Assembly: GCF_017104565.1 (NCBI RefSeq)
Contig: NZ_JAAGPD010000005.1
Coordinates: forward strand, 62,001-126,000
Length of the DNA stretch: 64,000 nucleotides
Origin: Paraburkholderia sp. Tr-20389
GTDB lineage: Bacteria; Pseudomonadota; Gammaproteobacteria; Burkholderiales; Burkholderiaceae
Direction: 5' to 3'
In this document: piece after piece, positions 1 to 64,000 of the stretch
How positions within the stretch are numbered: the first letter of the stretch is position 1
Layout of the letters: each line of letters begins with the position of its first letter
The notes under the pieces: generated by a model
Database searches by the model: none
The model's input: only the letters and a program-made list of their open reading frames with translations
What the model was told of the DNA's origin: nothing
Position numbers and translations under genes: made by a program

Positions 1-834
1 ATAACCCGATGCCTCATTGGGCGCGAGTTCCACCGCGTTCGTCAGAGCCAGCGCAGCTTCGTCCCAGCGATGGCGGCCGCGCAGCCACTGCGCGAGCATG
101 CGAAGACGCGCGGCATTGGCGGGATCGCGTCGCGCCGCCTGTTGCAGTACTTCGATCGCGGCGTCGATTTCGCCGCCCGCGTGCAGCAGCTTCGCGAGAC
201 TGTCGTAGCTGTCCACACGATTCGGATCGAGCGCGAGCGCGCGACGGAACGCGGCAATCGAAGCGTCCGCGTTGCCGCGCCCTGCTTCTGCGCGCGCCAG
301 GTTGCCGAACGCATCCGCGTAGTCGGGCCTGTGCGCGAGCGCCTTCTGATACGCCAGCACCGCGTTGGGGAGATCGCCGAGATCCTTCAGCGCGTTGCCG
401 AGATTGTTGTACGCCTCCGCGTAGCCGGGCCGCAGCTCGATCGCCGTTGCACAGCTCATCATCGCGGCGTTCGCGTCGCCCGCTTCGCGTAACGCGTTGC
501 CGAGATTGTTGTGCGCCTCGGCGTAATCGGGACGCAGATTCACCGCATGCCGGTAGCCTTCGATCGCTTCGCCAAGCTGACGACGTCCGAGCAGCACGTT
601 GCCCAGATTGTTGTAGTAGACGGCATTCGGATTCGCCGCAATCGATGCGCGCATCAACGCGATGCCCGCGTCCGCGCGATTCGTCTGGCACGCGAGCAGT
701 CCGGAGAAATGCAGTGCGTCGGATTGCGCCGGCTCGGTTTGCAGAATGGCGTCGTAGAGCGCCTGTGCGTCGGCGAGGCGCCCTGCCTGATGATGCGTCA
801 GCGCGGCGTTCAGAAGACTGGGAATGTCGTGCAT
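1..834 (-). CDS. TPR-repeat protein, probable O-GlcNAc-transferase-like glycosyltransferase (N-terminal part; runs off left edge)
   Basis: Only the first 278 codons lie in the window. They read as back-to-back tetratricopeptide repeats with the usual signature (NNLGN, PDYAEA, YNNLGNAL) spaced about 34 residues apart. The N-terminus (HHQAGRLADAQALY, then DALHFSGLLA) closely parallels the two complete TPR glycosyltransferases upstream in the same operon, so a C-terminal glycosyltransferase-41 domain is expected beyond the edge, but I cannot see it. The ATG at 834 follows the methyltransferase stop by 22 bases, consistent with one transcript. No clear Shine-Dalgarno precedes it; an in-frame TTG lies two codons upstream. 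A plain TPR scaffold protein remains possible. Confidence 0.75.
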   Translation of the reverse strand, partial: MHDIPSLLNAALTHHQAGRLADAQALYDAILQTEPAQSDALHFSGLLACQTNRADAGIALMRASIAANPNAVYYNNLGNVLLGRRQLGEAIEGYRHAVNLRPDYAEAHNNLGNALREAGDANAAMMSCATAIELRPGYAEAYNNLGNALKDLGDLPNAVLAYQKALAHRPDYADAFGNLARAEAGRGNADASIAAFRRALALDPNRVDSYDSLAKLLHAGGEIDAAIEVLQQAARRDPANAARLRMLAQWLRGRHRWDEAALALTNAVELAPNEASGY

Positions 835-856
835 GGTCAAACGTCGTCCGGCCGGT

Positions 857-2062
857 TCAATAAGGATGCGACTGCGTGAAGAAATCGACGAGGCCGCCGT
901 CGTGCTCGATCATCACGCGCTTCGTCGCGATGCCTTCACGCGTCATCTCGGCGATGATGTCGCGCGCGCGCCATTGCGTCGGAATCACGATCACGTCGAC
1001 ATCGGTCTGCTTCAGCACGTCGCGGAACTCGATCCGCTGGCCGGTGCCCGGCACGAAGGTGCCGACCTTGCCCGGATCCGAATCGACGACGAGTGGAAAG
1101 CGCTCGGCATCCGCGCCGAAATGATGGATGAACGCCGCCGCCTTGCCCGTGCCGCCCCAGATCGCGACGCGCTGACCCGACGCGCTCAGTTGCGACAGTT
1201 GCTGCGAAATCGTCGCGCGGCTTTCCACAGTGCGGGCCGCGAAACGCGTAGAGGCTTCCGCACGAGAGCGCGCGTGCGCGGGCACCGCGAGCTTCACGAG
1301 TGCGTAGACGACCTCTCCGTCATAGCCGTGATCGAGCGTGACGATTTCACCGGCGCGCGACATCAGCGTGCGGAACGATTCCGTCGTGAAGTGCGACACA
1401 TGCTCGTAGAAAAAATCGGCGAGACGATGCGTGTCGAACACCCGGTCGATGCACGGCACTTCCGCGAACAGCCAGCAATTCTTGCCCGCCGACATCGCGC
1501 CCCATGCGAGTGCTTCGAGCAGGCGTGCCGGTCCCGTCAGATGCTCGAGCACATGGCGAATCACGATCGCATCCGGCCCGAACGCGCGCATATCGGCGAG
1601 CGGCTCGAACAGGCGCGGATGAAACTCGACGCCAAGACCTGTCTCCGGCGTCGCATTCGGATCGAAGCCGATGAAGCGGCCACCCGGACGCGCCTGCGCG
1701 AGTCCGCGCACGAAATGCCCTTCGCCGCAGCCGATTTCGACGACGTTCGGTGCATCGGGCAAGCGCGACAGTACGAGATCGCGTGTCTGCGCGAGATGCC
1801 CCTTCCAGATGCTGCCGCTGTTGAACATCCGGTTCGGGTTGCTTTGATACGGAATCGCGTCGTATTCGAAGCGGTGATTCCACACGTGCGTGCACGACGG
1901 GCACTGCACGAAATCCTGCGCATGACGCGGCAGCGATTGCGCGGCGTGCGCGGAGCCGGGCCACGCGAGCGTCGCCAGGGTCTGCTCGCCCGCCGGAAAA
2001 AAGCCCGCGGCAACCGTGTTCGAGCAAACGGGACAAGCCGCTTCGATCAGATCGCAAGTCAT
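857..2062 (-). CDS. Class I SAM methyltransferase with N-terminal zinc-binding motif and C-terminal C-methyltransferase-like domain
   Basis: A 401-residue cytosolic protein. Residues 10-13 and 54-57 form two CxxC pairs (CPVC, CPSC), as in the putative zinc-binding domain that starts sugar C-methyltransferases. SAM motif I (VVEIGCGEG) is at 107-115, with a later HVLEH motif. The C-terminal third has a Rossmann-like stretch ([13 protein letters not shown]) resembling the C-terminal domain of NDP-hexose C-methyltransferases. The layout suggests methylation of a nucleotide sugar or glycan, but the acceptor is unknown. Its ATG overlaps the stop of the upstream sugar-nucleotide decarboxylase gene in an ATGA, so the two are probably translationally coupled. 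Confidence 0.8.
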
Positions 2063-3000
2063 TGCTTCACTACCTTTTTGAAGTACGCGATGGTCTCCTT
2101 GAGACCGTCTTCGAGCGCCACGCCCGGCTGCCACTCGAGATGCTGGCGGGCCTTCGCGATGTCGGGACGGCGCTGCACCGGGTCGTCCGACGGCAGCGGC
2201 CGGTACTCGATGCGCGAGCGCGAACCCGTGAGACGCAGCACCGTTTCCGCGAGTTCGCGGATCGTGATCTCGCTCGGATTGCCGATGTTGAACGGCCCCG
2301 GCTCGCCTTCGTGATCCATCAGACGCATCAGCCCTTCGACGAGATCGTCGACATAGCAGAACGAGCGCGTCTGGCTGCCGTCGCCGTACAGCGTGATCGG
2401 TTCGCCCTGCAGCGCCTGCATGATGAAGTTCGACACCACGCGGCCATCGTCGGGACGCATGCGCGGACCGTACGTGTTGAAGATCCGCGCGATGCGAATG
2501 TCGACGCCATGCTGACGGTGATAGTCGAAGAACAGCGTTTCCGCGCAACGCTTGCCTTCGTCGTAACAGGCGCGCGGCCCGTTCGGGTTCACGTTGCCCC
2601 AGTAGGTTTCGCGCTGCGGATGCTGCTGCGCGTCGCCATAGACTTCGCTCGTCGATGCCTGCAGGATGCGCGCGCCGCAGCGCTTCGCGAGTCCGAGCAT
2701 GTTGATCGCGCCGAGCACGGCCGTCTTCACCGTCGATACGGGATCGCTCTGGTAATGCACGGGGCTCGCGGGACACGCCATGTTGAACACGCGGCCCGCT
2801 TCGACATACAGCGGCAGCCACACGTCATGGCGGATCACTTCGAAGTTCACCTTGCCGATCAGGTGGTGAATGGTCTGCTTGCTGCCCGTATGGAAGTTGT
2901 CCACGCACATCACGTCGTGACCGGCCGCAACCAGCCGGTCGCACAGATGCGAGCCGAGAAACCCCGCGCCGCCCGTGATCAGGACCGACTGTGCGTTCAC
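2059..3000 (-). CDS. UDP-glucuronate decarboxylase-like NAD-dependent epimerase/dehydratase (UDP-xylose synthase family)
   Basis: A 313-residue extended short-chain dehydrogenase. The NAD motif ([10 protein letters not shown]) starts at residue 9, the STSE element is at 116-119 and the YxxxK pair is Tyr146/Lys150. The block [11 protein letters not shown] is typical of UDP-glucuronate decarboxylases, which make UDP-xylose via UDP-4-keto-arabinose; length also fits. Start is GTG at 3000, overlapping the stop of the upstream TPR glycosyltransferase (GTGA); starting further upstream would add unrelated residues from that gene. It probably supplies a pentose donor for the glycosyltransferases of this operon. 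Another UDP-sugar 4,6-dehydratase activity cannot be excluded by eye. Confidence 0.85.
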
Positions 3001-4877
3001 TGCGCCGCCTCCGCGAGCTGCGCGACGCGTTGTTCCCACATACCGTGCAGCGCCGCTTCGAAGTTGCGCGCGAAGCGTGCCGCGTCGCACAGCGACGAGT
3101 CGAGCAATTGCGCGCGCAGACCGCTGCGCAGCGCCGACAGAAGCTCGCGGTTCGCGGCGAACGCGACGGCTTTCTCGACATAGGTGGCATCGTCGGCTGC
3201 GATCCAGTCGGCGAGACCGGCCGCATGGCAGATCGTTTCCGCGATGTGCGTGACGAAGCGCTCGCCGTGGCGGCACAGCACGGGCACGCCCATCCAGTAC
3301 GCTTCCGCCGTCGTCGTGCCGCCGCCGTATGGGAACGGGCTCAGCATCATGTCGACGCGACGGTAGGCGGTGAAGTATTCGTCGCGCGCCGAACGCCCTT
3401 CGATGATCAGGCGCGACGCCGGAATGCCGCGTGTCGCGAAGCGGCGAACGAATGCGTCGCGTACGTGAGCGTCGTCGAACTGGCCGGACTTCAGGAACAG
3501 CATCGACCCGGGCACTTTCTGCAACAGTGTCGACCACACGCCGACCACGTGATCCGTCACCTTCGTCACGTTGCCGAAATAGCCAAAGGTGACGTGGCCG
3601 TTCGCGAGCATCGGCAGCGCGCCCGTTTCGACGGAATCCGTGGGCGGCGTGAAGCACAGATAGCTGTCAGGCAGACGCCACGGCTTTTCGACGAAGTGCG
3701 CTTCTTCTGCTTCAGGCAGTACGTGTGCATCGCCGAGGATGTAATCGATCGCGCGCACGCCCGTGCTCGCGAAGTAGCCGGGCCAGCTGATCTGCACGGG
3801 CGCCGGCTTCCATGCGAAGAGGGGCAGACGGTTGTGCGTGCTGTGGCCCGACGCGTCGATCAGGACGTCGATGCTGTCGTTGCGGATGCGCTGCGCGGCG
3901 GCTTCGTCAGCGACACCGGCAAGGCTCGTCCACGCCGAGAACGACGGCTTGATGCGCGCCGTCAGTTCGTCTTCGATGTCACGCGTCGGATAGGCGACCA
4001 GTTGCACGCGTGACGCGTCGAGATTCGCGAGCACGCTTTCGATGAAGTACCCGACAGGATGCTTCTTCAGATCGCCGGATACGATGCCCACGCGCAACGG
4101 ACCGCCTTCGCGCGAGCCCGCATCGGCGAGCCACGTGTCGAACGGCGTCGCGCGTGCGGCCATTTCGTCGCCGAATTTCAGCGCCTCTTCCAGATACGCT
4201 TGCGGCGTCGTCTGCTGCGGATAGTTCAGTGCGAACAGCAGATTGCTGCGCGGCTCCGCGAGATCGGGGCGTAGCGAGATGGCGTTGCGCCACGCTTCGA
4301 TGGCGGCCTCGAGTTCATCGAGTTCCATCAGCGTGTTCGCGAGGTTGTTGTACGCGCGCGCATGATCCGGCTTCAGGTTGATCGCCTGGCAGAACGACTG
4401 CACGGCCGCGTGATGATCCTTCACCGCGCGCAATGCATTGCCCAGGTTGTTGTGCGCGTCGACGTAGTCGGGCTGCATCGCGATTGCCTGGCGGAAGCAT
4501 TCGGCCGCGGCGGCAGGCCGGTTGTACGCCTGCATCACGTTTCCGAGGTTGTAGTAGTAGAACGCATTCGGATTGCGCGTGATGGCCGCCATGATCAGAT
4601 CGCACGCCGTCTGGTACTGGCCGAATTCGTGCGCGATCAGGCCGAGCAGATGCATGGCATCCGCGTGATTCGGATCGATCGCGAGAATCTGGCGATACAG
4701 CGTTTCCGCTTCGTCGAAACGCTCGGCCTCGTGATGCGCGACGGCCGCTTGCAGCATCGATGCGATGCGTTCCTGCGCAGCCGCATCGGGCGCCGCCGGT
4801 GCCGGCGCAGCGCCGAAATTGGCGGGCGTCGGAATGCGCTGCCACGAGCCGTTTTGGTTCTGATTGAAGTCTGTCAT
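2997..4877 (-). CDS. O-GlcNAc-transferase-like TPR glycosyltransferase (GT41 family)
   Basis: A 626-residue protein. TPR repeats fill roughly residues 35-240 ([27 protein letters not shown]). The rest is a SPINDLY/OGT-type catalytic domain beginning near 260. In [10 protein letters not shown], His273 aligns with the catalytic-domain histidine His498 of human OGT, and Lys439 in GNVTKVTD aligns with OGT Lys842, which contacts the UDP. The conserved [15 protein letters not shown] block is present. Bacterial members glycosylate Ser/Thr of proteins in the cytosol, notably flagellins and adhesins. Both ends overlap neighbours by 4 bases. Sugar donor and target are inferred, not seen. Confidence 0.88.
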
Positions 4878-7006
4878 GCGAAATTGCGCTCCGCGGCGTG
4901 GCGGGCGTCCCCTGATGAATGTCGATGCGGTTGGGCGGGCTGCCCGTCGTTTGCTTGATGGCATGCGACGTGGCGCGCCCACATGCCGTGAAATGCGTCT
5001 TCGAGATGGCGCGCGAAACGCGGCGCGTCGCACAGCGGCGACGCCAGCAGACGTTCGCGCAGCGTGCGCCTGAGCATTGCCAGTTCGTCGCGCTGCGCGC
5101 CGAGGCGGACGGCTTTGGCGACGTACTCCGTGTCGTCGCTCGCGATCCAGTCGGTCAGGCCCGCCGTGTTCACGATGCTTTCGCCGACATGCGACAGAAA
5201 GCGTTCGCCACGGCGCGTCAGCACGGGCACGCCCATCCACAACGCCTCGACGCTGGTCGTGCCGCCCGCGTACGGAAACGGATCGAGCGCGATGTCGACG
5301 CGGTTGTACGCCGCGAGCAGTTCTGCACGCGGCGACTGGCCTTCGAGCATCAGACGCGCGCCGTCGATGCCATGCGCGGCGAAACGCGCAAGCGTGGCGT
5401 GCTGCACGGATGGGTCGTCGAGTTGCCGCGTTTTCAGCAGCAGACGCGAACCCGGCACGGCGTCGAGCACGCGCGCCCACAGCGCGACGACGGCATCGTT
5501 GAGCTTCACCAGATGGTTGAAGCAGCCGAACGTGATCGCGCTGTTCGCGCTCGCGGGCAACGGGCCGACCCCGATATCGAATGGCGGCGGCGTGAAGCAC
5601 AGATAGCTGTCGGGCAGATGCCAAGGCGCTTCGACGCATTGCGACGCTTCGTCGAACGGCAGCACGTAGCGGTCCGCGATCACATAATCGATCGCGGCAA
5701 GTCCCGTCGTCGCGAAGTAGCCGAGCCACGTCGCCTGCACGGGCGCGGGCTTCCACGCGAACACGGGCAAACGGTTGTGATTCGTGTGGCCCGACAGGTC
5801 GACGAGAATATCGATCGCGTCGTCGCGGATGCGGCGCGCGCACGCTGCGTCGTCGAGCCGCGAGACGTCGTGCCATGCGCTGAACTGCGGCATCAGGCGT
5901 TGCGATACCGCGTCTTCGCGCTTGCGCGTCGCGTAGGCCACGAGTTCGATGCGCGTGCGGTCCAGATGGCCAAGCACGCTTTCGAGGAAAAAGCCGACGG
6001 GATGCGAGTTCAGATCGCCGGACACGAAGCCGATGCGCAGACGCCTGCCCGCGTCGTCTGCGTTTGCAATGTGCTGGAAGGGCTGCGCCTTTGCCGATTG
6101 GTGTGCGCCGAACGCGCACGCTTCATCGAACTGCTCGCGCAAGCTCACGTCCGGCCGCGTATTGAGCAACAGCAGCAGATTGCTGTGCGCCTGCGCGAAG
6201 CCTGGGTCGAGCGCGACGGCCCGCCGATAGCTTGCCGTCGCCTGATCGAGCCGGCCCTGATCGCGCAGCACGTTGCCGAGATTGTTATGCAGCGACGCGC
6301 GGCCCGGTTCGAGCGCGAGCGCGCGCTGATACGACTCGGCGGCACTCGCGGCGCGGCCGTACTTTTCCTGGATGTTGCCGACGTTGTTGTGTGCGTTCGC
6401 GTCGTTCGGATTCAGTGCGAGCGCCTTGATGTAGCTTTCGAGCGCCTCTTCGTCGCTGCCGAGATCGAGCAGCGCGTTGCCGAGGTTGATCCACGCTTGC
6501 GCATGCTCTGGCTTGAGGCGGACCGCCTGCTTGCAGGCGACGATTGCGGCCAGCGAGTCGCCCTCTTCGCGCAGCGCGTAGCCGAGGTTGCTGAGCGCGT
6601 CGGCGTAATCGGGGGCGAGCGAAAGCGCCGCGCGATACGCGGCAATCGCGCCCTGACGGTCGCGCGCGCGGCCGCGCATGTTGCCGAGGTTGTTCAGGTA
6701 GATCGCGTTTGGATGCAGCTGGATCGATTGCTCGATCAGATTGAGGCCCGCGGGCAGATTGCCGACGTCGCACGCGAGCACGCCGAGAAAGTGCAGCGCA
6801 TCGGCGTGCGTCGCGTCGGACGCGAGGATCTGCTTGTACAGTTCGGCGGCTTCGCTCACGCGGCCTGCCTGATGATGCGTGAAAGCGGCCTGCAACGTTG
6901 TGGCGGCATCGAAACCGGGCGATGGCAACGGCGCACGCGCGTGCGCACTCCCGTCCATTGGGACGTCGCCGTTCGTGGGTGTTTCGTGATCGGCTGGCGC
7001 TTGCAT
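4874..7006 (-). CDS. O-GlcNAc-transferase-like TPR glycosyltransferase (GT41 family), larger paralogue
   Basis: A 710-residue paralogue of the gene downstream, with more TPR units (about residues 35-290) before the OGT-type catalytic half. The counterpart of OGT His498 is His335 (DLNSHPVGFF) and that of Lys842 is Lys501 (FNHLVKLND). The start at 7006 has AGGA about 7 bases upstream; in-frame extension to 7084 would run back into the preceding gene. A His/Arg-rich tail of about 30 residues follows the catalytic domain and ends in an ATGA overlap with the next gene. Two full-length paralogues plus a third TPR gene suggest sequential additions or different acceptors. Confidence 0.87.
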   Translation of the reverse strand: MQAPADHETPTNGDVPMDGSAHARAPLPSPGFDAATTLQAAFTHHQAGRVSEAAELYKQILASDATHADALHFLGVLACDVGNLPAGLNLIEQSIQLHPNAIYLNNLGNMRGRARDRQGAIAAYRAALSLAPDYADALSNLGYALREEGDSLAAIVACKQAVRLKPEHAQAWINLGNALLDLGSDEEALESYIKALALNPNDANAHNNVGNIQEKYGRAASAAESYQRALALEPGRASLHNNLGNVLRDQGRLDQATASYRRAVALDPGFAQAHSNLLLLLNTRPDVSLREQFDEACAFGAHQSAKAQPFQHIANADDAGRRLRIGFVSGDLNSHPVGFFLESVLGHLDRTRIELVAYATRKREDAVSQRLMPQFSAWHDVSRLDDAACARRIRDDAIDILVDLSGHTNHNRLPVFAWKPAPVQATWLGYFATTGLAAIDYVIADRYVLPFDEASQCVEAPWHLPDSYLCFTPPPFDIGVGPLPASANSAITFGCFNHLVKLNDAVVALWARVLDAVPGSRLLLKTRQLDDPSVQHATLARFAAHGIDGARLMLEGQSPRAELLAAYNRVDIALDPFPYAGGTTSVEALWMGVPVLTRRGERFLSHVGESIVNTAGLTDWIASDDTEYVAKAVRLGAQRDELAMLRRTLRERLLASPLCDAPRFARHLEDAFHGMWARHVACHQANDGQPAQPHRHSSGDARHAAERNFA

Positions 7007-7040
7007 CGGAAATCCTGGCGTGCTGCGGCTGACGGCGCGC

Positions 7041-7730
7041 TCAGACGCCCATGTATTTCTGCATGTAGCGCTCGTACCCGCCACGCCATGCCGGGCTGCC
7101 GAACGAACCGCCGCTTTCGTGAACCACGCTCATCGGCCACGTTCCCATGCGCAGTCCGCGCGATTCGGCCTGGCGGCAGAAATCGAGGTCGTAGAAGTGG
7201 AAGTCGAAGCGCTCGTCGAAGTTGAGCCCGCTGGCGATCAGGCGCTCGCTATCCGCCGCGAGCAGCAGGCCGTCGAGCAACTTGCATTCGCGCCCGGGCG
7301 GCCCGTAGATGGACATGTTCGTGCACGGGAAGCCGTTGCCGTGACCTACCACGCCGCTCAGGTACTGCGAATCGTCGCGTGTGAACGTCGCGTCCCGGAA
7401 GAACCACGACGGCTGGCCCGGCAGGCGGCGCGTATTGCCCGCCAGTCCGACGATGTCGAACTGCGTGACGGCTTCGCGGATGCGGTCCATCCAGTAGAAG
7501 TCGCACAGATGCAGGTCGTCGTGCAGGAAGACGAGGATCGCCGGGTCGTTGCGGGATTGCTCGATCGCGTAGTTGTAGATCGACGAAAGACCCGCCCGGT
7601 TGTTGTCGAACAGCATCAGCTGCGGCGGCGTCGCGTGGCGAAACAGCGAGAGCGAACGGCCGAGTGCCGTCTTCTGCGAGAAGTCGTCGTAAGAGGCGCG
7701 CGTGCCGCAAACCAGGCGAATGGGCTTCAT
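7041..7730 (-). CDS. Small glycosyltransferase-like protein (GT-A fold, glycosyltransferase family 2-like)
   Basis: A 229-residue protein without signal peptide or membrane segment. The FLHDD motif at 68-72 is an acidic nucleotide-sugar/metal site of the DxD type. Further features are GNGFPCTNMSIYG and a late FDERFDFHFYDLDFCRQA block, which matches the C-terminal acceptor or base region of small glycosyltransferases of this family. It is the first gene of the six-gene minus-strand operon; the next start is 34 bases after its stop. It probably adds or extends a glycan made with the sugars produced downstream. Donor and acceptor cannot be read from sequence. Confidence 0.75.
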   Translation of the reverse strand: MKPIRLVCGTRASYDDFSQKTALGRSLSLFRHATPPQLMLFDNNRAGLSSIYNYAIEQSRNDPAILVFLHDDLHLCDFYWMDRIREAVTQFDIVGLAGNTRRLPGQPSWFFRDATFTRDDSQYLSGVVGHGNGFPCTNMSIYGPPGRECKLLDGLLLAADSERLIASGLNFDERFDFHFYDLDFCRQAESRGLRMGTWPMSVVHESGGSFGSPAWRGGYERYMQKYMGV

Positions 7731-8181
7731 AAACGGATAGTCCAGGAAAAGACGATGGTCCAGGCGTCAACGGGACGCCGGCACTGGTGCAGGCTGAGCG
7801 CGCGCAGTGCGCTCACGCTCTGACACCTGGCATCGCCACAAGGGAAAACTGCGCATCAGCGACAGATGAATCATCTTGCCGCTTATTCTGATGGCCGGCC
7901 GCCGCGCGTGATCGATGGATAAGGACGCGAAAACGGGCGCTATTCCCCGAACTGTGCAGCAGGCCAGATTGCCGTCCGCCTGTAAGCCTCACCTCGAGTG
8001 GTCCGAAATACCCGCTAAATGGCGGTCTGTTTCCCGGATTAAAGCGCGGCAATCGGCGGTAGTCTCGACGCATCGCTGAACACCTGCGTCCAAACGCGCT
8101 CGCCTGCATGCCATTCGACGGCCTGCCGCCGACCGGAGCCGCGACGCCTACAACCAGACTGAATACGGAGAGTTCGTTTTA
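7731..8181. other. Divergent intergenic region between the two glycosylation transcription units
   Basis: 450 bases separate two divergent starts (7730 minus, 8182 plus), so promoters for both units should lie here. I see no convincing sigma70 pair. A GGAGAG Shine-Dalgarno precedes the plus-strand start at about 8166. A weak sigma28-like arrangement (TAAA at 8016, CCGGATTA at 8034) points rightward but matches poorly. A 98-codon minus-strand open frame (7813-8109) has the composition of random GC-rich DNA and is not called a gene. Confidence 0.5.
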
Positions 8182-9885
8182 ATGGCAACGGTCAGTATCC
8201 TGATCCCCGCGTACAAGCCACAGTACCTCGCGCGGGCGATCATCAGCGCGCGAAATCAGACGTTCACGGACATCGAGATTCTCGTGGGCGACGACACGCC
8301 CGACGGCAAGCTCGCAGAAATCGTCCAGAGCATGGACGATCCTCGTGTCCAGTACTTCCACCATGGCTTTCAGAAAGGCACGCGCAACATTCTGGCGCTG
8401 TGGGAACGCGCGAAAGGCAAGTTCATCAAGTTTCTCTTCGACGACGACGCTCTGTTGCCGACATCGGTCGAGGCGTTGGTCGCCGCGCTGCGTGCGAACC
8501 CGGATTCGGTGCTGGCCTTTCACGAGCGCGTGTTCGTCGATGCCGACGACAAGGTCACGTCCGCTCCTCCGCGTCTTCTCGACGACGGCAAAACTGCCCG
8601 CATCGATCGCAGCTTCCTCGTCCAGAACATGGTTGGCCTGCTGAACAACTTCGTCGGCGAGCCGAGCAACGTGATGCTCGATCGCGAGCGATTCGATGCA
8701 GCACGGCTTTTTCATTACCGCTCGCAGCGACTCGACTTCCTCGGCGATGTGGCGACCTATCTGAACGCCTCCGAGCAGGCGCCGATCGTTGCCGTCGGCG
8801 GATACCTGAGTGCGTTCAGGCGGCACGCCGACCAGGCATCGAATCAGTTCAGCCCGCACATCAGCGCTGGCCTGTACGAATGGGAACTGTTGGCACGCAG
8901 CGAAGCCGCCGCCGGAAACCTCAGCGGCCTCGCGCTTGAAGGCGCGAAACGTCAGCTGGCACAGCTCTATGCCATGTGGGCCATTCGATTGCCGGAGATT
9001 GCACGCCTCGCCGCCAATCTCGACGAACTGGTCCAGCGCAATCCGCTCGAGTTGCTCGACTCGAGCCAGTTCCAGGCCGACCTGGCTCACGCGCGCAAGG
9101 CGTTGGGAGCCAGGATCGCCGCGCGTCGCAAGGCCGCCTCAACCTCACCGGACGAGAAGTTCTGCGCGCTCTGCGAAACCCCGGTGCCGGGCTGGATAGC
9201 CCATCCCCAGGCAAACAGCAACCGGGAGTTCATGCAACACATCGGCGCTGTCGGCTCGACGCTCGAACACCATCTATGCCCGAATTGCAATTGCAACGAT
9301 CGCGAGCGGCACCTGTGGCTCTATTTCGATCGGGCTGGGATTCTCAAGGACATCGCCCAGAAACGCATCCTGCATATCGCGCCTGAGGCGGGGATCGAGC
9401 GGCGCTTGCGCGCGCTCGCGCCGCTGGAGTACGTGGCCGGGGATCTCTCCCCGCAAAAGCCCGACCACCGTGCGATCAACGTGGAGCGTATCGGCTTTCC
9501 CGACGGATATTTCGATCTGATCGTTTGCAATCACGTACTCGAACACGTCGACAGGCCGGATACCGCGCTCGCCGAGTTCGCCCGATGCCTCGCCCCTGGC
9601 GGCCATCTGGTTGCACAAACGCCTTATTCGCCACTGCTCAAGCAAACGTTCGAGCTCACGATTCCCCCGTCCAAGCCCTTTGCAACGCATTACTTTGGAC
9701 AGAGCGACCATGTGCGGCTTTTCGGCGCCGATCTTCTCACCCGCATTCGCGCGGCGGGATTGAATGGCGACCTGTATCCGCACACGACCGTGCTCGGTGG
9801 TATCGACCCGGTCGCCTGGGGTTGCAACGAGCGCGAGCCTTTCTTCCTGTTCGCCAAGGGGCCGGCACCCGTATTCGCGGATTGA
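8182..9885 (+). CDS. Two-domain protein: N-terminal GT2 glycosyltransferase fused to C-terminal SAM methyltransferase
   Basis: A 567-residue fusion. Residues 1-230 are a family-2 glycosyltransferase (VSILIPAYKPQYLARAI at the start; FDDDA with Asp87-Asp89 as the metal/nucleotide site). A helical linker of about 90 residues follows, then a cysteine pair region (CALCETP, then CPNCNCNDRERH) and a class I methyltransferase with HIAPEAG as motif I and VCNHVLEHVDRPD as the post-motif region. A single polypeptide may transfer a sugar and methylate it, or methylate the chain end. It heads the plus-strand group; a 201-base gap separates it from the next gene, so co-transcription is possible but not certain. 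Confidence 0.85.
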   Translation: MATVSILIPAYKPQYLARAIISARNQTFTDIEILVGDDTPDGKLAEIVQSMDDPRVQYFHHGFQKGTRNILALWERAKGKFIKFLFDDDALLPTSVEALVAALRANPDSVLAFHERVFVDADDKVTSAPPRLLDDGKTARIDRSFLVQNMVGLLNNFVGEPSNVMLDRERFDAARLFHYRSQRLDFLGDVATYLNASEQAPIVAVGGYLSAFRRHADQASNQFSPHISAGLYEWELLARSEAAAGNLSGLALEGAKRQLAQLYAMWAIRLPEIARLAANLDELVQRNPLELLDSSQFQADLAHARKALGARIAARRKAASTSPDEKFCALCETPVPGWIAHPQANSNREFMQHIGAVGSTLEHHLCPNCNCNDRERHLWLYFDRAGILKDIAQKRILHIAPEAGIERRLRALAPLEYVAGDLSPQKPDHRAINVERIGFPDGYFDLIVCNHVLEHVDRPDTALAEFARCLAPGGHLVAQTPYSPLLKQTFELTIPPSKPFATHYFGQSDHVRLFGADLLTRIRAAGLNGDLYPHTTVLGGIDPVAWGCNEREPFFLFAKGPAPVFAD

Positions 9886-10086
9886 AAGGGATGGTCGAAC
9901 GCACCGGGACGGCAACGCGCACCGTTCCGGCAAATTGAAACCCATTCGCCCCGTTAATTCACCGACCGTCCCATGCGCGTCGATGACAAACTTTGAACAA
10001 GCCTGCCTTCGATTGCGTTCGAAGGCGATATTCCCAGCTCCGCGACGCGGGCTCGAACGATAACGACTGACGAGGCGCATCCCCTC

Positions 10087-11397
10087 ATGACCACGGACAT
10101 CCTGTTTGCCAACCGCCAGGTGGCTGGAGCCCCTTCAGGGCAGGACGCGCAGCCGCTCGCCAGCTCCCCCACGAACACCGTATCCGGACTCGGCGCGCCA
10201 GGCAGTCCGATTCCCGTTACGCAGCCCTACCTGCCCCCGCTTGAGGAATTCCAGCCGTACCTCGAGGAAATCTGGAAACGCAAATGGGTGACCAATAACG
10301 GCGTGTTCCATCGGGAACTCGAAAAGCAGCTGTGCGAGTATCTCGGCATCGAACATCTCTCGCTGTTCTCCAATGGCACGCTGGCGCTTATTACCGCGTT
10401 GCAGGCGATGAAGATCACGGGCGAGGTGATCACCACGCCGTTCAGCTTCGTGGCGACGACGCATGCGCTGCACTGGAACGGCATCAAGCCGGTGTTCGCC
10501 GACGTCGATCCCGTCACCATGAATCTCGATCCGGAAAAAATCGAAGCTGCGATCACGCCGCAGACGACCGCGATCCTTCCGGTTCACGTCTACGCCAATC
10601 CGTGCGACGTGGAGCGTATCGAGACGATCGCGGACACCTATGGCCTGCGCGTTATCTACGACGCAGCGCATGCGTTCGGCGTTCGCATTCGCGACCGCTC
10701 GATTCTCGAATACGGCGACATGTCCGTGCTGAGCTTTCACGGCACCAAGGTGTTCAACACGTTCGAGGGCGGAGCCATCGTCTGCAAGGACGAGAAAACC
10801 AAGCGCCGCATCGACAACCTGAAGAATTTCGGTTTTGTCGATGAGACGACCGTGGTGGCGCCCGGCATCAATGGAAAGATGAACGAAGTTCAGGCCGCCT
10901 TCGGCCTGCTTCAACTGAAGCACATGGAGCAGGTGTTTGCACAACGCTCGGCTATCGATGAGCGCTATCGCAAGGCATTTCGCAACGTTCACGGCCTCGC
11001 CATGCACGATGTGCCCGAATACTGCTCAAGAAACTACTCGTACTTCCCACTGCTCGTACGGCCCGAGTTTCCGCTCAACCGGGACGAGCTGTATGAGGAG
11101 TTGAGGAAGCACCGGATCGCGGCGCGCCGATACTTCTATCCGCTCATCAGCGAATTCCCGATGTATCGGGGCCTGCCGTCCTCCGGCGCGCACAATCTGC
11201 CCGTCGCGACAGCGTTATCGCGCCAGGTATTGTGCCTGCCCATCTATCCGGCACTCGAGCAAGGCGAGCAGGAACGCATCATCGAAGTGATCCTCGAGTG
11301 TGCGCGGCGCAGTCCCGCGCATGTTGAACGGACATCGGGCAGTGGCGCAACGGATCATGCCCGGGTATCCGTTCTGGTTCCAGAGGCAGGACGATGA
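10087..11397 (+). CDS. DegT/DnrJ/EryC1/StrS-family sugar aminotransferase
   Basis: A 436-residue PLP enzyme of the sugar-aminotransferase family. Lys221 in SFHGTKVFNTFEGG is the expected Schiff-base lysine, and Asp192 in YDAAHAFG should contact the pyridine nitrogen. The first 40 residues are an unconserved extension; the core begins at VTQPYLPPLEEF. Strong resemblance to enzymes that aminate dTDP-4-keto-6-deoxyhexoses (VioA/FdtB type), so it likely makes an amino-dideoxy sugar donor. Its stop overlaps the next gene's start (ATGA at 11394), a sign of coupled translation. No dTDP-glucose dehydratase lies in the window, so the keto-sugar must come from elsewhere. Confidence 0.87.
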   Translation: MTTDILFANRQVAGAPSGQDAQPLASSPTNTVSGLGAPGSPIPVTQPYLPPLEEFQPYLEEIWKRKWVTNNGVFHRELEKQLCEYLGIEHLSLFSNGTLALITALQAMKITGEVITTPFSFVATTHALHWNGIKPVFADVDPVTMNLDPEKIEAAITPQTTAILPVHVYANPCDVERIETIADTYGLRVIYDAAHAFGVRIRDRSILEYGDMSVLSFHGTKVFNTFEGGAIVCKDEKTKRRIDNLKNFGFVDETTVVAPGINGKMNEVQAAFGLLQLKHMEQVFAQRSAIDERYRKAFRNVHGLAMHDVPEYCSRNYSYFPLLVRPEFPLNRDELYEELRKHRIAARRYFYPLISEFPMYRGLPSSGAHNLPVATALSRQVLCLPIYPALEQGEQERIIEVILECARRSPAHVERTSGSGATDHARVSVLVPEAGR

Positions 11398-12383
11398 ATA
11401 GCGACGCAATAGGCGGGTATCTCGAACTGGAATTGCCGCCGGGCAACGGTGAGCACTATCCCGATGCGCTGCGCTTCCAGTCCGCCCGCGCTGCGTTTCT
11501 TGCGTTGCTGATGGCGGGCCGGCCCGAGCGTATCTGGATGCCGTGGTACAACTGCGAGACCATGCTCGAGCCGCCTGCGATGGCCGGCATCCCCGTTCAG
11601 CGATACCGGATCGACGCCAGCTTCGACATTGCCGAGGACATTGTTCTCGGCGAAAACGACTGGCTTCTTTACGTGAATTACTTCGGCGTATGCGACGCTC
11701 AGGTCGACCGGGTGCTCTCGCGATTCCCGCGCACGCAGATCGTGATCGACAATTCGCAGGCGTTCTTTTCTCCTCCGACGGCCTGCCTCGCGACGCTGTA
11801 TTCGCCACGCAAGTTCTTCGGCATTCCGGATGGCGGCTACCTGATAACCGGATTGCCCGTTGAGGAACCCGAGGAGCAGGACACGGGCTCGATCGAGCGA
11901 TTGCAGCCGCTGCTGATCCGAATCGATCGAGGCCCCGAAGCGGGCTATGCAGGCATTCGGGCAGCACGTGCAACGTTGCGAGGCCAGCAACCGAAGCGCA
12001 TGTCTACGCTCACTCAACGCCTGCTCGCCCATCTCGACTACGCCAGCGCTTTCGAACGCCGCGGCCAGAATTTCGCTCGCTATCACCAGCAGCTTGGCGG
12101 CGAGAATGCACTGGCATCGCTCGATGCGCGAGTCCAGGCGCCGCTCTGCTATCCCTTCTGGAATCACCGGGCCGACTTGCACGCTGCATTGGCTGCGAAG
12201 CGCATCTTCGTCGCAAAGTACTGGCCCGACACGCGCGGCGGCACCGGCATGGCGGACGACCTCGAGTTCAGGCTGTCGACCGAATGCCTCGCGCTGCCGT
12301 GCGATCAGCGTTATGGAGAAGTGGAAGTCGATCGGGTGATAGCCGCGTTGCGCGAAGCCGGCGCAGCCGGGCAAGCTCGATAA
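11394..12383 (+). CDS. Compact PLP-dependent fold type I protein, DegT-like, function unknown
   Basis: A 329-residue protein with the outline of a small DegT-type aminotransferase. Asp119 in VIDNSQAFF sits where the PLP-nitrogen aspartate belongs, and Lys140 in YSPRKFFGIPDGG is the likely PLP lysine, within an otherwise atypical signature. It is about 60-100 residues shorter than its neighbours and lacks the usual SFH(A/G)TK block. The 4-base overlap with the preceding aminotransferase implies the two work together, perhaps on the same sugar. It ends 6 bases before the convergent WbqC-like gene. I do not recognise a characterised member. Confidence 0.7.
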   Translation: MNSDAIGGYLELELPPGNGEHYPDALRFQSARAAFLALLMAGRPERIWMPWYNCETMLEPPAMAGIPVQRYRIDASFDIAEDIVLGENDWLLYVNYFGVCDAQVDRVLSRFPRTQIVIDNSQAFFSPPTACLATLYSPRKFFGIPDGGYLITGLPVEEPEEQDTGSIERLQPLLIRIDRGPEAGYAGIRAARATLRGQQPKRMSTLTQRLLAHLDYASAFERRGQNFARYHQQLGGENALASLDARVQAPLCYPFWNHRADLHAALAAKRIFVAKYWPDTRGGTGMADDLEFRLSTECLALPCDQRYGEVEVDRVIAALREAGAAGQAR

Positions 12384-12389
12384 CGCGTG

Positions 12390-13109
12390 CTATTGCGCTA
12401 GCAGTGTGGTGCCGGCACGCAGCGCATCGACTACCGTCTGCGGCGAATTCCACATCAGGACGTCGAGGATCGAAAGACCTGACTCGAACTGGTAGGGTCC
12501 CGTACCATACTCGAAGTGCTCGAAGGAAAGAAACTCCAACGAGATATTGCGTGATGCGAAGTCTGTCGCGTCGAACAACTCCCGGCCACCAACGGGATTG
12601 ACATACCCGCTCGCCCCCAGCGCCGAGCAGATGGCAGGCGCCCAGCCGCCCGCCGGTAACTTCTCCGGCAATGACAGCGAGAGCTCGGAGCAAATCCGGT
12701 AGTTGAACGGCAAACCCAGGTAATCGCAGACGACCTGCAATCCGCGCGCGTTCAGGTGCGTCAGCCGGTCGTTCGTGTTGTCGGCCATCGCGGCCTGCAC
12801 CAGTCCCTCTACAGCACGATAGTACGGTGCCTTATTCCGGTAGTGACTCAGCTTGCCAAGCACGCTGCGACGCGTTTCCGCCAGGTTAAGCACACGAGCT
12901 TCGCTCGTCGTGATCGAGATCGACGAGTTCGACAATGGGACGCTAATGTAATTCCACCCCTCCTTCGGATGCAGGACTCGATTGCGATTCATCCATGTCT
13001 TGGGTGTGTACTGCGTGATGTCGAACACCACCCATGCATCCGTGCTGGCAATGAGGGCGAAATGCCCAAGGTACGGAAAAAAATACGGCTGCATGATCCC
13101 GAGCTTCAC
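12390..13109 (-). CDS. WbqC-like family protein
   Basis: The N-terminus (KLGIMQPYFFPYLGHF) and the early block WMNRNRV, then GWNYISVPL, are the hallmarks of WbqC-like proteins, which occur in O-antigen and flagellin-glycan clusters and whose biochemical role is not established. I place the start at GTG 13109, one base after the upstream stop, because family members begin with KLxIMQPYFFPY; an ATG at 13145 would add 12 residues overlapping the previous gene. About 239 residues, cytosolic. Last gene of the four-gene minus-strand operon, with the two DegT-type enzymes immediately upstream. Confidence 0.85.
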   Translation of the reverse strand: MKLGIMQPYFFPYLGHFALIASTDAWVVFDITQYTPKTWMNRNRVLHPKEGWNYISVPLSNSSISITTSEARVLNLAETRRSVLGKLSHYRNKAPYYRAVEGLVQAAMADNTNDRLTHLNARGLQVVCDYLGLPFNYRICSELSLSLPEKLPAGGWAPAICSALGASGYVNPVGGRELFDATDFASRNISLEFLSFEHFEYGTGPYQFESGLSILDVLMWNSPQTVVDALRAGTTLLAQ

Positions 13110-13110
13110 A

Positions 13111-14292
13111 TCACGCTCCCAGCGCTTTCGCGACACGCCCGGCATTACGTTGTGCAGTACGGACTACCGTGGCAATACGCTCGACTACCGCTTCGTCGAC
13201 CTGCGCGCCCGTGGGCAGTTGCAGGACAGATTCGCACCAGTGCGCGGTATTCGGCAACGAATGGCCGTGATCGCGACACCGCGTGCCAAGGCCCCGGTCC
13301 GCGCCGCCTTCGATGTTCTCAGCGCGAAGCACGTCGATCAGCGCGTCGCGGGACAAGCCGAACTCCCGCGCGTCCATCTCGTAGACGACGTTCTGATAAT
13401 TGCTTGCGCTTACCTGCTGAGGCTTCTTCAGATGCAAGCCGGGTACGTCGGCCAGCAAGGTTTCGTATGCGTTGAACACGCGTCGGTTACGCGCGATCAG
13501 TTCCGGCAAATCGTCCAGGTTCATCAGCGCAATCGCGGCCTGGGCTTCCGACAGCCGGCCGTTGCCGGTCTTGCCAACGGGCACCGGGCGCCCCATGCCA
13601 TAGTTGCTGCGGATATTGCGGATGTGAGCGGCAAGGTCGTCGTCGTTGGTGCAGATGACCGCGCCTTCCGTCGCGCTGAGAATATGGCTTGAATGAAAAG
13701 AGATGACTTCGAGCCGGCCAAAGCCGCCAGCCGGCTTGCCGGCGATCTCGCACCCAAATCCATGTGCAGTGTCGAAATAGAGTGGAACGCCATGCCGCGC
13801 GGCAAGATGCTCCAACGCTTCGACATCGGCGGCATCGCCCCACAGGTTGACACCCAGAATTCCGCTGACGCCTTCCGTCAAGAGCGGCTCGACCGTTTCA
13901 GGACTCAGATGTCCGGTTGCACGCGAGACGTCGCAGAACGCCACCTCGACATCGGCCCAGGCGAGCGACTGCGCGGTGTTCACAAAGCTGAAAGCCGGCA
14001 CGACGACCTTGCCCTTCAGCCCCAGCGCCTGCGCGGCGAGCGCGAGTCCGATGGTGGCGTTGGTCACGCACATTGCATGGCGCACGTTGAGGCGTTGCTG
14101 GAGGCGAGCCTCGAGCGCCTGGGCAAGCGGCCCATGATTCGTGTAGTACTGGCGGGCGAAGATATCCCGAAACGCGGCCTCGTAGCGATCCCATGAAGGG
14201 AAATTGTGCTGACCGAGCGCGAGTCGCTGCGCAAGCGCCGGGGCACCGCCAAAGATCGCGAGATTGTCGATGGTGAAAGTGCTTGTGCTCAT
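13111..14292 (-). CDS. DegT-family PLP protein with His in place of the catalytic lysine (3-dehydratase-like?)
   Basis: A 393-residue member of the sugar-aminotransferase fold. The family signature reads SFHSSHILSATEGA: the residue that should be the PLP lysine is His203. Asp174 (FDTAHGFG) is kept, as are the N-terminal TNHGP and TNAT elements, so the cofactor site is otherwise intact. Known natural His-for-Lys members of this fold are ColD (GDP-4-keto-6-deoxymannose 3-dehydratase) and the E1/RfbH CDP-sugar dehydrases, which use free PLP or PMP for C3 deoxygenation. The change therefore suggests dehydration rather than transamination, though loss of activity is an alternative. It overlaps its canonical paralogue by ATGA. 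Confidence 0.85.
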   Translation of the reverse strand: MSTSTFTIDNLAIFGGAPALAQRLALGQHNFPSWDRYEAAFRDIFARQYYTNHGPLAQALEARLQQRLNVRHAMCVTNATIGLALAAQALGLKGKVVVPAFSFVNTAQSLAWADVEVAFCDVSRATGHLSPETVEPLLTEGVSGILGVNLWGDAADVEALEHLAARHGVPLYFDTAHGFGCEIAGKPAGGFGRLEVISFHSSHILSATEGAVICTNDDDLAAHIRNIRSNYGMGRPVPVGKTGNGRLSEAQAAIALMNLDDLPELIARNRRVFNAYETLLADVPGLHLKKPQQVSASNYQNVVYEMDAREFGLSRDALIDVLRAENIEGGADRGLGTRCRDHGHSLPNTAHWCESVLQLPTGAQVDEAVVERIATVVRTAQRNAGRVAKALGA

Positions 14293-15485
14293 GCCGGATA
14301 CCGCTCGTTGATTTCAGTGGCGTGCGTATGAATGAAGTTCAGCAGCGCGACGATCTGCGCAATGTCGGTTTCATCGACGAAATGACCACACGGCAGCATC
14401 AGGAAACGCTCTGCCAGCAGTTCGGTCGCGCGCAAATCGCCTGCGACGGTCGGATAGTCGACGCGTTTCTGATGCAGCGCCGGCGAGTAATAGGGACGCG
14501 AGAGCATGTGCTCGGCGTGCAGAATCGCGAGTACGCGCTCGCGCTTGACCGGCCAGCCATCCTTCAACTCCACGACGATGTTCTTGTAGCCGCAGCGCTC
14601 GCTCTCGTCGAACGGCAACAGACGCATGTCGGGCACCGTCGGGATGAGTCGCTGGTAGGCGCGATAGCGGTCGCGATTGCGAAGTACCTGCGCCTCCACG
14701 TCGTCGATTGCGGCCAGCGCCATCGCGGCGTGAATCTCGTTCTGTTTTGCATCGATGCCCACCGGGTCGAGCGAGCCGTCGTCCCGGATGCCGAAGTGAC
14801 GCATGTCACGCAGTCGCGCGGCAAGCGCGCTGTCGTTGGTCGTCACGTAGCCGCCTTCGAACGCGTTGAACAGCTTGCTCGACTGCATCGAAAAGCATTC
14901 GGCCTGGCCACAGGAGCCGATCTTTCGGCCCCGGTAGGTTTCGTAGACCGACTCCACGGCGTCGAACAACAAGGGGACGCCTGTCTGCGCCGATAGCCGC
15001 TCGAGACCATCGACATCGCAACAATTGACGATGGGATGCACACCCAGGATCAACGCAGTGTTCTCGTTGATGCAGGGCGCCGCCGTTTCAGCGGTGATCG
15101 AAAGCGTCACAGGATCGACTTCGCAAAAGTGCGGGACGAGCCCGGCCCAAGCGACGATATCGGCGAGCCGCCGATACGTGAGCGACGGCATCACAACTTC
15201 CTTCTTGCCGGGCAATGCAAGGCACTTCATCGATAGCACCAGCCCCCAGAAGCCGCCGGCGAAAGAGATGCAATGCTCGACCTGATGGAATTCGGCGAGC
15301 CGGCGTTCCAGCATCTGCTCGACACGCCCGTGGTCCGTGTATTGCCGCGCGTCATGGAACAGTTTCGAATACGACAGGAACTGCTCGACATCGGGTTGAA
15401 CCAGATTCGAGATCGAGCGGATGGTATCGAAAACCGGTGTGCCGCCGAAGATGGCGAGATCAGCAGGCTGAGTCTTGCTGAACAT
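14289..15485 (-). CDS. DegT/DnrJ/EryC1/StrS-family aminotransferase (canonical lysine present)
   Basis: A 398-residue PLP enzyme. Lys204 in SMQSSKLFNAFEGG is the cofactor lysine and Asp175 in LFDAVESVYE is the ring-nitrogen aspartate. The start is ATG 15485, preceded by AGAGGT at a good distance; an upstream in-frame GTG at 15518 would run into the preceding gene. It begins like its downstream partner (both carry a LAIFGG motif near residue 10), so the pair probably arose by duplication. The usual DAAH is DAVE here. Likely role: amination of a keto-sugar nucleotide, possibly together with the His203 paralogue. Confidence 0.86.
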   Translation of the reverse strand: MFSKTQPADLAIFGGTPVFDTIRSISNLVQPDVEQFLSYSKLFHDARQYTDHGRVEQMLERRLAEFHQVEHCISFAGGFWGLVLSMKCLALPGKKEVVMPSLTYRRLADIVAWAGLVPHFCEVDPVTLSITAETAAPCINENTALILGVHPIVNCCDVDGLERLSAQTGVPLLFDAVESVYETYRGRKIGSCGQAECFSMQSSKLFNAFEGGYVTTNDSALAARLRDMRHFGIRDDGSLDPVGIDAKQNEIHAAMALAAIDDVEAQVLRNRDRYRAYQRLIPTVPDMRLLPFDESERCGYKNIVVELKDGWPVKRERVLAILHAEHMLSRPYYSPALHQKRVDYPTVAGDLRATELLAERFLMLPCGHFVDETDIAQIVALLNFIHTHATEINERYPA

Positions 15486-15507
15486 GAATGAGTGACCTCT
15501 GATGCGG

Positions 15508-16200
15508 TTAGCGTGCACGTTCGAGCACGGCGTTGTAGCGGTAATGTGCCTGATAGAAGTTGTCGGGCATCAGTTCGACGCGCATACGCCAACCGCATTG
15601 GGCGGCCAGCGCCTCAAGCTGCGCTGGCGAGCGCCACTTGCCGATCTGCGACGCTGAATCGTCGAGTTCAGTGGTGAAGTCCTTGCCGTCGTGGAAGAAG
15701 AGATGCGCGCGGTCGCGATCCGGCAGATTGCCTAGAAAGATGGTCGTGATGCCCGTGAAGCGATTGAACAGGCTCATCAACAACGCTTGCGCCTGCTCAT
15801 CGCTCAAATAAGACAGCATTGCGTAGCACAGCGCCTTGCTAAAGCGCTCGGGACGATCTTCAGCGCTGAGATAAGCCAACGCGTCGCTCGCGACGAATCT
15901 GAAACCGGCCCGCTGAAACTTGCGCTGTGCGACGGAAATCAGATAGTCGGAAAAGTCCACGCCGACGAATTCACTGCATCCATCGAACAGATATTGTGAG
16001 AGCGCGCCGTTACCGCAGCCGAGCTCAAGCAGCACGTCCTCGCCGCTTAGTCCAAGCCCGGCGCGTATCGACTCGACGATCATCTGGATCTGCTCATCCG
16101 ACACCGGCTTGCCATAAACCGTACGGCGCACTTGTCCCCAGAGATCGTCTGGAGCCAGGGTCTTCGGATACTCCTTGTAGTCGGATTTTGGGTATTCCAT
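15508..16200 (-). CDS. Class I SAM-dependent methyltransferase
   Basis: A protein of 230 residues with SAM motif I LLELGCGNGALSQYL, followed by VGVDFSDYLI (motif II acidic loop) and an ALCYAMLSYLSDEQ region. No signal or membrane segment. First gene of the operon continuing into the two DegT genes and WbqC; its stop is 22 bases before the next start. ATG 16200 is chosen; TTG 16218 is the only longer option, and neither has a good Shine-Dalgarno. It presumably methylates an amino sugar or glycan intermediate (N- or O-methyl), inferred only from context. Confidence 0.8.
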   Translation of the reverse strand: MEYPKSDYKEYPKTLAPDDLWGQVRRTVYGKPVSDEQIQMIVESIRAGLGLSGEDVLLELGCGNGALSQYLFDGCSEFVGVDFSDYLISVAQRKFQRAGFRFVASDALAYLSAEDRPERFSKALCYAMLSYLSDEQAQALLMSLFNRFTGITTIFLGNLPDRDRAHLFFHDGKDFTTELDDSASQIGKWRSPAQLEALAAQCGWRMRVELMPDNFYQAHYRYNAVLERAR

Positions 16201-16578
16201 ACGATGCGGGCTATTCAAGAAGGAGAATCACGCTTAAAGGGTGAAGAGCGAGCGATGCCTGTCGGATGACGCTGCCTCACGAACTCGCTGATGAGCGCCA
16301 CCGGCGAACATCGCAGCGGCGGGATTTCAATGGATTCCAGCATAACGGCGGTCGCCGATCGCCAATCAGGTGAAAAGAATCGGGTTTCGGTGTTATTTCG
16401 TCGCGAACGGTCGCTGAACGGCGGGATGGCGGATCGTCCGGCGATGTGACCGCCAGGCACACGCTGCCAGGTCGTTCGACGGAATGCGGGAGGAAGAGGA
16501 CTTCGGGAAGAAGTAGATGAGGCAAAGCGGTGGTGATGGTGATCAGCAACAAATACTGACCACGTTTCCGCTAGAAAT
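16201..16578. other. Gene-free spacer upstream of the methyltransferase/DegT operon
   Basis: 378 bases between the operon start and the tRNA 3' end. On the minus strand a TATGCT hexamer near 16340 lies 15 bases from TTGGCG, a poor promoter at best. I see no open frame with coding character, no hairpin-plus-T terminator behind the tRNA and no repeat. Confidence 0.4.
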
Positions 16579-16654
16579 TGGCGCGCCCGGCTGGGATCGA
16601 ACCAGCAACCCCTGCCTTCGGAGGGCAGTACTCTATCCATTGAGCTACGGGCGC
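16579..16654 (-). tRNA. tRNA-Arg (anticodon CCG)
   Basis: A complete cloverleaf reads on the minus strand: acceptor stem GCGCCCG pairing with CGGGCGC, discriminator G, encoded CCA at 16581-16579, anticodon stem CTGCC/GGCAG around the loop CTCCGAA, and a T-loop GTTCGATCC. The anticodon CCG reads CGG arginine codons. 76 nucleotides, no intron. The CCA is chromosomally encoded. Confidence 0.96.
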
Positions 16655-17018
16655 ATTCGGCAACAACTCGGCAAAAAGCGCTGCAAAATCACAAGGTTGA
16701 TGCGAAATGCGGCGCCAAAGCGAGACCGAGAGCATACCCGGTTTCGAGCTGCCCGTCCACCGCGCCCCTGTCGATGCAAGGCGCTGCGGGCCGTCGAGGT
16801 CTTCCGGCACCACCCGCTGCGCCGAGCCGCGCACGCAACCGCACGCGGCAATTGCCGCCCGAACCCCGAAAATGTTCGCGTAAACGCCTACTGAACACTG
16901 TCCGGGCCTGCTCGCCGACGCCGAAACCTTCCGTCTATAATCGGTCGTGGCTGATCTAGAACAAGGTTGTTGCCGTCGCGCTGTACCGCTCACAATACCC
17001 ACGGGAGACGAGACAAGC
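16655..17018. other. Spacer between tRNA-Arg and the cytochrome gene, with a possible -10 box
   Basis: 364 bases holding the divergent upstream regions of the tRNA (minus) and the cytochrome (plus). A perfect TATAAT at 16936-16941 points toward the cytochrome gene, but the hexamer 17 bases upstream is not -35-like. A GGGAGA Shine-Dalgarno lies at about 17003. No coding frame is supported. Confidence 0.4.
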
Positions 17019-17969
17019 ATGAGCGAAGCACCACACGGAGCCCCGATCAAGACCCCCGGACAGCTGATCGCCGCAGTCATCGCCGGCTTTGCTGTCCCCA
17101 TCATCATCATCATTCTGCTTGCCTACTACGTCGACAACTCGACGCGCACGGGCGCCGGCACGGACGGTTTGTCCGACGCCGCAGTCGACGCACGCACCGC
17201 CCCTCTCGCCAAGGTCGATATCCGCGACGCCAACGCGCCGCGCGTCTACAAGACGGGCGAGGAAGTGTACAAGGCGGTTTGCTCGGCCTGTCACGCATCG
17301 GGGGCGGCAGGGGCGCCGAAGTTCACCAACGCGGGCGACTGGGCTGCGCGTATCGCCGCAGGTTTCGATACGCTGTGGCACAACGCGCTGACGGGCAAAG
17401 GCGCGATGCCCGCGCGCGGCGGCACGAGCCCGGACGACTACAGCGACTACGAAATCGGTCTCGCCGTCGCCTACATGGCGAACAACGCGGGCGCGAAGTT
17501 CGAAGATCCTCCGAAGCCGGTGCCGGGTCAGCCGGCCGCAGGTCCGGCAGGCGCGTCGGGTGCAGCGGCTGCGTCCGGCACTGAGGCGGCATCGGGCGCA
17601 ACCCCGGCTTCCGGCGCGGAAGGCGCTTCCGGTGCCGCAGGCGCACAAGCCGCCGCCGCAATGGCCGCGATGGCCAACGTGCCGCAAAGCGCAGCGCCCG
17701 CGTCGGGTGCCGCGCAGAGCGCGGACGCATCGCAGGCGGGCAAGGCGCTGTATCAGCAGGTCTGCCAGGCCTGTCACGCGGCGGGCGTGCTGAACGCGCC
17801 GAAGTTCGGCGACAAGGAAGCGTGGGCGGCGCGTCTGAAGGATCCCATCGACACCGTCTACAACTACGCGCTGCACGGCAAGGGCGCAATGCCGCCGAAG
17901 GGCGGATCGAACGCCTCCGATGCCGACGTGAAAGCCGCCGTCGATTACATGGTCAACGCGGCGAAATAA
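17019..17969 (+). CDS. Membrane-anchored dihaem cytochrome c (cytochrome c5-like)
   Basis: A 316-residue protein with one N-terminal membrane anchor (about residues 15-37) and the rest periplasmic. Two covalent haem sites: CSACH (Cys88, Cys91, His92) and CQACH (Cys249, Cys252, His253). Each is followed by GKGAMP, giving Met130 and Met291 as sixth ligands. The halves are related, so this is a duplicated cytochrome c5-type domain joined by an Ala/Gly/Ser-rich linker (about 165-240). Start chosen for its GGGAGA ribosome site. Expected role: electron carrier between the membrane redox chain and terminal oxidases. It ends in a terminator shared with rep. Confidence 0.9.
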   Translation: MSEAPHGAPIKTPGQLIAAVIAGFAVPIIIIILLAYYVDNSTRTGAGTDGLSDAAVDARTAPLAKVDIRDANAPRVYKTGEEVYKAVCSACHASGAAGAPKFTNAGDWAARIAAGFDTLWHNALTGKGAMPARGGTSPDDYSDYEIGLAVAYMANNAGAKFEDPPKPVPGQPAAGPAGASGAAAASGTEAASGATPASGAEGASGAAGAQAAAAMAAMANVPQSAAPASGAAQSADASQAGKALYQQVCQACHAAGVLNAPKFGDKEAWAARLKDPIDTVYNYALHGKGAMPPKGGSNASDADVKAAVDYMVNAAK

Positions 17970-17995
17970 GCAGCGCGCATAACGCCCGCCCAAAT

Positions 17996-18026
17996 AAAAA
18001 TCCCCGCCTCGTGCGGGGATTTTTTT
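17996..18026. terminator. Bidirectional intrinsic terminator between the cytochrome gene and rep
   Basis: An 8-bp stem ATCCCCGC/GCGGGGAT with loop CTCGT is flanked by five A on the left and seven T on the right, so it can work in both directions. The convergent rep stop codon (18027-18025) lies inside the T tract. Confidence 0.92.
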
Positions 18027-20112
18027 AGGCCTTCTGCAGCAGCGCCTTGAGACTCGCGAGCCGATCCTTCGGCGACATCGGTGCTTCTTCCGCCGTCGGG
18101 GGCGGCGCTTCGTCGAGGCCCATCTCGGGGATGAAGCGCGACGGCTCGCACACCACAGTTTCACGCGCCCGCTTGCGCTTCTTGCACCAGTTCAGATGCA
18201 GGCTGCGCTGCGCGCGCGTGATCGCGACGTACATCAGGCGGCGCTCTTCTTCGATACGTTCGTCATCGATCGGAGCATCGTCTTCCGAACCGCCGCGATG
18301 CGGCATGATGCCTTCCTCGACGCCGACCAGAAACACGTGCGGATATTCGAGGCCTTTCGACGCGTGCACCGTCGACAGCCGCACGGCATCCGGGTCTTCA
18401 TCCTTGCCTTCGAGCATCGACATCAGCGCGACCGTCTGAATCAGTCCGAGGAGGTTCTTGCCAGTATCGGCGAGACCGTCGGCGGTGTCGTAGCCGGTCT
18501 GCTCGACGCCCGCTTCCGGCTCGGGCTTCGTGCCCTTGCGCTTGAGCCACTCCAGAAACTCCAGCACGTTTTGCCATTTCGCCTGAGCCTGGCGCTCGTC
18601 GAATGCGTCGTACAGGTAGGCTTCGTAGTGGATCGCCTCCATCATGTCGTTCAGCACGGAGGTTGCTGCATCCTTGTCCGCACGATCCCGAAGACGCTGC
18701 ATGAAATCGCAGAAGACTCGCAGCGGCTCGACCTGACGCGCCGACAGCCGCGCCTCGATGCCGCCCATGTACACCGCCTCGAACAGCGACACTTTCGCCT
18801 GTCCCGCGAACGAGCCGAGCGCTTCGAGCGTCGTATTGCCGACACCTCGGCGCGGCGTCGTGATCGCGCGGATGAACGCAGGATCGTCGTCCGCATTCGC
18901 GATCAGCCGCAGATACGCGCAGATGTCCTTGATCTCGGCCTTGTCGAAGAACGACTGGCCGCCCGACAGCACATACGGAATCCGCTCGCGGCGCAGCACC
19001 TGTTCGAAGATGCGTGCCTGAAAATTGCCGCGATACAGGATCGCGTAGTCGCGGAACTGCGCGCGCCGCTCGAACTTGTGCGCCGACAGCCGGAACACGA
19101 CCGACTCCGCTTCATGCTCTTCGTCGTTGCAACCGGTGACGGTGATCGAATCGCCCATGCCGTGCTCGGACCACAGCTTCTTCTCGAACAGCTTCGGATT
19201 GTTCGCGATGACGTTGTTCGCGGCCGTCAGGATGCGCACTGTCGAGCGGTAGTTCTGCTCGAGCTTGATCACGTGCAGCTTCGGAAAGTCCTTGCCGAGC
19301 TGCGCGAGATTTTCGAGCGTCGCGCCGCGCCAGCCGTAGATCGCCTGATCGTCGTCGCCGACGGCCGTGAACGCGGCGCGCGGCCCCGCCAGCAGCTTCA
19401 CCAGTTCGTACTGGCACGCGTTGGTGTCCTGATACTCGTCGATCAGCAGATAGCGCAGCTTGTTCTGCCAGCGGTCGCGCACCTGCTCGTTGTTCTTGAA
19501 GAGTTCCGCGGGCAGACGGATCAGATCGTCGAAATCGACGGCCTGATACGCGTGCAGCGTCGCGACGTAGTTGCGGTAGACGATCGCCGCCTGGTGTTCG
19601 TCTTCGTTCGACGCAATCCTCATCGCCTCGTCCGGCATGATGAGGCCGTTCTTCCACAACGAGATGATCGTCTGGATCTTTCGGATGAAGCCCTTATCCG
19701 TCGATCCGACCTGCTCCTGGATCATGCCGAAGCAGTCGTCGGAATCCATGATCGAGAACTGCGGCTTGAGGCCGACGTGCTCCGCCTCCTGACGCAGAAT
19801 CTGCACGCCGAGCGAGTGAAACGTGCTCACCGTCAGCTGGTTGACGGGCACCTTGCGTCCTTCCTTGCCGGGCGCGGTGAGCGTCTTGCCTTCGAGCAGC
19901 TTGCCGACGCGCTCGCGCATTTCCGCCGCGGCCTTGTTCGTGAAGGTGACGGCGGCGATATGGCGCGGCTCGAAGCCTTTGTTTTCGATCAGGTGCGCGA
20001 TCTTCTGCGTGATCACGCGCGTCTTGCCGCTGCCCGCGCCCGCGAGCACGAGGCAGGGACCGTCGAGATAGCGCACCGCTTCGCTTTGGGCGGAATTCAG
20101 GCCTGCGGACAT
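18025..20112 (-). CDS. rep: ATP-dependent DNA helicase Rep (UvrD/Rep superfamily 1)
   Basis: A 695-residue SF1A helicase, 3'-5', acting at stalled replication forks. Walker A AGAGSGKT is at 24-31, followed by HIAAVTFTNKAA (motif Ia), DEYQDTN (motif II), VGDDDQAIYGWRGA (motif III), QNYRS (motif IV), and later LSTVHASKGLEYP and VAITRAQ (motifs V and VI). Sequence is closer to E. coli Rep than to UvrD, for example in KIAHLIENKGFEPRHIAAVTF. Start ATG 20112 gives the standard length. Its stop overlaps the shared terminator. Confidence 0.93.
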   Translation of the reverse strand: MSAGLNSAQSEAVRYLDGPCLVLAGAGSGKTRVITQKIAHLIENKGFEPRHIAAVTFTNKAAAEMRERVGKLLEGKTLTAPGKEGRKVPVNQLTVSTFHSLGVQILRQEAEHVGLKPQFSIMDSDDCFGMIQEQVGSTDKGFIRKIQTIISLWKNGLIMPDEAMRIASNEDEHQAAIVYRNYVATLHAYQAVDFDDLIRLPAELFKNNEQVRDRWQNKLRYLLIDEYQDTNACQYELVKLLAGPRAAFTAVGDDDQAIYGWRGATLENLAQLGKDFPKLHVIKLEQNYRSTVRILTAANNVIANNPKLFEKKLWSEHGMGDSITVTGCNDEEHEAESVVFRLSAHKFERRAQFRDYAILYRGNFQARIFEQVLRRERIPYVLSGGQSFFDKAEIKDICAYLRLIANADDDPAFIRAITTPRRGVGNTTLEALGSFAGQAKVSLFEAVYMGGIEARLSARQVEPLRVFCDFMQRLRDRADKDAATSVLNDMMEAIHYEAYLYDAFDERQAQAKWQNVLEFLEWLKRKGTKPEPEAGVEQTGYDTADGLADTGKNLLGLIQTVALMSMLEGKDEDPDAVRLSTVHASKGLEYPHVFLVGVEEGIMPHRGGSEDDAPIDDERIEEERRLMYVAITRAQRSLHLNWCKKRKRARETVVCEPSRFIPEMGLDEAPPPTAEEAPMSPKDRLASLKALLQKA

Positions 20113-20451
20113 CGTGTGTGGATGAGTAGTCGATTGAGGGCGCGATTCGCGAGGAACGGCCCGAGAACATGCAGCGAAACGGCGTTTGCGGCGCATCGTG
20201 GCGGGCAGCCGCGCGGCACTGGCCGAACTGTCCGCCGATGCGCCACGCAATTGATTCCATGCGCTTTTTGCCGTTCGCGTGAGAGCCGCGATGTTAACAC
20301 GAATGCCCTTCCCGATGCCCCGGCTTATCCCGTTCGGCCGAGACCGGCACGACGCGCGCCACCGGGAGCGGCATGGCGCGAAGCGCCGCCGTGCCACAAT
20401 TACGGCGTTGCGCGCTGCCCCCGCGGCGTGCCGGTTATGCAGGGAACACGC
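20113..20451. other. Divergent spacer between rep and the Gfo/Idh gene
   Basis: 339 bases that must hold promoters for rep (minus) and the oxidoreductase (plus). I find no matched -35/-10 pair in either direction. AGGGAA at about 20440 serves as ribosome site for the oxidoreductase. Confidence 0.35.
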
Positions 20452-21501
20452 ATGTCTTCATCGCTGAAAATTGGCTTGATGGGCTACGGCTTTGCCGGCG
20501 CCACCTTTCATGCGCCGGTGATCGAACATTGCGGACGCGCCAGCGTCGCGGCGATCGCCACGGGACAAGGGGACAAGGCACGCGCCGATTATCCGGATGC
20601 GAAGATCGTCGCCGATATCGACGCGCTGCTCGCACTGCCCGAGATCGAATGCGTCGTGATCGCGACGCCCAACGACACGCACTTCGACCTCGCGCGCCGC
20701 GCGCTCGAAGCAGGCAAGCACGTCGTCGTCGACAAGCCCGTCACGCTGTCGGCCGCCGACGCGCGCACGCTCGCCGATCTCGCGCAAGGCAAGGGGCTGC
20801 TGTTCGCGCCGTTCCACAACCGCCGTTGGGACGGCGATTTCATGACCGTGCGCGATCTGCTCGCGAGCGGCGAACTGGGCCGCATCACGCATTTCGAATC
20901 GCACTTCGACCGGTTCCGTCCGGGCATCCGGCAGCGCTGGCGTGAAGAGGCATCGCGCGGCGGCGGCTTGCTGTTCGATCTCGGCCCGCATCTGATCGAT
21001 CAGGCGTTGACGCTGTTCGGCGCGCCCGAAACCGTCTACGCGACGGTGAAGGCGTATCGCGACAACGCGAGCGCGCCGGATTACGTGCATCTGCTGCTCG
21101 GTTACGCGAATCACGAAGTCGTGCTGCACGCGAGCGCGCTGACGGCGTTGGTCGCGCCGCGCTACACGATCCACGGCACGCGCGGCAGTTACGTGAAATA
21201 CGGCCTGGATACGCAGGAAGACCAGCTGAAAACCGGCTTGCGTCCGGGCGATGCCGGCTTTGGCGGCGGCAACGACGCGGGCACGCTGCGCGTGCTGGAA
21301 GGCGAGCAGGAAGTGCAGCGCGAGCTGCCGACGCGCGACGGCGCCTATGTCGACTTCTACCGCGCGATGGCGGCATCGATTCATGACGGTGTGCCGTTCC
21401 CGATCAGCACGCAGGACGCTGTCGATGTGATGGCGATCATCGAACTGGCGAACCGCAGCGAGAAGGAAGGCGTGCGTTTGCCGTTCAAGCGCGGCGCCTG
21501 A
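20452..21501 (+). CDS. Gfo/Idh/MocA-family NAD(P)-dependent oxidoreductase
   Basis: A 349-residue enzyme with an N-terminal Rossmann fold (GYGFAG at 11-16), the conserved IATPNDTH stretch, and DKPVTLS carrying the catalytic lysine of the (E/D)KP motif. The C-terminal half has GGGLLFDLGPHLIDQ, the second family signature with the conserved His. Such enzymes oxidise sugars, inositols or related polyols; the substrate cannot be read. Resembles E. coli YdgJ-type members. Monocistronic appearance: 339 bases upstream and 198 downstream are free of genes. An upstream ATG at 20437 would add five residues. Confidence 0.87.
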   Translation: MSSSLKIGLMGYGFAGATFHAPVIEHCGRASVAAIATGQGDKARADYPDAKIVADIDALLALPEIECVVIATPNDTHFDLARRALEAGKHVVVDKPVTLSAADARTLADLAQGKGLLFAPFHNRRWDGDFMTVRDLLASGELGRITHFESHFDRFRPGIRQRWREEASRGGGLLFDLGPHLIDQALTLFGAPETVYATVKAYRDNASAPDYVHLLLGYANHEVVLHASALTALVAPRYTIHGTRGSYVKYGLDTQEDQLKTGLRPGDAGFGGGNDAGTLRVLEGEQEVQRELPTRDGAYVDFYRAMAASIHDGVPFPISTQDAVDVMAIIELANRSEKEGVRLPFKRGA

Positions 21502-21699
21502 AAGGCGAGCGACGCAGTGCGCCAGGCTCCGGCTTGATTGAACATTCTCGGGCCTCGCCTCGCACCCCATTCCCAGCCGATCACGCAATCGGCAAGCAAA
21601 CCGTTGTGGACCCTGCCGGCAGCGCGTCAGCGCACGCGGCAGCCGGTCCGTTGTTTCGCGTATTCGTTTGGAATCGATCAGAAAGAAGGAGAGAACCCT

Positions 21700-22056
21700 A
21701 TGCAACGTATCGTTCGTGCGCTTGGCTGTTGTGCACTGGTTTCGTCGCTCGCCGCGTGCGTCAGCTCGCAGCAGCAGTGGGCCGAACCGCATCCCGCGCC
21801 GAATCCGCATGAAGCGGCCGTGCATCGCCTCGAGCAGGTGGAAGGCCGTATCGACAACATGGGCCATCACATCGACGCCCGCGTGAACCAGGGCCACTAT
21901 CCGCCGCCCGAAGGCGCTGCGCTGCATCGCCGGCTCGACACGATCCGCCAGGAATCGCACGACATGGCCGCGCAACACGGCGGCGGCCTCACGGGCGACG
22001 AACAGCGCGTGCTGAATCAGGAGCTGGATACGGCGGCGGCGGCCATCAACCGCTAG
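21700..22056 (+). CDS. Small predicted lipoprotein, helical, unknown function
   Basis: A 118-residue protein with a type II signal peptide; the lipobox LAAC places the acylated cysteine at 20. The mature part is His/Gln-rich and helical (HRLEQVEGRIDNMGHHIDARV, then a second RLDTIRQE helix) and looks like a short coiled coil. AAGGAGA lies 10 bases before the start. The stop overlaps the convergent gene's stop within CTAG. I do not recognise the family; expected location is the outer membrane, periplasmic face. Confidence 0.8.
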   Translation: MQRIVRALGCCALVSSLAACVSSQQQWAEPHPAPNPHEAAVHRLEQVEGRIDNMGHHIDARVNQGHYPPPEGAALHRRLDTIRQESHDMAAQHGGGLTGDEQRVLNQELDTAAAAINR

Positions 22057-22871
22057 CGGGACGCCGTCATCGACGCGACGACGCGCTCGCGTAGCTGCGA
22101 CCAGACGGTCATGTACTCCGCGCGGCCGCTGCCGACAGCGGAACGCTTGAGCGCGTCGAGCATCACGAGTTCCTGCGCGGCCTGCGCCGCGCCCGGATAG
22201 ACGAGCGGCAGCTGGAGCGGATTGAACGACTCGACCTGCCAGTGCTTTTCCGTCGCGAGGATCAGCGAAACGAGCCGCTCGATCAGAAACGTCTTGACGG
22301 GCGTGTCGCCCTGCGCGTGACGCGCCGCGGCGTTCAGCGCGAAGGCGAGCGGCGTGCCGTTCGCTTCGGCGATGCCGAAGATGATTTCCGCGAGGCTAAG
22401 CCAATGCCGCCAGAAGCGCGGCTTCGCGACGAAGTAGTTGCAATACACGCTATTCGACGAATCCATGATCAGCGTGCTCAGTTCGACGCCCGGCTTGATC
22501 AGCCGCACCACTTCCTCGAACGGTCCCCATGCGTTCGGATGCCCTTGCGCGCCTTGCAGGAACACGTTCGTGAACAGCGCGCCCGCGTCGAAATACGGCG
22601 AGAACGACACGATGTCCGTCGATTCCGGCACCGTGGCGAGAAACGCGTTCACGTCGCTCGCCTCCAGGTTCGTTTTCGCCGCGAACTTGGGCGACAGGAA
22701 GCCGTAGTACGCCGCGTCGTCCAGCGTGTTGTTGAGCAGGAAGTTACGGATCGGCCAGTATTCGCGCCAGTCGGGCCGCTGCCCGACGTTGTCGAGCGGG
22801 ATGAAGCCTTTGTCCAGCGTGCTTCGGGTCTGCTCCGAATAGAAGATCTGATGGATGTGCGCGGTGGTCAT
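22053..22871 (-). CDS. Conserved-looking protein of unknown function (possible glycan-associated)
   Basis: A cytosolic protein of 272 residues with the opening HIHQIFYSEQTRSTLDKGFI and the block NNTLDDAAYYGFLSPKF. Similar blocks occur in uncharacterised proteins found near polysaccharide genes, as far as I recall, but I cannot assign a function. No signal peptide, membrane helix or nucleotide-binding loop is visible. It has normal coding character and lies convergent to the lipoprotein gene, sharing the four bases CTAG between both stop codons. ATG 22871 is preferred; the nearest longer start is at 22961. Confidence 0.7.
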   Translation of the reverse strand: MTTAHIHQIFYSEQTRSTLDKGFIPLDNVGQRPDWREYWPIRNFLLNNTLDDAAYYGFLSPKFAAKTNLEASDVNAFLATVPESTDIVSFSPYFDAGALFTNVFLQGAQGHPNAWGPFEEVVRLIKPGVELSTLIMDSSNSVYCNYFVAKPRFWRHWLSLAEIIFGIAEANGTPLAFALNAAARHAQGDTPVKTFLIERLVSLILATEKHWQVESFNPLQLPLVYPGAAQAAQELVMLDALKRSAVGSGRAEYMTVWSQLRERVVASMTASR

Positions 22872-23071
22872 CGGCTGCAATCTGGTTTTGTGTGAATAAG
22901 CGGCGGCCGCAAGGCGCCGTTTTGCAAGTATCCGCGGCAATCGCGTAATGCAATCGCCCAATCAGCCGATGGATTCCGCATCAATTCACCCGATCGCGAC
23001 GGCGCACGCATCATGCTTTTTTGACCGCCAGAGGGCGCCGAGCGCCGCCGATCGGCGCCCGCCGGCCCGAT

Positions 23072-23100
23072 TTGACAACCCTCTGGGCCTCGCGTACATT
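23072..23100 (+). promoter_or_regulatory. Sigma70 promoter of the gcvTHP operon
   Basis: TTGACA (23072-23077) and TACATT (23095-23100) are spaced by exactly 17 bases. Transcription would begin near 23107, directly at the 5' edge of the glycine riboswitch, which supports both calls. Confidence 0.85.
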
Positions 23101-23108
23101 CGCCGCAC

Positions 23109-23400
23109 GCGTCGGGAGAGCGCGCCGTTTGCTGTCGTCCGTAGTGCACAGCACGCAGCGCCGCCGAAGGGGCACACCCGCAAACTCTCAGGCAAAAGGA
23201 CCGAACGCGTCGAAAAACCCGCTCATCTTCTGGTCGAAGCGACCTGTTCGAACGAGCGCCCGTTTTTCGCACTCTGGAGAGCGGCAGTAGCGCCCGTGCA
23301 CGAATGCACGCGCAGGCTGCCCACCGAAGGGGCGCGCGCCACGTCCGCCAGCACTCGCTGACGGCAGCGCAATCTCTCAGGTATCGAGGACAGAGGGGGC
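23109..23400 (+). promoter_or_regulatory. Tandem glycine riboswitch
   Basis: Two aptamers are recognisable. The first (about 23109-23210) has GGGAGAG, the conserved CGCCGAAGGGGCA and the closing CTCTCAGGCAAAAGGACCG. The second (about 23271-23400) has CTGGAGAG, CACCGAAGGGGCG and CTCTCAGGTATCGAGGACAG. A linker of about 60 bases joins them. The tandem sits 86 bases before gcvT, as in other proteobacteria, where glycine binding turns on the cleavage operon. The expression platform is not obvious by eye. Confidence 0.93.
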
Positions 23401-23486
23401 ATGCAGTTATCGCTCGTCGACCCGAAGTGGGATCGCGAGAGGTTTCGCCGCATGGCCTTTCCTGTTTAGCGATGCCCGAGGCCCCG

Positions 23487-24605
23487 ATGACCGAACTCAA
23501 ACACACCCCGCTCCACGCCACGCACCGTGCGCTCAATGCCCGCATGGTCGATTTCGGCGGCTGGGACATGCCCGTCAATTACGGCTCGCAGATCGAAGAG
23601 CATCGCGCCGTGCGCACGGACGCCGGCATGTTCGACGTGTCCCACATGTGTGTCGTCGATTTCACGGGCGCGCGCGTGCGCGCCTTCTTCGAGCGCGCGC
23701 TGGCCAATAACGTCGGCAAGCTGCAAGCGCCGGGCAAGGCCCTCTATTCCTGTCTGCTGAATCCGCAAGGCGGCGTGATCGACGACCTGATCGTCTATTA
23801 CTTCGGCGAAGATCATTTCCGTGTCGTCGTGAATGCCGGCACGGCCGAGAAAGACGTCGCGTGGTTCAACAAGCTCAATGACGAACAAGGCTTCGGCCTC
23901 ACCATCACGCCGCGCCGCGACTACGCGATCGTCGCCGTGCAAGGCCCGAACGCGCGCGAAAAAGTCTGGGCGACCGTGCCGCATGCTCGCGCCGCCAGCG
24001 AAGCGCTCAAGCCGTTCAACGCGGCGCGCGTCGCCGATACGCCGTTTGGCGAGCTGACCGTCGCGCGCACCGGCTACACGGGCGAGGACGGCTTCGAAAT
24101 CATCGTTCCCGCCGCACACGTCGAAGCACTGTGGAATGCGCTGCAGGCGCAGGGCGTGCGCCCCGCCGGCCTCGGCGCGCGCGACACGCTTCGCCTCGAA
24201 GCGGGCATGAACCTGTACGGCCAGGACATGGACGACGACGTGTCGCCCCTCGACGCCGGTCTCGCGTGGACGGTCGACCTGTCCGCGCCGCGCGATTTCA
24301 TCGGCCGCGCGAAGCTCGAAGCGGACGGCTCGAAACAATCGTTCGTCGGTCTGATCCTTCACAAGGACAACGGCAAGGCGGCGGGCGTGCTGCGCGCGCA
24401 TCAGAAGGTCGTGACGCCGGACGGCGAAGGCGAAATCACGAGCGGCACATTCTCGCCGACCATGCAGGAGTCGATCGCCTTTGCGCGCGTGCCGAAAGGC
24501 GTGCAGCCGGGCGACGTCGTGCACGTCCAGATCCGTGACAAGGCACTTCCTGCCAGCGTGGTTAAACTGCCATTCGTGCGCAACGGCAAAGTGCTCGTCG
24601 GCTGA
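23487..24605 (+). CDS. gcvT: Aminomethyltransferase, glycine cleavage T protein
   Basis: A 372-residue tetrahydrofolate-dependent T protein, which takes the aminomethyl group from lipoyl-H and releases ammonia and methylene-THF. The N-terminal [16 protein letters not shown] block, the FDVSHM motif, [11 protein letters not shown] and [12 protein letters not shown] are all typical. Start at 23487 has GAGG upstream; an ATG five codons earlier is possible. First gene of gcvT-gcvH-gcvP, controlled by the glycine riboswitch. Confidence 0.96.
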
Positions 24606-24708
24606 TCGGTCACACGATGAGCGTCACGAGACAGACACCGGACAGACACGAAAACGTCGCGTGCGTCCCACCATTTAAATCAACCGAATTACCGCATAGG
24701 AGCATCCG

Positions 24709-25089
24709 ATGAGCATCCCGGCCGATCTGAAATACACCGAATCGCACGAATGGGTCCGCACCGAAGCAGACGGCACGCTGACGGTCGGCATCACCGACCA
24801 CGCGCAGGAAGCGCTCGGCGACATCGTCTTCTTCGAAGTGCAGCAACTGGGCCAGACGGTGTCGGCAGGCGACACCGTCGCCGTCATCGAATCGGTGAAG
24901 GCCGCTTCCGATATCTACGCACCCGTTTCGGGCGAGATCATCGAAGCCAACCCGAACGTCGCCGACACGCCGGACGCCGTGAACAGCGCGCCGTACGACA
25001 ACTGGCTGTTCAAGATCAAGCCGGCTGACGGCGCATCGCAGGACCGTCTGATGGACGCCGCCGCATACGGCAAGTCGATCGGCGAATAA
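24709..25089 (+). CDS. gcvH: Glycine cleavage H protein (lipoyl carrier)
   Basis: A 126-residue lipoyl carrier of the usual length. The lipoylated lysine is Lys64 in [14 protein letters not shown]. An AGGAG sequence lies just before the ATG. It shuttles the aminomethyl group between GcvP, GcvT and the dihydrolipoyl dehydrogenase. 103 bases after gcvT and 64 before gcvP, in one operon. Confidence 0.97.
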
Positions 25090-25153
25090 GTCACTTACCC
25101 ACGACAGGCGCGGCGCTCACCGCTCGCGAACGCCGCGCCAGCAGGAACACTCA

Positions 25154-28084
25154 ATGAAGCTCGAACACCCGGATCGTCTGATGAACCGCACTCCCCTCTC
25201 GCTCGCCGCGCTCGAAGTGCATGACGCCTTCGCTGAACGGCATATCGGCCCGGACGGCGCCGATCAGCAGTCGATGCTCGAAGCCCTCGGCTTCGCATCG
25301 CGCGCCGCGTTGATGGACGCGGTGATTCCGCAGTCGATCCGCCGCCAGGACGCGCTGCCGCTCGGCCCCTTCGGTCAGCCGAAGAGCGAAGCCGAAGCGC
25401 TCGCCGCGCTGCGCGAACTCGCGGACAAGAACAAGGTGTTCCGCTCGTACATCGGTCAGGGCTATTACAACGCGCACACGCCCGCCGTCATCCTGCGCAA
25501 CGTGCTCGAAAACCCCGCCTGGTACACGGCTTACACGCCGTATCAGCCGGAAATCTCGCAAGGCCGTCTCGAAGCGCTGCTGAACTATCAGCAGATGATC
25601 GTCGACCTGACGGGCCTCGCGATCTCGAATGCTTCGCTGCTCGACGAAGCAACGGCCGCCGCCGAAGCGATGACGCTGCTGCAACGCGTCGGCAAGCCGA
25701 AGTCGAACATTTTCTATGTGGCAGACGACGTGCTGCCGCAAACCATCGAAGTCGTGAAGACGCGCGCGCTGCCCGTCGGCATCGAAGTGAAGGTCGGTCC
25801 GGCTGCGGAAGCGGCAGCATCGAATGCGTTCGGCGTGCTGCTGCAATATCCGGGCGTGAACGGCGACGTGCGCGACTACCGCGCGCTCGCTGACGCGATC
25901 CACGCCGCAGGCGGCCATGTGGTCGCCGCCGCCGATCTGCTCGCGCTCACCGTGCTCACGCCGCCGGGCGAATGGGGCGCGGACGTGGCCGTCGGCAACT
26001 CGCAGCGCTTCGGCGTGCCCGTCGGCTTCGGTGGCCCGCACGCGGCGTATCTCGCCGTGCGCGACGAATTCAAGCGTCAGATGCCGGGCCGTCTCGTCGG
26101 CGTCACCGTCGATGCGCAAGGCAACCCCGCGCTGCGTCTCGCACTGCAAACCCGCGAACAGCACATCCGCCGCGAAAAGGCGACGTCGAACGTCTGTACC
26201 GCGCAGGCGCTGCTCGCCATCATGGCCAGCATGTACGCCGTCTATCACGGTCCGCGCGGCCTGAAGACGATCGCGCAGCGCGTGAACCGCATCGCCGCGC
26301 TGCTCGCGGAAGGCGCGAAGCAACTCGGCTACACGCTCGTCAATGACAGCTTCTTCGACACCCTCACGTTCGAAACGGGTCCGCGCACGCAGGCGCTGCA
26401 TGACGCCGCGACCGCGAAGGGCATCAACCTGCGTCACGTGAGCGAAACGCGCGTCGGTCTGTCGATCGACGAAACGACGACGCGCGCCGATCTCGCCGAT
26501 CTGCTCGCCGCTTTCGCGCAAGCTGCATTCGTCGACGCCGCGCCGCAAATCGACGAACTCGATGCACAGCTTGGCCAGTCGAACACGTTCCCGGCGACGC
26601 TCGAACGTGAAAGCGCATATCTGACGCATCACGTGTTCAACCGTCATCATTCGGAAACGGAAATGCTGCGCTATCTGCGCAGCCTGTCGGACAAGGACCT
26701 CGCGCTCGACCGCTCGATGATCCCGCTCGGCTCGTGCACGATGAAGCTGAACGCGACGTCGGAAATGCTGCCCGTCACGTGGCCCGAGTTCGGCCAGATT
26801 CACCCGTTCGCGCCTGCCGAGCAAACCGTCGGCTACCGCGAAATGATCGATCAGCTCGAACAGATGCTGGTCGCCGCAACCGGCTACGCTGCCGTGTCGC
26901 TGCAGCCGAATGCCGGCTCGCAAGGCGAGTACGCGGGCCTGCTGATCATTCACGCGTATCACGAGTCGCGCGGCGAAGGTCATCGCAATGTCTGCCTGAT
27001 TCCCGCTTCGGCGCACGGCACGAACCCGGCGTCGGCGCAGATGGCGGGCATGCAGGTCGTCGTCGTCGCGTGCGATGCACAAGGCAACGTCGATATCGAA
27101 GACCTGAAGAAGAAGGCCGCCCAGCACTCGGAAAAACTCGCGGCGATCATGATCACGTATCCGTCGACGCACGGCGTGTTCGAGCAGAACGTTCGTGAAG
27201 TCTGCGAGATCGTGCACGCGCACGGCGGCCAGGTGTATGTGGACGGCGCGAACATGAACGCGATGGTCGGTCTCGCGGCGCCCGGCCAGTTCGGCGGCGA
27301 CGTCTCGCACCTGAACCTGCACAAGACGTTCTGCATTCCGCACGGCGGCGGCGGACCGGGCGTTGGCCCCGTCGCGGTCGGCGCGCATCTGGCGAAGTTC
27401 CTGCCGAACCAGACGTCGACGGGCTATGAGCGCGACGCTAACGGCATCGGCGCCGTCTCCGCTGCGCCGTACGGCTCGGCATCGATCCTGCCGATCTCGT
27501 GGATGTACATCGCGATGATGGGCGCGAAGAATCTGACGGCCGCGACGGAAACCGCGATCCTCAACGCGAACTACGTCGCGAACAAGCTCGCACCACATTA
27601 CCCGGTGCTGTACTCGGGCCCGGGCGGACTCGTCGCGCACGAATGCATTCTCGATCTGCGTCCCATCAAGGACACGAGCGGCATCTCCGTCGACGACGTG
27701 GCGAAGCGCCTGATGGACTACGGCTTCCACGCGCCGACGATGAGCTTCCCTGTGCCGGGCACGCTGATGGTCGAGCCGACCGAATCGGAATCGAAGGAAG
27801 AGCTGGATCGTTTCATCGAAGCGATGATCGCGATTCGCAACGAAATCCGCGACGTCGAGGAAGGTCGCAGCGATCGCGAGGACAATCCGCTGAAGCACGC
27901 GCCGCATACGGCGGCTGTCGTCGTCGCGAACGAGTGGAAGCATGGCTATGCACGTGAGACGGCGGCGTACCCGCTGCCGACGCTCGTCGCGAAGAAGTAC
28001 TGGCCGCCCGTCGGCCGTGCCGACAACGTGTATGGCGACCGCAATCTGTTCTGCTCGTGCGTGCCCGTGGCCGATTACGAGTAA
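25154..28084 (+). CDS. gcvP: Glycine dehydrogenase (decarboxylating), P protein
   Basis: A 976-residue single-chain P protein (fused alpha and beta halves), which decarboxylates glycine using PLP and passes the aminomethyl group to GcvH. The PLP lysine is Lys724 in [16 protein letters not shown]. The opening FAERHIGPD and central [14 protein letters not shown] are family hallmarks. Last gene of the operon. Together the three proteins supply one-carbon units and detoxify glycine. Confidence 0.97.
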
Positions 28085-28106
28085 CGCCGAAGTGTTGAAG
28101 TAGTGT

Positions 28107-28144
28107 GAACCGCGTGCGGCTCCTGCAAGAGCTGCGCGCGGTTC
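28107..28144 (+). other. Strong hairpin after gcvP
   Basis: Inverted repeat GAACCGCG...CGCGGTTC with a nested GCGGCTC/GAGCTGC stem and loop CTGCAA lies 22 bases past the gcvP stop. No T tract follows, so it is either a 3'-end-stabilising structure or a weak or Rho-assisted terminator. Confidence 0.5.
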
Positions 28145-28219
28145 TGCCCGCAGTCCTGTTGCTCGGCGCGTCAAACCGTTACCATCTCACACCGAATCAG
28201 CCCAACGAAGGAGTTTCGC

Positions 28220-29356
28220 ATGGTGCGACAGGTGCGAATGATGCAACCCCCGACACACCGTACGCGTGCGCCGCAACATCCCTCTCCCGCTTTCCCGCTG
28301 GCCGCGCTGTTGATGGCGGCCGTCGCGTTCTGCGCGCAATCCGCCCATGCCGCGATGAATCTCTGCGCCGCGCCCGCGCTGCAAACCAGCGAACGCACCA
28401 ACGCCGATCCTGGCGTCAAGGCACTGGTGAGGAATGTGCAGGCGCATCTGAGCGAGCCGGCGCATGCGGTGCGTCAGTTGCATACGGAAGGCACGCTGCC
28501 GCACGAAGGCATCTACGACCAGAGCAAGGATGCGGAGAAAGATCTCGACCTGTTGCGCGACGCCGCGCTCGCATGGCGCGCGACCAGCGACGACCGTTAT
28601 CTGAAGCTCGTCGACCGTCTGCTGTACGCGTGGGTCACGACCTACGAGCCGTCGTTCAATCCGATCGACGAAACGCCGTTCGAAGGGTTGATCCTCGCGT
28701 ACGACATGACGGCGAGCGCACTGCCCGTGAAGACCCGCAACGCGACGATGGCGTTTCTGACGAAGCTCGCAAACGGCTACATCGCGCAGATCGACACGCA
28801 GAAACGGCCGCTCACGGGCACGTTCCGCAACAACTGGCAGAGCCATCGCGTGAAGCTGATCGCGATGGCGGCGTTCACGCTCGATAACCGCAAGATGATC
28901 GAAGCGGCGCAGCGTCTGTACGTCGAGCACCTCAACGACAACATCGCGCCCGACGGCACGACCGTCGATTTCGGCGAACGCGATGCGCTGCACTATGTGA
29001 CCTACGATCTTCAGCCGCTGGTAACGGCCGCGCTCGCGGCGCGCCGCCACAATCGCAACTGGCTCAACGAGCGTGCGCCGGACGGCGCGACGCTCGCCGC
29101 CGCGCTGAACTGGTTGACGCCGTACGCGACGGGCGCGAAGACGCACGACGAATTCGTGAACTCGAGCGTGCCGTTCGATGCGAAACGTCGCGAAGCCGGT
29201 TTGCCTGGCTATAGTGGACAGTGGGATCCGAAAAATGCGGCCGAGCTGTATCACCTCGCCGCGCGGCTCGACGGACGCTACACGCCCGTCGCGCTGAAAC
29301 TGGCACCGACGCCGCCCGCGTGGCTCGCCGTGTGCCTGCCTTTGCCGGCGCGTTGA
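28220..29356 (+). CDS. Secreted alginate-lyase-family protein
   Basis: A 378-residue protein with a long N-terminal region and a hydrophobic signal (about residues 26-45, cleavage near AHA). The mature part is all-helical and carries [13 protein letters not shown] and [15 protein letters not shown], which match the alginate lyase (poly-beta-mannuronate lyase) alpha/alpha-toroid family with its conserved Asn/His/Arg/Tyr set. Expected in the periplasm, cleaving uronate polymers, although many members lack a proven substrate. GAAGGAG lies just before the start. Not obviously linked to its neighbours. Confidence 0.75.
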
Positions 29357-29477
29357 TCACGCGCCGTGTATCGAGCGCCCCGGCGCTCATGTTGTTCCGC
29401 GCCTTACCCGGCGCACTCCGCTGCCGCGTTACCCACGCAGTGCAGCATCGACGAAATTCAAGTTAGCGGGAGCAGTG

Positions 29478-30866
29478 ATGGCAGTCAGCGTTTTCGATCT
29501 CTTCAAAATCGGCATCGGTCCGTCGAGTTCGCACACGGTCGGTCCCATGCGTGCAGCGCTGATGTTCGCGCAAGGGCTCGAGCGCGATGGGCTGCTTGAG
29601 AACACGGCATCGGTGAAGGTCGATCTGTATGGATCGCTCGGTGCAACGGGCAAAGGCCACGGCACCGATCGCGGCGTGATGCTCGGCCTGCTCGGCGATG
29701 CTCCCGATACCGTCGATCCCGACACGATCGCGGCGCGCCTCGAACAGGTGCGCACGTCGCGCACGCTCGCACTGCTCGGCACGCACGTCATCCCGTTCGT
29801 GCAGAAGGAACACATTTCGTTTTATCGGCAGGCGCTGCCGGAGCATCCGAACGGTCTCAAGCTGCGCGCATTCGATGCGAATGGCGAGACGCTGCGCGAA
29901 GCGACATATCTGTCGGTGGGCGGCGGCTTCGTCGTAACTGCGGGCGCGCCGAATACGAAGGTGCTTGCCGCCGTCGAACAGTTGCCGCATCCGTTTCGCA
30001 CGGGTGCCGAATTGCTCGACATGTGCAAGACCACGGGCAAGAGCATCGCTCAACTGATGTGGGACAACGAGCGCGCATGGCATACGGACGAAGAGACGCG
30101 CACGGGCCTGCTGAAAATCTGGAACGTGATGCAGTCGTGTGTCGCGCGCGGCTGCGGGATCAACAATCCGGATGCCGAGGGCAATCTGCCCGGCCCGTTC
30201 CAGGTGAAGCGCCGCGCGCCGCAACTGTACCGTGCGTTGACGGGCAATCCGGAGCGCGCGTTGCAGGATCCGCTGTCGATGGTCGACTGGATCAATCTGT
30301 ACGCGATCGCCGTCAATGAAGAAAACGCAGCGGGCGGCCGCGTGGTCACCGCGCCGACCAACGGCGCAGCGGGCATCATTCCCGCCGTGCTGCATTACTA
30401 CACGCGCTTCATGCCCCACTCAACCGAGCAAGGCGTGTTCGACTTTCTGATGACGGCCGCCGCGATCGGCATTCTCTACAAGCTGAACGCATCGATTTCC
30501 GGCGCGGAAGTGGGCTGCCAGGGCGAGGTGGGCGTTGCCTGCTCGATGGCGGCAGGCGCGCTCGCGGCCGTAATGGGCGGCACGCCGTTGCAGGTCGAGA
30601 ACGCCGCCGAAATCGGCATGGAGCACAACCTGGGCCTCACGTGCGACCCGGTCGGCGGGATGGTGCAGATTCCGTGCATCGAGCGCAACGCGATGGCTTC
30701 CGTGAAAGCGGTGAACGCGGCGCGCATGGCGCTGCGAGGTGACGGCAGTCATTACGTATCGCTCGATTCCGTCATCAAGACGATGCGCGAAACGGGCGCC
30801 GACATGAAGACCAAGTACAAGGAAACGTCGCGCGGCGGTCTCGCGGTAAACATCATCGAATGTTGA
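29478..30866 (+). CDS. sdaA: L-serine ammonia-lyase (iron-sulfur, single chain)
   Basis: A 462-residue [4Fe-4S] L-serine deaminase converting serine to pyruvate and ammonia. The N-terminus [20 protein letters not shown] is diagnostic. The cluster cysteines are provided by [15 protein letters not shown] and GLTCDPVGG...[11 protein letters not shown] 29478 follows GGGAG; an adjacent GTG is also in frame. Its position after gcvTHP makes sense metabolically, since glycine-derived methylene-THF and glycine form serine. Confidence 0.95.
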
Positions 30867-30940
30867 CGCTTTTGCGAATGACATCGAAGAGGGTCTCGGC
30901 GTAAGCTGTCGAAGCTCTTCTGACTGGAGGTGTGTTCGCA

Positions 30941-32641
30941 ATGTCGCTGTCTTCCGATGCTTCAAATATGACCACGGGCGCACGGCTCATGGTCGACGCG
31001 CTGCTGACGCATGGCGTCGAGCGCGTGTTTTGCGTGCCTGGCGAAAGTTTTCTGGCAATCCTCGATTCGTTGCACGACGAGACTTCGCAGATTCAGACGG
31101 TTGTGTGCCGCCACGAAGCGGCTGCCGCCAACATGGCGGAAGCCGTCGGCAAGCTGACGGGCCGGCCGGGCATCGCGATCGTTACGCGCGGACCGGGCGC
31201 GACGCACGCATCGATTGGCGTGCACACGGCGTTTCAGGACTCGACGCCGATGATTCTGCTGATCGGCCAATGTGCGCGCGAGCATCTGGACCGCGAGGCG
31301 TTCCAGGAAATCGACTATCGGCGCATGTTCGGACAGATGGCGAAGTGGGTCGCGCAAATCGACGATCCGCGCCGCATTCCCGAGTACATGAGCCACGCGT
31401 TTCACGTCGCGACGTCGGGCCGTCCTGGTCCTGTCGTGCTGTCGTTGCCCGAAGACGTGCTGAGCGACGCGTGTGCCGCGATGCCGGGCGCGCCCGCTTA
31501 TCAGCGCGTGGCGGCCGCGCCGGCGCCACAGCAGATCGAGCGTCTGCGCGGCCTGCTCGAAGGCGCGAAGAAGCCGATGGTGATCGCGGGCGGCAGCGGC
31601 TGGACGCCGCAAGCGTGCGAAGACCTGCGCACCTTCATCGAGAACTGGCAGCTTCCCATTGGCCTCGCGTTCCGCTTCCAGGACACGCTCGACAACGAGC
31701 ATCCGAACTATGCGGGCGATGTGGGTCTCGGCATCAATCCCGCGCTCGCCAAACGCATTCAGGACGCCGACGTGCTGCTCGCACTCGGACCGCGCCTCGG
31801 TGAAGCGACGACGGGCGGCTACACGCTGCTCGACATTCCCAAGACGAAACAGACGCTGATTCATGTGCATCAAGGTGCGGACGAGTTGGGCCGCGTCTAT
31901 TCCGCCGATCTCCCCATCGTGTCGGGCATGCCGGAAATCGCGTCGATGCTGGCGGCGCTGAAGCCTGCGGCGCAACCTGCCTGGTCGGGTAGCGCGAGAG
32001 AAGCGCACGAGGCGTACCTCGAATGGCGCAAGCCGCGCAAGATTCCGGGCGATGTCCAACTCGGCGAGATCATGCTGCAACTGCGCGAGCATCTGCCGAA
32101 GGACGCGATTCTCACGAACGGCGCGGGCAACTACGCGACGTGGTTGCATCGTCATTTTGCGTATCGGCATTTCCGTTCGCAGTTGGCGCCGACTAGCGGC
32201 GCGATGGGTTATGGCGTGCCGGCGGCGATTGCGGCGAAGTCGATGTATCCGGATCGCACCGTGGTCGCGTTTGCGGGTGACGGCTGCTTCATGATGGCGT
32301 CGTCGGAAATCGCCACGGCGATGCAGTACAACCTGCCTGTGATTTTCATCGTCGTGAATAACAGCCACTATGGGACGATTCGAATGCATCAGGAGCGGCA
32401 CTATCCGCATCGCGTGCATGGGACTGGGTTGACGAATCCTGACTTTGCGGCGTTTGCGAAGTCGTTCGGCGCGTTTGGGGAGACCGTCGAGCGGACGGAG
32501 GACTTTATGCCTGCGTTCAGGCGCGCTCAGGAGTCGGCGCGGCCGGCTTTGATTGAAGTTCGCATGCTGCAGGACGTGAGTACGCCGGGTGCGACTCTTG
32601 AACAGGTTCGGGAGCAAGGGCGGAAATTGAGGGGCGAGTAG
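30941..32641 (+). CDS. Thiamine-diphosphate-dependent enzyme, acetolactate-synthase-like
   Basis: A 566-residue enzyme with three domains: PYR (Glu59 in CRHEAAAANMAEA is the catalytic glutamate), a central domain, and PP with the ThDP motif GDGCFMMASSEIATA...VNNSHYG. Looks like the large subunit of acetolactate synthase, but there is no small regulatory subunit beside it and it is not in an ilv cluster, so decarboxylase, carboligase or oxidase activity on another 2-keto acid is equally possible. GGAGG lies 10 bases before ATG 30941. Codon usage in the last 80 codons looks less biased than in the rest. Confidence 0.85.
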   Translation: MSLSSDASNMTTGARLMVDALLTHGVERVFCVPGESFLAILDSLHDETSQIQTVVCRHEAAAANMAEAVGKLTGRPGIAIVTRGPGATHASIGVHTAFQDSTPMILLIGQCAREHLDREAFQEIDYRRMFGQMAKWVAQIDDPRRIPEYMSHAFHVATSGRPGPVVLSLPEDVLSDACAAMPGAPAYQRVAAAPAPQQIERLRGLLEGAKKPMVIAGGSGWTPQACEDLRTFIENWQLPIGLAFRFQDTLDNEHPNYAGDVGLGINPALAKRIQDADVLLALGPRLGEATTGGYTLLDIPKTKQTLIHVHQGADELGRVYSADLPIVSGMPEIASMLAALKPAAQPAWSGSAREAHEAYLEWRKPRKIPGDVQLGEIMLQLREHLPKDAILTNGAGNYATWLHRHFAYRHFRSQLAPTSGAMGYGVPAAIAAKSMYPDRTVVAFAGDGCFMMASSEIATAMQYNLPVIFIVVNNSHYGTIRMHQERHYPHRVHGTGLTNPDFAAFAKSFGAFGETVERTEDFMPAFRRAQESARPALIEVRMLQDVSTPGATLEQVREQGRKLRGE

Positions 32642-32654
32642 GGGTTTTTGCCTG

Positions 32655-32683
32655 CGGCGCGGCGTCGCCGGTTTTGGCTTTTT
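32655..32683 (+). terminator. Possible terminator after the ThDP enzyme
   Basis: CGGCG/CGCCG stem (32655-32670) followed by GTTTTGGCTTTTT. The T tract is interrupted, so this is only a weak candidate. Confidence 0.4.
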
Positions 32684-32713
32684 GCTCTTGCTTTCGCTCT
32701 TGCTTTCGCTTTC
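32684..32713. repeat. Hexanucleotide tandem repeat (GCTYTY)5
   Basis: Five consecutive units: GCTCTT, GCTTTC, GCTCTT, GCTTTC, GCTTTC. It immediately precedes the palindromic element and may be slippage-prone. Confidence 0.85.
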
Positions 32714-32745
32714 GCTGGCATCCGCGCGATGCCTTCGTACTTCAT

Positions 32746-33329
32746 GCGTTGCCCCTGTGCGGGGCGGCACCTACTTTTCTTTGCAGCGGCAAAGAAAAGT
32801 AGGCAAAAGAAAGCCGCTCACACCGCTAGCTTTTGTGCTTGCCTGCGGGCCCCCTACGGGTCCCGCACTCCACACGGCAACACATCGTTTTGCGCCCGCT
32901 GCCAGCGCCTCGAACAGGCGCATCACCCACTCCAATCACCCGCAGGCAGCCAGCGGCAGCGACTCGTCTGCGCCGCCCAGGTGGCAAACTGTGTGTAGCT
33001 TGTCGCGCCACATGCGTTGGCGATCCTACGACACCGATCCCGCTTTTTCGTCCGGAGTGGTGCACATCCATCGCGACGGCCTACACACCGTTTGCCACCT
33101 GGGCGGCGGTGGACGTCTGGTAACGCGGTCCGTGACGCGGGAGTGCGAAGCGGGTGAGGCGCATCTAAGAGCGCTGGCAACGAGCATGGATCAGCTCGCC
33201 ACCGCGCGAAGGACGGGGACGTTTGGGCTCCTGGGCAATCACACGGGCTGGCGGTGTGAGCCCGCTTTCTTTGCTTACTTTCTTTGCGGCGGCAAAGAAA
33301 GTAAGTGCCGCCCCGCACAGGGGCAACGC
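32746..33329. repeat. 584-bp imperfect palindromic repeat element (two inverted copies of a roughly 290-bp unit)
   Basis: The outer 83-84 bases (32746-32829 and 33247-33329) are inverted copies starting GCGTTGCCCCTGTGCGGGGC. Inner arms 32971-32998 and 33081-33108 match in 27 of 28 positions. Further weaker matches between the halves place every pair on one axis near 33038. Each outer arm contains its own hairpin: a perfect 15-bp stem CCTACTTTTCTTTGC with loop AGCG on the left, and a 14-bp stem CTTACTTTCTTTGC on the right. No transposase is present and the short open frames inside follow the repeat, not coding constraints. Probably a non-autonomous interspersed element; copy number is unknown. 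Confidence 0.85.
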
Positions 33330-33481
33330 TAGCAAACCAGAGACACAGCGCGGACGCCAGCGAAAAAAAAGCCTCGCAGAGAACAAAACTCCACGAGGCC
33401 TCGATAACAACCCAAAAACCCAAGCGCCGCAAGAAGCGAAAAACCACCACCATGCGCCGCTAAGGCAAAAAACAAAAACCC
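33330..33481. other. A-rich spacer between the palindromic element and the binding-protein gene
   Basis: 152 bases, A-rich on the plus strand, with a weak GCCTCG/CGAGGC pairing (33369-33394 region). It is the 3' flank of the minus-strand binding-protein gene, but I see no clean terminator. Confidence 0.4.
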
Positions 33482-34630
33482 TTACTTACCACCCACGCTC
33501 TGCAGCGTCGTCCACTTCCCATCAACGACCTTATACAGCGTGATGCCGCCGTTCTTCAGATCGCCCTTCGGGTCATACGCGAGATCCTTGGTCGTCACAG
33601 CAGGCATGCTCGTCTTCGCCAGCACGGGCAGGTACTTCGCCGGATCCGTCGAGTTCGCCTTCTTCATCGCGTCGAACATCGCCATCGCGCCGTCGTAAGC
33701 GTACGGCGAGTACGTCTGAACGTCTTCACCGAAGCGCTTCTTGTACTTCGCAACGTAGTCCTTGCCGCCCGGCATTTCTTCCAACGGCAGACCAGCCAGC
33801 GAAGCCACCGTGCCGTTCGCCGCGTCGCCCGCGATTTGCAGGAACGTCGGCGTGTGAACCATTTCGCCGCCCATCAGCGGTGCCTTGATGCCCAGCGTCT
33901 TCATCTGCTTGACCATCGGCGCTGCCTGCGAATCGGCACCGCCGTAGTAAATCAGATCCGGCTGGACCGACTTCAGCTTCGTCAGAATCGACTTGAAGTC
34001 GACAGCCTTGTCGTTCGTGAATTCACGATCGACGATCGTGCCGCCAGCAGCCTTCGCTGCCTTCTCGAACTGGTCGGCAAGACCCTGGCCGTAGGCCGTG
34101 CGGTCGTCGACGATCGCGATCTTCTTCATGCCCAGGCTCTTCACAGCGAACGTGCCCGCGACGGAGCCCTGCTGCGTGTCCGAGGTCATCATGCGGAACG
34201 TCGTCTTGAAGCCCTGTTGCGTGTATTCAGGCGCCGTCGCCATCGCGATCTGCGGAATGCCCGCGTTCGCGTAGATGCGCGAGGCCGGGATCGTCGTGCC
34301 CGAGTTGAAGTGGCCGAGCATGCCCTTGATGTTGTCGTCGACGAGCTTCTGTGCAACCGTCGTACCCGTGCGCGGGTCAGCCTGGTCGTCGGCCACGTCC
34401 AGCACGAAGCGAACCTGCTTGCCGCCGATCGTCGGCTTCGTCGCGTTCATGTCTTCGACTGCGAGCGTGATGCCGTTCTGGAAGTCCTTGCCGTAGTGCG
34501 CCTGCGCGCCCGTCATCGGGCCCGCGAAGCCGATCTTCACGTCTTCGACCTGCTGTGCATGCGCAGTCCCCGCCAGCGACATGGCAGCGAACAGCGTCGC
34601 GCCTGCCAGCTTTTTCATCGTGTGTTGCAT
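33482..34630 (-). CDS. Periplasmic branched-chain amino-acid-type ABC transporter substrate-binding protein
   Basis: A protein of 382 residues of the LIV-binding (type I periplasmic) fold. The signal peptide ends at AHA near residue 24. The mature start VKIGFAGPMTGAQAHYGKD and the FNSGTTIPAS and SYGQ-like AYGQGLADQ motifs are typical. ATG 34630 is supported by AGGAG upstream; a second ATG four codons on is possible. It lies 88 bases downstream of putA in the same direction, but no permease or ATPase genes accompany it; the liv genes at the right end of the window are far away. The ligand is probably a hydrophobic amino acid. Confidence 0.9.
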   Translation of the reverse strand: MQHTMKKLAGATLFAAMSLAGTAHAQQVEDVKIGFAGPMTGAQAHYGKDFQNGITLAVEDMNATKPTIGGKQVRFVLDVADDQADPRTGTTVAQKLVDDNIKGMLGHFNSGTTIPASRIYANAGIPQIAMATAPEYTQQGFKTTFRMMTSDTQQGSVAGTFAVKSLGMKKIAIVDDRTAYGQGLADQFEKAAKAAGGTIVDREFTNDKAVDFKSILTKLKSVQPDLIYYGGADSQAAPMVKQMKTLGIKAPLMGGEMVHTPTFLQIAGDAANGTVASLAGLPLEEMPGGKDYVAKYKKRFGEDVQTYSPYAYDGAMAMFDAMKKANSTDPAKYLPVLAKTSMPAVTTKDLAYDPKGDLKNGGITLYKVVDGKWTTLQSVGGK

Positions 34631-34718
34631 ATCTTCTCCTTGGTACCAGGTGTGGACGGCGCGGTGATCGGGGTCGCCGTCGCGCGCCATTTTTTTGAAT
34701 CGATCGAGCGAGGTTCGC

Positions 34719-37700
34719 TCAGCCGATCGTCATCAAATTCGCATTACCGCCTGCTGCTGCCGTATTCACGCTCACTGAACGCTCCGTCAACAGACGTTCG
34801 AGTGCGTAATCCTCATCGCCGCTTTCGAGCGCTCGCGCCGCGACGCCCTGCACCGACACGATCGGACCCGCGCGCTTCGCGATGTCCTTCACGAGCGTCA
34901 GCAACTCGTCACTGTCGCCTTCGAAGAGCGCGGCATCGAACGATGCTTCGGCGTTCTTCTTCACGCTCGCGTACTGCTTCAACGACGCCGGCAGCGCAGC
35001 ATACAGCTGCTCGCCCGCCGCGCCTTCGAACAGCGCCTTGTTGCCCGTCGCCAGCGCCGCCGCGAACTGCACGCGCGCACCGCTCGCCGTCGACGCCACG
35101 CACAGCACCGTGCCGCGCGCGCCGAGCGTGTACGTGTTGCGCTCGCCCGTCGGCCCCGTCAGCACAGCCGTCGCGCCGGCCGGAATGTGCGACAGATAGC
35201 CGTCGCAACGTGCGGCCAGCACCGGCTCGCGTTCCGCGATCAACCAGTCGCGCAGCGTCGTCAGCGCAGCGGCAGGATTATCGCTTGCCGCGTTGCCGTT
35301 TTGTCCACCATTCACCGCGTTTTGCGATGCGTCGACCATCAAGGTCTGCGCAAGCGACTTCGGCAAACCGGCCGGACGCGTCGCCAGCAGACGCTGCAGA
35401 TACAGCGCGCCACCCGCCTTCGGACCCGTGCCCGACAGCCCTTCGCCGCCGAACGGCTGCACACCCACCACCGCGCCGATCACGTTGCGGTTCACGTAGA
35501 TGTTGCCCACGTGCGCGCGGCCGATCACATGCGCGATCGTCTCATCGATACGCGTATGGATGCCGAGCGTCAGCCCGTAACCCGTCGAGCGGATCTGCTC
35601 GAGCAGTTTGTCCAGTGCGCTGCGGCGGTAACGCACCACGTGCAGCACCGGGCCGAACACTTCACGCTTCAGTTCGTCGATGCTGTCGAGTTCGATCAGC
35701 GTCGGCGGCACGAACGTACCGGCGTTGCAGCCATCCGGCGTCGGCATCTGCGTGACCTTGCGGCCCTTCTCGCGCATCCCCGCGATATGCGCGTCGATGC
35801 CGCGCTTCGCTTCCGCGTCGATCACAGGGCCAACGTCGATCGACAGACGATCCGGGTTGCCCACTGCCAGTTCCTTCATCGCGCCCGTCAGCATTTCGAG
35901 CGTGCGATCCGCGACGTCATCCTGAAGACAGAGAACGCGCAGCGCGGAACAACGTTGACCGGCCGAATCGAACGACGACTGCAGCACATCCGCGACGACC
36001 TGTTCGGCGAGTGCCGACGAATCGACGATCATCGCGTTTTGACCGCCCGTTTCGGCGATCAGCGGAATCGGCTTGCCTTCCGGATCGAGGCGATTCGAGA
36101 GCGTCTTGTTGATCAGACGCGCGACTTCCGTCGAGCCGGTGAACATCACGGCGCGCGTGCGCGCGTCGGCCACCAATGCGGCGCCAACCGTTTCGCCGTC
36201 GCCCGGCAGCAGTTGCACCGCGCCTGCGGGCACGCCCGCTTCGCGCAGAATGCGTACGGCTTGCGCGGCGATCAGCGGCGTCTGTTCAGCCGGCTTCGCG
36301 AGCACCGTGTTGCCTGCTGCAAGCGCCGCCGCAACCTGACCCATGAAGATCGCCAGCGGGAAATTCCACGGGCTGATACACACGACGGGTCCGAGCGGGC
36401 GGTGCGTGTCGTTCGAGAACTCGTCGCGGATCTGCGTCGAGTAGTAGCGCAGGAAGTCGATCGCTTCGCGGATTTCAGCGACGGCGTTCGGCAGCGACTT
36501 GCCCGCTTCGCGCACGACCAGACCCATCAGCGTATGCATCTGCGCTTCGAGCAGATCGGCGGCACGTGCGAGGCAATCGGCGCGCGCTTCGACGGGCGTC
36601 GCCTGCCAGATCGGCGCAGCGGCCACGGCATGCGCGAGCGCCGCGCTCACGTGCTCCGGCGTCGCTTCGACAACCGTGCCGACGAGGTCGCGATGATCGG
36701 ACGGATTGCGCACATCGCGTGCGTTGCCGACGGCGATCTCGTTGTCTTCGAGCATCGGTGCAGCACGCCACGGATGATTCGCGCTAGCCAGCAGCGCCGA
36801 TGACAGCGACGCAAGACGATGCTCGTTCGACAGATCGAGGCCCATCGAATTGGTGCGCTCCGCGCCGTACAGATTGCGCGGCAGCGGGATCTTGGCGTGC
36901 GGCGCGCCGAGCGGAACGATCTTCGCGGCTTCGTCGACGGGATCGGCGACGAGGTCCTTCACCGGCACGGTTTCATCGGCGATGCGGTTCACGAACGACG
37001 TATTCGCGCCATTCTCCAGCAGTCGACGCACGAGATACGCGAGCAGCGTTTCATGCGTACCGACAGGCGCGTACACGCGGCACGGACGGTTCAGCTTGTC
37101 GCGGCCCGTCACTTCTTCGTACAGCGGCTCGCCCATGCCGTGCAGGCACTGGAATTCGTACTGGCCAGGATAGTAGTTCTGGCCCGCGAGGTGATAGATC
37201 GCGGACAGCGTGTGCGCGTTGTGCGTCGCGAACTGCGGATAGACGGCATCCGGCGCGCCCAGCAGCTTCTTCGCGCACGCGAGGTACGACACGTCCGTAT
37301 AGATCTTGCGCGTATAGACGGGATAACCTTCGAGGCCATCCACCTGTGCGCGCTTGATTTCCGTATCCCAGTACGCGCCCTTCACCAGACGGACCATGAT
37401 TCGGTGACGGCTGCGGCGCGCCAGATCGACGATGTAGTCGATCACGAACGGGCAGCGCTTCTGATACGCCTGCACGACGAAGCCAATGCCGTTCCAGCCT
37501 TGCAGTTCCGGATCGAAGCACAGTGCTTCGAGCAGATCGAGCGAGATTTCCAGACGGTCCGCTTCTTCCGCGTCGATGTTCAGGCCGATGTCGTAGCGGC
37601 GCGCGAGAATCGCGAGCGCACGTACGCGCGGCAGCAACTCGCTCATCGTGCGTTCCTGCTGCGAACGCGAGTAGCGCGGATGCAGCGCCGACAGCTTGAT

Positions 37701-38669
37701 CGAAATGCCCGGACCTTCGTAGATGCCACGGCCGCCCGCCGCCTTGCCGATCGCGTGGATCGCCTGTTCGTACGATGCGTAGTAGCGCTGTGCGTCGGCT
37801 TCCGTCGTCGCGGCTTCGCCGAGCATGTCGTACGAGTAGCGGAAACCGCGTGCCTCGAACTTGCGGCTGTTGGCCAGCGCTTCGGAGATGGTTTCGCCCG
37901 TGACGAACTGCTCGCCCATCAGGCGCATCGCCATGTCGACACCCTTGCGGATCAGCGGCTCGCCGCCCTTGCCGATCATGCGCGTCAGCGCCGACGACAG
38001 ACCCGTTTCGCTGTTCGTCGTCACCAGCTTGCCGGTGATCATCAGGCCCCACGTCGCCGCGTTCACGAACAGCGACGGCGCATGGCCGACGTGCGAGCGC
38101 CAGTCGCCCTTGCTGATCTTGTCGCGAATCAGCGCGTCGCGAGTCGCCCGGTCGGGAATGCGCAGCAGCGCTTCCGCGAGGCACATCAGCGCCACGCCTT
38201 CCTGGCTCGACAGCGAGAACTCGTGGATCAGCCCTTCGACGCCGCCGCCCGTGCTCTTCGAACGCAGGGCTTCAACAAGCTTGCTCGCCATCGCCTGCAC
38301 GTCGTTCGCGATGTTCGCGGGCAGACGCGCCTGGCCGATCAGGAACGGCACGCATTCCGGCTCCGGCCGGCGATACGCCGCCGTGATCGCCGCACGCAGC
38401 ACCGACTGTGGTTGCACGTTCTGCGCGAATTCGAGGAACGGATGCAGCCCGTCGCTCTCGTCCGAATCGGCGGCACCATCGGCCAGTTCGGTTGCGCCGT
38501 GATGGCCGGAGAGTTCGGCGGGAAGCTGGCCGTGCTCGATCTTTTCCAGGTACGCGAAGATCGCCTGCTTGATCAGCCAGTGGGGAGTGCGTTCGAGGCG
38601 CGTGGCGGCGTCTTTCAGCCGGGTACGCAGCAGGTCGTCGACTTTTACGCCAAGGGTGGTGCTCGCCAT
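34719..38669 (-). CDS. putA: Trifunctional PutA: proline dehydrogenase, pyrroline-5-carboxylate dehydrogenase and DNA-binding repressor
   Basis: A 1316-residue protein. Residues 5-50 form a ribbon-helix-helix DNA-binding domain (GVKVDDLLRTRLKDAA, then TPHWLIKQAIF). A FAD-dependent proline dehydrogenase barrel follows (roughly 190-530; YEGPGISIKLSALHPRYS, MVRLVKGAYWD). The NAD-dependent P5C dehydrogenase (about 590-1060) has Cys907 in SAGQRCSALR and the ETGGQNAMIV loop. A C-terminal dehydrogenase-like domain completes the long form. It oxidises proline to glutamate at the membrane and represses its own gene when proline is absent. The start has AAGGA upstream; operators lie 78 bases further up. 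Confidence 0.96.
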   Translation of the reverse strand: MASTTLGVKVDDLLRTRLKDAATRLERTPHWLIKQAIFAYLEKIEHGQLPAELSGHHGATELADGAADSDESDGLHPFLEFAQNVQPQSVLRAAITAAYRRPEPECVPFLIGQARLPANIANDVQAMASKLVEALRSKSTGGGVEGLIHEFSLSSQEGVALMCLAEALLRIPDRATRDALIRDKISKGDWRSHVGHAPSLFVNAATWGLMITGKLVTTNSETGLSSALTRMIGKGGEPLIRKGVDMAMRLMGEQFVTGETISEALANSRKFEARGFRYSYDMLGEAATTEADAQRYYASYEQAIHAIGKAAGGRGIYEGPGISIKLSALHPRYSRSQQERTMSELLPRVRALAILARRYDIGLNIDAEEADRLEISLDLLEALCFDPELQGWNGIGFVVQAYQKRCPFVIDYIVDLARRSRHRIMVRLVKGAYWDTEIKRAQVDGLEGYPVYTRKIYTDVSYLACAKKLLGAPDAVYPQFATHNAHTLSAIYHLAGQNYYPGQYEFQCLHGMGEPLYEEVTGRDKLNRPCRVYAPVGTHETLLAYLVRRLLENGANTSFVNRIADETVPVKDLVADPVDEAAKIVPLGAPHAKIPLPRNLYGAERTNSMGLDLSNEHRLASLSSALLASANHPWRAAPMLEDNEIAVGNARDVRNPSDHRDLVGTVVEATPEHVSAALAHAVAAAPIWQATPVEARADCLARAADLLEAQMHTLMGLVVREAGKSLPNAVAEIREAIDFLRYYSTQIRDEFSNDTHRPLGPVVCISPWNFPLAIFMGQVAAALAAGNTVLAKPAEQTPLIAAQAVRILREAGVPAGAVQLLPGDGETVGAALVADARTRAVMFTGSTEVARLINKTLSNRLDPEGKPIPLIAETGGQNAMIVDSSALAEQVVADVLQSSFDSAGQRCSALRVLCLQDDVADRTLEMLTGAMKELAVGNPDRLSIDVGPVIDAEAKRGIDAHIAGMREKGRKVTQMPTPDGCNAGTFVPPTLIELDSIDELKREVFGPVLHVVRYRRSALDKLLEQIRSTGYGLTLGIHTRIDETIAHVIGRAHVGNIYVNRNVIGAVVGVQPFGGEGLSGTGPKAGGALYLQRLLATRPAGLPKSLAQTLMVDASQNAVNGGQNGNAASDNPAAALTTLRDWLIAEREPVLAARCDGYLSHIPAGATAVLTGPTGERNTYTLGARGTVLCVASTASGARVQFAAALATGNKALFEGAAGEQLYAALPASLKQYASVKKNAEASFDAALFEGDSDELLTLVKDIAKRAGPIVSVQGVAARALESGDEDYALERLLTERSVSVNTAAAGGNANLMTIG

Positions 38670-38724
38670 GATTCCTTCTTTATGCGCCGGGCGGACGCCG
38701 GCCAAAGACTAAAAAGTTGGGCGA

Positions 38725-38753
38725 ATCGTACCTCTCCCAATAAAAAGGTGCAA
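38725..38753 (-). promoter_or_regulatory. putA promoter
   Basis: On the minus strand TTGCAC (38753-38748) and TACGAT (38730-38725) are 17 bases apart. The -35 hexamer is part of a PutA-type operator, so repressor binding would block RNA polymerase. The untranslated leader would be about 50 bases. Confidence 0.75.
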
Positions 38754-38777
38754 CCAGTCTAGCGAAACGGTTGCACC
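38747..38777. promoter_or_regulatory. Paired inverted PutA operators (GTTGCA)
   Basis: GGTGCAACC (38747-38755) and GGTTGCACC (38769-38777) form a perfect 9-bp inverted repeat with a 13-base spacer. Each arm contains GTTGCA, the hexamer known to be bound by the ribbon-helix-helix domain of E. coli PutA. Centre spacing is about two helical turns. A related GTTGCG lies near 38840. Confidence 0.75.
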
Positions 38778-38976
38778 CCTATGAAACCGTTATTCCACAA
38801 GGGTTTGCGGCGAGCGTGCACCTTCTGGATGCACGCAGTTGCGCTCGGTGTTTTCCCTGGATCGGTTTATTTTCTGGCAACCCTTATCGAATCCGAAATC
38901 GCGCCGTTATACCGGCTATGAGATGCGCACTGACGCACGGTACGGGGTTCGAAGTCTCGCTATATGAGGTGACCAA

Positions 38977-39135
38977 ATGGAAAAGTGGCTGGTAGTGACG
39001 GGGATCTGGATGATGTTCGCAACGTGCATGGTGTTTTTCATTCGCGGCGCGACGGGCCCATCGCGCAACGAACTGGTGCCCATCGAAGTGCGCGACGACG
39101 AGCGCGACGCGGCGCGGGGATCAATGCGCGGTTAA
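38977..39135 (+). CDS. Small single-pass membrane protein, unknown function
   Basis: A 52-residue reading frame with GAGGTGA 7 bases before the ATG. Residues 4-24 (WLVVTGIWMMFATCMVFFI) form a membrane helix; the rest is a charged cytosolic tail (EVRDDERDAARG). It is divergent from putA. Coding is supported by the ribosome site and by the sensible hydrophobic-then-charged layout, but homology cannot be judged by eye. Confidence 0.6.
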   Translation: MEKWLVVTGIWMMFATCMVFFIRGATGPSRNELVPIEVRDDERDAARGSMRG

Positions 39136-39190
39136 GCGTTCGATGATGCGGCGCCCGCTTAGAGCGGGCGCACGTCAGGCGAAGAAAGGA

Positions 39191-39430
39191 TCAGCGTAGC
39201 GGCGCGAACGCGCGGCAGCTGTCGCGCGACGCGACGAGCCGATCGTGGACAAGACACAGGCGGCTGTCGGCGACGCTTGCGCCGAAGCCCGACCCGAACA
39301 CAACGAGGCCCGGAATGCTCTGCTCAAGCGAATGCCGATCGTCGGCGCGAAACCGGCAATCCGCGCAGCACGGCCGGCGCGCGTCGGACGGCGTATGGAT
39401 GTGGTCGTCGAGAACGGCGGGTGCGCTCAC
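39191..39430 (-). CDS. Small cysteine-rich protein coupled to the YeiH-family transporter
   Basis: A 79-residue protein with Cys21, Cys22, Cys25, Cys59, His62 and Cys72, an arrangement (CCxxC...CxxH...C) that could bind zinc or an iron-sulfur cluster. The middle reads GLVVFGSGFGASVADSRLC. It starts with GTG that overlaps the transporter's TGA stop (GTGA at 39427-39430), the same coupling used elsewhere in this window, which argues that it is real. No signal peptide. I do not recognise a characterised family; a role in the function or regulation of the transporter is a guess from context. Confidence 0.65.
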   Translation of the reverse strand: MSAPAVLDDHIHTPSDARRPCCADCRFRADDRHSLEQSIPGLVVFGSGFGASVADSRLCLVHDRLVASRDSCRAFAPLR

Positions 39431-40848
39431 GATCCCCGCCCCAAGCTATTCCAATACGGTGCGAACACGTGCGCGGACAGCGCGTAGCCGATGGCGATAT
39501 TGACGGCCACGCCGATCGTGAACGCGATGAACGGCTTGATGCCCGTGGCCGCGAGTGAACGGACGCGCGTCGTCAGTCCGATGCTGAAGAAGCAGAAGAT
39601 GAACGCCCACGTGCGCAGCGCGGTGATCGGCGCGACGAACTCGGGCGTCACCACCTTGCGGTAGTCGGCCAGCGAGTAGTGGCTCGCGATCCACGTGACG
39701 AGCGCCGACGCGATCACGAAGCCGATCACGAATTTCGGAAAGCGCGCCCAGATTTCGCGCGCGTCGGCTTTCGCGATAACGCCACTTTCATCCGACTCCC
39801 AGCGCGTGGTTGCAACGATCGCCAGCAGGAACGCCCAGATGCCGATCCAGATGTCGCGGCCCACGACCTTCATCAGCGTGAACGCCTGAAGCGACGCTTC
39901 GGGCGAACCGGCGATCGCGCCGCCCGCGTGCTTCGCGAAGTCGCCGTAAGCTTGCGCTGCGGCGATCCCGGCGGCATCCGCGAACTCCGAGGTGCCGATC
40001 CATGCGCCCGCGACGGCCGTCGACAGCCCCAGTGAGCGCGAGACGAACGGCAACACGAAAATCATCACGATCGCCCACAAGATCACGAGCGTGATCGCCA
40101 CCGACGCATGTTCGCGCTTAGCGCGCACCGCGCCCGCGATCGCGATGGCGGCCGACACGCCGCACACCGCACCACCCACGCCGAGCACCGCGGCGAAGCG
40201 CTTGTCGAGTCCCAGCGCCTTGGCGGCAAAGAAGATCACGAAGAAAGTGACCAACGAGACGATCGTCGCCTGTCCGACTGCGACGGGACCGGCCCACACG
40301 AGCAGCGTGAACGGCAGCGTCGCGCCGAGCAGCACGATCCCCACCTTGATGTAAAACTCCACGCGCAGTCCCGCCGAGAACCACTCGGGCAGCGTGAAGA
40401 CGTTTGAAATCAGCAGACCGAGGGCCAGCGCGACCAGCGGCGTCTCAAGGTTGTACTTCGATGCGTTGGCCCACGCGCCGACCTCGAAAATCAGCACCGA
40501 CACGACGAAGAGAATCGCGAACGACGGCAGGAAGTGGGCGATTCGCTGCTTCAGCACGCTCAGGCTGACGCCGAACAGCACGGCGAACACGACGAACAGC
40601 GCAACGTAGTTCGGCAGATGCTTCGCGAGATCGTGACCGGCCGCGCCGAGGTCCGACCATTTAGCGGGCGCCGTCGCGAGCCATTTAATGCTGCTGCCCG
40701 ACGCGAACAGAGCCCATGCGACGACGATCACCAGCAGGCCGACCCACACGGCCCACCAGTCCTCCGTCGAAAACAATCCGCCGCCTGTCGAGCTTGCCGG
40801 TCGCGAAGGCTGTGCGCCTGCCGGCAAGGTATGTCTGGTATCGCTCAT
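39427..40848 (-). CDS. YeiH-family putative sulfate exporter
   Basis: A polytopic inner-membrane protein of about 473 residues with roughly 11-12 hydrophobic segments. Family blocks LGLLISNVFTLP, FYIKVGIVLLGATLPF, GGAVCGVSAAIAIAGAV and IGTSEFADAAGIAAA match the conserved YeiH/UPF0324 family (putative sulfate or thiosulfate exporters). Length exceeds the usual 330-350 residues because of about 100 extra N-terminal residues containing two further hydrophobic segments. Start is uncertain: ATG 40848 or ATG 40905, neither with a strong ribosome site. No LysR regulator is adjacent, unlike many yeiH loci. Confidence 0.8.
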   Translation of the reverse strand: MSDTRHTLPAGAQPSRPASSTGGGLFSTEDWWAVWVGLLVIVVAWALFASGSSIKWLATAPAKWSDLGAAGHDLAKHLPNYVALFVVFAVLFGVSLSVLKQRIAHFLPSFAILFVVSVLIFEVGAWANASKYNLETPLVALALGLLISNVFTLPEWFSAGLRVEFYIKVGIVLLGATLPFTLLVWAGPVAVGQATIVSLVTFFVIFFAAKALGLDKRFAAVLGVGGAVCGVSAAIAIAGAVRAKREHASVAITLVILWAIVMIFVLPFVSRSLGLSTAVAGAWIGTSEFADAAGIAAAQAYGDFAKHAGGAIAGSPEASLQAFTLMKVVGRDIWIGIWAFLLAIVATTRWESDESGVIAKADAREIWARFPKFVIGFVIASALVTWIASHYSLADYRKVVTPEFVAPITALRTWAFIFCFFSIGLTTRVRSLAATGIKPFIAFTIGVAVNIAIGYALSAHVFAPYWNSLGRGS

Positions 40849-40932
40849 GTGCAGTGCCCCGGTAATGAGATGGCGGCGCACGCGCTGTCGATCGTTGTAA
40901 TTCATGCGCCGATTCGGCGAAATATAGTCGAG

Positions 40933-40969
40933 CGATCTGCTGAAACGAAACGACCTTTCGTTTGATCGA
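40933..40969. promoter_or_regulatory. Inverted repeat upstream of the YeiH-family gene
   Basis: AAACGAAA (40943-40950) and TTTCGTTT (40956-40963) are perfect complements around CGACC, with outer GCGATC/GATCGA matches. No T tract follows, so an operator is more likely than a terminator for priA. Confidence 0.4.
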
Positions 40970-41028
40970 TATGACTTAAATGGATTTGCGCGAAGATGGC
41001 GCGAGATCGAGGCTTGGCAGAGGGCGAA

Positions 41029-43287
41029 TCAGATGTCGAGCGGATCGACCTCGATGCTCCAGCGCAGCACGCCCTTGAGTGTGCGCAACAGCGGCTGCCA
41101 GCCGCGCAGCGTCGCCTGCAAAGCGGCGCGCGAGGCGCTTTCGACCAGCAGTTGCGCGCGATGCACATGCATCACCTTGACGATGGTGAGCGGCACCGCG
41201 TCGTAGACGGTCACGCGACTCGCAGCGGGAATCTCGGTCAGCACCGCCGCCGCCTGTTGCAGGAACGTGAGCGCGGCGTCGAGCGTGCGGCCTTCTGCGC
41301 GCAGCATCGCCTGATACACGAAGGGCGGCAGATGCGCGTCGCGCCGTTCGGAAAGCGTCGAATTCGCGAAGCCGACGTAGTCCTGGCGAGCCAGCGCGTG
41401 ATACAGCGCGTGAGTCGGGTAACGCGTCTGGACCAGCACCTCGCCGGGCAGTCCGGCGCGGCCCGCGCGGCCGCTCACCTGCATCAGTTGCGCGAAGAGG
41501 CGTTCGCTGGCCCGGAAATCGTGGGAAAAGAGCGCCGTGTCCGCGTTCAGCACGCCAACCAGCGACACGCGACGGAAATCGTGCCCCTTCGCAATCATCT
41601 GCGTGCCGACCAGAATGTCGACTTCGCCCGCATGCACGTCCGAGAACAGCGCCTGCGCGCTGCCCTTGCGACGGGTGCTGTCGGCATCGATGCGCAGCAC
41701 GCGCGCGCCCGGCACCGCGCCGGTGAGCGCCTCTTCGATACGCTGGGTGCCGCGTCCGAGCGGCGCGATATCGACATTGCCGCATTCCGGACACGAGCGT
41801 GGAATGCGCGCTTCCCAGCCGCAGTGGTGGCAGCGCAGCGCGCGTTCCGGCTTATGCAGCACGACGTAGGCGCTGCACCGCGGGCATCCCGCGACCCAGC
41901 CGCATGCATCGCACGCCAGTTGCGGCGCGTAGCCTCGGCGGTTCAGGAACACGAGACTTTGTTCGCCGCGTTCGAGGCGGGTTTTCAGCGCCGCGATCAG
42001 CGGCCCCGACAGACCTTCCACCGATGCGCGTCCGCGCCTGCGTTCGTCTTCCAGATCGACGAGCCTGACGGTGGGCAGCACGGCATCCGCGACGGCGCGG
42101 CGCGACAACGTCAGGCGCTTGTAGCGTCCCTGATCGACCTGCCACCAGCTTTCCAGCGAGGGCGTCGCCGACCCCAGCACGACAGGGATCGCGAGCTGCT
42201 TCGCCCGCCAGATCGCCAGATCGCGCGCCGAATAGCGCAGGCCTTCCTGCTGCTTGTAGGCGGGATCGTGCTCCTCGTCGACGACGATGATGGCCAGGTG
42301 CGGCAACGACGCGAGCACCGCGAGCCGCGTACCGAGCACGATGCGCGCTCGGCCCGTATGCGCGGCGAACCAGTTGCGGGCGCGCTCGCCTTCGGCCAGA
42401 CCGCTGTGCAGCGTGACGATTTCGGAATCGCCCATCGACGCGAAACGCGCACGGAACGCCGCTTCGAACTGGGGCGTGAGATTGATCTCGGGTACGAGAA
42501 CCAGCGCTTGCGCGTTGGGATTGGCGGCCAGCAAGCCCGCCAGCGCGCGCAGATACACCTCGGTCTTGCCGCTGCCCGTCACCCCGTGCAGCAGGAACGG
42601 AGCGAAGCCCTGTGCGTCGCGGATCGCTTCGACCGCGGTGGTCTGTTCGTCCGTGAGCGTGGGCAGCGATGTGCTGTGCGGCGTGTGGAACTGCGCTGGA
42701 CGCGGTGCCGCTGGATCGATCACGTCGAGCGCAACCCAGCCTTCCGCTTGCCACGCTTCAAGCGTCGCGGTGGCCTTCGCATGCAGCGCACGGGCTTCGA
42801 CGGCCGGCAGCGAGTCCGCTTCCGCCAGCGCTGCCGCCAGACGGCGCAGCGCGGTCGCGCGAGCGGGCAACACGTCGGGCAATGCGGCCCGGCCCGCAGG
42901 CAGCAGACGATAAAACTCTTCGGGCGCAAACAGGCGCGTCCAGCGCGCCGCATCACGCAATGCCTGAGGAAGCGCGGGCAGCGCGACTTCACCGATGCCG
43001 CGTTGGTAGTAGTCGGCAGCGAACTGCGCGAGTTGCAGCCAATGCTCCGACAGCGGCGGGCAAGCCGTGCAGACGCTGTGGACCGATTTGATGCGATCGG
43101 CGGGCACGTCACTGTGAGCGGTCACTTCCATGACGAGCCCCACGATATGCCGCTTGCCGAACGGCACGCTGACGAGCGTGCCCGGCGCCGGCGCCAGGGC
43201 GGCGTCGCAGCGGTAATCGAAGAGCGTCGGCAGCGGATGATCGAGCGCGACGCGAACGTAGGTGTCGGTCAGCGCTTCGACCTGCAT
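41029..43287 (-). CDS. priA: Primosomal replication restart helicase PriA
   Basis: A 752-residue SF2 3'-5' helicase that reloads the replisome at stalled forks. N-terminal 3'-DNA-end-binding domain (VRVALDHPLPTLFDY), Walker A GVTGSGKTEVYL, DEEH box, and two zinc sites CDACGWVAGCPRC and CHHCGWEARIPRSCPECG inserted in the helicase core, then GTQMIAKGHDF and QVSGRAGRAG. Gene order hemE-priA matches other Burkholderia, but the 442-base gap with DnaA boxes suggests priA has its own promoter. Confidence 0.96.
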   Translation of the reverse strand: MQVEALTDTYVRVALDHPLPTLFDYRCDAALAPAPGTLVSVPFGKRHIVGLVMEVTAHSDVPADRIKSVHSVCTACPPLSEHWLQLAQFAADYYQRGIGEVALPALPQALRDAARWTRLFAPEEFYRLLPAGRAALPDVLPARATALRRLAAALAEADSLPAVEARALHAKATATLEAWQAEGWVALDVIDPAAPRPAQFHTPHSTSLPTLTDEQTTAVEAIRDAQGFAPFLLHGVTGSGKTEVYLRALAGLLAANPNAQALVLVPEINLTPQFEAAFRARFASMGDSEIVTLHSGLAEGERARNWFAAHTGRARIVLGTRLAVLASLPHLAIIVVDEEHDPAYKQQEGLRYSARDLAIWRAKQLAIPVVLGSATPSLESWWQVDQGRYKRLTLSRRAVADAVLPTVRLVDLEDERRRGRASVEGLSGPLIAALKTRLERGEQSLVFLNRRGYAPQLACDACGWVAGCPRCSAYVVLHKPERALRCHHCGWEARIPRSCPECGNVDIAPLGRGTQRIEEALTGAVPGARVLRIDADSTRRKGSAQALFSDVHAGEVDILVGTQMIAKGHDFRRVSLVGVLNADTALFSHDFRASERLFAQLMQVSGRAGRAGLPGEVLVQTRYPTHALYHALARQDYVGFANSTLSERRDAHLPPFVYQAMLRAEGRTLDAALTFLQQAAAVLTEIPAASRVTVYDAVPLTIVKVMHVHRAQLLVESASRAALQATLRGWQPLLRTLKGVLRWSIEVDPLDI

Positions 43288-43729
43288 GACGGGTGTCGGC
43301 GGAGAGAGTTATGCACAGGCTCGATGCTGCGGTCGCCACACTTAAAGTAAAACTTCAAATTCGGCGCTAAGTTTTGAATTTGCATCGACAATTGCGCCCA
43401 GCCTCGCCTGCCTGTGGATAACTTTGTTGAGAACTCAGGCCCGATGGCCCGCAGACCGCGTCATTCCGGCCTCTTTGTGGGATAGCGCACATTCCTCTTA
43501 GGAACCCGGAAACCCTTATCGCTTAAGGCACAGACCAGATTTCTACGTACTTTTCAAGGCACCTGCGACGATCTATCCCTCTACCGCGCCGCAGCGTGAC
43601 GAATGTGCATAAGTCAAGTCTTGACAACGCTAAAACGGCGCCGGGGCGGCCTGTGGAACGCTATTTTCCCCTTTGGCCGCGAGCCCGCGTCGCTGCATTG
43701 CAACACAAACGTCACATATCGCTGCCGCT
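43288..43729. promoter_or_regulatory. hemE-priA spacer with three DnaA-box sequences
   Basis: 442 bases without coding evidence. It contains TTATGCACA at 43309-43317, TGTGGATAA (complement of the perfect box TTATCCACA) at 43413-43421 and TGTGCATAA (complement of TTATGCACA) at 43604-43612. A comparatively AT-rich stretch lies at 43340-43385. The first box is 22 bases from the priA start. No other gene or terminator is evident. Confidence 0.6.
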
Positions 43730-44833
43730 TCAGGCCGCGTTGCTGCCGCCCGTCGCGCGAATTGCGCGACTATGCCGATGCACTTCGTCAACCAGTTCGG
43801 CCACGTGTTCCGGCGGCGTGAACTGGGAAATGCCATGTCCGAGGTTGAACACGTGTCCCGGATGGTTGCCGAAACTGTCGAGCACCGCGCGCGCTTCGAT
43901 GCGGATGGTCGACGGCGGCGCGAACAGCACGGACGGATCGATATTGCCTTGTAGCGCGACTTTTCCACCTACGCGTTCGCGCGCCTTGCCCAGATTCACC
44001 GTCCAGTCGAGACCGACAGCATCGACGCCCGTCGCGGCGATTTCTTCGAGCCACAGGCCGCCGCCCTTCGTGAAGGTGATGACGGGCACGCGATTGCCGT
44101 CGTGTTCGCGTTTCAACTGGCTCACGACCTGCTGGATGTAGTGCAGCGAGAAGCGTTGATAGATGCCGTCGGCAAGCGCACCGCCCCAGGTATCGAAAAT
44201 CATCACGGCTTGCGCGCCCGCCTCGATCTGCGCATTCAGATACGCAGCAACGGCCTTCGCGTTGACGTCCAGGATGCGATGCATCAGGTCCGGGCGGCTG
44301 TACAGCATCGACTTCACGGTGCGGAAATCGTCGGAACCACCGCCTTCGACCATGTAGCACGCGAGCGTCCACGGACTTCCCGAGAAGCCGATCAACGGCA
44401 CGCGCTGCCGGCCTTGCGCGTCGGTCAGCGCGGTGCGGATCTGGCGCACGGCGTCCGTCACGTAGCGCAGCGTGGCGTCGATATCCGGTACGGCGAGACG
44501 CGCGACGTCGTCTTCGGTGCGCACGGGGCGCGCGAACTTCGGCCCTTCGCCGACCTGGAAGTCCAGACCGAGACCCATTGCGTCGGGGATGGTCAGGATG
44601 TCGGAGAACAGAATCGCAGCGTCGAGCGGATAGCGCTCGAGCGGCTGCAGCGTGACTTCCGTCGCGTAATCGGGATTCTTCGCGAGCCCGAGGAAACTGC
44701 CGGCGCGACTGCGCGTCGCGTTGTATTCCGGCAGATAACGCCCCGCCTGGCGCATCAGCCAGATCGGCGTGTACTCGGTCGGCTCGCGCATCAACGCGCG
44801 CAGGAAGGTGTCGTTGAGGAGGTTGTGGGCCAC
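43730..44833 (-). CDS. hemE: Uroporphyrinogen decarboxylase
   Basis: A 367-residue enzyme that converts uroporphyrinogen III to coproporphyrinogen III in haem synthesis. N-terminal signature [15 protein letters not shown], then [33 protein letters not shown] and [12 protein letters not shown], with the conserved [10 protein letters not shown] near the end. Start set at GTG 44833 because homologues begin with [13 protein letters not shown]; ATG 44866 would add 11 residues. Confidence 0.96.
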
Positions 44834-44938
44834 GTTGCTCGCGACTGAAGGAAGGCAAAAACGCATTTTACCCGCTGAGCGTCCGGTGCCGCCTCCGTAA
44901 TCCTGGCAATTGCTGTTTGTCCTATGCCCTTAGATCAA

Positions 44939-44967
44939 TGGTCACAGGGAGTTGCGGGGACTATGAT
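44939..44967 (+). promoter_or_regulatory. Possible promoter of the pheC-like gene
   Basis: TGGTCA (44939-44944) and TATGAT (44962-44967) are 17 bases apart, about 40 bases before the gene start. The -35 matches four of six positions. Confidence 0.45.
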
Positions 44968-45009
44968 CGACTCCGTTGCATCACGATAAACAACGATAAA
45001 GGAGACTCA

Positions 45010-45792
45010 ATGAAGAAAGCCACGGTGGTTCTTGTCAGCGCGCTGTTGTGGGCGGGCGCGGCCCAGGCGCAAAGTGCCGCACCAGCGCCTGCGTCGAGGC
45101 TCGACGAGATTCTCGCTCGCGGCACGCTGCGGGCCTGCACGACGGGCGACTACAAACCGTACTCGTTCTACAGGCAGGACGGCCAGTTCGAAGGGATCGA
45201 TATCGACATGACCGAGTCGCTTGCGAAGTCGCTCGGCGTGAAAGCGGAGTTCGTGAAAACGTCGTGGTCGAATTTGATGAGCGACTTTGTGTCGAAGTGC
45301 GACGTCGGCGTGGGCGGTGTGTCCACGACGCTCGACCGGCAAAAGAAGGCTTTCTTCACGGTCGCGTATCAGGTGGACGGCAAATCGCCGATCGTACGTT
45401 GCGACGATGTGGAGAAGTACCAGACGGTCGCTCAGATCGATCAGCCATCCACGCGCGTGATCTTCAATCCGGGCGGCACCAACGAGCGCTTCGCACGGCA
45501 GTTCTTTCCGCACGCAAATCTCACGGTGTATCCCGACAACGTGACTATCTTCAAGCAGATTCTTGCGGGAAAGGCCGACGTGATGGTGACGGATGCATCA
45601 GAGACCTTGCTGCAGCAGAAGCTCAATCCGGGTCTGTGTTCGGTGCATCCGGACAAGCCGTTCCAGTACGGGGAAAAAGCGTGGCTCGTGCCGCGCGGCG
45701 ACGTCGTGTTCCAGCAATATGTCGACCAGTGGCTGCACCTGGCCCGCGCGACGGGTGAATATCAGTCCATATCCGACAAATGGCTGAAATAA
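45010..45792 (+). CDS. pheC: Periplasmic cyclohexadienyl dehydratase (PheC-like), solute-binding-protein fold
   Basis: A 260-residue protein with a signal peptide (cleavage near AQA, residue 20) and a type II periplasmic binding fold. It follows Pseudomonas aeruginosa PheC closely: TTGDYKPYSF, TSWSNLMSDF, NPGGTNERFAR, YPDNVTIFKQI and YVDQWLHLA. Glu198 in VTDASE sits at the position of PheC Glu173 (mature numbering), the general acid that separates the enzyme from amino-acid binding relatives. Predicted to turn prephenate into phenylpyruvate or arogenate into phenylalanine in the periplasm. A plain amino-acid binding protein is the alternative. AAAGGAGA precedes the start. Confidence 0.78.
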   Translation: MKKATVVLVSALLWAGAAQAQSAAPAPASRLDEILARGTLRACTTGDYKPYSFYRQDGQFEGIDIDMTESLAKSLGVKAEFVKTSWSNLMSDFVSKCDVGVGGVSTTLDRQKKAFFTVAYQVDGKSPIVRCDDVEKYQTVAQIDQPSTRVIFNPGGTNERFARQFFPHANLTVYPDNVTIFKQILAGKADVMVTDASETLLQQKLNPGLCSVHPDKPFQYGEKAWLVPRGDVVFQQYVDQWLHLARATGEYQSISDKWLK

Positions 45793-46261
45793 CGCCGAGT
45801 TTGTGACGGCCGAGGCAGTCGCACTTACCGATTCGGGCGTGCGGCTGCCGGAAGGCGCATCGATGGCATATACGTGCCCGTCGGTTACAAGACAAGTCCG
45901 TTTGGGATGGTCGGTTAATGCGGCAGCGCAGCATGAGTGCGCGTGTCCTGCAAACGGTAGTTTCAAACAGGTCGGCGTGGAATCCGTATGAGCATTTGAC
46001 TTTCGTGATCTGCCCACGCGATGAATAAGGAGAATCCTTCAGTTCCGGAGACGTAGCGCAGTGCAATATCCGATTCGAACGACCGCGCGAAAGTGCGACC
46101 GTTGGACTCAAAAGGTATCGGTAATAGTTGCCTCAAATCCGCTTTCCTGTCGCAAAAAATCCCGTAGCGCCTTATCTGGTGGGCGTTACAACCTGAAACA
46201 CTTTGTTACCGCGCGCGCAGGGTAATTCGCCCACAATGCCTTTCACGGGTTCAGCAAGGAT
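45793..46261. other. Gene-free stretch after the pheC-like gene
   Basis: About 470 bases of lower GC than its surroundings. I see no open frame with coding character and no terminator behind the pheC-like gene. It may include the promoter and 5' part of the structured RNA that ends at 46454. Confidence 0.4.
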
Positions 46262-46454
46262 GCGGCCGGGTAGTAGTGTCTCCGGACACAAATTCCTGAT
46301 CGGTCGACGCAAACGTCGAAGCTCTTCAAAGGGGCATCTCTGCTGGAGTCGTGATCGGCGTTGATCACGCCGATTATCCGATTCCTCCAATGGTCTCCTC
46401 GCGCTAACCCCGTAGCGTGTGGTTTTTAGCGGGCTCCAGGCCCGCTTTTTTTTT
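46262..46454 (+). ncRNA. Candidate structured small RNA with five consecutive hairpins
   Basis: Hairpins in order: GTGTC-TCCG-GACAC (46276-46289); TCGACG-CAAA-CGTCGA (46304-46319); ATCGGCGT-TGATC-ACGCCGAT (46354-46374); CGCTA-ACCCCG-TAGCG (46402-46417); and the terminator AGCGGGC-TCCAG-GCCCGCT with nine T (46428-46454). The single-stranded part between the third and fourth contains TCCTCC (46384-46389) and TCTCCTC (46394-46400), which could pair with Shine-Dalgarno sequences. There is no gene for which this terminator is otherwise needed except one ending 640 bases upstream. The 5' end is a guess. Confidence 0.55.
46428..46454 (+). terminator. Intrinsic terminator of the candidate small RNA
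   Basis: Perfect 7-bp stem AGCGGGC/GCCCGCT, loop TCCAG, and a run of nine T. A textbook rho-independent terminator of the kind that gives Hfq-binding U-rich tails. Confidence 0.9.
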
Positions 46455-46521
46455 GCCTAGCCAAACGTTTGCGCGCCATCAAGCAACTGCGCGCGAGCCG
46501 GCATCCCTTCCTCTGAAAGCG

Positions 46522-46552
46522 AAACGCCGTGTGACTCGCACACGGCGTTTTT
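46522..46552. terminator. Terminator 3' of the acyl-CoA ligase gene
   Basis: A perfect 12-bp stem AAACGCCGTGTG/CACACGGCGTTT with loop ACTCG, 31 bases beyond the convergent acyl-CoA ligase stop. The T tract is best on the plus strand (five T); on the minus strand only TTT follows, so it may serve both directions. Confidence 0.8.
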
Positions 46553-46582
46553 GGTTTTTGCGGCTGCGATCCGCGAGTCCCG

Positions 46583-48313
46583 CTACGCGGTCTTGTCTTC
46601 CTTCAGGTGAAGCTCGTCGATCATCCGCTCGCGCATCACGAACTTCTGTACTTTGCCCGTCACCGTCATCGGCAGTTCGTCGACGAAGCGGATGTATTTC
46701 GGAATCTTGTAGTGTGCGATCTGGCCGCGGCAGAATTCCTGGACCTCTTCGGCCGTCAGCTGCTCACCTGAGCGCAGTACGACCCATGCGCACACCTCCT
46801 CGCCATACTTCGCGTCCGGCACGCCGAACACCTGCGCACTCTGGATCTTCGGGTGACGGAACAGGAATTCCTCAATTTCACGCGGATAGATGTTTTCACC
46901 GCCGCGGATCAGCATGTCCTTCAGACGACCGACGATGTTGCAATAACCATCGGCATCGATCGTCGCGAGGTCGCCCGTATGCATCCAGCCGTCGACGATG
47001 CTCTCCCGCGTCTTGGCTTCGTCGCCCCAATAGCCCTTCATTACGGAATAGCCGCGCGTGCACAGTTCGCCCGTTTCGCCGACAGGCACGATTGCGCCAA
47101 GCGGATCGACGACCTGCACTTCCAGATGTGGCTGGATGCGTCCGACTGTCGTCGTTCGCTTGTCCAAAGGATCCGTTGTCGAACTCTGGAACGACACGGG
47201 ACTCGTCTCCGTCATACCGTAAGCGATCGTGATCTCCGCGAGATGCATCTGCGAGACGACCCGTTTCATCGTCTCGATTGGGCACGGCGACCCTGCCATG
47301 ATGCCGGTGCGCAAGCGCGTGAGATCGAAGGTCGCAAAGTCGGGATGATCGAGTTCAGCGATAAACATGGTCGGTACGCCATGCAGCGCCGTGCATCTCT
47401 CTTCCGCGACCGCTCTGAGCGTCGCGCCGGGCTCGAACGCTTCGCCGGGAAAGACCATCGCGGCGCCCACCGAGACGCACGCCAGCACCGCCAGCACCAT
47501 GCCGAAACAGTGATACAGCGGCACCGGAATGCAGAGCGAGTCCTCTTCCGTCAGCCGCATGGCCATCGCGATATAGCGCGCGTTGTTGACGACGTTTCGA
47601 TGCGTCAGCGTCGCGCCCTTGGGGTTGCCGGTGGTGCCGCTCGTGAACTGGATGTTGATAGGATCGCCCGGATCGAGCGTCGCACCGATTGCGTCGAGTT
47701 TCGCGGGATCGAGCGCGGTGCGGCCGCGCTCGATGACGTCGGAAAACGTCAGCATTCCAGGCGTTTCGGTGTCGCACATCCGGATCACGATGCGCAAGTC
47801 GGGCAGACGGGCGGCGTGGAGATCACCCGGCGTAGCCGTCGCCAGTTCAGGCGCCAGCTCCTGAAGCATCTGCAGGTACATCGAAGACTTGAACTTCTCA
47901 GCCGAGACGATCGCCTTGCAACTCACCTTGTTCAGCGCGTATTCGAGTTCGGCAAGACGATAGGCGGGGTTGATGTTGACGAGCACGGCGCCGATCCGCG
48001 CGGTCGCGAACTGCGTCATCAGCCATTCGACGCGATTGGGCGACCAGATGCCGACCCGATCGCCCTTCTCAATCCCAAGTTCCAGCAAACCTGCGGCCAA
48101 AATATCGACTTCTTGCTGAAACTCCTTCCAACTCCAGCGAATCTCCTGCTCACGGAACACCACTGCCGGACGCTCGGGAAAGCGTCGCGCCGTGTCGACG
48201 AGAAACTGTCCGACGGTCGACTCGCTGAGCGGGACGTCAGTCGAACCGCGCACATATGAGAGTCCGTCTTTCGGTTCGATGAGTGCACCCTCTCCTGCAG
48301 CTTGCGTTGCCAT
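46583..48313 (-). CDS. AMP-forming acyl-CoA synthetase (medium/long-chain fatty-acid-CoA ligase type)
   Basis: A 576-residue adenylate-forming enzyme. AMP-binding motif [16 protein letters not shown], the AYGMTETSP motif, [12 protein letters not shown] and the C-terminal catalytic lysine region [12 protein letters not shown] are all present. It activates a carboxylic acid to acyl-AMP and then acyl-CoA; homologues next to the ATP synthase operon in Burkholderia are annotated as fatty-acid-CoA ligases, but chain length is not readable. It lies downstream of atpC beyond a terminator, with its own GGAGACAGGATC ribosome-site region, so is probably transcribed separately. Confidence 0.9.
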
Positions 48314-48473
48314 GATCCTGTCTCCAGAGGTGAATCCCAGTATTGAAATGACTTTGCGACCGATTGTGCCCCGGCGCCAATTCGTCCGGCATCAAGTCTT
48401 ACCCGCAGCTTTCTAGCTGTTCCGGGCGTCGGTATGATTTTGCTGACCTTTCCGTAAACGTCAAGTAGAGGAC

Positions 48474-48501
48474 AAAAAAAGCAGCCACGGAGGCTGCTTT
48501 T
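48474..48501 (-). terminator. Intrinsic terminator of the atp operon
   Basis: Stem AGCAGCC/GGCTGCT with a five-base loop, followed on the minus strand by seven T, 12 bases past the atpC stop. Confidence 0.92.
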
Positions 48502-48512
48502 GATTGTGCTGC

Positions 48513-48938
48513 TTAGTGCTGTCCGCGCAGCTTACGCAGACGCTGGATCGCAGCCAGCTGAGCCGTCGCGTACGCCAGTTCTGCTTGCGCAGTAGCGTAT
48601 TCGAGGTTCGAGCCGGTGTTTTGCAGCGCTTCTTCCGCGCGCTTGCGAGCCTGTTCGGCTTTTGCTTCGTCGAGATCCTTGCCGCGGATCGCCGTGTCGG
48701 CCAGAACCGTCACTGCGCCCGGTTGGACTTCGAGAATGCCGCCGGCGACGAACACGAACTCTTCTTCACCGTTTTCCGATTCGATGCGCACCGCACCCGG
48801 ACGAATCCGCGTGATGAGGGGCGTGTGGCCCGGCAGAATGCCGAGTTCGCCCGCTTCGCCCGGGAGCGCAACGAACTTCGCCTGGCCCGAGAAGATCTGC
48901 TCTTCCGCGCTGACGACGTCTACCTTGATGGTTGCCAT
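48513..48938 (-). CDS. atpC: ATP synthase F1 epsilon subunit
   Basis: A 141-residue epsilon subunit: N-terminal beta-sandwich ([32 protein letters not shown]) and C-terminal helical hairpin ending RLRKLRGQH. It couples rotation with F1 and inhibits ATP hydrolysis. Last gene of the operon. Confidence 0.96.
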
Positions 48939-49087
48939 TTATGTCGACTCCTGTCGACCAGAGTTGGCGCTTCAGCGTCTTGCTCTGGTCCCATGGTTGA
49001 GCGTAGGACGAGGCGCCCGCTTCGCCGGGTGCCGCCTTTCGACGGCAACCAGGCGCGAGCCGGCGCCCGCTTCGTTACACCCAGCCT

Positions 49088-50500
<1,413 letters not shown>

Positions 50501-50574
50501 TCAATTCTTCACTCGCGCAACGGCGCAGTTTCGGTGGACTCGCCAGAAGGCGCTTCCGCGTGTCGACGTCAGCG

Positions 50575-51462
50575 TCAGACTGCCGCGGCGCCACCGACGA
50601 TTTCCGACAGTTCCTTCGTGATCGCTGCCTGACGGCTCTTGTTGTACGAGAGCTGCAGTTCGTTGATGACCGTCTTCGCGTTGTCCGAAGCGGCCTTCAT
50701 TGCGACCATCCGTGCCGACTGTTCCGATGCCATGTTTTCCGCGACGGCCTGATAGACCAGCGCTTCGACATAACGCACCAGCAGTTCGTCGACGACCGTT
50801 TGTGCGTCCGGCTCGTAGATGTAGTCCCATGACGTTTTCGGCGTCGGGCTATCCTTGTCGTCCGTGCTCTCGAACTGTTCCGTCGACAGCGGCAGCAGTT
50901 GCTCGATCACCGGCTCCTGCTTCATCGTGTTGACGAAGCGGGTGTACGCGAGGTACACGGCCGAGACCTTGCCTTCCGAGTACATGTCGAGCTGAACCTT
51001 CACCGCGCCGATCAGCTTCTCGAGGTGCGGCGTGTCGCCCAGTTGCACGACGTTCGACACGAGCTTCGCGCGCAGACGGTTCAGGAAACCGAACCCCTTG
51101 CCGCCGATTGCCGTCGCTTCGATCGTCTTGCCCTGGCCTTCCAGCTCCTTGAACTTCTGAAGCGTGGCGCGCAGCACGTTCGTGTTCATACCGCCGCACA
51201 GACCCTTGTCAGTCGTGACAAGGATGAAGCCCGTCGACTTCGCACCTTCGTTCGATACCATGAACGGGTGACGGTACTCCGGAGTCGCACTGCTCATGTG
51301 CGCAGCGATATCGCGGACCTTGTCGGCATACGGGCGAGCAGCGCGCATGCGCTCCTGAGCGCGGCGCATCTTCGATGCGGCCACCATCTCCATCGCTTTG
51401 GTGATCTTGCGCGTGTTTTGCACGCTCTTGATCTTGCCGCGAATTTCCTTCATTCCAGCCAT
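50575..51462 (-). CDS. atpG: ATP synthase F1 gamma subunit
   Basis: A 295-residue central-stalk subunit. N-terminal helix [20 protein letters not shown] and the C-terminal helix [20 protein letters not shown], the two strands of the rotor coiled coil, are recognisable, with [13 protein letters not shown] between. Confidence 0.97.
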
Positions 51463-51552
51463 TGCTTGCTCCTTGATCGAAGCAGCGTCGGCGCGCTTTC
51501 ACGCGTCCACGCTGCTTCAAGCTCCGTTTATGCCTTGCGGATCACTCGCGGA

Positions 51553-53094
51553 TCAATAAGCGCCCGACTTCTTGAAGTCCTTGAGTGCGGCATGCAGCGC
51601 GCCCTCGTCGTCCTTCGACAAGTCTTTGTTGTCTTCGATGCGCTTGACCAGGTCAGCATGCTTCGACTTCAGGAATTCGCGCATGCCCTTTTCGAAGGCC
51701 AGAACTTGCGACACTTCCAGATCGTCGAGATAGCCGTTGTTCGCTGCGAACAGCGACACCGACAGTTCCCACACTTGCAGCGGCTGATACTGCGGCTGCT
51801 TCAGCAGTTCCGTCACGCGGCGGCCGCGCTCGAGCTGCTTGCGGGTGGCTTCGTCGAGGTCCGACGCGAACTGCGCGAATGCTGCCAGTTCACGGTACTG
51901 TGCGAGGTCGGTACGGATACCGCCCGACAGCTTCTTCACGACCTTCGTCTGAGCCGCACCACCAACGCGCGACACCGACACGCCGGCGTTAATTGCCGGG
52001 CGGATACCTGCGTTGAAGAGGTCGGTTTCCAGGAAGATCTGACCGTCGGTAATCGAGATCACGTTCGTCGGAACGAACGCCGTCACGTCGCCTGCCTGCG
52101 TTTCGATGACGGGCAGTGCCGTCAGCGAGCCGCTCTTGCCCTTCACTTCGCCGTTCGTGAACTTCTCGACGTACTCTTCCGAGACGCGAGCAGCACGTTC
52201 CAGCAGACGCGAGTGCAGATAGAACACGTCGCCCGGATAAGCTTCACGGCCCGGCGGACGGCGCAGCAGCAGCGAGATCTGACGGTATGCCCAAGCCTGC
52301 TTGGTCAAGTCGTCATAAACGATCAGTGCGTCCTGGCCGCGGTCGCGGAAGTATTCGCCCATCGTGCAGCCGGCGTACGGTGCGAGGTACTGCATCGCAG
52401 CCGATTCCGAAGCCGAAGCGGCGACGACGATCGTGTATGCCATCGCGCCCGTTTCTTCGAGCTTGCGAACCACGTTCATGATCGACGAAGCCTTCTGGCC
52501 GATCGCGACGTAGATACAGATCAGGTCTTTGCCCTTCTGGTTGATGATCGCGTCGACTGCCACGGCCGTCTTGCCGCACTGACGGTCGCCGATGATCAGC
52601 TCGCGCTGACCACGGCCGATCGGCACCATCGAGTCGATCGACTTCAGACCCGTTTGCACCGGCTGCGACACCGACTTACGCCAGATCACGCCCGGGGCGA
52701 TCTTTTCGATTGCGTCCGTCAGCTTCGCGTTGATCGGGCCTTTGCCGTCGATCGGGTTGCCCAGCGCGTCGACCACGCGGCCGATCAGTTCCGGACCCAC
52801 CGGCACTTCGAGAATGCGGCCCGTCGTCTTGACGATGTCGCCTTCCGAGATGCTTTCGTATTCACCCAGAATCACCGCGCCGACCGAGTCGCGCTCGAGG
52901 TTCAGCGCGAGACCGTACACGTTGCCCGGGAATTCGAGCATTTCGCCCTGCATCACTTCCGACAGGCCGTGGATACGCACGATACCGTCGGTCACGGAGA
53001 TCACCGTGCCCTGGTTGCGAACGTCTGCGCTCGCTTCAAGGCCCTGGATCCGGCTCTTGATCAGCTCGCTGATCTCAGAGGGATTGAGTTGCAT
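51553..53094 (-). CDS. atpA: ATP synthase F1 alpha subunit
   Basis: A 513-residue non-catalytic nucleotide-binding subunit of standard length. Its P-loop reads [13 protein letters not shown], with Cys where E. coli has Thr; the lysine and following Thr are kept. [14 protein letters not shown] and [17 protein letters not shown] follow. ATG 53094 gives the family N-terminus [13 protein letters not shown]. Confidence 0.98.
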
Positions 53095-53152
53095 TATTCG
53101 CTCCTGATAGTCAATTCTGTTGCGTGCCAGCCGCCACAACCACGTAAGGGCT

Positions 53153-53692
53153 TCAGGCGGTCAGTGCCGTCTGCATGCTGGCGAGCCGCGCGCGGACCGA
53201 GGTATCGAGCACTTCGTCGCCGACCGTCACGCGAACGCCGCCGATCAGCGACGAGTCCACCTGGACCGTCGGCTTCAGCTTGCGTTTGAATTTGCGTTCG
53301 AGGCTTGCGACGAGGTCGTCCAGCTGCGCACCTTCGAGGGGGAATGCGCTGACGATCAGCGCATCGGCCGCACCTTCGCGGGCGTTCTTCAACTCTTCGA
53401 ACTGCGTGGCGATTTCCGGCAAGAGCGGCAGACGATGATTGTCGACCAGCATCTGAACCAGATTCTTCGCTTGCGCATTGTCCTTGAGCGGCGATTTCAC
53501 CGCGGCCAGCAGCAGGTCGCTGATCTGTGCACGGCTGACTTTCGGGCTCGAGGCAATCGACAGCACATCGGGCAGACGCGCAACCTGTGCCAGCTCCTGC
53601 ACGAGCGTGGACCAGGCGGCGATGTCACCAGCTTCGGCCACGCCAAACAGCGCTTCTGCGTACGGACGGGCGATGGTTGCAAGTTCGGCCAT
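53153..53692 (-). CDS. atpH: ATP synthase F1 delta subunit
   Basis: A 179-residue peripheral-stalk subunit: N-terminal helical bundle ([16 protein letters not shown]) and the C-terminal [21 protein letters not shown] motif that contacts subunit b. Only two bases separate it from the atpF stop. Confidence 0.96.
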
Positions 53693-53694
53693 GA

Positions 53695-54165
53695 TCAGAG
53701 CTCGGCTTTGAGTTGATTCAGCAGGTCGGCGTGAGCCGCCTGGTCGACTTCGCGCTTCAGGATCTGTTCGGCACCCTTCACGGCAAGCGCGGCGACTTCG
53801 CCACGCAGCGCTTCGCGCGCCTTCACGATCTGCTGGTCGGCGTCGGCCTTTGCCTGAGCGATGATTCGCGCAGCTTCAGCCTGAGCCTGTGCCTTGATTT
53901 CGTCGGCGACCGCGACTGCGCGCTTTTCGGCGTCAGCAATGCGCTGCTGGCCTTCGTTGCGTGCCTGGGAGAGTTCCTGGTCGACGCGCTTGTGCGCGGC
54001 TTCGAGTTCCAGCTTGCCCTTTTCAGCGGCCGAAAGACCGTCGGCGATCTTCTTCGAGCGCTCGTCGAGGGCGTTGATCAGCGGCGGCCACACGAACTTC
54101 ATCGTGAACCACGCGAGGATCAGGAACACGACCATTTGCGCAAACAGGGTTGCGTTGAGATTCAC
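53695..54165 (-). CDS. atpF: ATP synthase Fo b subunit
   Basis: A 156-residue stalk subunit with one N-terminal membrane helix (about 5-25, ending [15 protein letters not shown]) and a long Ala/Gln/Lys/Glu-rich coiled coil. It dimerises and links Fo to delta and alpha. Confidence 0.96.
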
Positions 54166-54303
54166 GGTGTTTCCTTAAACGTTGCTTGATCGGAGGGGGA
54201 AACGGCAAGGCGCTCATCGATTCAGTGGTCGATCAGCGCCTTAGTGCCCGTTCCGCTTGGCGCTCTTACCAGTTATAGGTCAGGCGCGCACTTCCGAGGA
54301 ACC

Positions 54304-54618
<315 letters not shown>

Positions 54619-54658
54619 CTACGATTCTTGAAACTCTGATTCTTTGGCGACGCGCCGG

Positions 54659-55510
54659 TTAGTGAGCGTCGTGTGCCTGGCCGATGTACACCAGCGTCAG
54701 CATCATGAAAATGAACGCCTGCAGCAGAACGATCAGGATGTGGAAGATCGCCCACACGCTGCCTGCGATCACGTGGCCGATGAAGCCAAGCACCGTCGTG
54801 TCCGCACCGAAGTTCCAGATGCTGCCGAGCAGGGCAATCAGCAGGAACAACAGCTCGCCCGCGTACATGTTGCCGAACAGCCGCATGCCGAGGGAAACCG
54901 TCTTCGCGACGAACTCGATGATGTTCAGTGCAAGGTTCGGGATCCACAGCAGCGGATGCGAGCCGAACGGAGCGGACAGCAGTTCGTGCACGAAGCCGCC
55001 GGCGCCCTTGATCTTGAAGTTGTAGTAAATCATCAGCGCGAACACGCCGAGCGCGATGCCGAGCGTGCCGTTCAGGTCGGCTGTCGGAACGATGCGGTGG
55101 TGCGAGATGACGCCCGACAGACCGAGCAGGTCGATCACGCGGCCCGGCAGGTCGACAGGGAGAAAGTCGAGGGAGTTCATCAGCGCGACCCAGACGAACA
55201 CGGTCAGCGCGAGCGGTGCGATGAAAGCGCGGTTGCCGTGGATCATCGACTTCGATTGATCCTCGACCATTTCGACCAGCATTTCGACCGCGCACTGGAA
55301 CCGGCCCGGCACGCCGGACGTCGCCTTACGCGCGGCGAGACGCAGAATGAGGATGGTGACGAGACCGCACACGATCGACCAGAAAAGCGTATCGATATTC
55401 CAGACGTGGATGTCGAAGATCGACGTCTGATGAGCGGTGGAAAAATTCTGCAAGTGGTGCGCAATGTACTCGGACGGATCCAGAGCGCGCGTTCCTTCGC
55501 TAGCTGCCAT
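54659..55510 (-). CDS. atpB: ATP synthase Fo a subunit
   Basis: A 283-residue inner-membrane subunit with five to six hydrophobic segments. [16 protein letters not shown] carries the essential arginine that works opposite Asp64 of the c ring. Start at ATG 55510 ([12 protein letters not shown]). Confidence 0.96.
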
Positions 55511-55656
55511 ATCGTTAATGCCACCCAAATTGTCGAAAATCGTTCCGGGCCGCTCCCGCCGCAATACTGTATTGCGGGAACACGCCAGCGCGGGCTTCTG
55601 TCCAACCCGCGCGCCTCGTTGCTGACGCCTTGCGTCAGCCTAGTATTTCGCTTGCT

Positions 55657-56202
55657 TCACCGCCAGGCGAGCGCGATCCAGTACGTCTTGAGAGCGATGA
55701 GGTAGGTGACGAGCAACGGAATCCACCGTACGTCGTGATACCAGAATGCGATGACAATGAACATCGCAATCGTTGTCCCCATCTTGAGCGCTTCGCCGAT
55801 CATCCAGCTCATCACCGTTTCGGCGCCGCTCAACTTCTTAAGACGTGCCGCGAACAATGCGCTCGGCACCCAGCAAATCGCTCCTCCCAGGAATGCGGAC
55901 AGCGCAGCGTCGCCCGGCGGCTTGTAGAACAGCCACCACAACAGCGTCGCACCCAGGGACAAAACCATTTGCGCAATCACGACCTTGACCGGTGTAACGC
56001 GCGATGGACGACTCACATTCGGGCCAAACAGCTTTTCGGCCTCAGCCCGCGTGAGCGGAACGATATTGTTATCTTGCTGCTCGGCATCCCACGCGTCGTC
56101 ATGCGCGGCGCGCTGGCCATCGGGCGCCTGCGAACCGCTGCGATTTTCGCGGTGTTCGTCGTGCCGTTGTTGCGGCGTTTGGTTCGACGCTTTGACCGCC
56201 AT
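55657..56202 (-). CDS. atpI: ATP synthase subunit I (AtpI)
   Basis: A protein of 181 residues, with a hydrophilic N-terminal third (Gln/Asp/Glu-rich) and four membrane segments in the last 110 residues. Position as first gene of the operon and the layout LSAFLGGAICWVPSALFAARL identify the non-essential assembly factor for the c ring and Mg uptake. ATG 56202 is chosen; the open frame continues upstream through the promoter, which is not plausible. Confidence 0.88.
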   Translation of the reverse strand: MAVKASNQTPQQRHDEHRENRSGSQAPDGQRAAHDDAWDAEQQDNNIVPLTRAEAEKLFGPNVSRPSRVTPVKVVIAQMVLSLGATLLWWLFYKPPGDAALSAFLGGAICWVPSALFAARLKKLSGAETVMSWMIGEALKMGTTIAMFIVIAFWYHDVRWIPLLVTYLIALKTYWIALAWR

Positions 56203-56281
56203 TGCAGTGTTCCGCAGAGTTCTGTTCAGCCGGCGGGCTTTCGCACCGCTTACGGGATTGCCTAGCAAATAAATCCGGGCG

Positions 56282-56310
56282 ATTGTAAGCGATAGTTGCA
56301 GGCAATTCAA
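56282..56310 (-). promoter_or_regulatory. Sigma70 promoter of the atp operon
   Basis: On the minus strand TTGAAT (56310-56305) and TACAAT (56287-56282) are exactly 17 bases apart, giving a start near 56275 and a leader of about 70 bases to atpI. Confidence 0.85.
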
Positions 56311-56483
56311 GACTTTAGCCCAACCAATAACCAGCATGAAATGGCACTTCAGGATACGGGAAAATGCCTATTTTCAGGGCATCAGACGAGAAATGTAAGG
56401 CGGTCGCGGGAGACCGGGAAATGGGTGTCGGACTGTGCCAAGGCGACGCACTTTGATGCGCATTTTCGCCGTCTGCACAAGTG

Positions 56484-57632
56484 TCAAAAATGCAACAGCA
56501 GCCATCCGCCGACGATGCCGCTGACGACCCAGAACGGGATCGAAAAGAGGTGGAACTGCGTCCACATGCCGCGCTCTCCTGAAAGCCTCATTGCAATCAG
56601 ATTCGCGAGCGAACCGATCGCGAATCCGAACCCGCCGATGCTGACGCCGAACGCGAGCGCGCGCCAGTCTTTCGAGAATTCGGCCAGCATGATGGCCGCG
56701 GGTACATTGCTGATGAACTGGGAAAGCACTGCGCCCGCAGCATAGGCACGTAGTGGCGTCGCGAGATGCAATTGCCCAATGGCGTCGTGCACCCAAGGCA
56801 ACGCTGCGACACTTCTTAACACAATGAACATGAACACGAAGATCAGCAGCAAAAGCCAGTCGATCTTCAGAACGATTCGCGGGCGCCAGAAGATGAATCC
56901 CACTGCGACGCCAATCAATCCAATGCCCGCGCGATGAGCATCGGCGAGCAGCACGAACGCTGCAAACAGTAGCGCCGCAACGCCGAGCAATGGGCGATCG
57001 ACGGGATGCGGTTCCGTGTCCTTCGACAGATCCAGCGGGATGCGTTTGAATGACACCGTGGCCACCGCGTACAGCAACACCATCAGCACAAGACACAACG
57101 GCGCGAGCGCGACCACGAATCCGCCGAATGAAACGCCGCTCGTCTGCCAAAGAAACAGATTTTGTGGGTTACCTAACGGCGTGAGGATCGAACCCGCGTT
57201 GACGGCGATAGCGATGAAAATGACGAGTCGCTTGAGCGGCAGCGGCGTCAAATCGTTCAACGACAACGCAAGCGGCACGACGACGAACAATGCGACATCG
57301 TTGGTCAGCAACGTCGACAGCGCAGCCGCAAGCGCGATCAGCAAATAAGCCAACGCCCGCTGCGATCGAATGCGATGGACGACTCGATGTGCGAGCCACA
57401 TCAGGAATCCTGAATATTCGACGGCCTTCGTCAAAATCAGAAGTCCCGCGAGCGTCATCACTGTCTGCCAATCGACCAGCGCAGGCAGAGATGCGAATGG
57501 ACGCGGATGAAACACCTGCAGCGCGATCAATGCAGCGACGAGCACGGTAAGCACCGGCTCTTTCGCTACATAGTGAATGATCGTGCGCAGCAGGTTTCGG
57601 TTTGGCTTTAGTGCTCGCTCGGCAGCCGGCAT
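56484..57632 (-). CDS. Anion/ArsB-type permease (SLC13/CitT-like superfamily)
   Basis: A 382-residue polytopic membrane protein with about ten hydrophobic segments. Repeated signatures STLLTNDVALFVVVPLAL, NAGSILTPLGNPQNLFLWQ and, near the end, SQFISNVPAAIMLAEF are the two halves of the ion-transporter superfamily fold (ArsB, CitM, SLC13). The exported or imported anion cannot be read; no arsR or arsenate reductase is nearby. It begins 12 bases after the parB stop, so it is probably the last gene of the mnmG-rsmG-parAB transcript. Confidence 0.82.
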   Translation of the reverse strand: MPAAERALKPNRNLLRTIIHYVAKEPVLTVLVAALIALQVFHPRPFASLPALVDWQTVMTLAGLLILTKAVEYSGFLMWLAHRVVHRIRSQRALAYLLIALAAALSTLLTNDVALFVVVPLALSLNDLTPLPLKRLVIFIAIAVNAGSILTPLGNPQNLFLWQTSGVSFGGFVVALAPLCLVLMVLLYAVATVSFKRIPLDLSKDTEPHPVDRPLLGVAALLFAAFVLLADAHRAGIGLIGVAVGFIFWRPRIVLKIDWLLLLIFVFMFIVLRSVAALPWVHDAIGQLHLATPLRAYAAGAVLSQFISNVPAAIMLAEFSKDWRALAFGVSIGGFGFAIGSLANLIAMRLSGERGMWTQFHLFSIPFWVVSGIVGGWLLLHF

Positions 57633-57644
57633 TGGAAAGGCTTC

Positions 57645-58535
57645 TTATGCAGGCGTTGCGTTGCCCCGCAAACGGGCAAGAATGCCTTCGAGCGCATCGA
57701 GGTCGCCGAAATCGACCAGCACCTGCCCTCGCCCGCGGCGTCCTAGCTTGATCTTCACCGTTGCGGCGAGCAGATCCGACAGTTCCTCTTCGAGTCGGCG
57801 TGTGTCGCGGCCGCCATCGTTATTCGCTTTCGCCTTCACGGCAGGCGCGGCCTTCGTCGTCGCCGTGACCAGCTTTTCGGTTTCGCGGACCGACATCCGC
57901 TTGTTGATCACCTGATTCGCAAGCGTGATCTGAGTGGCCGCATCGACAGCGAGCAGCGCACGTGCGTGGCCCATGTCGAGGTCACCGGCGAGCAGCATCG
58001 TCTGCACGGGCGAAGCCAGGTTCAACAGACGCAGCAGATTCGACACCGCACTGCGCGAGCGGCCAACCGATTCGGCCGCCTGCTCATGCGTGAAGCTGAA
58101 CTCGTCGAGCAGACGCTGGATGCCTTGCGCCTCTTCGAGCGGATTCAGATCCTCACGCTGGATGTTCTCGATGAGCGCCATCGCGGCCGCGGCCTGATCG
58201 GGCACGTCGCGCACCAGCACAGGCACTTCATCGAGACCGGCAAGGCGCGCCGCGCGAAAGCGCCGCTCGCCGGCAATGATCTCGAATTTTTCGGGTGAAA
58301 CCGGACGCACGAGAATCGGCTGCATCAAACCTTGTGCACGGATGCTGGCCGCCAGTTCCTGCAACGCGCCCTCGTCCATGCGGGTGCGCGGCTGGTACTT
58401 GCCTGCCTGCATCTTGTCGAGCGGCAAGGTGTGAGGCGCGCCGTCGATCTTTACCGCTTCCGTGATGTCCGCGCTTCCGCCGAGCAGCGCCTCCAAGCCC
58501 CTGCCCAACCCCTTCTTCCGTGCTACTGCGTTCAT
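57645..58535 (-). CDS. parB: Chromosome partitioning protein ParB
   Basis: A 296-residue CTP-dependent parS-binding clamp. N-terminal LGRGLEALLG, CTPase box IIAGERRFRAARLAG, the LIENIQREDLNPLEEA motif, helix-turn-helix ESVGRSRSAVSNLLRLL and a C-terminal dimerisation domain. ATG 58535 has GAGGA upstream. Two perfect parS sites lie within 4 kb. Confidence 0.97.
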   Translation of the reverse strand: MNAVARKKGLGRGLEALLGGSADITEAVKIDGAPHTLPLDKMQAGKYQPRTRMDEGALQELAASIRAQGLMQPILVRPVSPEKFEIIAGERRFRAARLAGLDEVPVLVRDVPDQAAAAMALIENIQREDLNPLEEAQGIQRLLDEFSFTHEQAAESVGRSRSAVSNLLRLLNLASPVQTMLLAGDLDMGHARALLAVDAATQITLANQVINKRMSVRETEKLVTATTKAAPAVKAKANNDGGRDTRRLEEELSDLLAATVKIKLGRRGRGQVLVDFGDLDALEGILARLRGNATPA

Positions 58536-58573
58536 CGTGGTTCCTCGATCCGCTTTGGATGATTGGCGCAGCG

Positions 58574-59344
58574 TCATAGCGCACGCACCCGTTCGATCAT
58601 TTCCGCACCGAACTGCACATAAGCCTGTGCACCGCGCGACGCGCGGTCGAACACGACGCCGGGCAAGCCGTAACTCGGCGCCTCGGCAAGTCGCACGTTC
58701 CGCGGAATGACGACGTCGAACACCTTGTCGCCAAAGTGCTCCTTCAATTGGTCCGACACCTGCTGTTGCAGCGTGATGCGCGGATCGAACATCACGCGCA
58801 GCAAGCCGATTACCTTCAGGTCGCGATTCAGATTCGCGTGAACCTGCTTGATGGTGTTGACGAGGTCCGACAAGCCCTCGAGCGCGAAGTATTCGCACTG
58901 CATCGGGATCACGACGCCATGCGCGGCACAGAGGCCGTTGAGCGTCAGTAGCGACAGCGCCGGCGGACAGTCGATCAGCACGAAGTCGTAGTCTTCCACG
59001 ACGTGTGCGAGCGCCTCTCGGAGCTGGCGCTCACGGTTTTCCATGCTGACGAGTTCGACTTCCGCGCCCGCCAGTTCGCGATTCGCCGGCAATACGTCAT
59101 ACGAAACGGATTCCGGCTTCACTCGAGCATCGGCGACCGATACGCCGTCGACCAGCACTTCATAAACCGTGTTCTCGCAAGCGGCCTTGTCGATGCCGCT
59201 GCCCATCGTGGCGTTGCCTTGCGGATCGAGATCGATGAGCAGGACCCGCTGTCCCTGCGATGCGAGGCTCGCGGCGAGATTGACCGCAGTCGTCGTTTTG
59301 CCGACTCCACCCTTCTGGTTCGCAACGCAGAAGATTTTTGCCAT
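58574..59344 (-). CDS. parA: Chromosome partitioning ATPase ParA
   Basis: A 256-residue Walker-type partition ATPase of the short chromosomal class, without an N-terminal DNA-binding domain. The deviant Walker A is QKGGVGKTTTAVNLA, with LIDLDPQGNATMG and LIDCPPALSLLTLN following. Drives ParB-parS segregation on the nucleoid. 38 bases before parB. Confidence 0.97.
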   Translation of the reverse strand: MAKIFCVANQKGGVGKTTTAVNLAASLASQGQRVLLIDLDPQGNATMGSGIDKAACENTVYEVLVDGVSVADARVKPESVSYDVLPANRELAGAEVELVSMENRERQLREALAHVVEDYDFVLIDCPPALSLLTLNGLCAAHGVVIPMQCEYFALEGLSDLVNTIKQVHANLNRDLKVIGLLRVMFDPRITLQQQVSDQLKEHFGDKVFDVVIPRNVRLAEAPSYGLPGVVFDRASRGAQAYVQFGAEMIERVRAL

Positions 59345-59392
59345 CTTTTAGGTGCCCCTTTGCAGCCTGTTTAATGAAATCCCGATTGGAAT

Positions 59393-60070
59393 TCAGCCTA
59401 CCGCGACTTCGACCAGATGCCGTTCGGCTTCCAGCGATGGCACTTTGAGACGAATCACCTGCTTGACTTGTGCGCCTTCGGGCAAGCGCTCGATTTCCCC
59501 ATCGGGCCGCACACCCTTCATCGCCCAGATCGCGCCATTGTCCGCAACGAGGTGACGGGCCAGTGTAACGAAATCTGCGAGCTCTGCGAATGCGCGCGAG
59601 ACGATCACATCAAACTTTCCTGGAACCTCAACGCCCGGCTGCAAGGTTTCGACACGCCCTGTCACCACGGACAGGTTCGTCAGTCCGAGTTCGGCCTTGG
59701 CCTGCGACTGAAAAGCCGATTTTTTCTGGACGATGTCGTTGACCGTGATCGTCCATTCGGGAAATACGATGGCCAGCACGATGCCGGGCAGCCCGCCGCC
59801 TGAGCCGACGTCGAGCGCTGACGCCTGCCCGAGCGGAGCCAGATGCGGAACGATCGAGAGTGAATCCAGGATGTGCTGAATCAACATCTGCCGCGGATCG
59901 CGAATCGCGGTCAGGTTGTAGACGGCGTTCCATTTCGCCAGTAACGCGACGTAGTCGAGTAGCTTGGCTTTTTGATCCAAGGTCAGGCCAATGCCCAGTT
60001 CTCGCACACCCTCTTCCAGCAAACCGGCGAGCGCCTCACGTTCCGCCACTGCATTGGTACGCGTCGTCAT
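59393..60070 (-). CDS. rsmG: 16S rRNA (guanine527-N7)-methyltransferase
   Basis: A 225-residue enzyme (GidB). SAM motif [15 protein letters not shown], preceded by [14 protein letters not shown] and followed by VVTGRVE and VSRAFA, as in the family. The start overlaps the mnmG stop (ATGA). Confidence 0.96.
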
Positions 60071-62025
60071 TGAGCCACCGGCGAGTTGTCGTTGCCGGCG
60101 CCTGCGGGCTTCTGGTTTCGTCGGCCAAGTCCGCGCTTGAGATGAACCATCAACAAGGAGATCGCAGCCGGCGTAATGCCCGAAATACGCGACGCCTGAC
60201 CGATCGTTTCCGGTCGGTATTGCGTCAACTTCTGGCGGGCTTCGAACGACAATCCGCGAACCTCCGCGTAATCGAGGTTTTCCGGCAGGCGGGTGTTCTC
60301 GTGTGCTTCATTGCGCTCGATCTCGCCGGCTTGCCGCTCAATGTACCCTTGGTATTTGACGCCGATCTCGATCTGCTCCTTGATCTGCGCCAGCAGCACC
60401 TTGTCGTCCGCCAAAGCTTCGACGGGTCCGCAGGCGCCTTCGCGCAACGCGCAAATGCCGTCGTAGGAAACGCCAGGGCGCCGCAAAAGATCAGCAAGAC
60501 TGTATTCGTGGTCGATCGGCTTGCCTAGCAACGCAGTTGCTTCCTCAGACGAAAGCGTCTTCGGATTGACCCAAGTGGTCCGGAGCCGCTCTGTTTCACG
60601 TGAAACAGCATCACGCTTGCGGCAGAATGCATCCCAACGGATGTCATCGACCACACCCAATTCGCGACCAATCTCGGTCAGCCGCATGTCGGCATTGTCT
60701 TCACGCAGGCTCAAGCGGTACTCTGCGCGGCTCGTGAACATCCGATATGGCTCAGAGACGCCACGCGTCACCAGATCGTCCACCAGCACGCCGAGATACG
60801 CCTGATCGCGACGTGGACACCATGCTTCCTTACCCTGAACGAACAGTCCGGCGTTGATACCCGCCAGCAAACCCTGTGCAGCGGCCTCTTCGTAGCCCGT
60901 CGTGCCGTTGATCTGGCCGGCAAAGAAGAGCCCATTGATCACCTTCGTTTCTAACGACGCCTTCAGCCCACGCGGATCGAAATAATCGTACTCAATGGCG
61001 TATCCGGGCCGCAGGATGTGAGCGTGCTCCAGCCCCACCATCGAACGAACCAAGTCCAGCTGGACGTCGAAAGGCAGGCTCGTCGAAATTCCGTTCGGAT
61101 AGAACTCATTGGTCGTCAGCCCTTCCGGCTCCAGGAAGATCTGATGCGACTCTTTGGATGCGAAACGGTGAATCTTGTCCTCGATCGACGGGCAATACCG
61201 CGGGCCAACGCCTTCGATCACGCCCGTGTACATCGGCGAACGGTCGAGACCGCTGCGGATGATGTCGTGCGTCTGAGCGTTCGTATGCGTAACCCAGCAA
61301 GGCACTTGTCGCGGATGCTGCTCGACTCGCCCGAGAAACGAGAAAACCGGGATCGGATCCAGATCGCCCGGTTGCTCTTCGAGCTTCGAGAAATCGATCG
61401 TGCGACCGTCGATTCGCGGCGGAGTCCCCGTCTTCAGCCGCCCCTGCGGGAGCTTCAGTTCCTTCAGACGCGCCGACAGCGACACCGCAGCCGGATCCCC
61501 TGCCCGCCCGCCGGTGTAGTTATTGAGACCGACGTGGATCTTCCCATCGAGGAAGGTGCCGGCGGTCAAAACAACTGCACGCGCACGAAAACGGACGCCG
61601 ACCTGCGTCACAGCCCCGACGACTCGGTCGCCTTCGACCATCAAATCGTCGACGGACTGCTGGAAAAGCCAGAGATTCGGCTGATTTTCGAGCCGATGCC
61701 GGATCGCAGCCTTATAGAGAATACGGTCAGCCTGAGCACGAGTGGCCCGAACGGCGGGCCCCTTCGACGAGTTCAAGATGCGGAACTGGATGCCGCCTTC
61801 GTCGGTGGCAGCTGCCATTGCGCCGCCAAGCGCGTCGACTTCCTTTACCAAATGACCTTTGCCAATGCCGCCAATCGACGGATTGCAGCTCATCTGACCG
61901 AGGGTTTCGATGTTGTGCGTCAGCAAGAGCGTCTTATTGCCCATACGCGCGGACGCCAACGCGGCTTCCGTGCCGGCATGACCGCCGCCAACGACGATTA
62001 CGTCAAACTCTGTGGGATAAAGCAT
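60067..62025 (-). CDS. mnmG: tRNA uridine 5-carboxymethylaminomethyl modification enzyme MnmG (GidA)
   Basis: A 652-residue FAD enzyme that with MnmE modifies the wobble uridine of several tRNAs. N-terminal FAD motif [27 protein letters not shown] with a catalytic cysteine, [12 protein letters not shown] and a C-terminal helical domain ([16 protein letters not shown]). The codons for DAVSRETER include a perfect parS at 60592-60607. First gene of the mnmG-rsmG-parAB run. Confidence 0.97.
60592..60607. promoter_or_regulatory. parS centromere site inside mnmG
   Basis: TGTTTCACGTGAAACA, a perfect match to the universal bacterial parS palindrome. It lies in the mnmG coding region and specifies Val-Ser-Arg-Glu-Thr. 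Confidence 0.95.
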
Positions 62026-62079
62026 CGCGGATCTCACGCTGGATCCCGCGTGAGCCTTAAAAAGAAAAGTATGGGCGAA

Positions 62080-62108
62080 ATTATAGCGGTTTCGCTTTTG
62101 GCCCGAAT
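62080..62108 (-). promoter_or_regulatory. Probable promoter of mnmG-rsmG-parAB
   Basis: A perfect TATAAT reads on the minus strand (62085-62080), giving a leader of about 48 bases. The -35 region (ATTCGG) is poor, so an activator or a weak promoter is possible. Confidence 0.5.
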
Positions 62109-62129
62109 TCCGTCCGAACGGCATAAGAC

Positions 62130-62162
62130 AAAAAAACGGCGTGTTTCACGTGAAACACGCCG
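62130..62162 (-). terminator. Intrinsic terminator of the liv operon, built from a parS palindrome
   Basis: On the minus strand a perfect 13-bp inverted repeat (26 bases, 62162-62137, outer arm CGGCGTGTTTCAC) is followed by seven T (62136-62130), 36 bases after the livF stop. Because the palindrome has no loop bases, the hairpin must open its inner pairs. Confidence 0.75.
62142..62157. promoter_or_regulatory. parS centromere site between livF and mnmG
   Basis: TGTTTCACGTGAAACA, perfect parS, extended by symmetric GGC/GCC flanks into the terminator-like palindrome. Confidence 0.95.
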
Positions 62163-62198
62163 CTCGTTTGACAGCCAACTCGCTGAAAATTTCGTCGA

Positions 62199-62951
62199 CT
62201 AGGCGACTTTTTTCGTCAGTCCCAGATAAGTTTCAATCACGCGTGGGTTCTGGGCCAATGCTTTGGCTTCCCCTTCCAAGGCAAGCTCTCCTGTCTCAAG
62301 TACATAGCCGTAGTCCGAAATCTGCAGCGCGGCCCGTGCATTCTGCTCGATCAACAGCGTCGCGACGCCCGTCTGTCGCAGCGCGCTAATGATGTGAAAA
62401 ATCTCCTTCACGATCAACGGCGCCAACCCCAAGCTCGGCTCGTCGAGCATCAGCAGATCAGGTTTGCCCATCAGCGCGCGGCCGACCGCCAGCATTTGCC
62501 GCTCACCACCCGACAATGTTCCGGCCGCCTGCTTGCGCCGCTCCTTAAGCCTCGGGAATAGCTGAAACACCGGTTCAAGCTGGTCCAGATAATTGCGCTC
62601 CCCTGCGCGCTTGCGGCGATACGCACCGAGGATCAGGTTGTCCTCAACGGTCATCGCAGCGAACAACTCCCGCTTTTCCGGCACGAGGCACATACCACGC
62701 GCGACGCGCTTCTCGACCGGCACATGGCTCACGTCTTCGTCGCGATACATAACCGCGCCCTTTGCGTGTCCCGTGACCGGCAACGCGCCCATGATCGCGT
62801 TGAGCAGCGTCGACTTCCCTGCTCCATTCGGACCAATCACGGAGACAATCTGCCCGGGCCGTACGGCTATTTTCGCGCCGTGCAACGCCTCCACCTTCCC
62901 GTACCGAACGGAAAGACTGCTGACTTCGAGAATCGGCTGATCTGCCATCAT
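62199..62951 (-). CDS. livF: Branched-chain amino-acid ABC transporter ATPase LivF
   Basis: A 250-residue ATPase with Walker [13 protein letters not shown], signature LSGGERQMLAVGRAL and Walker B LLMLDEPSLGLAP. The order livG-livF, the short length and the C-terminal ETYLGL identify LivF. Its ATG overlaps the upstream stop (ATGATG). Confidence 0.95.
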   Translation of the reverse strand: MMADQPILEVSSLSVRYGKVEALHGAKIAVRPGQIVSVIGPNGAGKSTLLNAIMGALPVTGHAKGAVMYRDEDVSHVPVEKRVARGMCLVPEKRELFAAMTVEDNLILGAYRRKRAGERNYLDQLEPVFQLFPRLKERRKQAAGTLSGGERQMLAVGRALMGKPDLLMLDEPSLGLAPLIVKEIFHIISALRQTGVATLLIEQNARAALQISDYGYVLETGELALEGEAKALAQNPRVIETYLGLTKKVA

Positions 62952-64000
62952 TCCACCCCACCCAGATAGGCTTCCAGCACCGCAGGATCGTTCTGCACGT
63001 CCTGTGGCAAGCCTTCCGCAATTCGCGTCCCAAACTCCATCACCACCAGCCGATCCGTCAGATTCATCACGAAGTCCATATCGTGCTCGACTAGCAGCAC
63101 GCTCATGCCCTCCTCCCGAAGCTTGCGCAGCAGCGTCCCGAGTTGCTGCTTCTCCTGATAGCGCAATCCGGCTGCCGGCTCATCCAGCAACAACAGCGTC
63201 GGATCGCAGCACAGTGCTCGCGCGATTTCCAGAATCCGCTGCTTGCCTAGCGCGAGACTGCCTGCTTCGTCGTACATATGCTCTTCGAGGCCCACACGGC
63301 GAATCTGCCGCGCCGCTTCCGCCATCAGACGCGCCTCTTCAGCCGTATTCAGACGAGCCACGCTACGCCACACGCCCGCATGACCCCGCAGATGTGCACC
63401 GATCGCAACGTTCTCGAGCACCGTCATCCCCGGCAGCAGCTTGACGTGCTGAAACGTGCGCCCAATGCCGCGTTTAACAATTTCACGTGAATTGAGCGCA
63501 TCGATACGCTCGCCTCGGAACGAGATCGCACCGCTCGTTGCTTGCAGTACGCCCGTGACCAGGTTGAAAGTGGTCGACTTGCCCGCGCCGTTAGGACCGA
63601 TCAAACCGATGATCTGCCCCGCCTTCACTTCGAAGCTGACGTCATTCACGGCGACCAGGCCGCCGAACTGCTTACGCGCCTTATCGACCACCAGCAGTGG
63701 TTCGCCGGCCGCCGGCTTGCTGCGCTGCGGCAACGCATCCGCGTGATTGGGGACATGCGCACGCGGCCCGCGCGGGAAAATACGCGCCACGAACGGCCAC
63801 ACGCCTTGGCGCGCGTACTGCAGCAGCAACACCATCAGAATGCCGAAAACGATGATCTCGAAGTTGCCGTTCTCACCCAACAGCTTCGGCAGCAAAGTCT
63901 GCAGATAGTCCTGAAGGAACGTCAGAATCGCCGCGCCCAGCACGGCGCCCCACACGTGCGCGACGCCGCCAACTACAGCCATGAACAGAAACTCGATCCC
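62948..64000 (-). CDS. LivM-LivG fusion: branched-chain amino-acid ABC permease plus ATPase (C-terminal part; runs off right edge)
   Basis: The visible 350 codons start inside a permease: [23 protein letters not shown] and two hydrophobic segments are the C-terminal end of LivM. A linker of about 35 residues (Pro/Arg-rich) leads into a complete LivG-type ATPase: Walker [14 protein letters not shown], Walker [16 protein letters not shown] signature [15 protein letters not shown] (a variant of LSYGQQR) and the C-terminal EAYLGG. The frame stays open to the window edge, so permease and ATPase are one polypeptide. No internal start with a ribosome site is visible at the junction. Confidence 0.9.

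Follow-up and report, generated by a model that had tools for sequence, protein, structure and literature searches.

A chromosomal parS site that probably doubles as the liv-operon terminator in Paraburkholderia and its relatives

Can the same few bases of a chromosome serve both as a centromere site in DNA and as the signal that ends transcription of a neighbouring operon? The question is raised by a parS sequence of Paraburkholderia sp. Tr-20389 that lies between the end of the liv operon and the mnmG-rsmG-parA-parB genes, inside a longer inverted repeat. We analysed the site within a window of 64,000 nucleotides, by which we mean the whole stretch of DNA under analysis (contig NZ_JAAGPD010000005.1, positions 62,001 to 126,000), and all coordinates below count from its first letter. 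The features on which the argument depends are as follows.

62199..62951, minus strand: gene for a LivF-like ABC ATPase, transcribed in the direction of the terminator (open reading frame; best NCBIfam model LivF)
62130..62165, minus strand: whole predicted intrinsic terminator of the liv operon, hairpin and T tract (from fold and conservation)
62137..62162, no strand: perfect palindrome of 26 bp, in which outer arms of 5 bp (CGGCG / CGCCG) flank parS; arm pairs covary in relatives
62142..62157, no strand: parS core TGTTTCACGTGAAACA, exact consensus match; ParB loading site as predicted from the consensus
62130..62136, minus strand: T7 tract of the predicted terminator, A7 on the plus strand (T tract kept in 75/80 relatives)
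62080..62085, minus strand: putative -10 element TATAAT of an mnmG-rsmG-parA-parB promoter (by inspection)
60067..62025, minus strand: mnmG (gidA), first gene downstream (TIGR00136 above cut-off)
60592..60607, no strand: second parS, inside mnmG (exact consensus match; no terminator fold, internal control)
59393..60070, minus strand: rsmG (gidB) (TIGR00138 above cut-off)
58574..59344, minus strand: parA (open reading frame; ParA-type models, below cut-offs)
57645..58541, minus strand: parB, start approximate (open reading frame; TIGR00180 parB_part above cut-off)

Read along the minus strand, the order is thus the livF stop codon, 36 nt of spacer, CGGCG-TGTTTCACGTGAAACA-CGCCG (62162-62137), T7 (62136-62130), the putative -10 element and mnmG. 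The livF product scores below the curated cut-off of its best NCBIfam model, for which reason we call it LivF-like. The start of mnmG is most likely at 62025 and not at 62124, where the longest open reading frame begins; the protein predicted from 62025 matches TIGR00136. A consensus promoter scan upstream of mnmG gave no match.

The intergenic site matches the 16-bp parS consensus TGTTNCACGTGAAACA exactly and, as expected of a parS, lies close to parA and parB, the start of parB being about 3.6 kb away. Exact matches to the consensus number two in the 9.0-Mb genome (129 contigs), namely the intergenic copy at 62142 and the mnmG-internal copy at 60592. From the consensus, and from the B. cenocepacia work (PMC5450999), ParB is predicted to bind the intergenic copy. 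Of 145 genomes of the genus (g1, Paraburkholderia-like), one (G088) has no exact match to the consensus, though it is rated 100% complete.

The sequence-only reading from which this analysis started had described the parS palindrome as extended to a perfect 26-base inverted repeat and followed by seven T on the liv strand, 36 bases from the livF stop. Both descriptions are borne out: CGGCGTGTTTCACGTGAAACACGCCG, at 62137-62162, is a perfect 26-base palindrome with no loop, and it starts 36 nt after the livF stop codon (62199-62201) in the direction of reading. No longer palindrome without a loop occurs in the window, and in 50 Markov-1 shuffles the longest averaged 17.8 and never exceeded 24. 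A 46-nt liv-strand RNA around the palindrome folds at -25.1 kcal/mol (z -5.6), which none of 200 shuffles equalled. The predicted hairpin has 14 pairs, seven of them G-C, and is of the stable, G+C-rich kind found in intrinsic terminators; as in such terminators, too, its stem runs straight into the T tract, here T7, of the transcribed strand. The 16 bp of parS also make up the upper stem and the loop of this hairpin. In a crude scan of positions 57000-64000, the parS hairpin had the longest stem among eight terminator-like sites, a result that proves nothing alone because 7.0 such sites are expected by chance.

To compare the spacer among relatives, we used 80 loci, the best 80 of 367 relatives, that had been fetched by LivF similarity alone and hence form an unbiased set; they are labelled Paraburkholderia, Burkholderia, Caballeronia and Trinickia. 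A parS-like core, defined as having at most two mismatches and lying downstream of livF, is kept at this position in 80/80 loci, and 79 of these match the consensus used in the script. A terminator was counted where a T tract accompanied a hairpin that folds no more weakly than -15 kcal/mol; 74 of the 80 loci have one on the liv strand and 5 on the opposite strand. The same element is present in L056, from Paraburkholderia xenovorans LB400. The mnmG-internal parS supplies a control, since none of its 72 copies is terminator-like on either strand (the other eight loci have no mnmG-internal parS in reach). Therefore the same 16 bp carry a terminator only at the operon end. We stress that a separate count of 127/140 is biased, many of its loci (L113-L142, L203-L241) having been chosen by a match to parS plus T5.

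The T tract is kept in 75 of the 80 loci, that is, in the 74 that fold at -15 or better and in L108, labelled Burkholderia sp. Leaf177, which has T7 and a fold of -13.0, short of the cut-off. The five loci without a T tract (L095, L096, L100, L102, L111) all have parS and are all labelled Trinickia; the arms are retained in L096 and missing from the other four. The outcome named beforehand as telling against a double use of the site, namely parS kept with arms and T tract lost, is thus confined to four loci, with a fifth losing the T tract only, all within Trinickia. Just before parS, L100 has a substitute hairpin of -27.1 with a run of four T, L111 one of -20.2 with five T, and the picked genome L187 one of -15.5 with four T; L095 offers -20.1 with a poor T run, L096 only the TGTTT of parS itself, and L102 none. 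The scan behind these matches is loose, as 41 of the 80 loci show some other match at -12 or better, and substitute terminators in loci lacking the fused one are only a hint.

If the outer arms act as an RNA stem, their letters should be free to change provided that both sides change together. Over all 81 rows (the 80 loci and the window), the second position outside the 16 bp (offset 2) forms T-A in 44 rows, C-G in 33 and G-C in 2, and no pair in the other 2; it changes 14 times on the tree, against a shuffled mean of 29. These and the following change counts are approximate, since the tree was built from livF and mnmG pieces only and L034 is short. All four exceptions come from the armless Trinickia rows (L095, L100, L102, L111), and the remaining 77 rows are always paired at offset 2, 44 of them as T-A and 33 as C-G. 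The left side, the right side and the pair each change 11 times there, which amounts to about eleven double switches. Offset 4 is G-C in 77/77 rows. Rarer paired swaps occur at offset 1 (T-A in L054), offset 3 (T-A in L053, C-G in L078) and offset 5 (T-A in L074, L105 and L108; A-T in L107). Two rows go against pairing: L094 has C.A at offset 5, and L110, with a 5' arm that a bulge seems to displace, has A.C at offset 3. When the 81 rows are reduced to their 53 unique contexts, 19 G.U, 5 A.C and 8 other non-pairs occur at offsets 1-6; we give this ratio little weight because most of the G.U fall at offset 6, by which the T tract has begun in some rows. The outer arms thus display the compensating changes that characterise the stem of an intrinsic terminator, and the earlier proposal of dual use, as ParB site and liv terminator, gains comparative support from them and from the hairpin and T tract of the 74 loci.

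How widely the combination occurs was surveyed in 299 genomes of the family with a pattern of parS, 3-9 nt and T5, of which the arms form no part. It was found in 123 genomes, from 9 of 25 genera, and the reversed pattern, used as a control, gave 0. By genus, matches were found in 36/39 genomes of g1, 38/40 of g10 (Caballeronia-like), 33/40 of g12 (Burkholderia-like), 3/3 of g14 (Trinickia-like) and 4/8 of g8, with one in g2, three in g21, one in g11 and four in g13, and none among the searched genomes of g3, g24 and g25 (the last also Trinickia-like); the likenesses of g10, g12, g14 and g25 are based on contexts identical to those of named loci. Some matches have no simple arms (L135, L178, L179), and among the g12 misses L175 and L176 have a shorter T run (T4 followed by GTTT), while in L173 the element is rebuilt. 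Paraburkholderia, Burkholderia and Caballeronia typically have the predicted fusion of parS and terminator, and some Trinickia have it as well. In one g10 genome (L222, G365), two sites of the parS+T kind lie at a distance of 137 bp, one of them off consensus, as if duplicated.

Beyond the family, T5 follows parS in 22 of 299 genomes of the phylum (20 outside the family) and A5, the control, in 11 (8 outside the family), so that the combination is not a rule and a general property of parS was rejected as an explanation. Among the 20 outside cases, an intergenic parS with the look of a terminator is confined to L150 and L151 (one genus) and L153, whose 12-pair extension is symmetrical with T5 on both sides; the contexts of these three were judged from open reading frames only, and the sites lie near position 1500. 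L144 pairs well but sits inside an open reading frame, and L156-L158 and L161 have short, partly wobble arms only.

Of 30 picked genomes of the family, 25 have a consensus parS no more than 700 nt upstream of mnmG, and 23 have another inside the gene, at exactly +1418. Three g12 genomes among the 30 lack the mnmG-internal copy. Where livF was not found upstream, the arms are mostly absent. Three g3 genomes (L195, L197, L198) have a separate, conventional terminator just before, against or overlapping parS; in L198 the T run of the terminator shares bases with parS, and in L195 and L197 a gene for N-formylglutamate amidohydrolase lies upstream and runs towards the terminator. L178 and L179 (g8) retain the T side and not the 5' arm, and G145 has AAAAACCA-parS-TGGTTTTT with a SET-domain gene upstream. 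Other genomes have rebuilt forms. In L173 (g12), a pair of parS-like sites in inverted orientation lies about 110-160 nt upstream of mnmG; each departs from parS by one outer letter, and together they fold into a single 22-pair hairpin (-39.6 kcal/mol) followed by a T run. A half-parS copy forms the 5' arm in L234 and L235 (-26.5 and -18.0), and L233, whose context is identical to that of L131, has a poorer, bulged-looking fold (-12.4). L173 and L234 suggest that both functions are wanted at the same place. The distribution fits an old parS at the operon boundary that became fused to a terminator in one clade, in an order of events that we infer.

From these observations, we hypothesize that the element is very probably a parS-based intrinsic terminator, in which one stretch of DNA carries two codes and ends the liv operon ahead of mnmG-rsmG-parA-parB. 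Comparison among relatives establishes both signals, their joint conservation, the covariation of the arms and the strand bias; that transcription also terminates here in the cell is what we infer from them. In double-stranded DNA, the central 16 bp would be the parS on which ParB loads. In the nascent liv RNA, the same 16 bases, together with outer arms of about 5-6 bp and the T tract, would form the terminator hairpin, and liv transcription would end about 100 nt before the mnmG start, a short way ahead of the likely promoter of mnmG-rsmG-parA-parB. The most likely history is that an older parS, already present upstream of mnmG, offered a palindrome ready for co-option once the liv operon ended there, and that selection has kept both functions since then. 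RNA polymerase coming from livF has to transcribe the whole of parS before the hairpin forms, and would be released with its trailing part still near parS. The terminator therefore cannot keep polymerase off parS; its effect would be to keep polymerase from entering the mnmG-par operon.

Explaining the element does not need any coupling between ParB and termination. A mutual form of coupling, a putative centromere gating in which ParB loading alters liv termination and read-through into the par genes while liv transcription in turn modulates ParB loading, is in our estimate unlikely. We consider quite unlikely a ParB-controlled terminator, in which ParB at parS alters polymerase pausing and the level of ParB sets liv read-through into mnmG-rsmG-parA-parB as a feedback. 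Such control would be served by the coincidence of the termination point with the ParB site and by the spacing between parS and TATAAT, which is 54-59 nt in 70 of the 81 rows, and P. aeruginosa ParB is reported to repress promoters beside the intergenic sites parS3 and parS4 (PMC5521831). However, the geometry is not universal: three rows (L103, L106, L112) lack a TATAAT over a distance of 260 nt, and parS lies 362 and 557 nt before mnmG in two g12 genomes, so that a fixed arrangement of ParB and promoter is not required everywhere. Moreover, clusters of B. subtilis ParB at a single parS were reported to be no roadblock to E. coli RNA polymerase in vitro, where condensation by ParB continued during transcription (PMC10681803).

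Another reading would make the extended palindrome a protein site in double-stranded DNA that is longer than parS, bound by ParB or a second protein, with the T tract incidental; we consider it very improbable. The 26-bp symmetry in the window is perfect, parS is itself a protein site, and the probes used to study binding in B. cenocepacia were inverted repeats of 26 bases around the 16-bp site, with flanks that may have been natural, which leaves room for a role of the arms (PMC5450999). That study of chromosome 1 treated the 16 bp as the site, in which positions 1-16 and 5-12 were tolerant (PMC5450999). Against a longer site stand the arm letters, which vary while staying paired (T-A or C-G at offset 2, with swaps at offsets 1, 3 and 5), since a sequence-specific protein would hardly tolerate letters that change so freely; and the mnmG-internal parS has no paired arms, and the T tract lies mostly on one side. 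The compensating changes led us to reject a longer protein site as the main reading, and the mnmG copy and the freely changing arm letters suggest that the arms are dispensable for ParB.

The hairpins of terminators are also able to shield the 3' ends of transcripts. It is nevertheless highly unlikely that the hairpin serves mainly to stabilise or process the 3' end and does not mark the point of termination, given that the T tract comes directly after the stem and is kept together with it, and that the loose scan of the window spacer yields otherwise only matches that are weak or lie on the TGTTT of parS itself (-13.5, -3.7). A chance origin was rejected on the fold z, the conservation in relatives and the length of the palindrome relative to shuffles.

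The predicted terminator, made as it is of a centromere site, resembles several known arrangements and departs from each. It shares with ordinary intrinsic terminators the G+C-rich stem, the tetraloop, the T tract and the place just after a stop codon, and differs from them in that the top of its hairpin is pinned to the sequence of parS. The nearest idea is that of the uptake-signal terminators of Neisseria and Pasteurellaceae (Kingsford et al. 2007, PMC1852404), in which, as here, a DNA signal with another job appears co-opted as a terminator stem. Their stem is described as closely spaced complementary copies of a very abundant word (PMC1852404), whereas a single palindromic centromere site, one of two copies, here forms the top of the stem and the arms are added outside; an uptake-signal word is repeated hundreds of times or more, against two parS in 9.0 Mb. 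The parS of Burkholderia chromosome 1 has the same 16-bp core and is reported in two copies on B. cenocepacia chromosome 1 (PMC7022226, PMC5450999); the word 'terminator' has 0 occurrences in the main text of each of these papers. Plasmid RA3 has, at the end of its stability module, a Rho-independent terminator downstream of orf11 that proved efficient in a reporter test, and parS likewise comes after orf11, but the published description that we draw on presents the two as neighbours and states no shared sequence, and the system is a plasmid KorB/parS and not a chromosomal one (PMC7414963). In Mycobacterium bovis BCG, a parS near the gid-par genes is described as overlapping the -10 element of a promoter upstream of gidB (PMC2346475), whereas the intergenic parS of the window overlaps a predicted terminator. 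A search of titles and the beginnings of abstracts, mostly from journals outside subscription, found no earlier description of a parS serving as a terminator, and a search for 3'-end mapping turned up no data on this locus and, among the papers listed, no title announcing a Term-seq study of Burkholderia.

The element would be a clear example from nature of two selections acting at once on a single short sequence, which would serve as a centromere in DNA and as a terminator in RNA. It comes with a built-in control, the parS inside mnmG, and with natural variants in relatives, which include parS without a terminator, a terminator beside parS and rebuilt hairpins. It thus offers a defined place at which to ask whether ParB loading and transcription interfere, a matter on which reported results conflict (PMC10681803). 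Genetic work that changes the intergenic parS may also disturb how both the liv and the par operon are transcribed.
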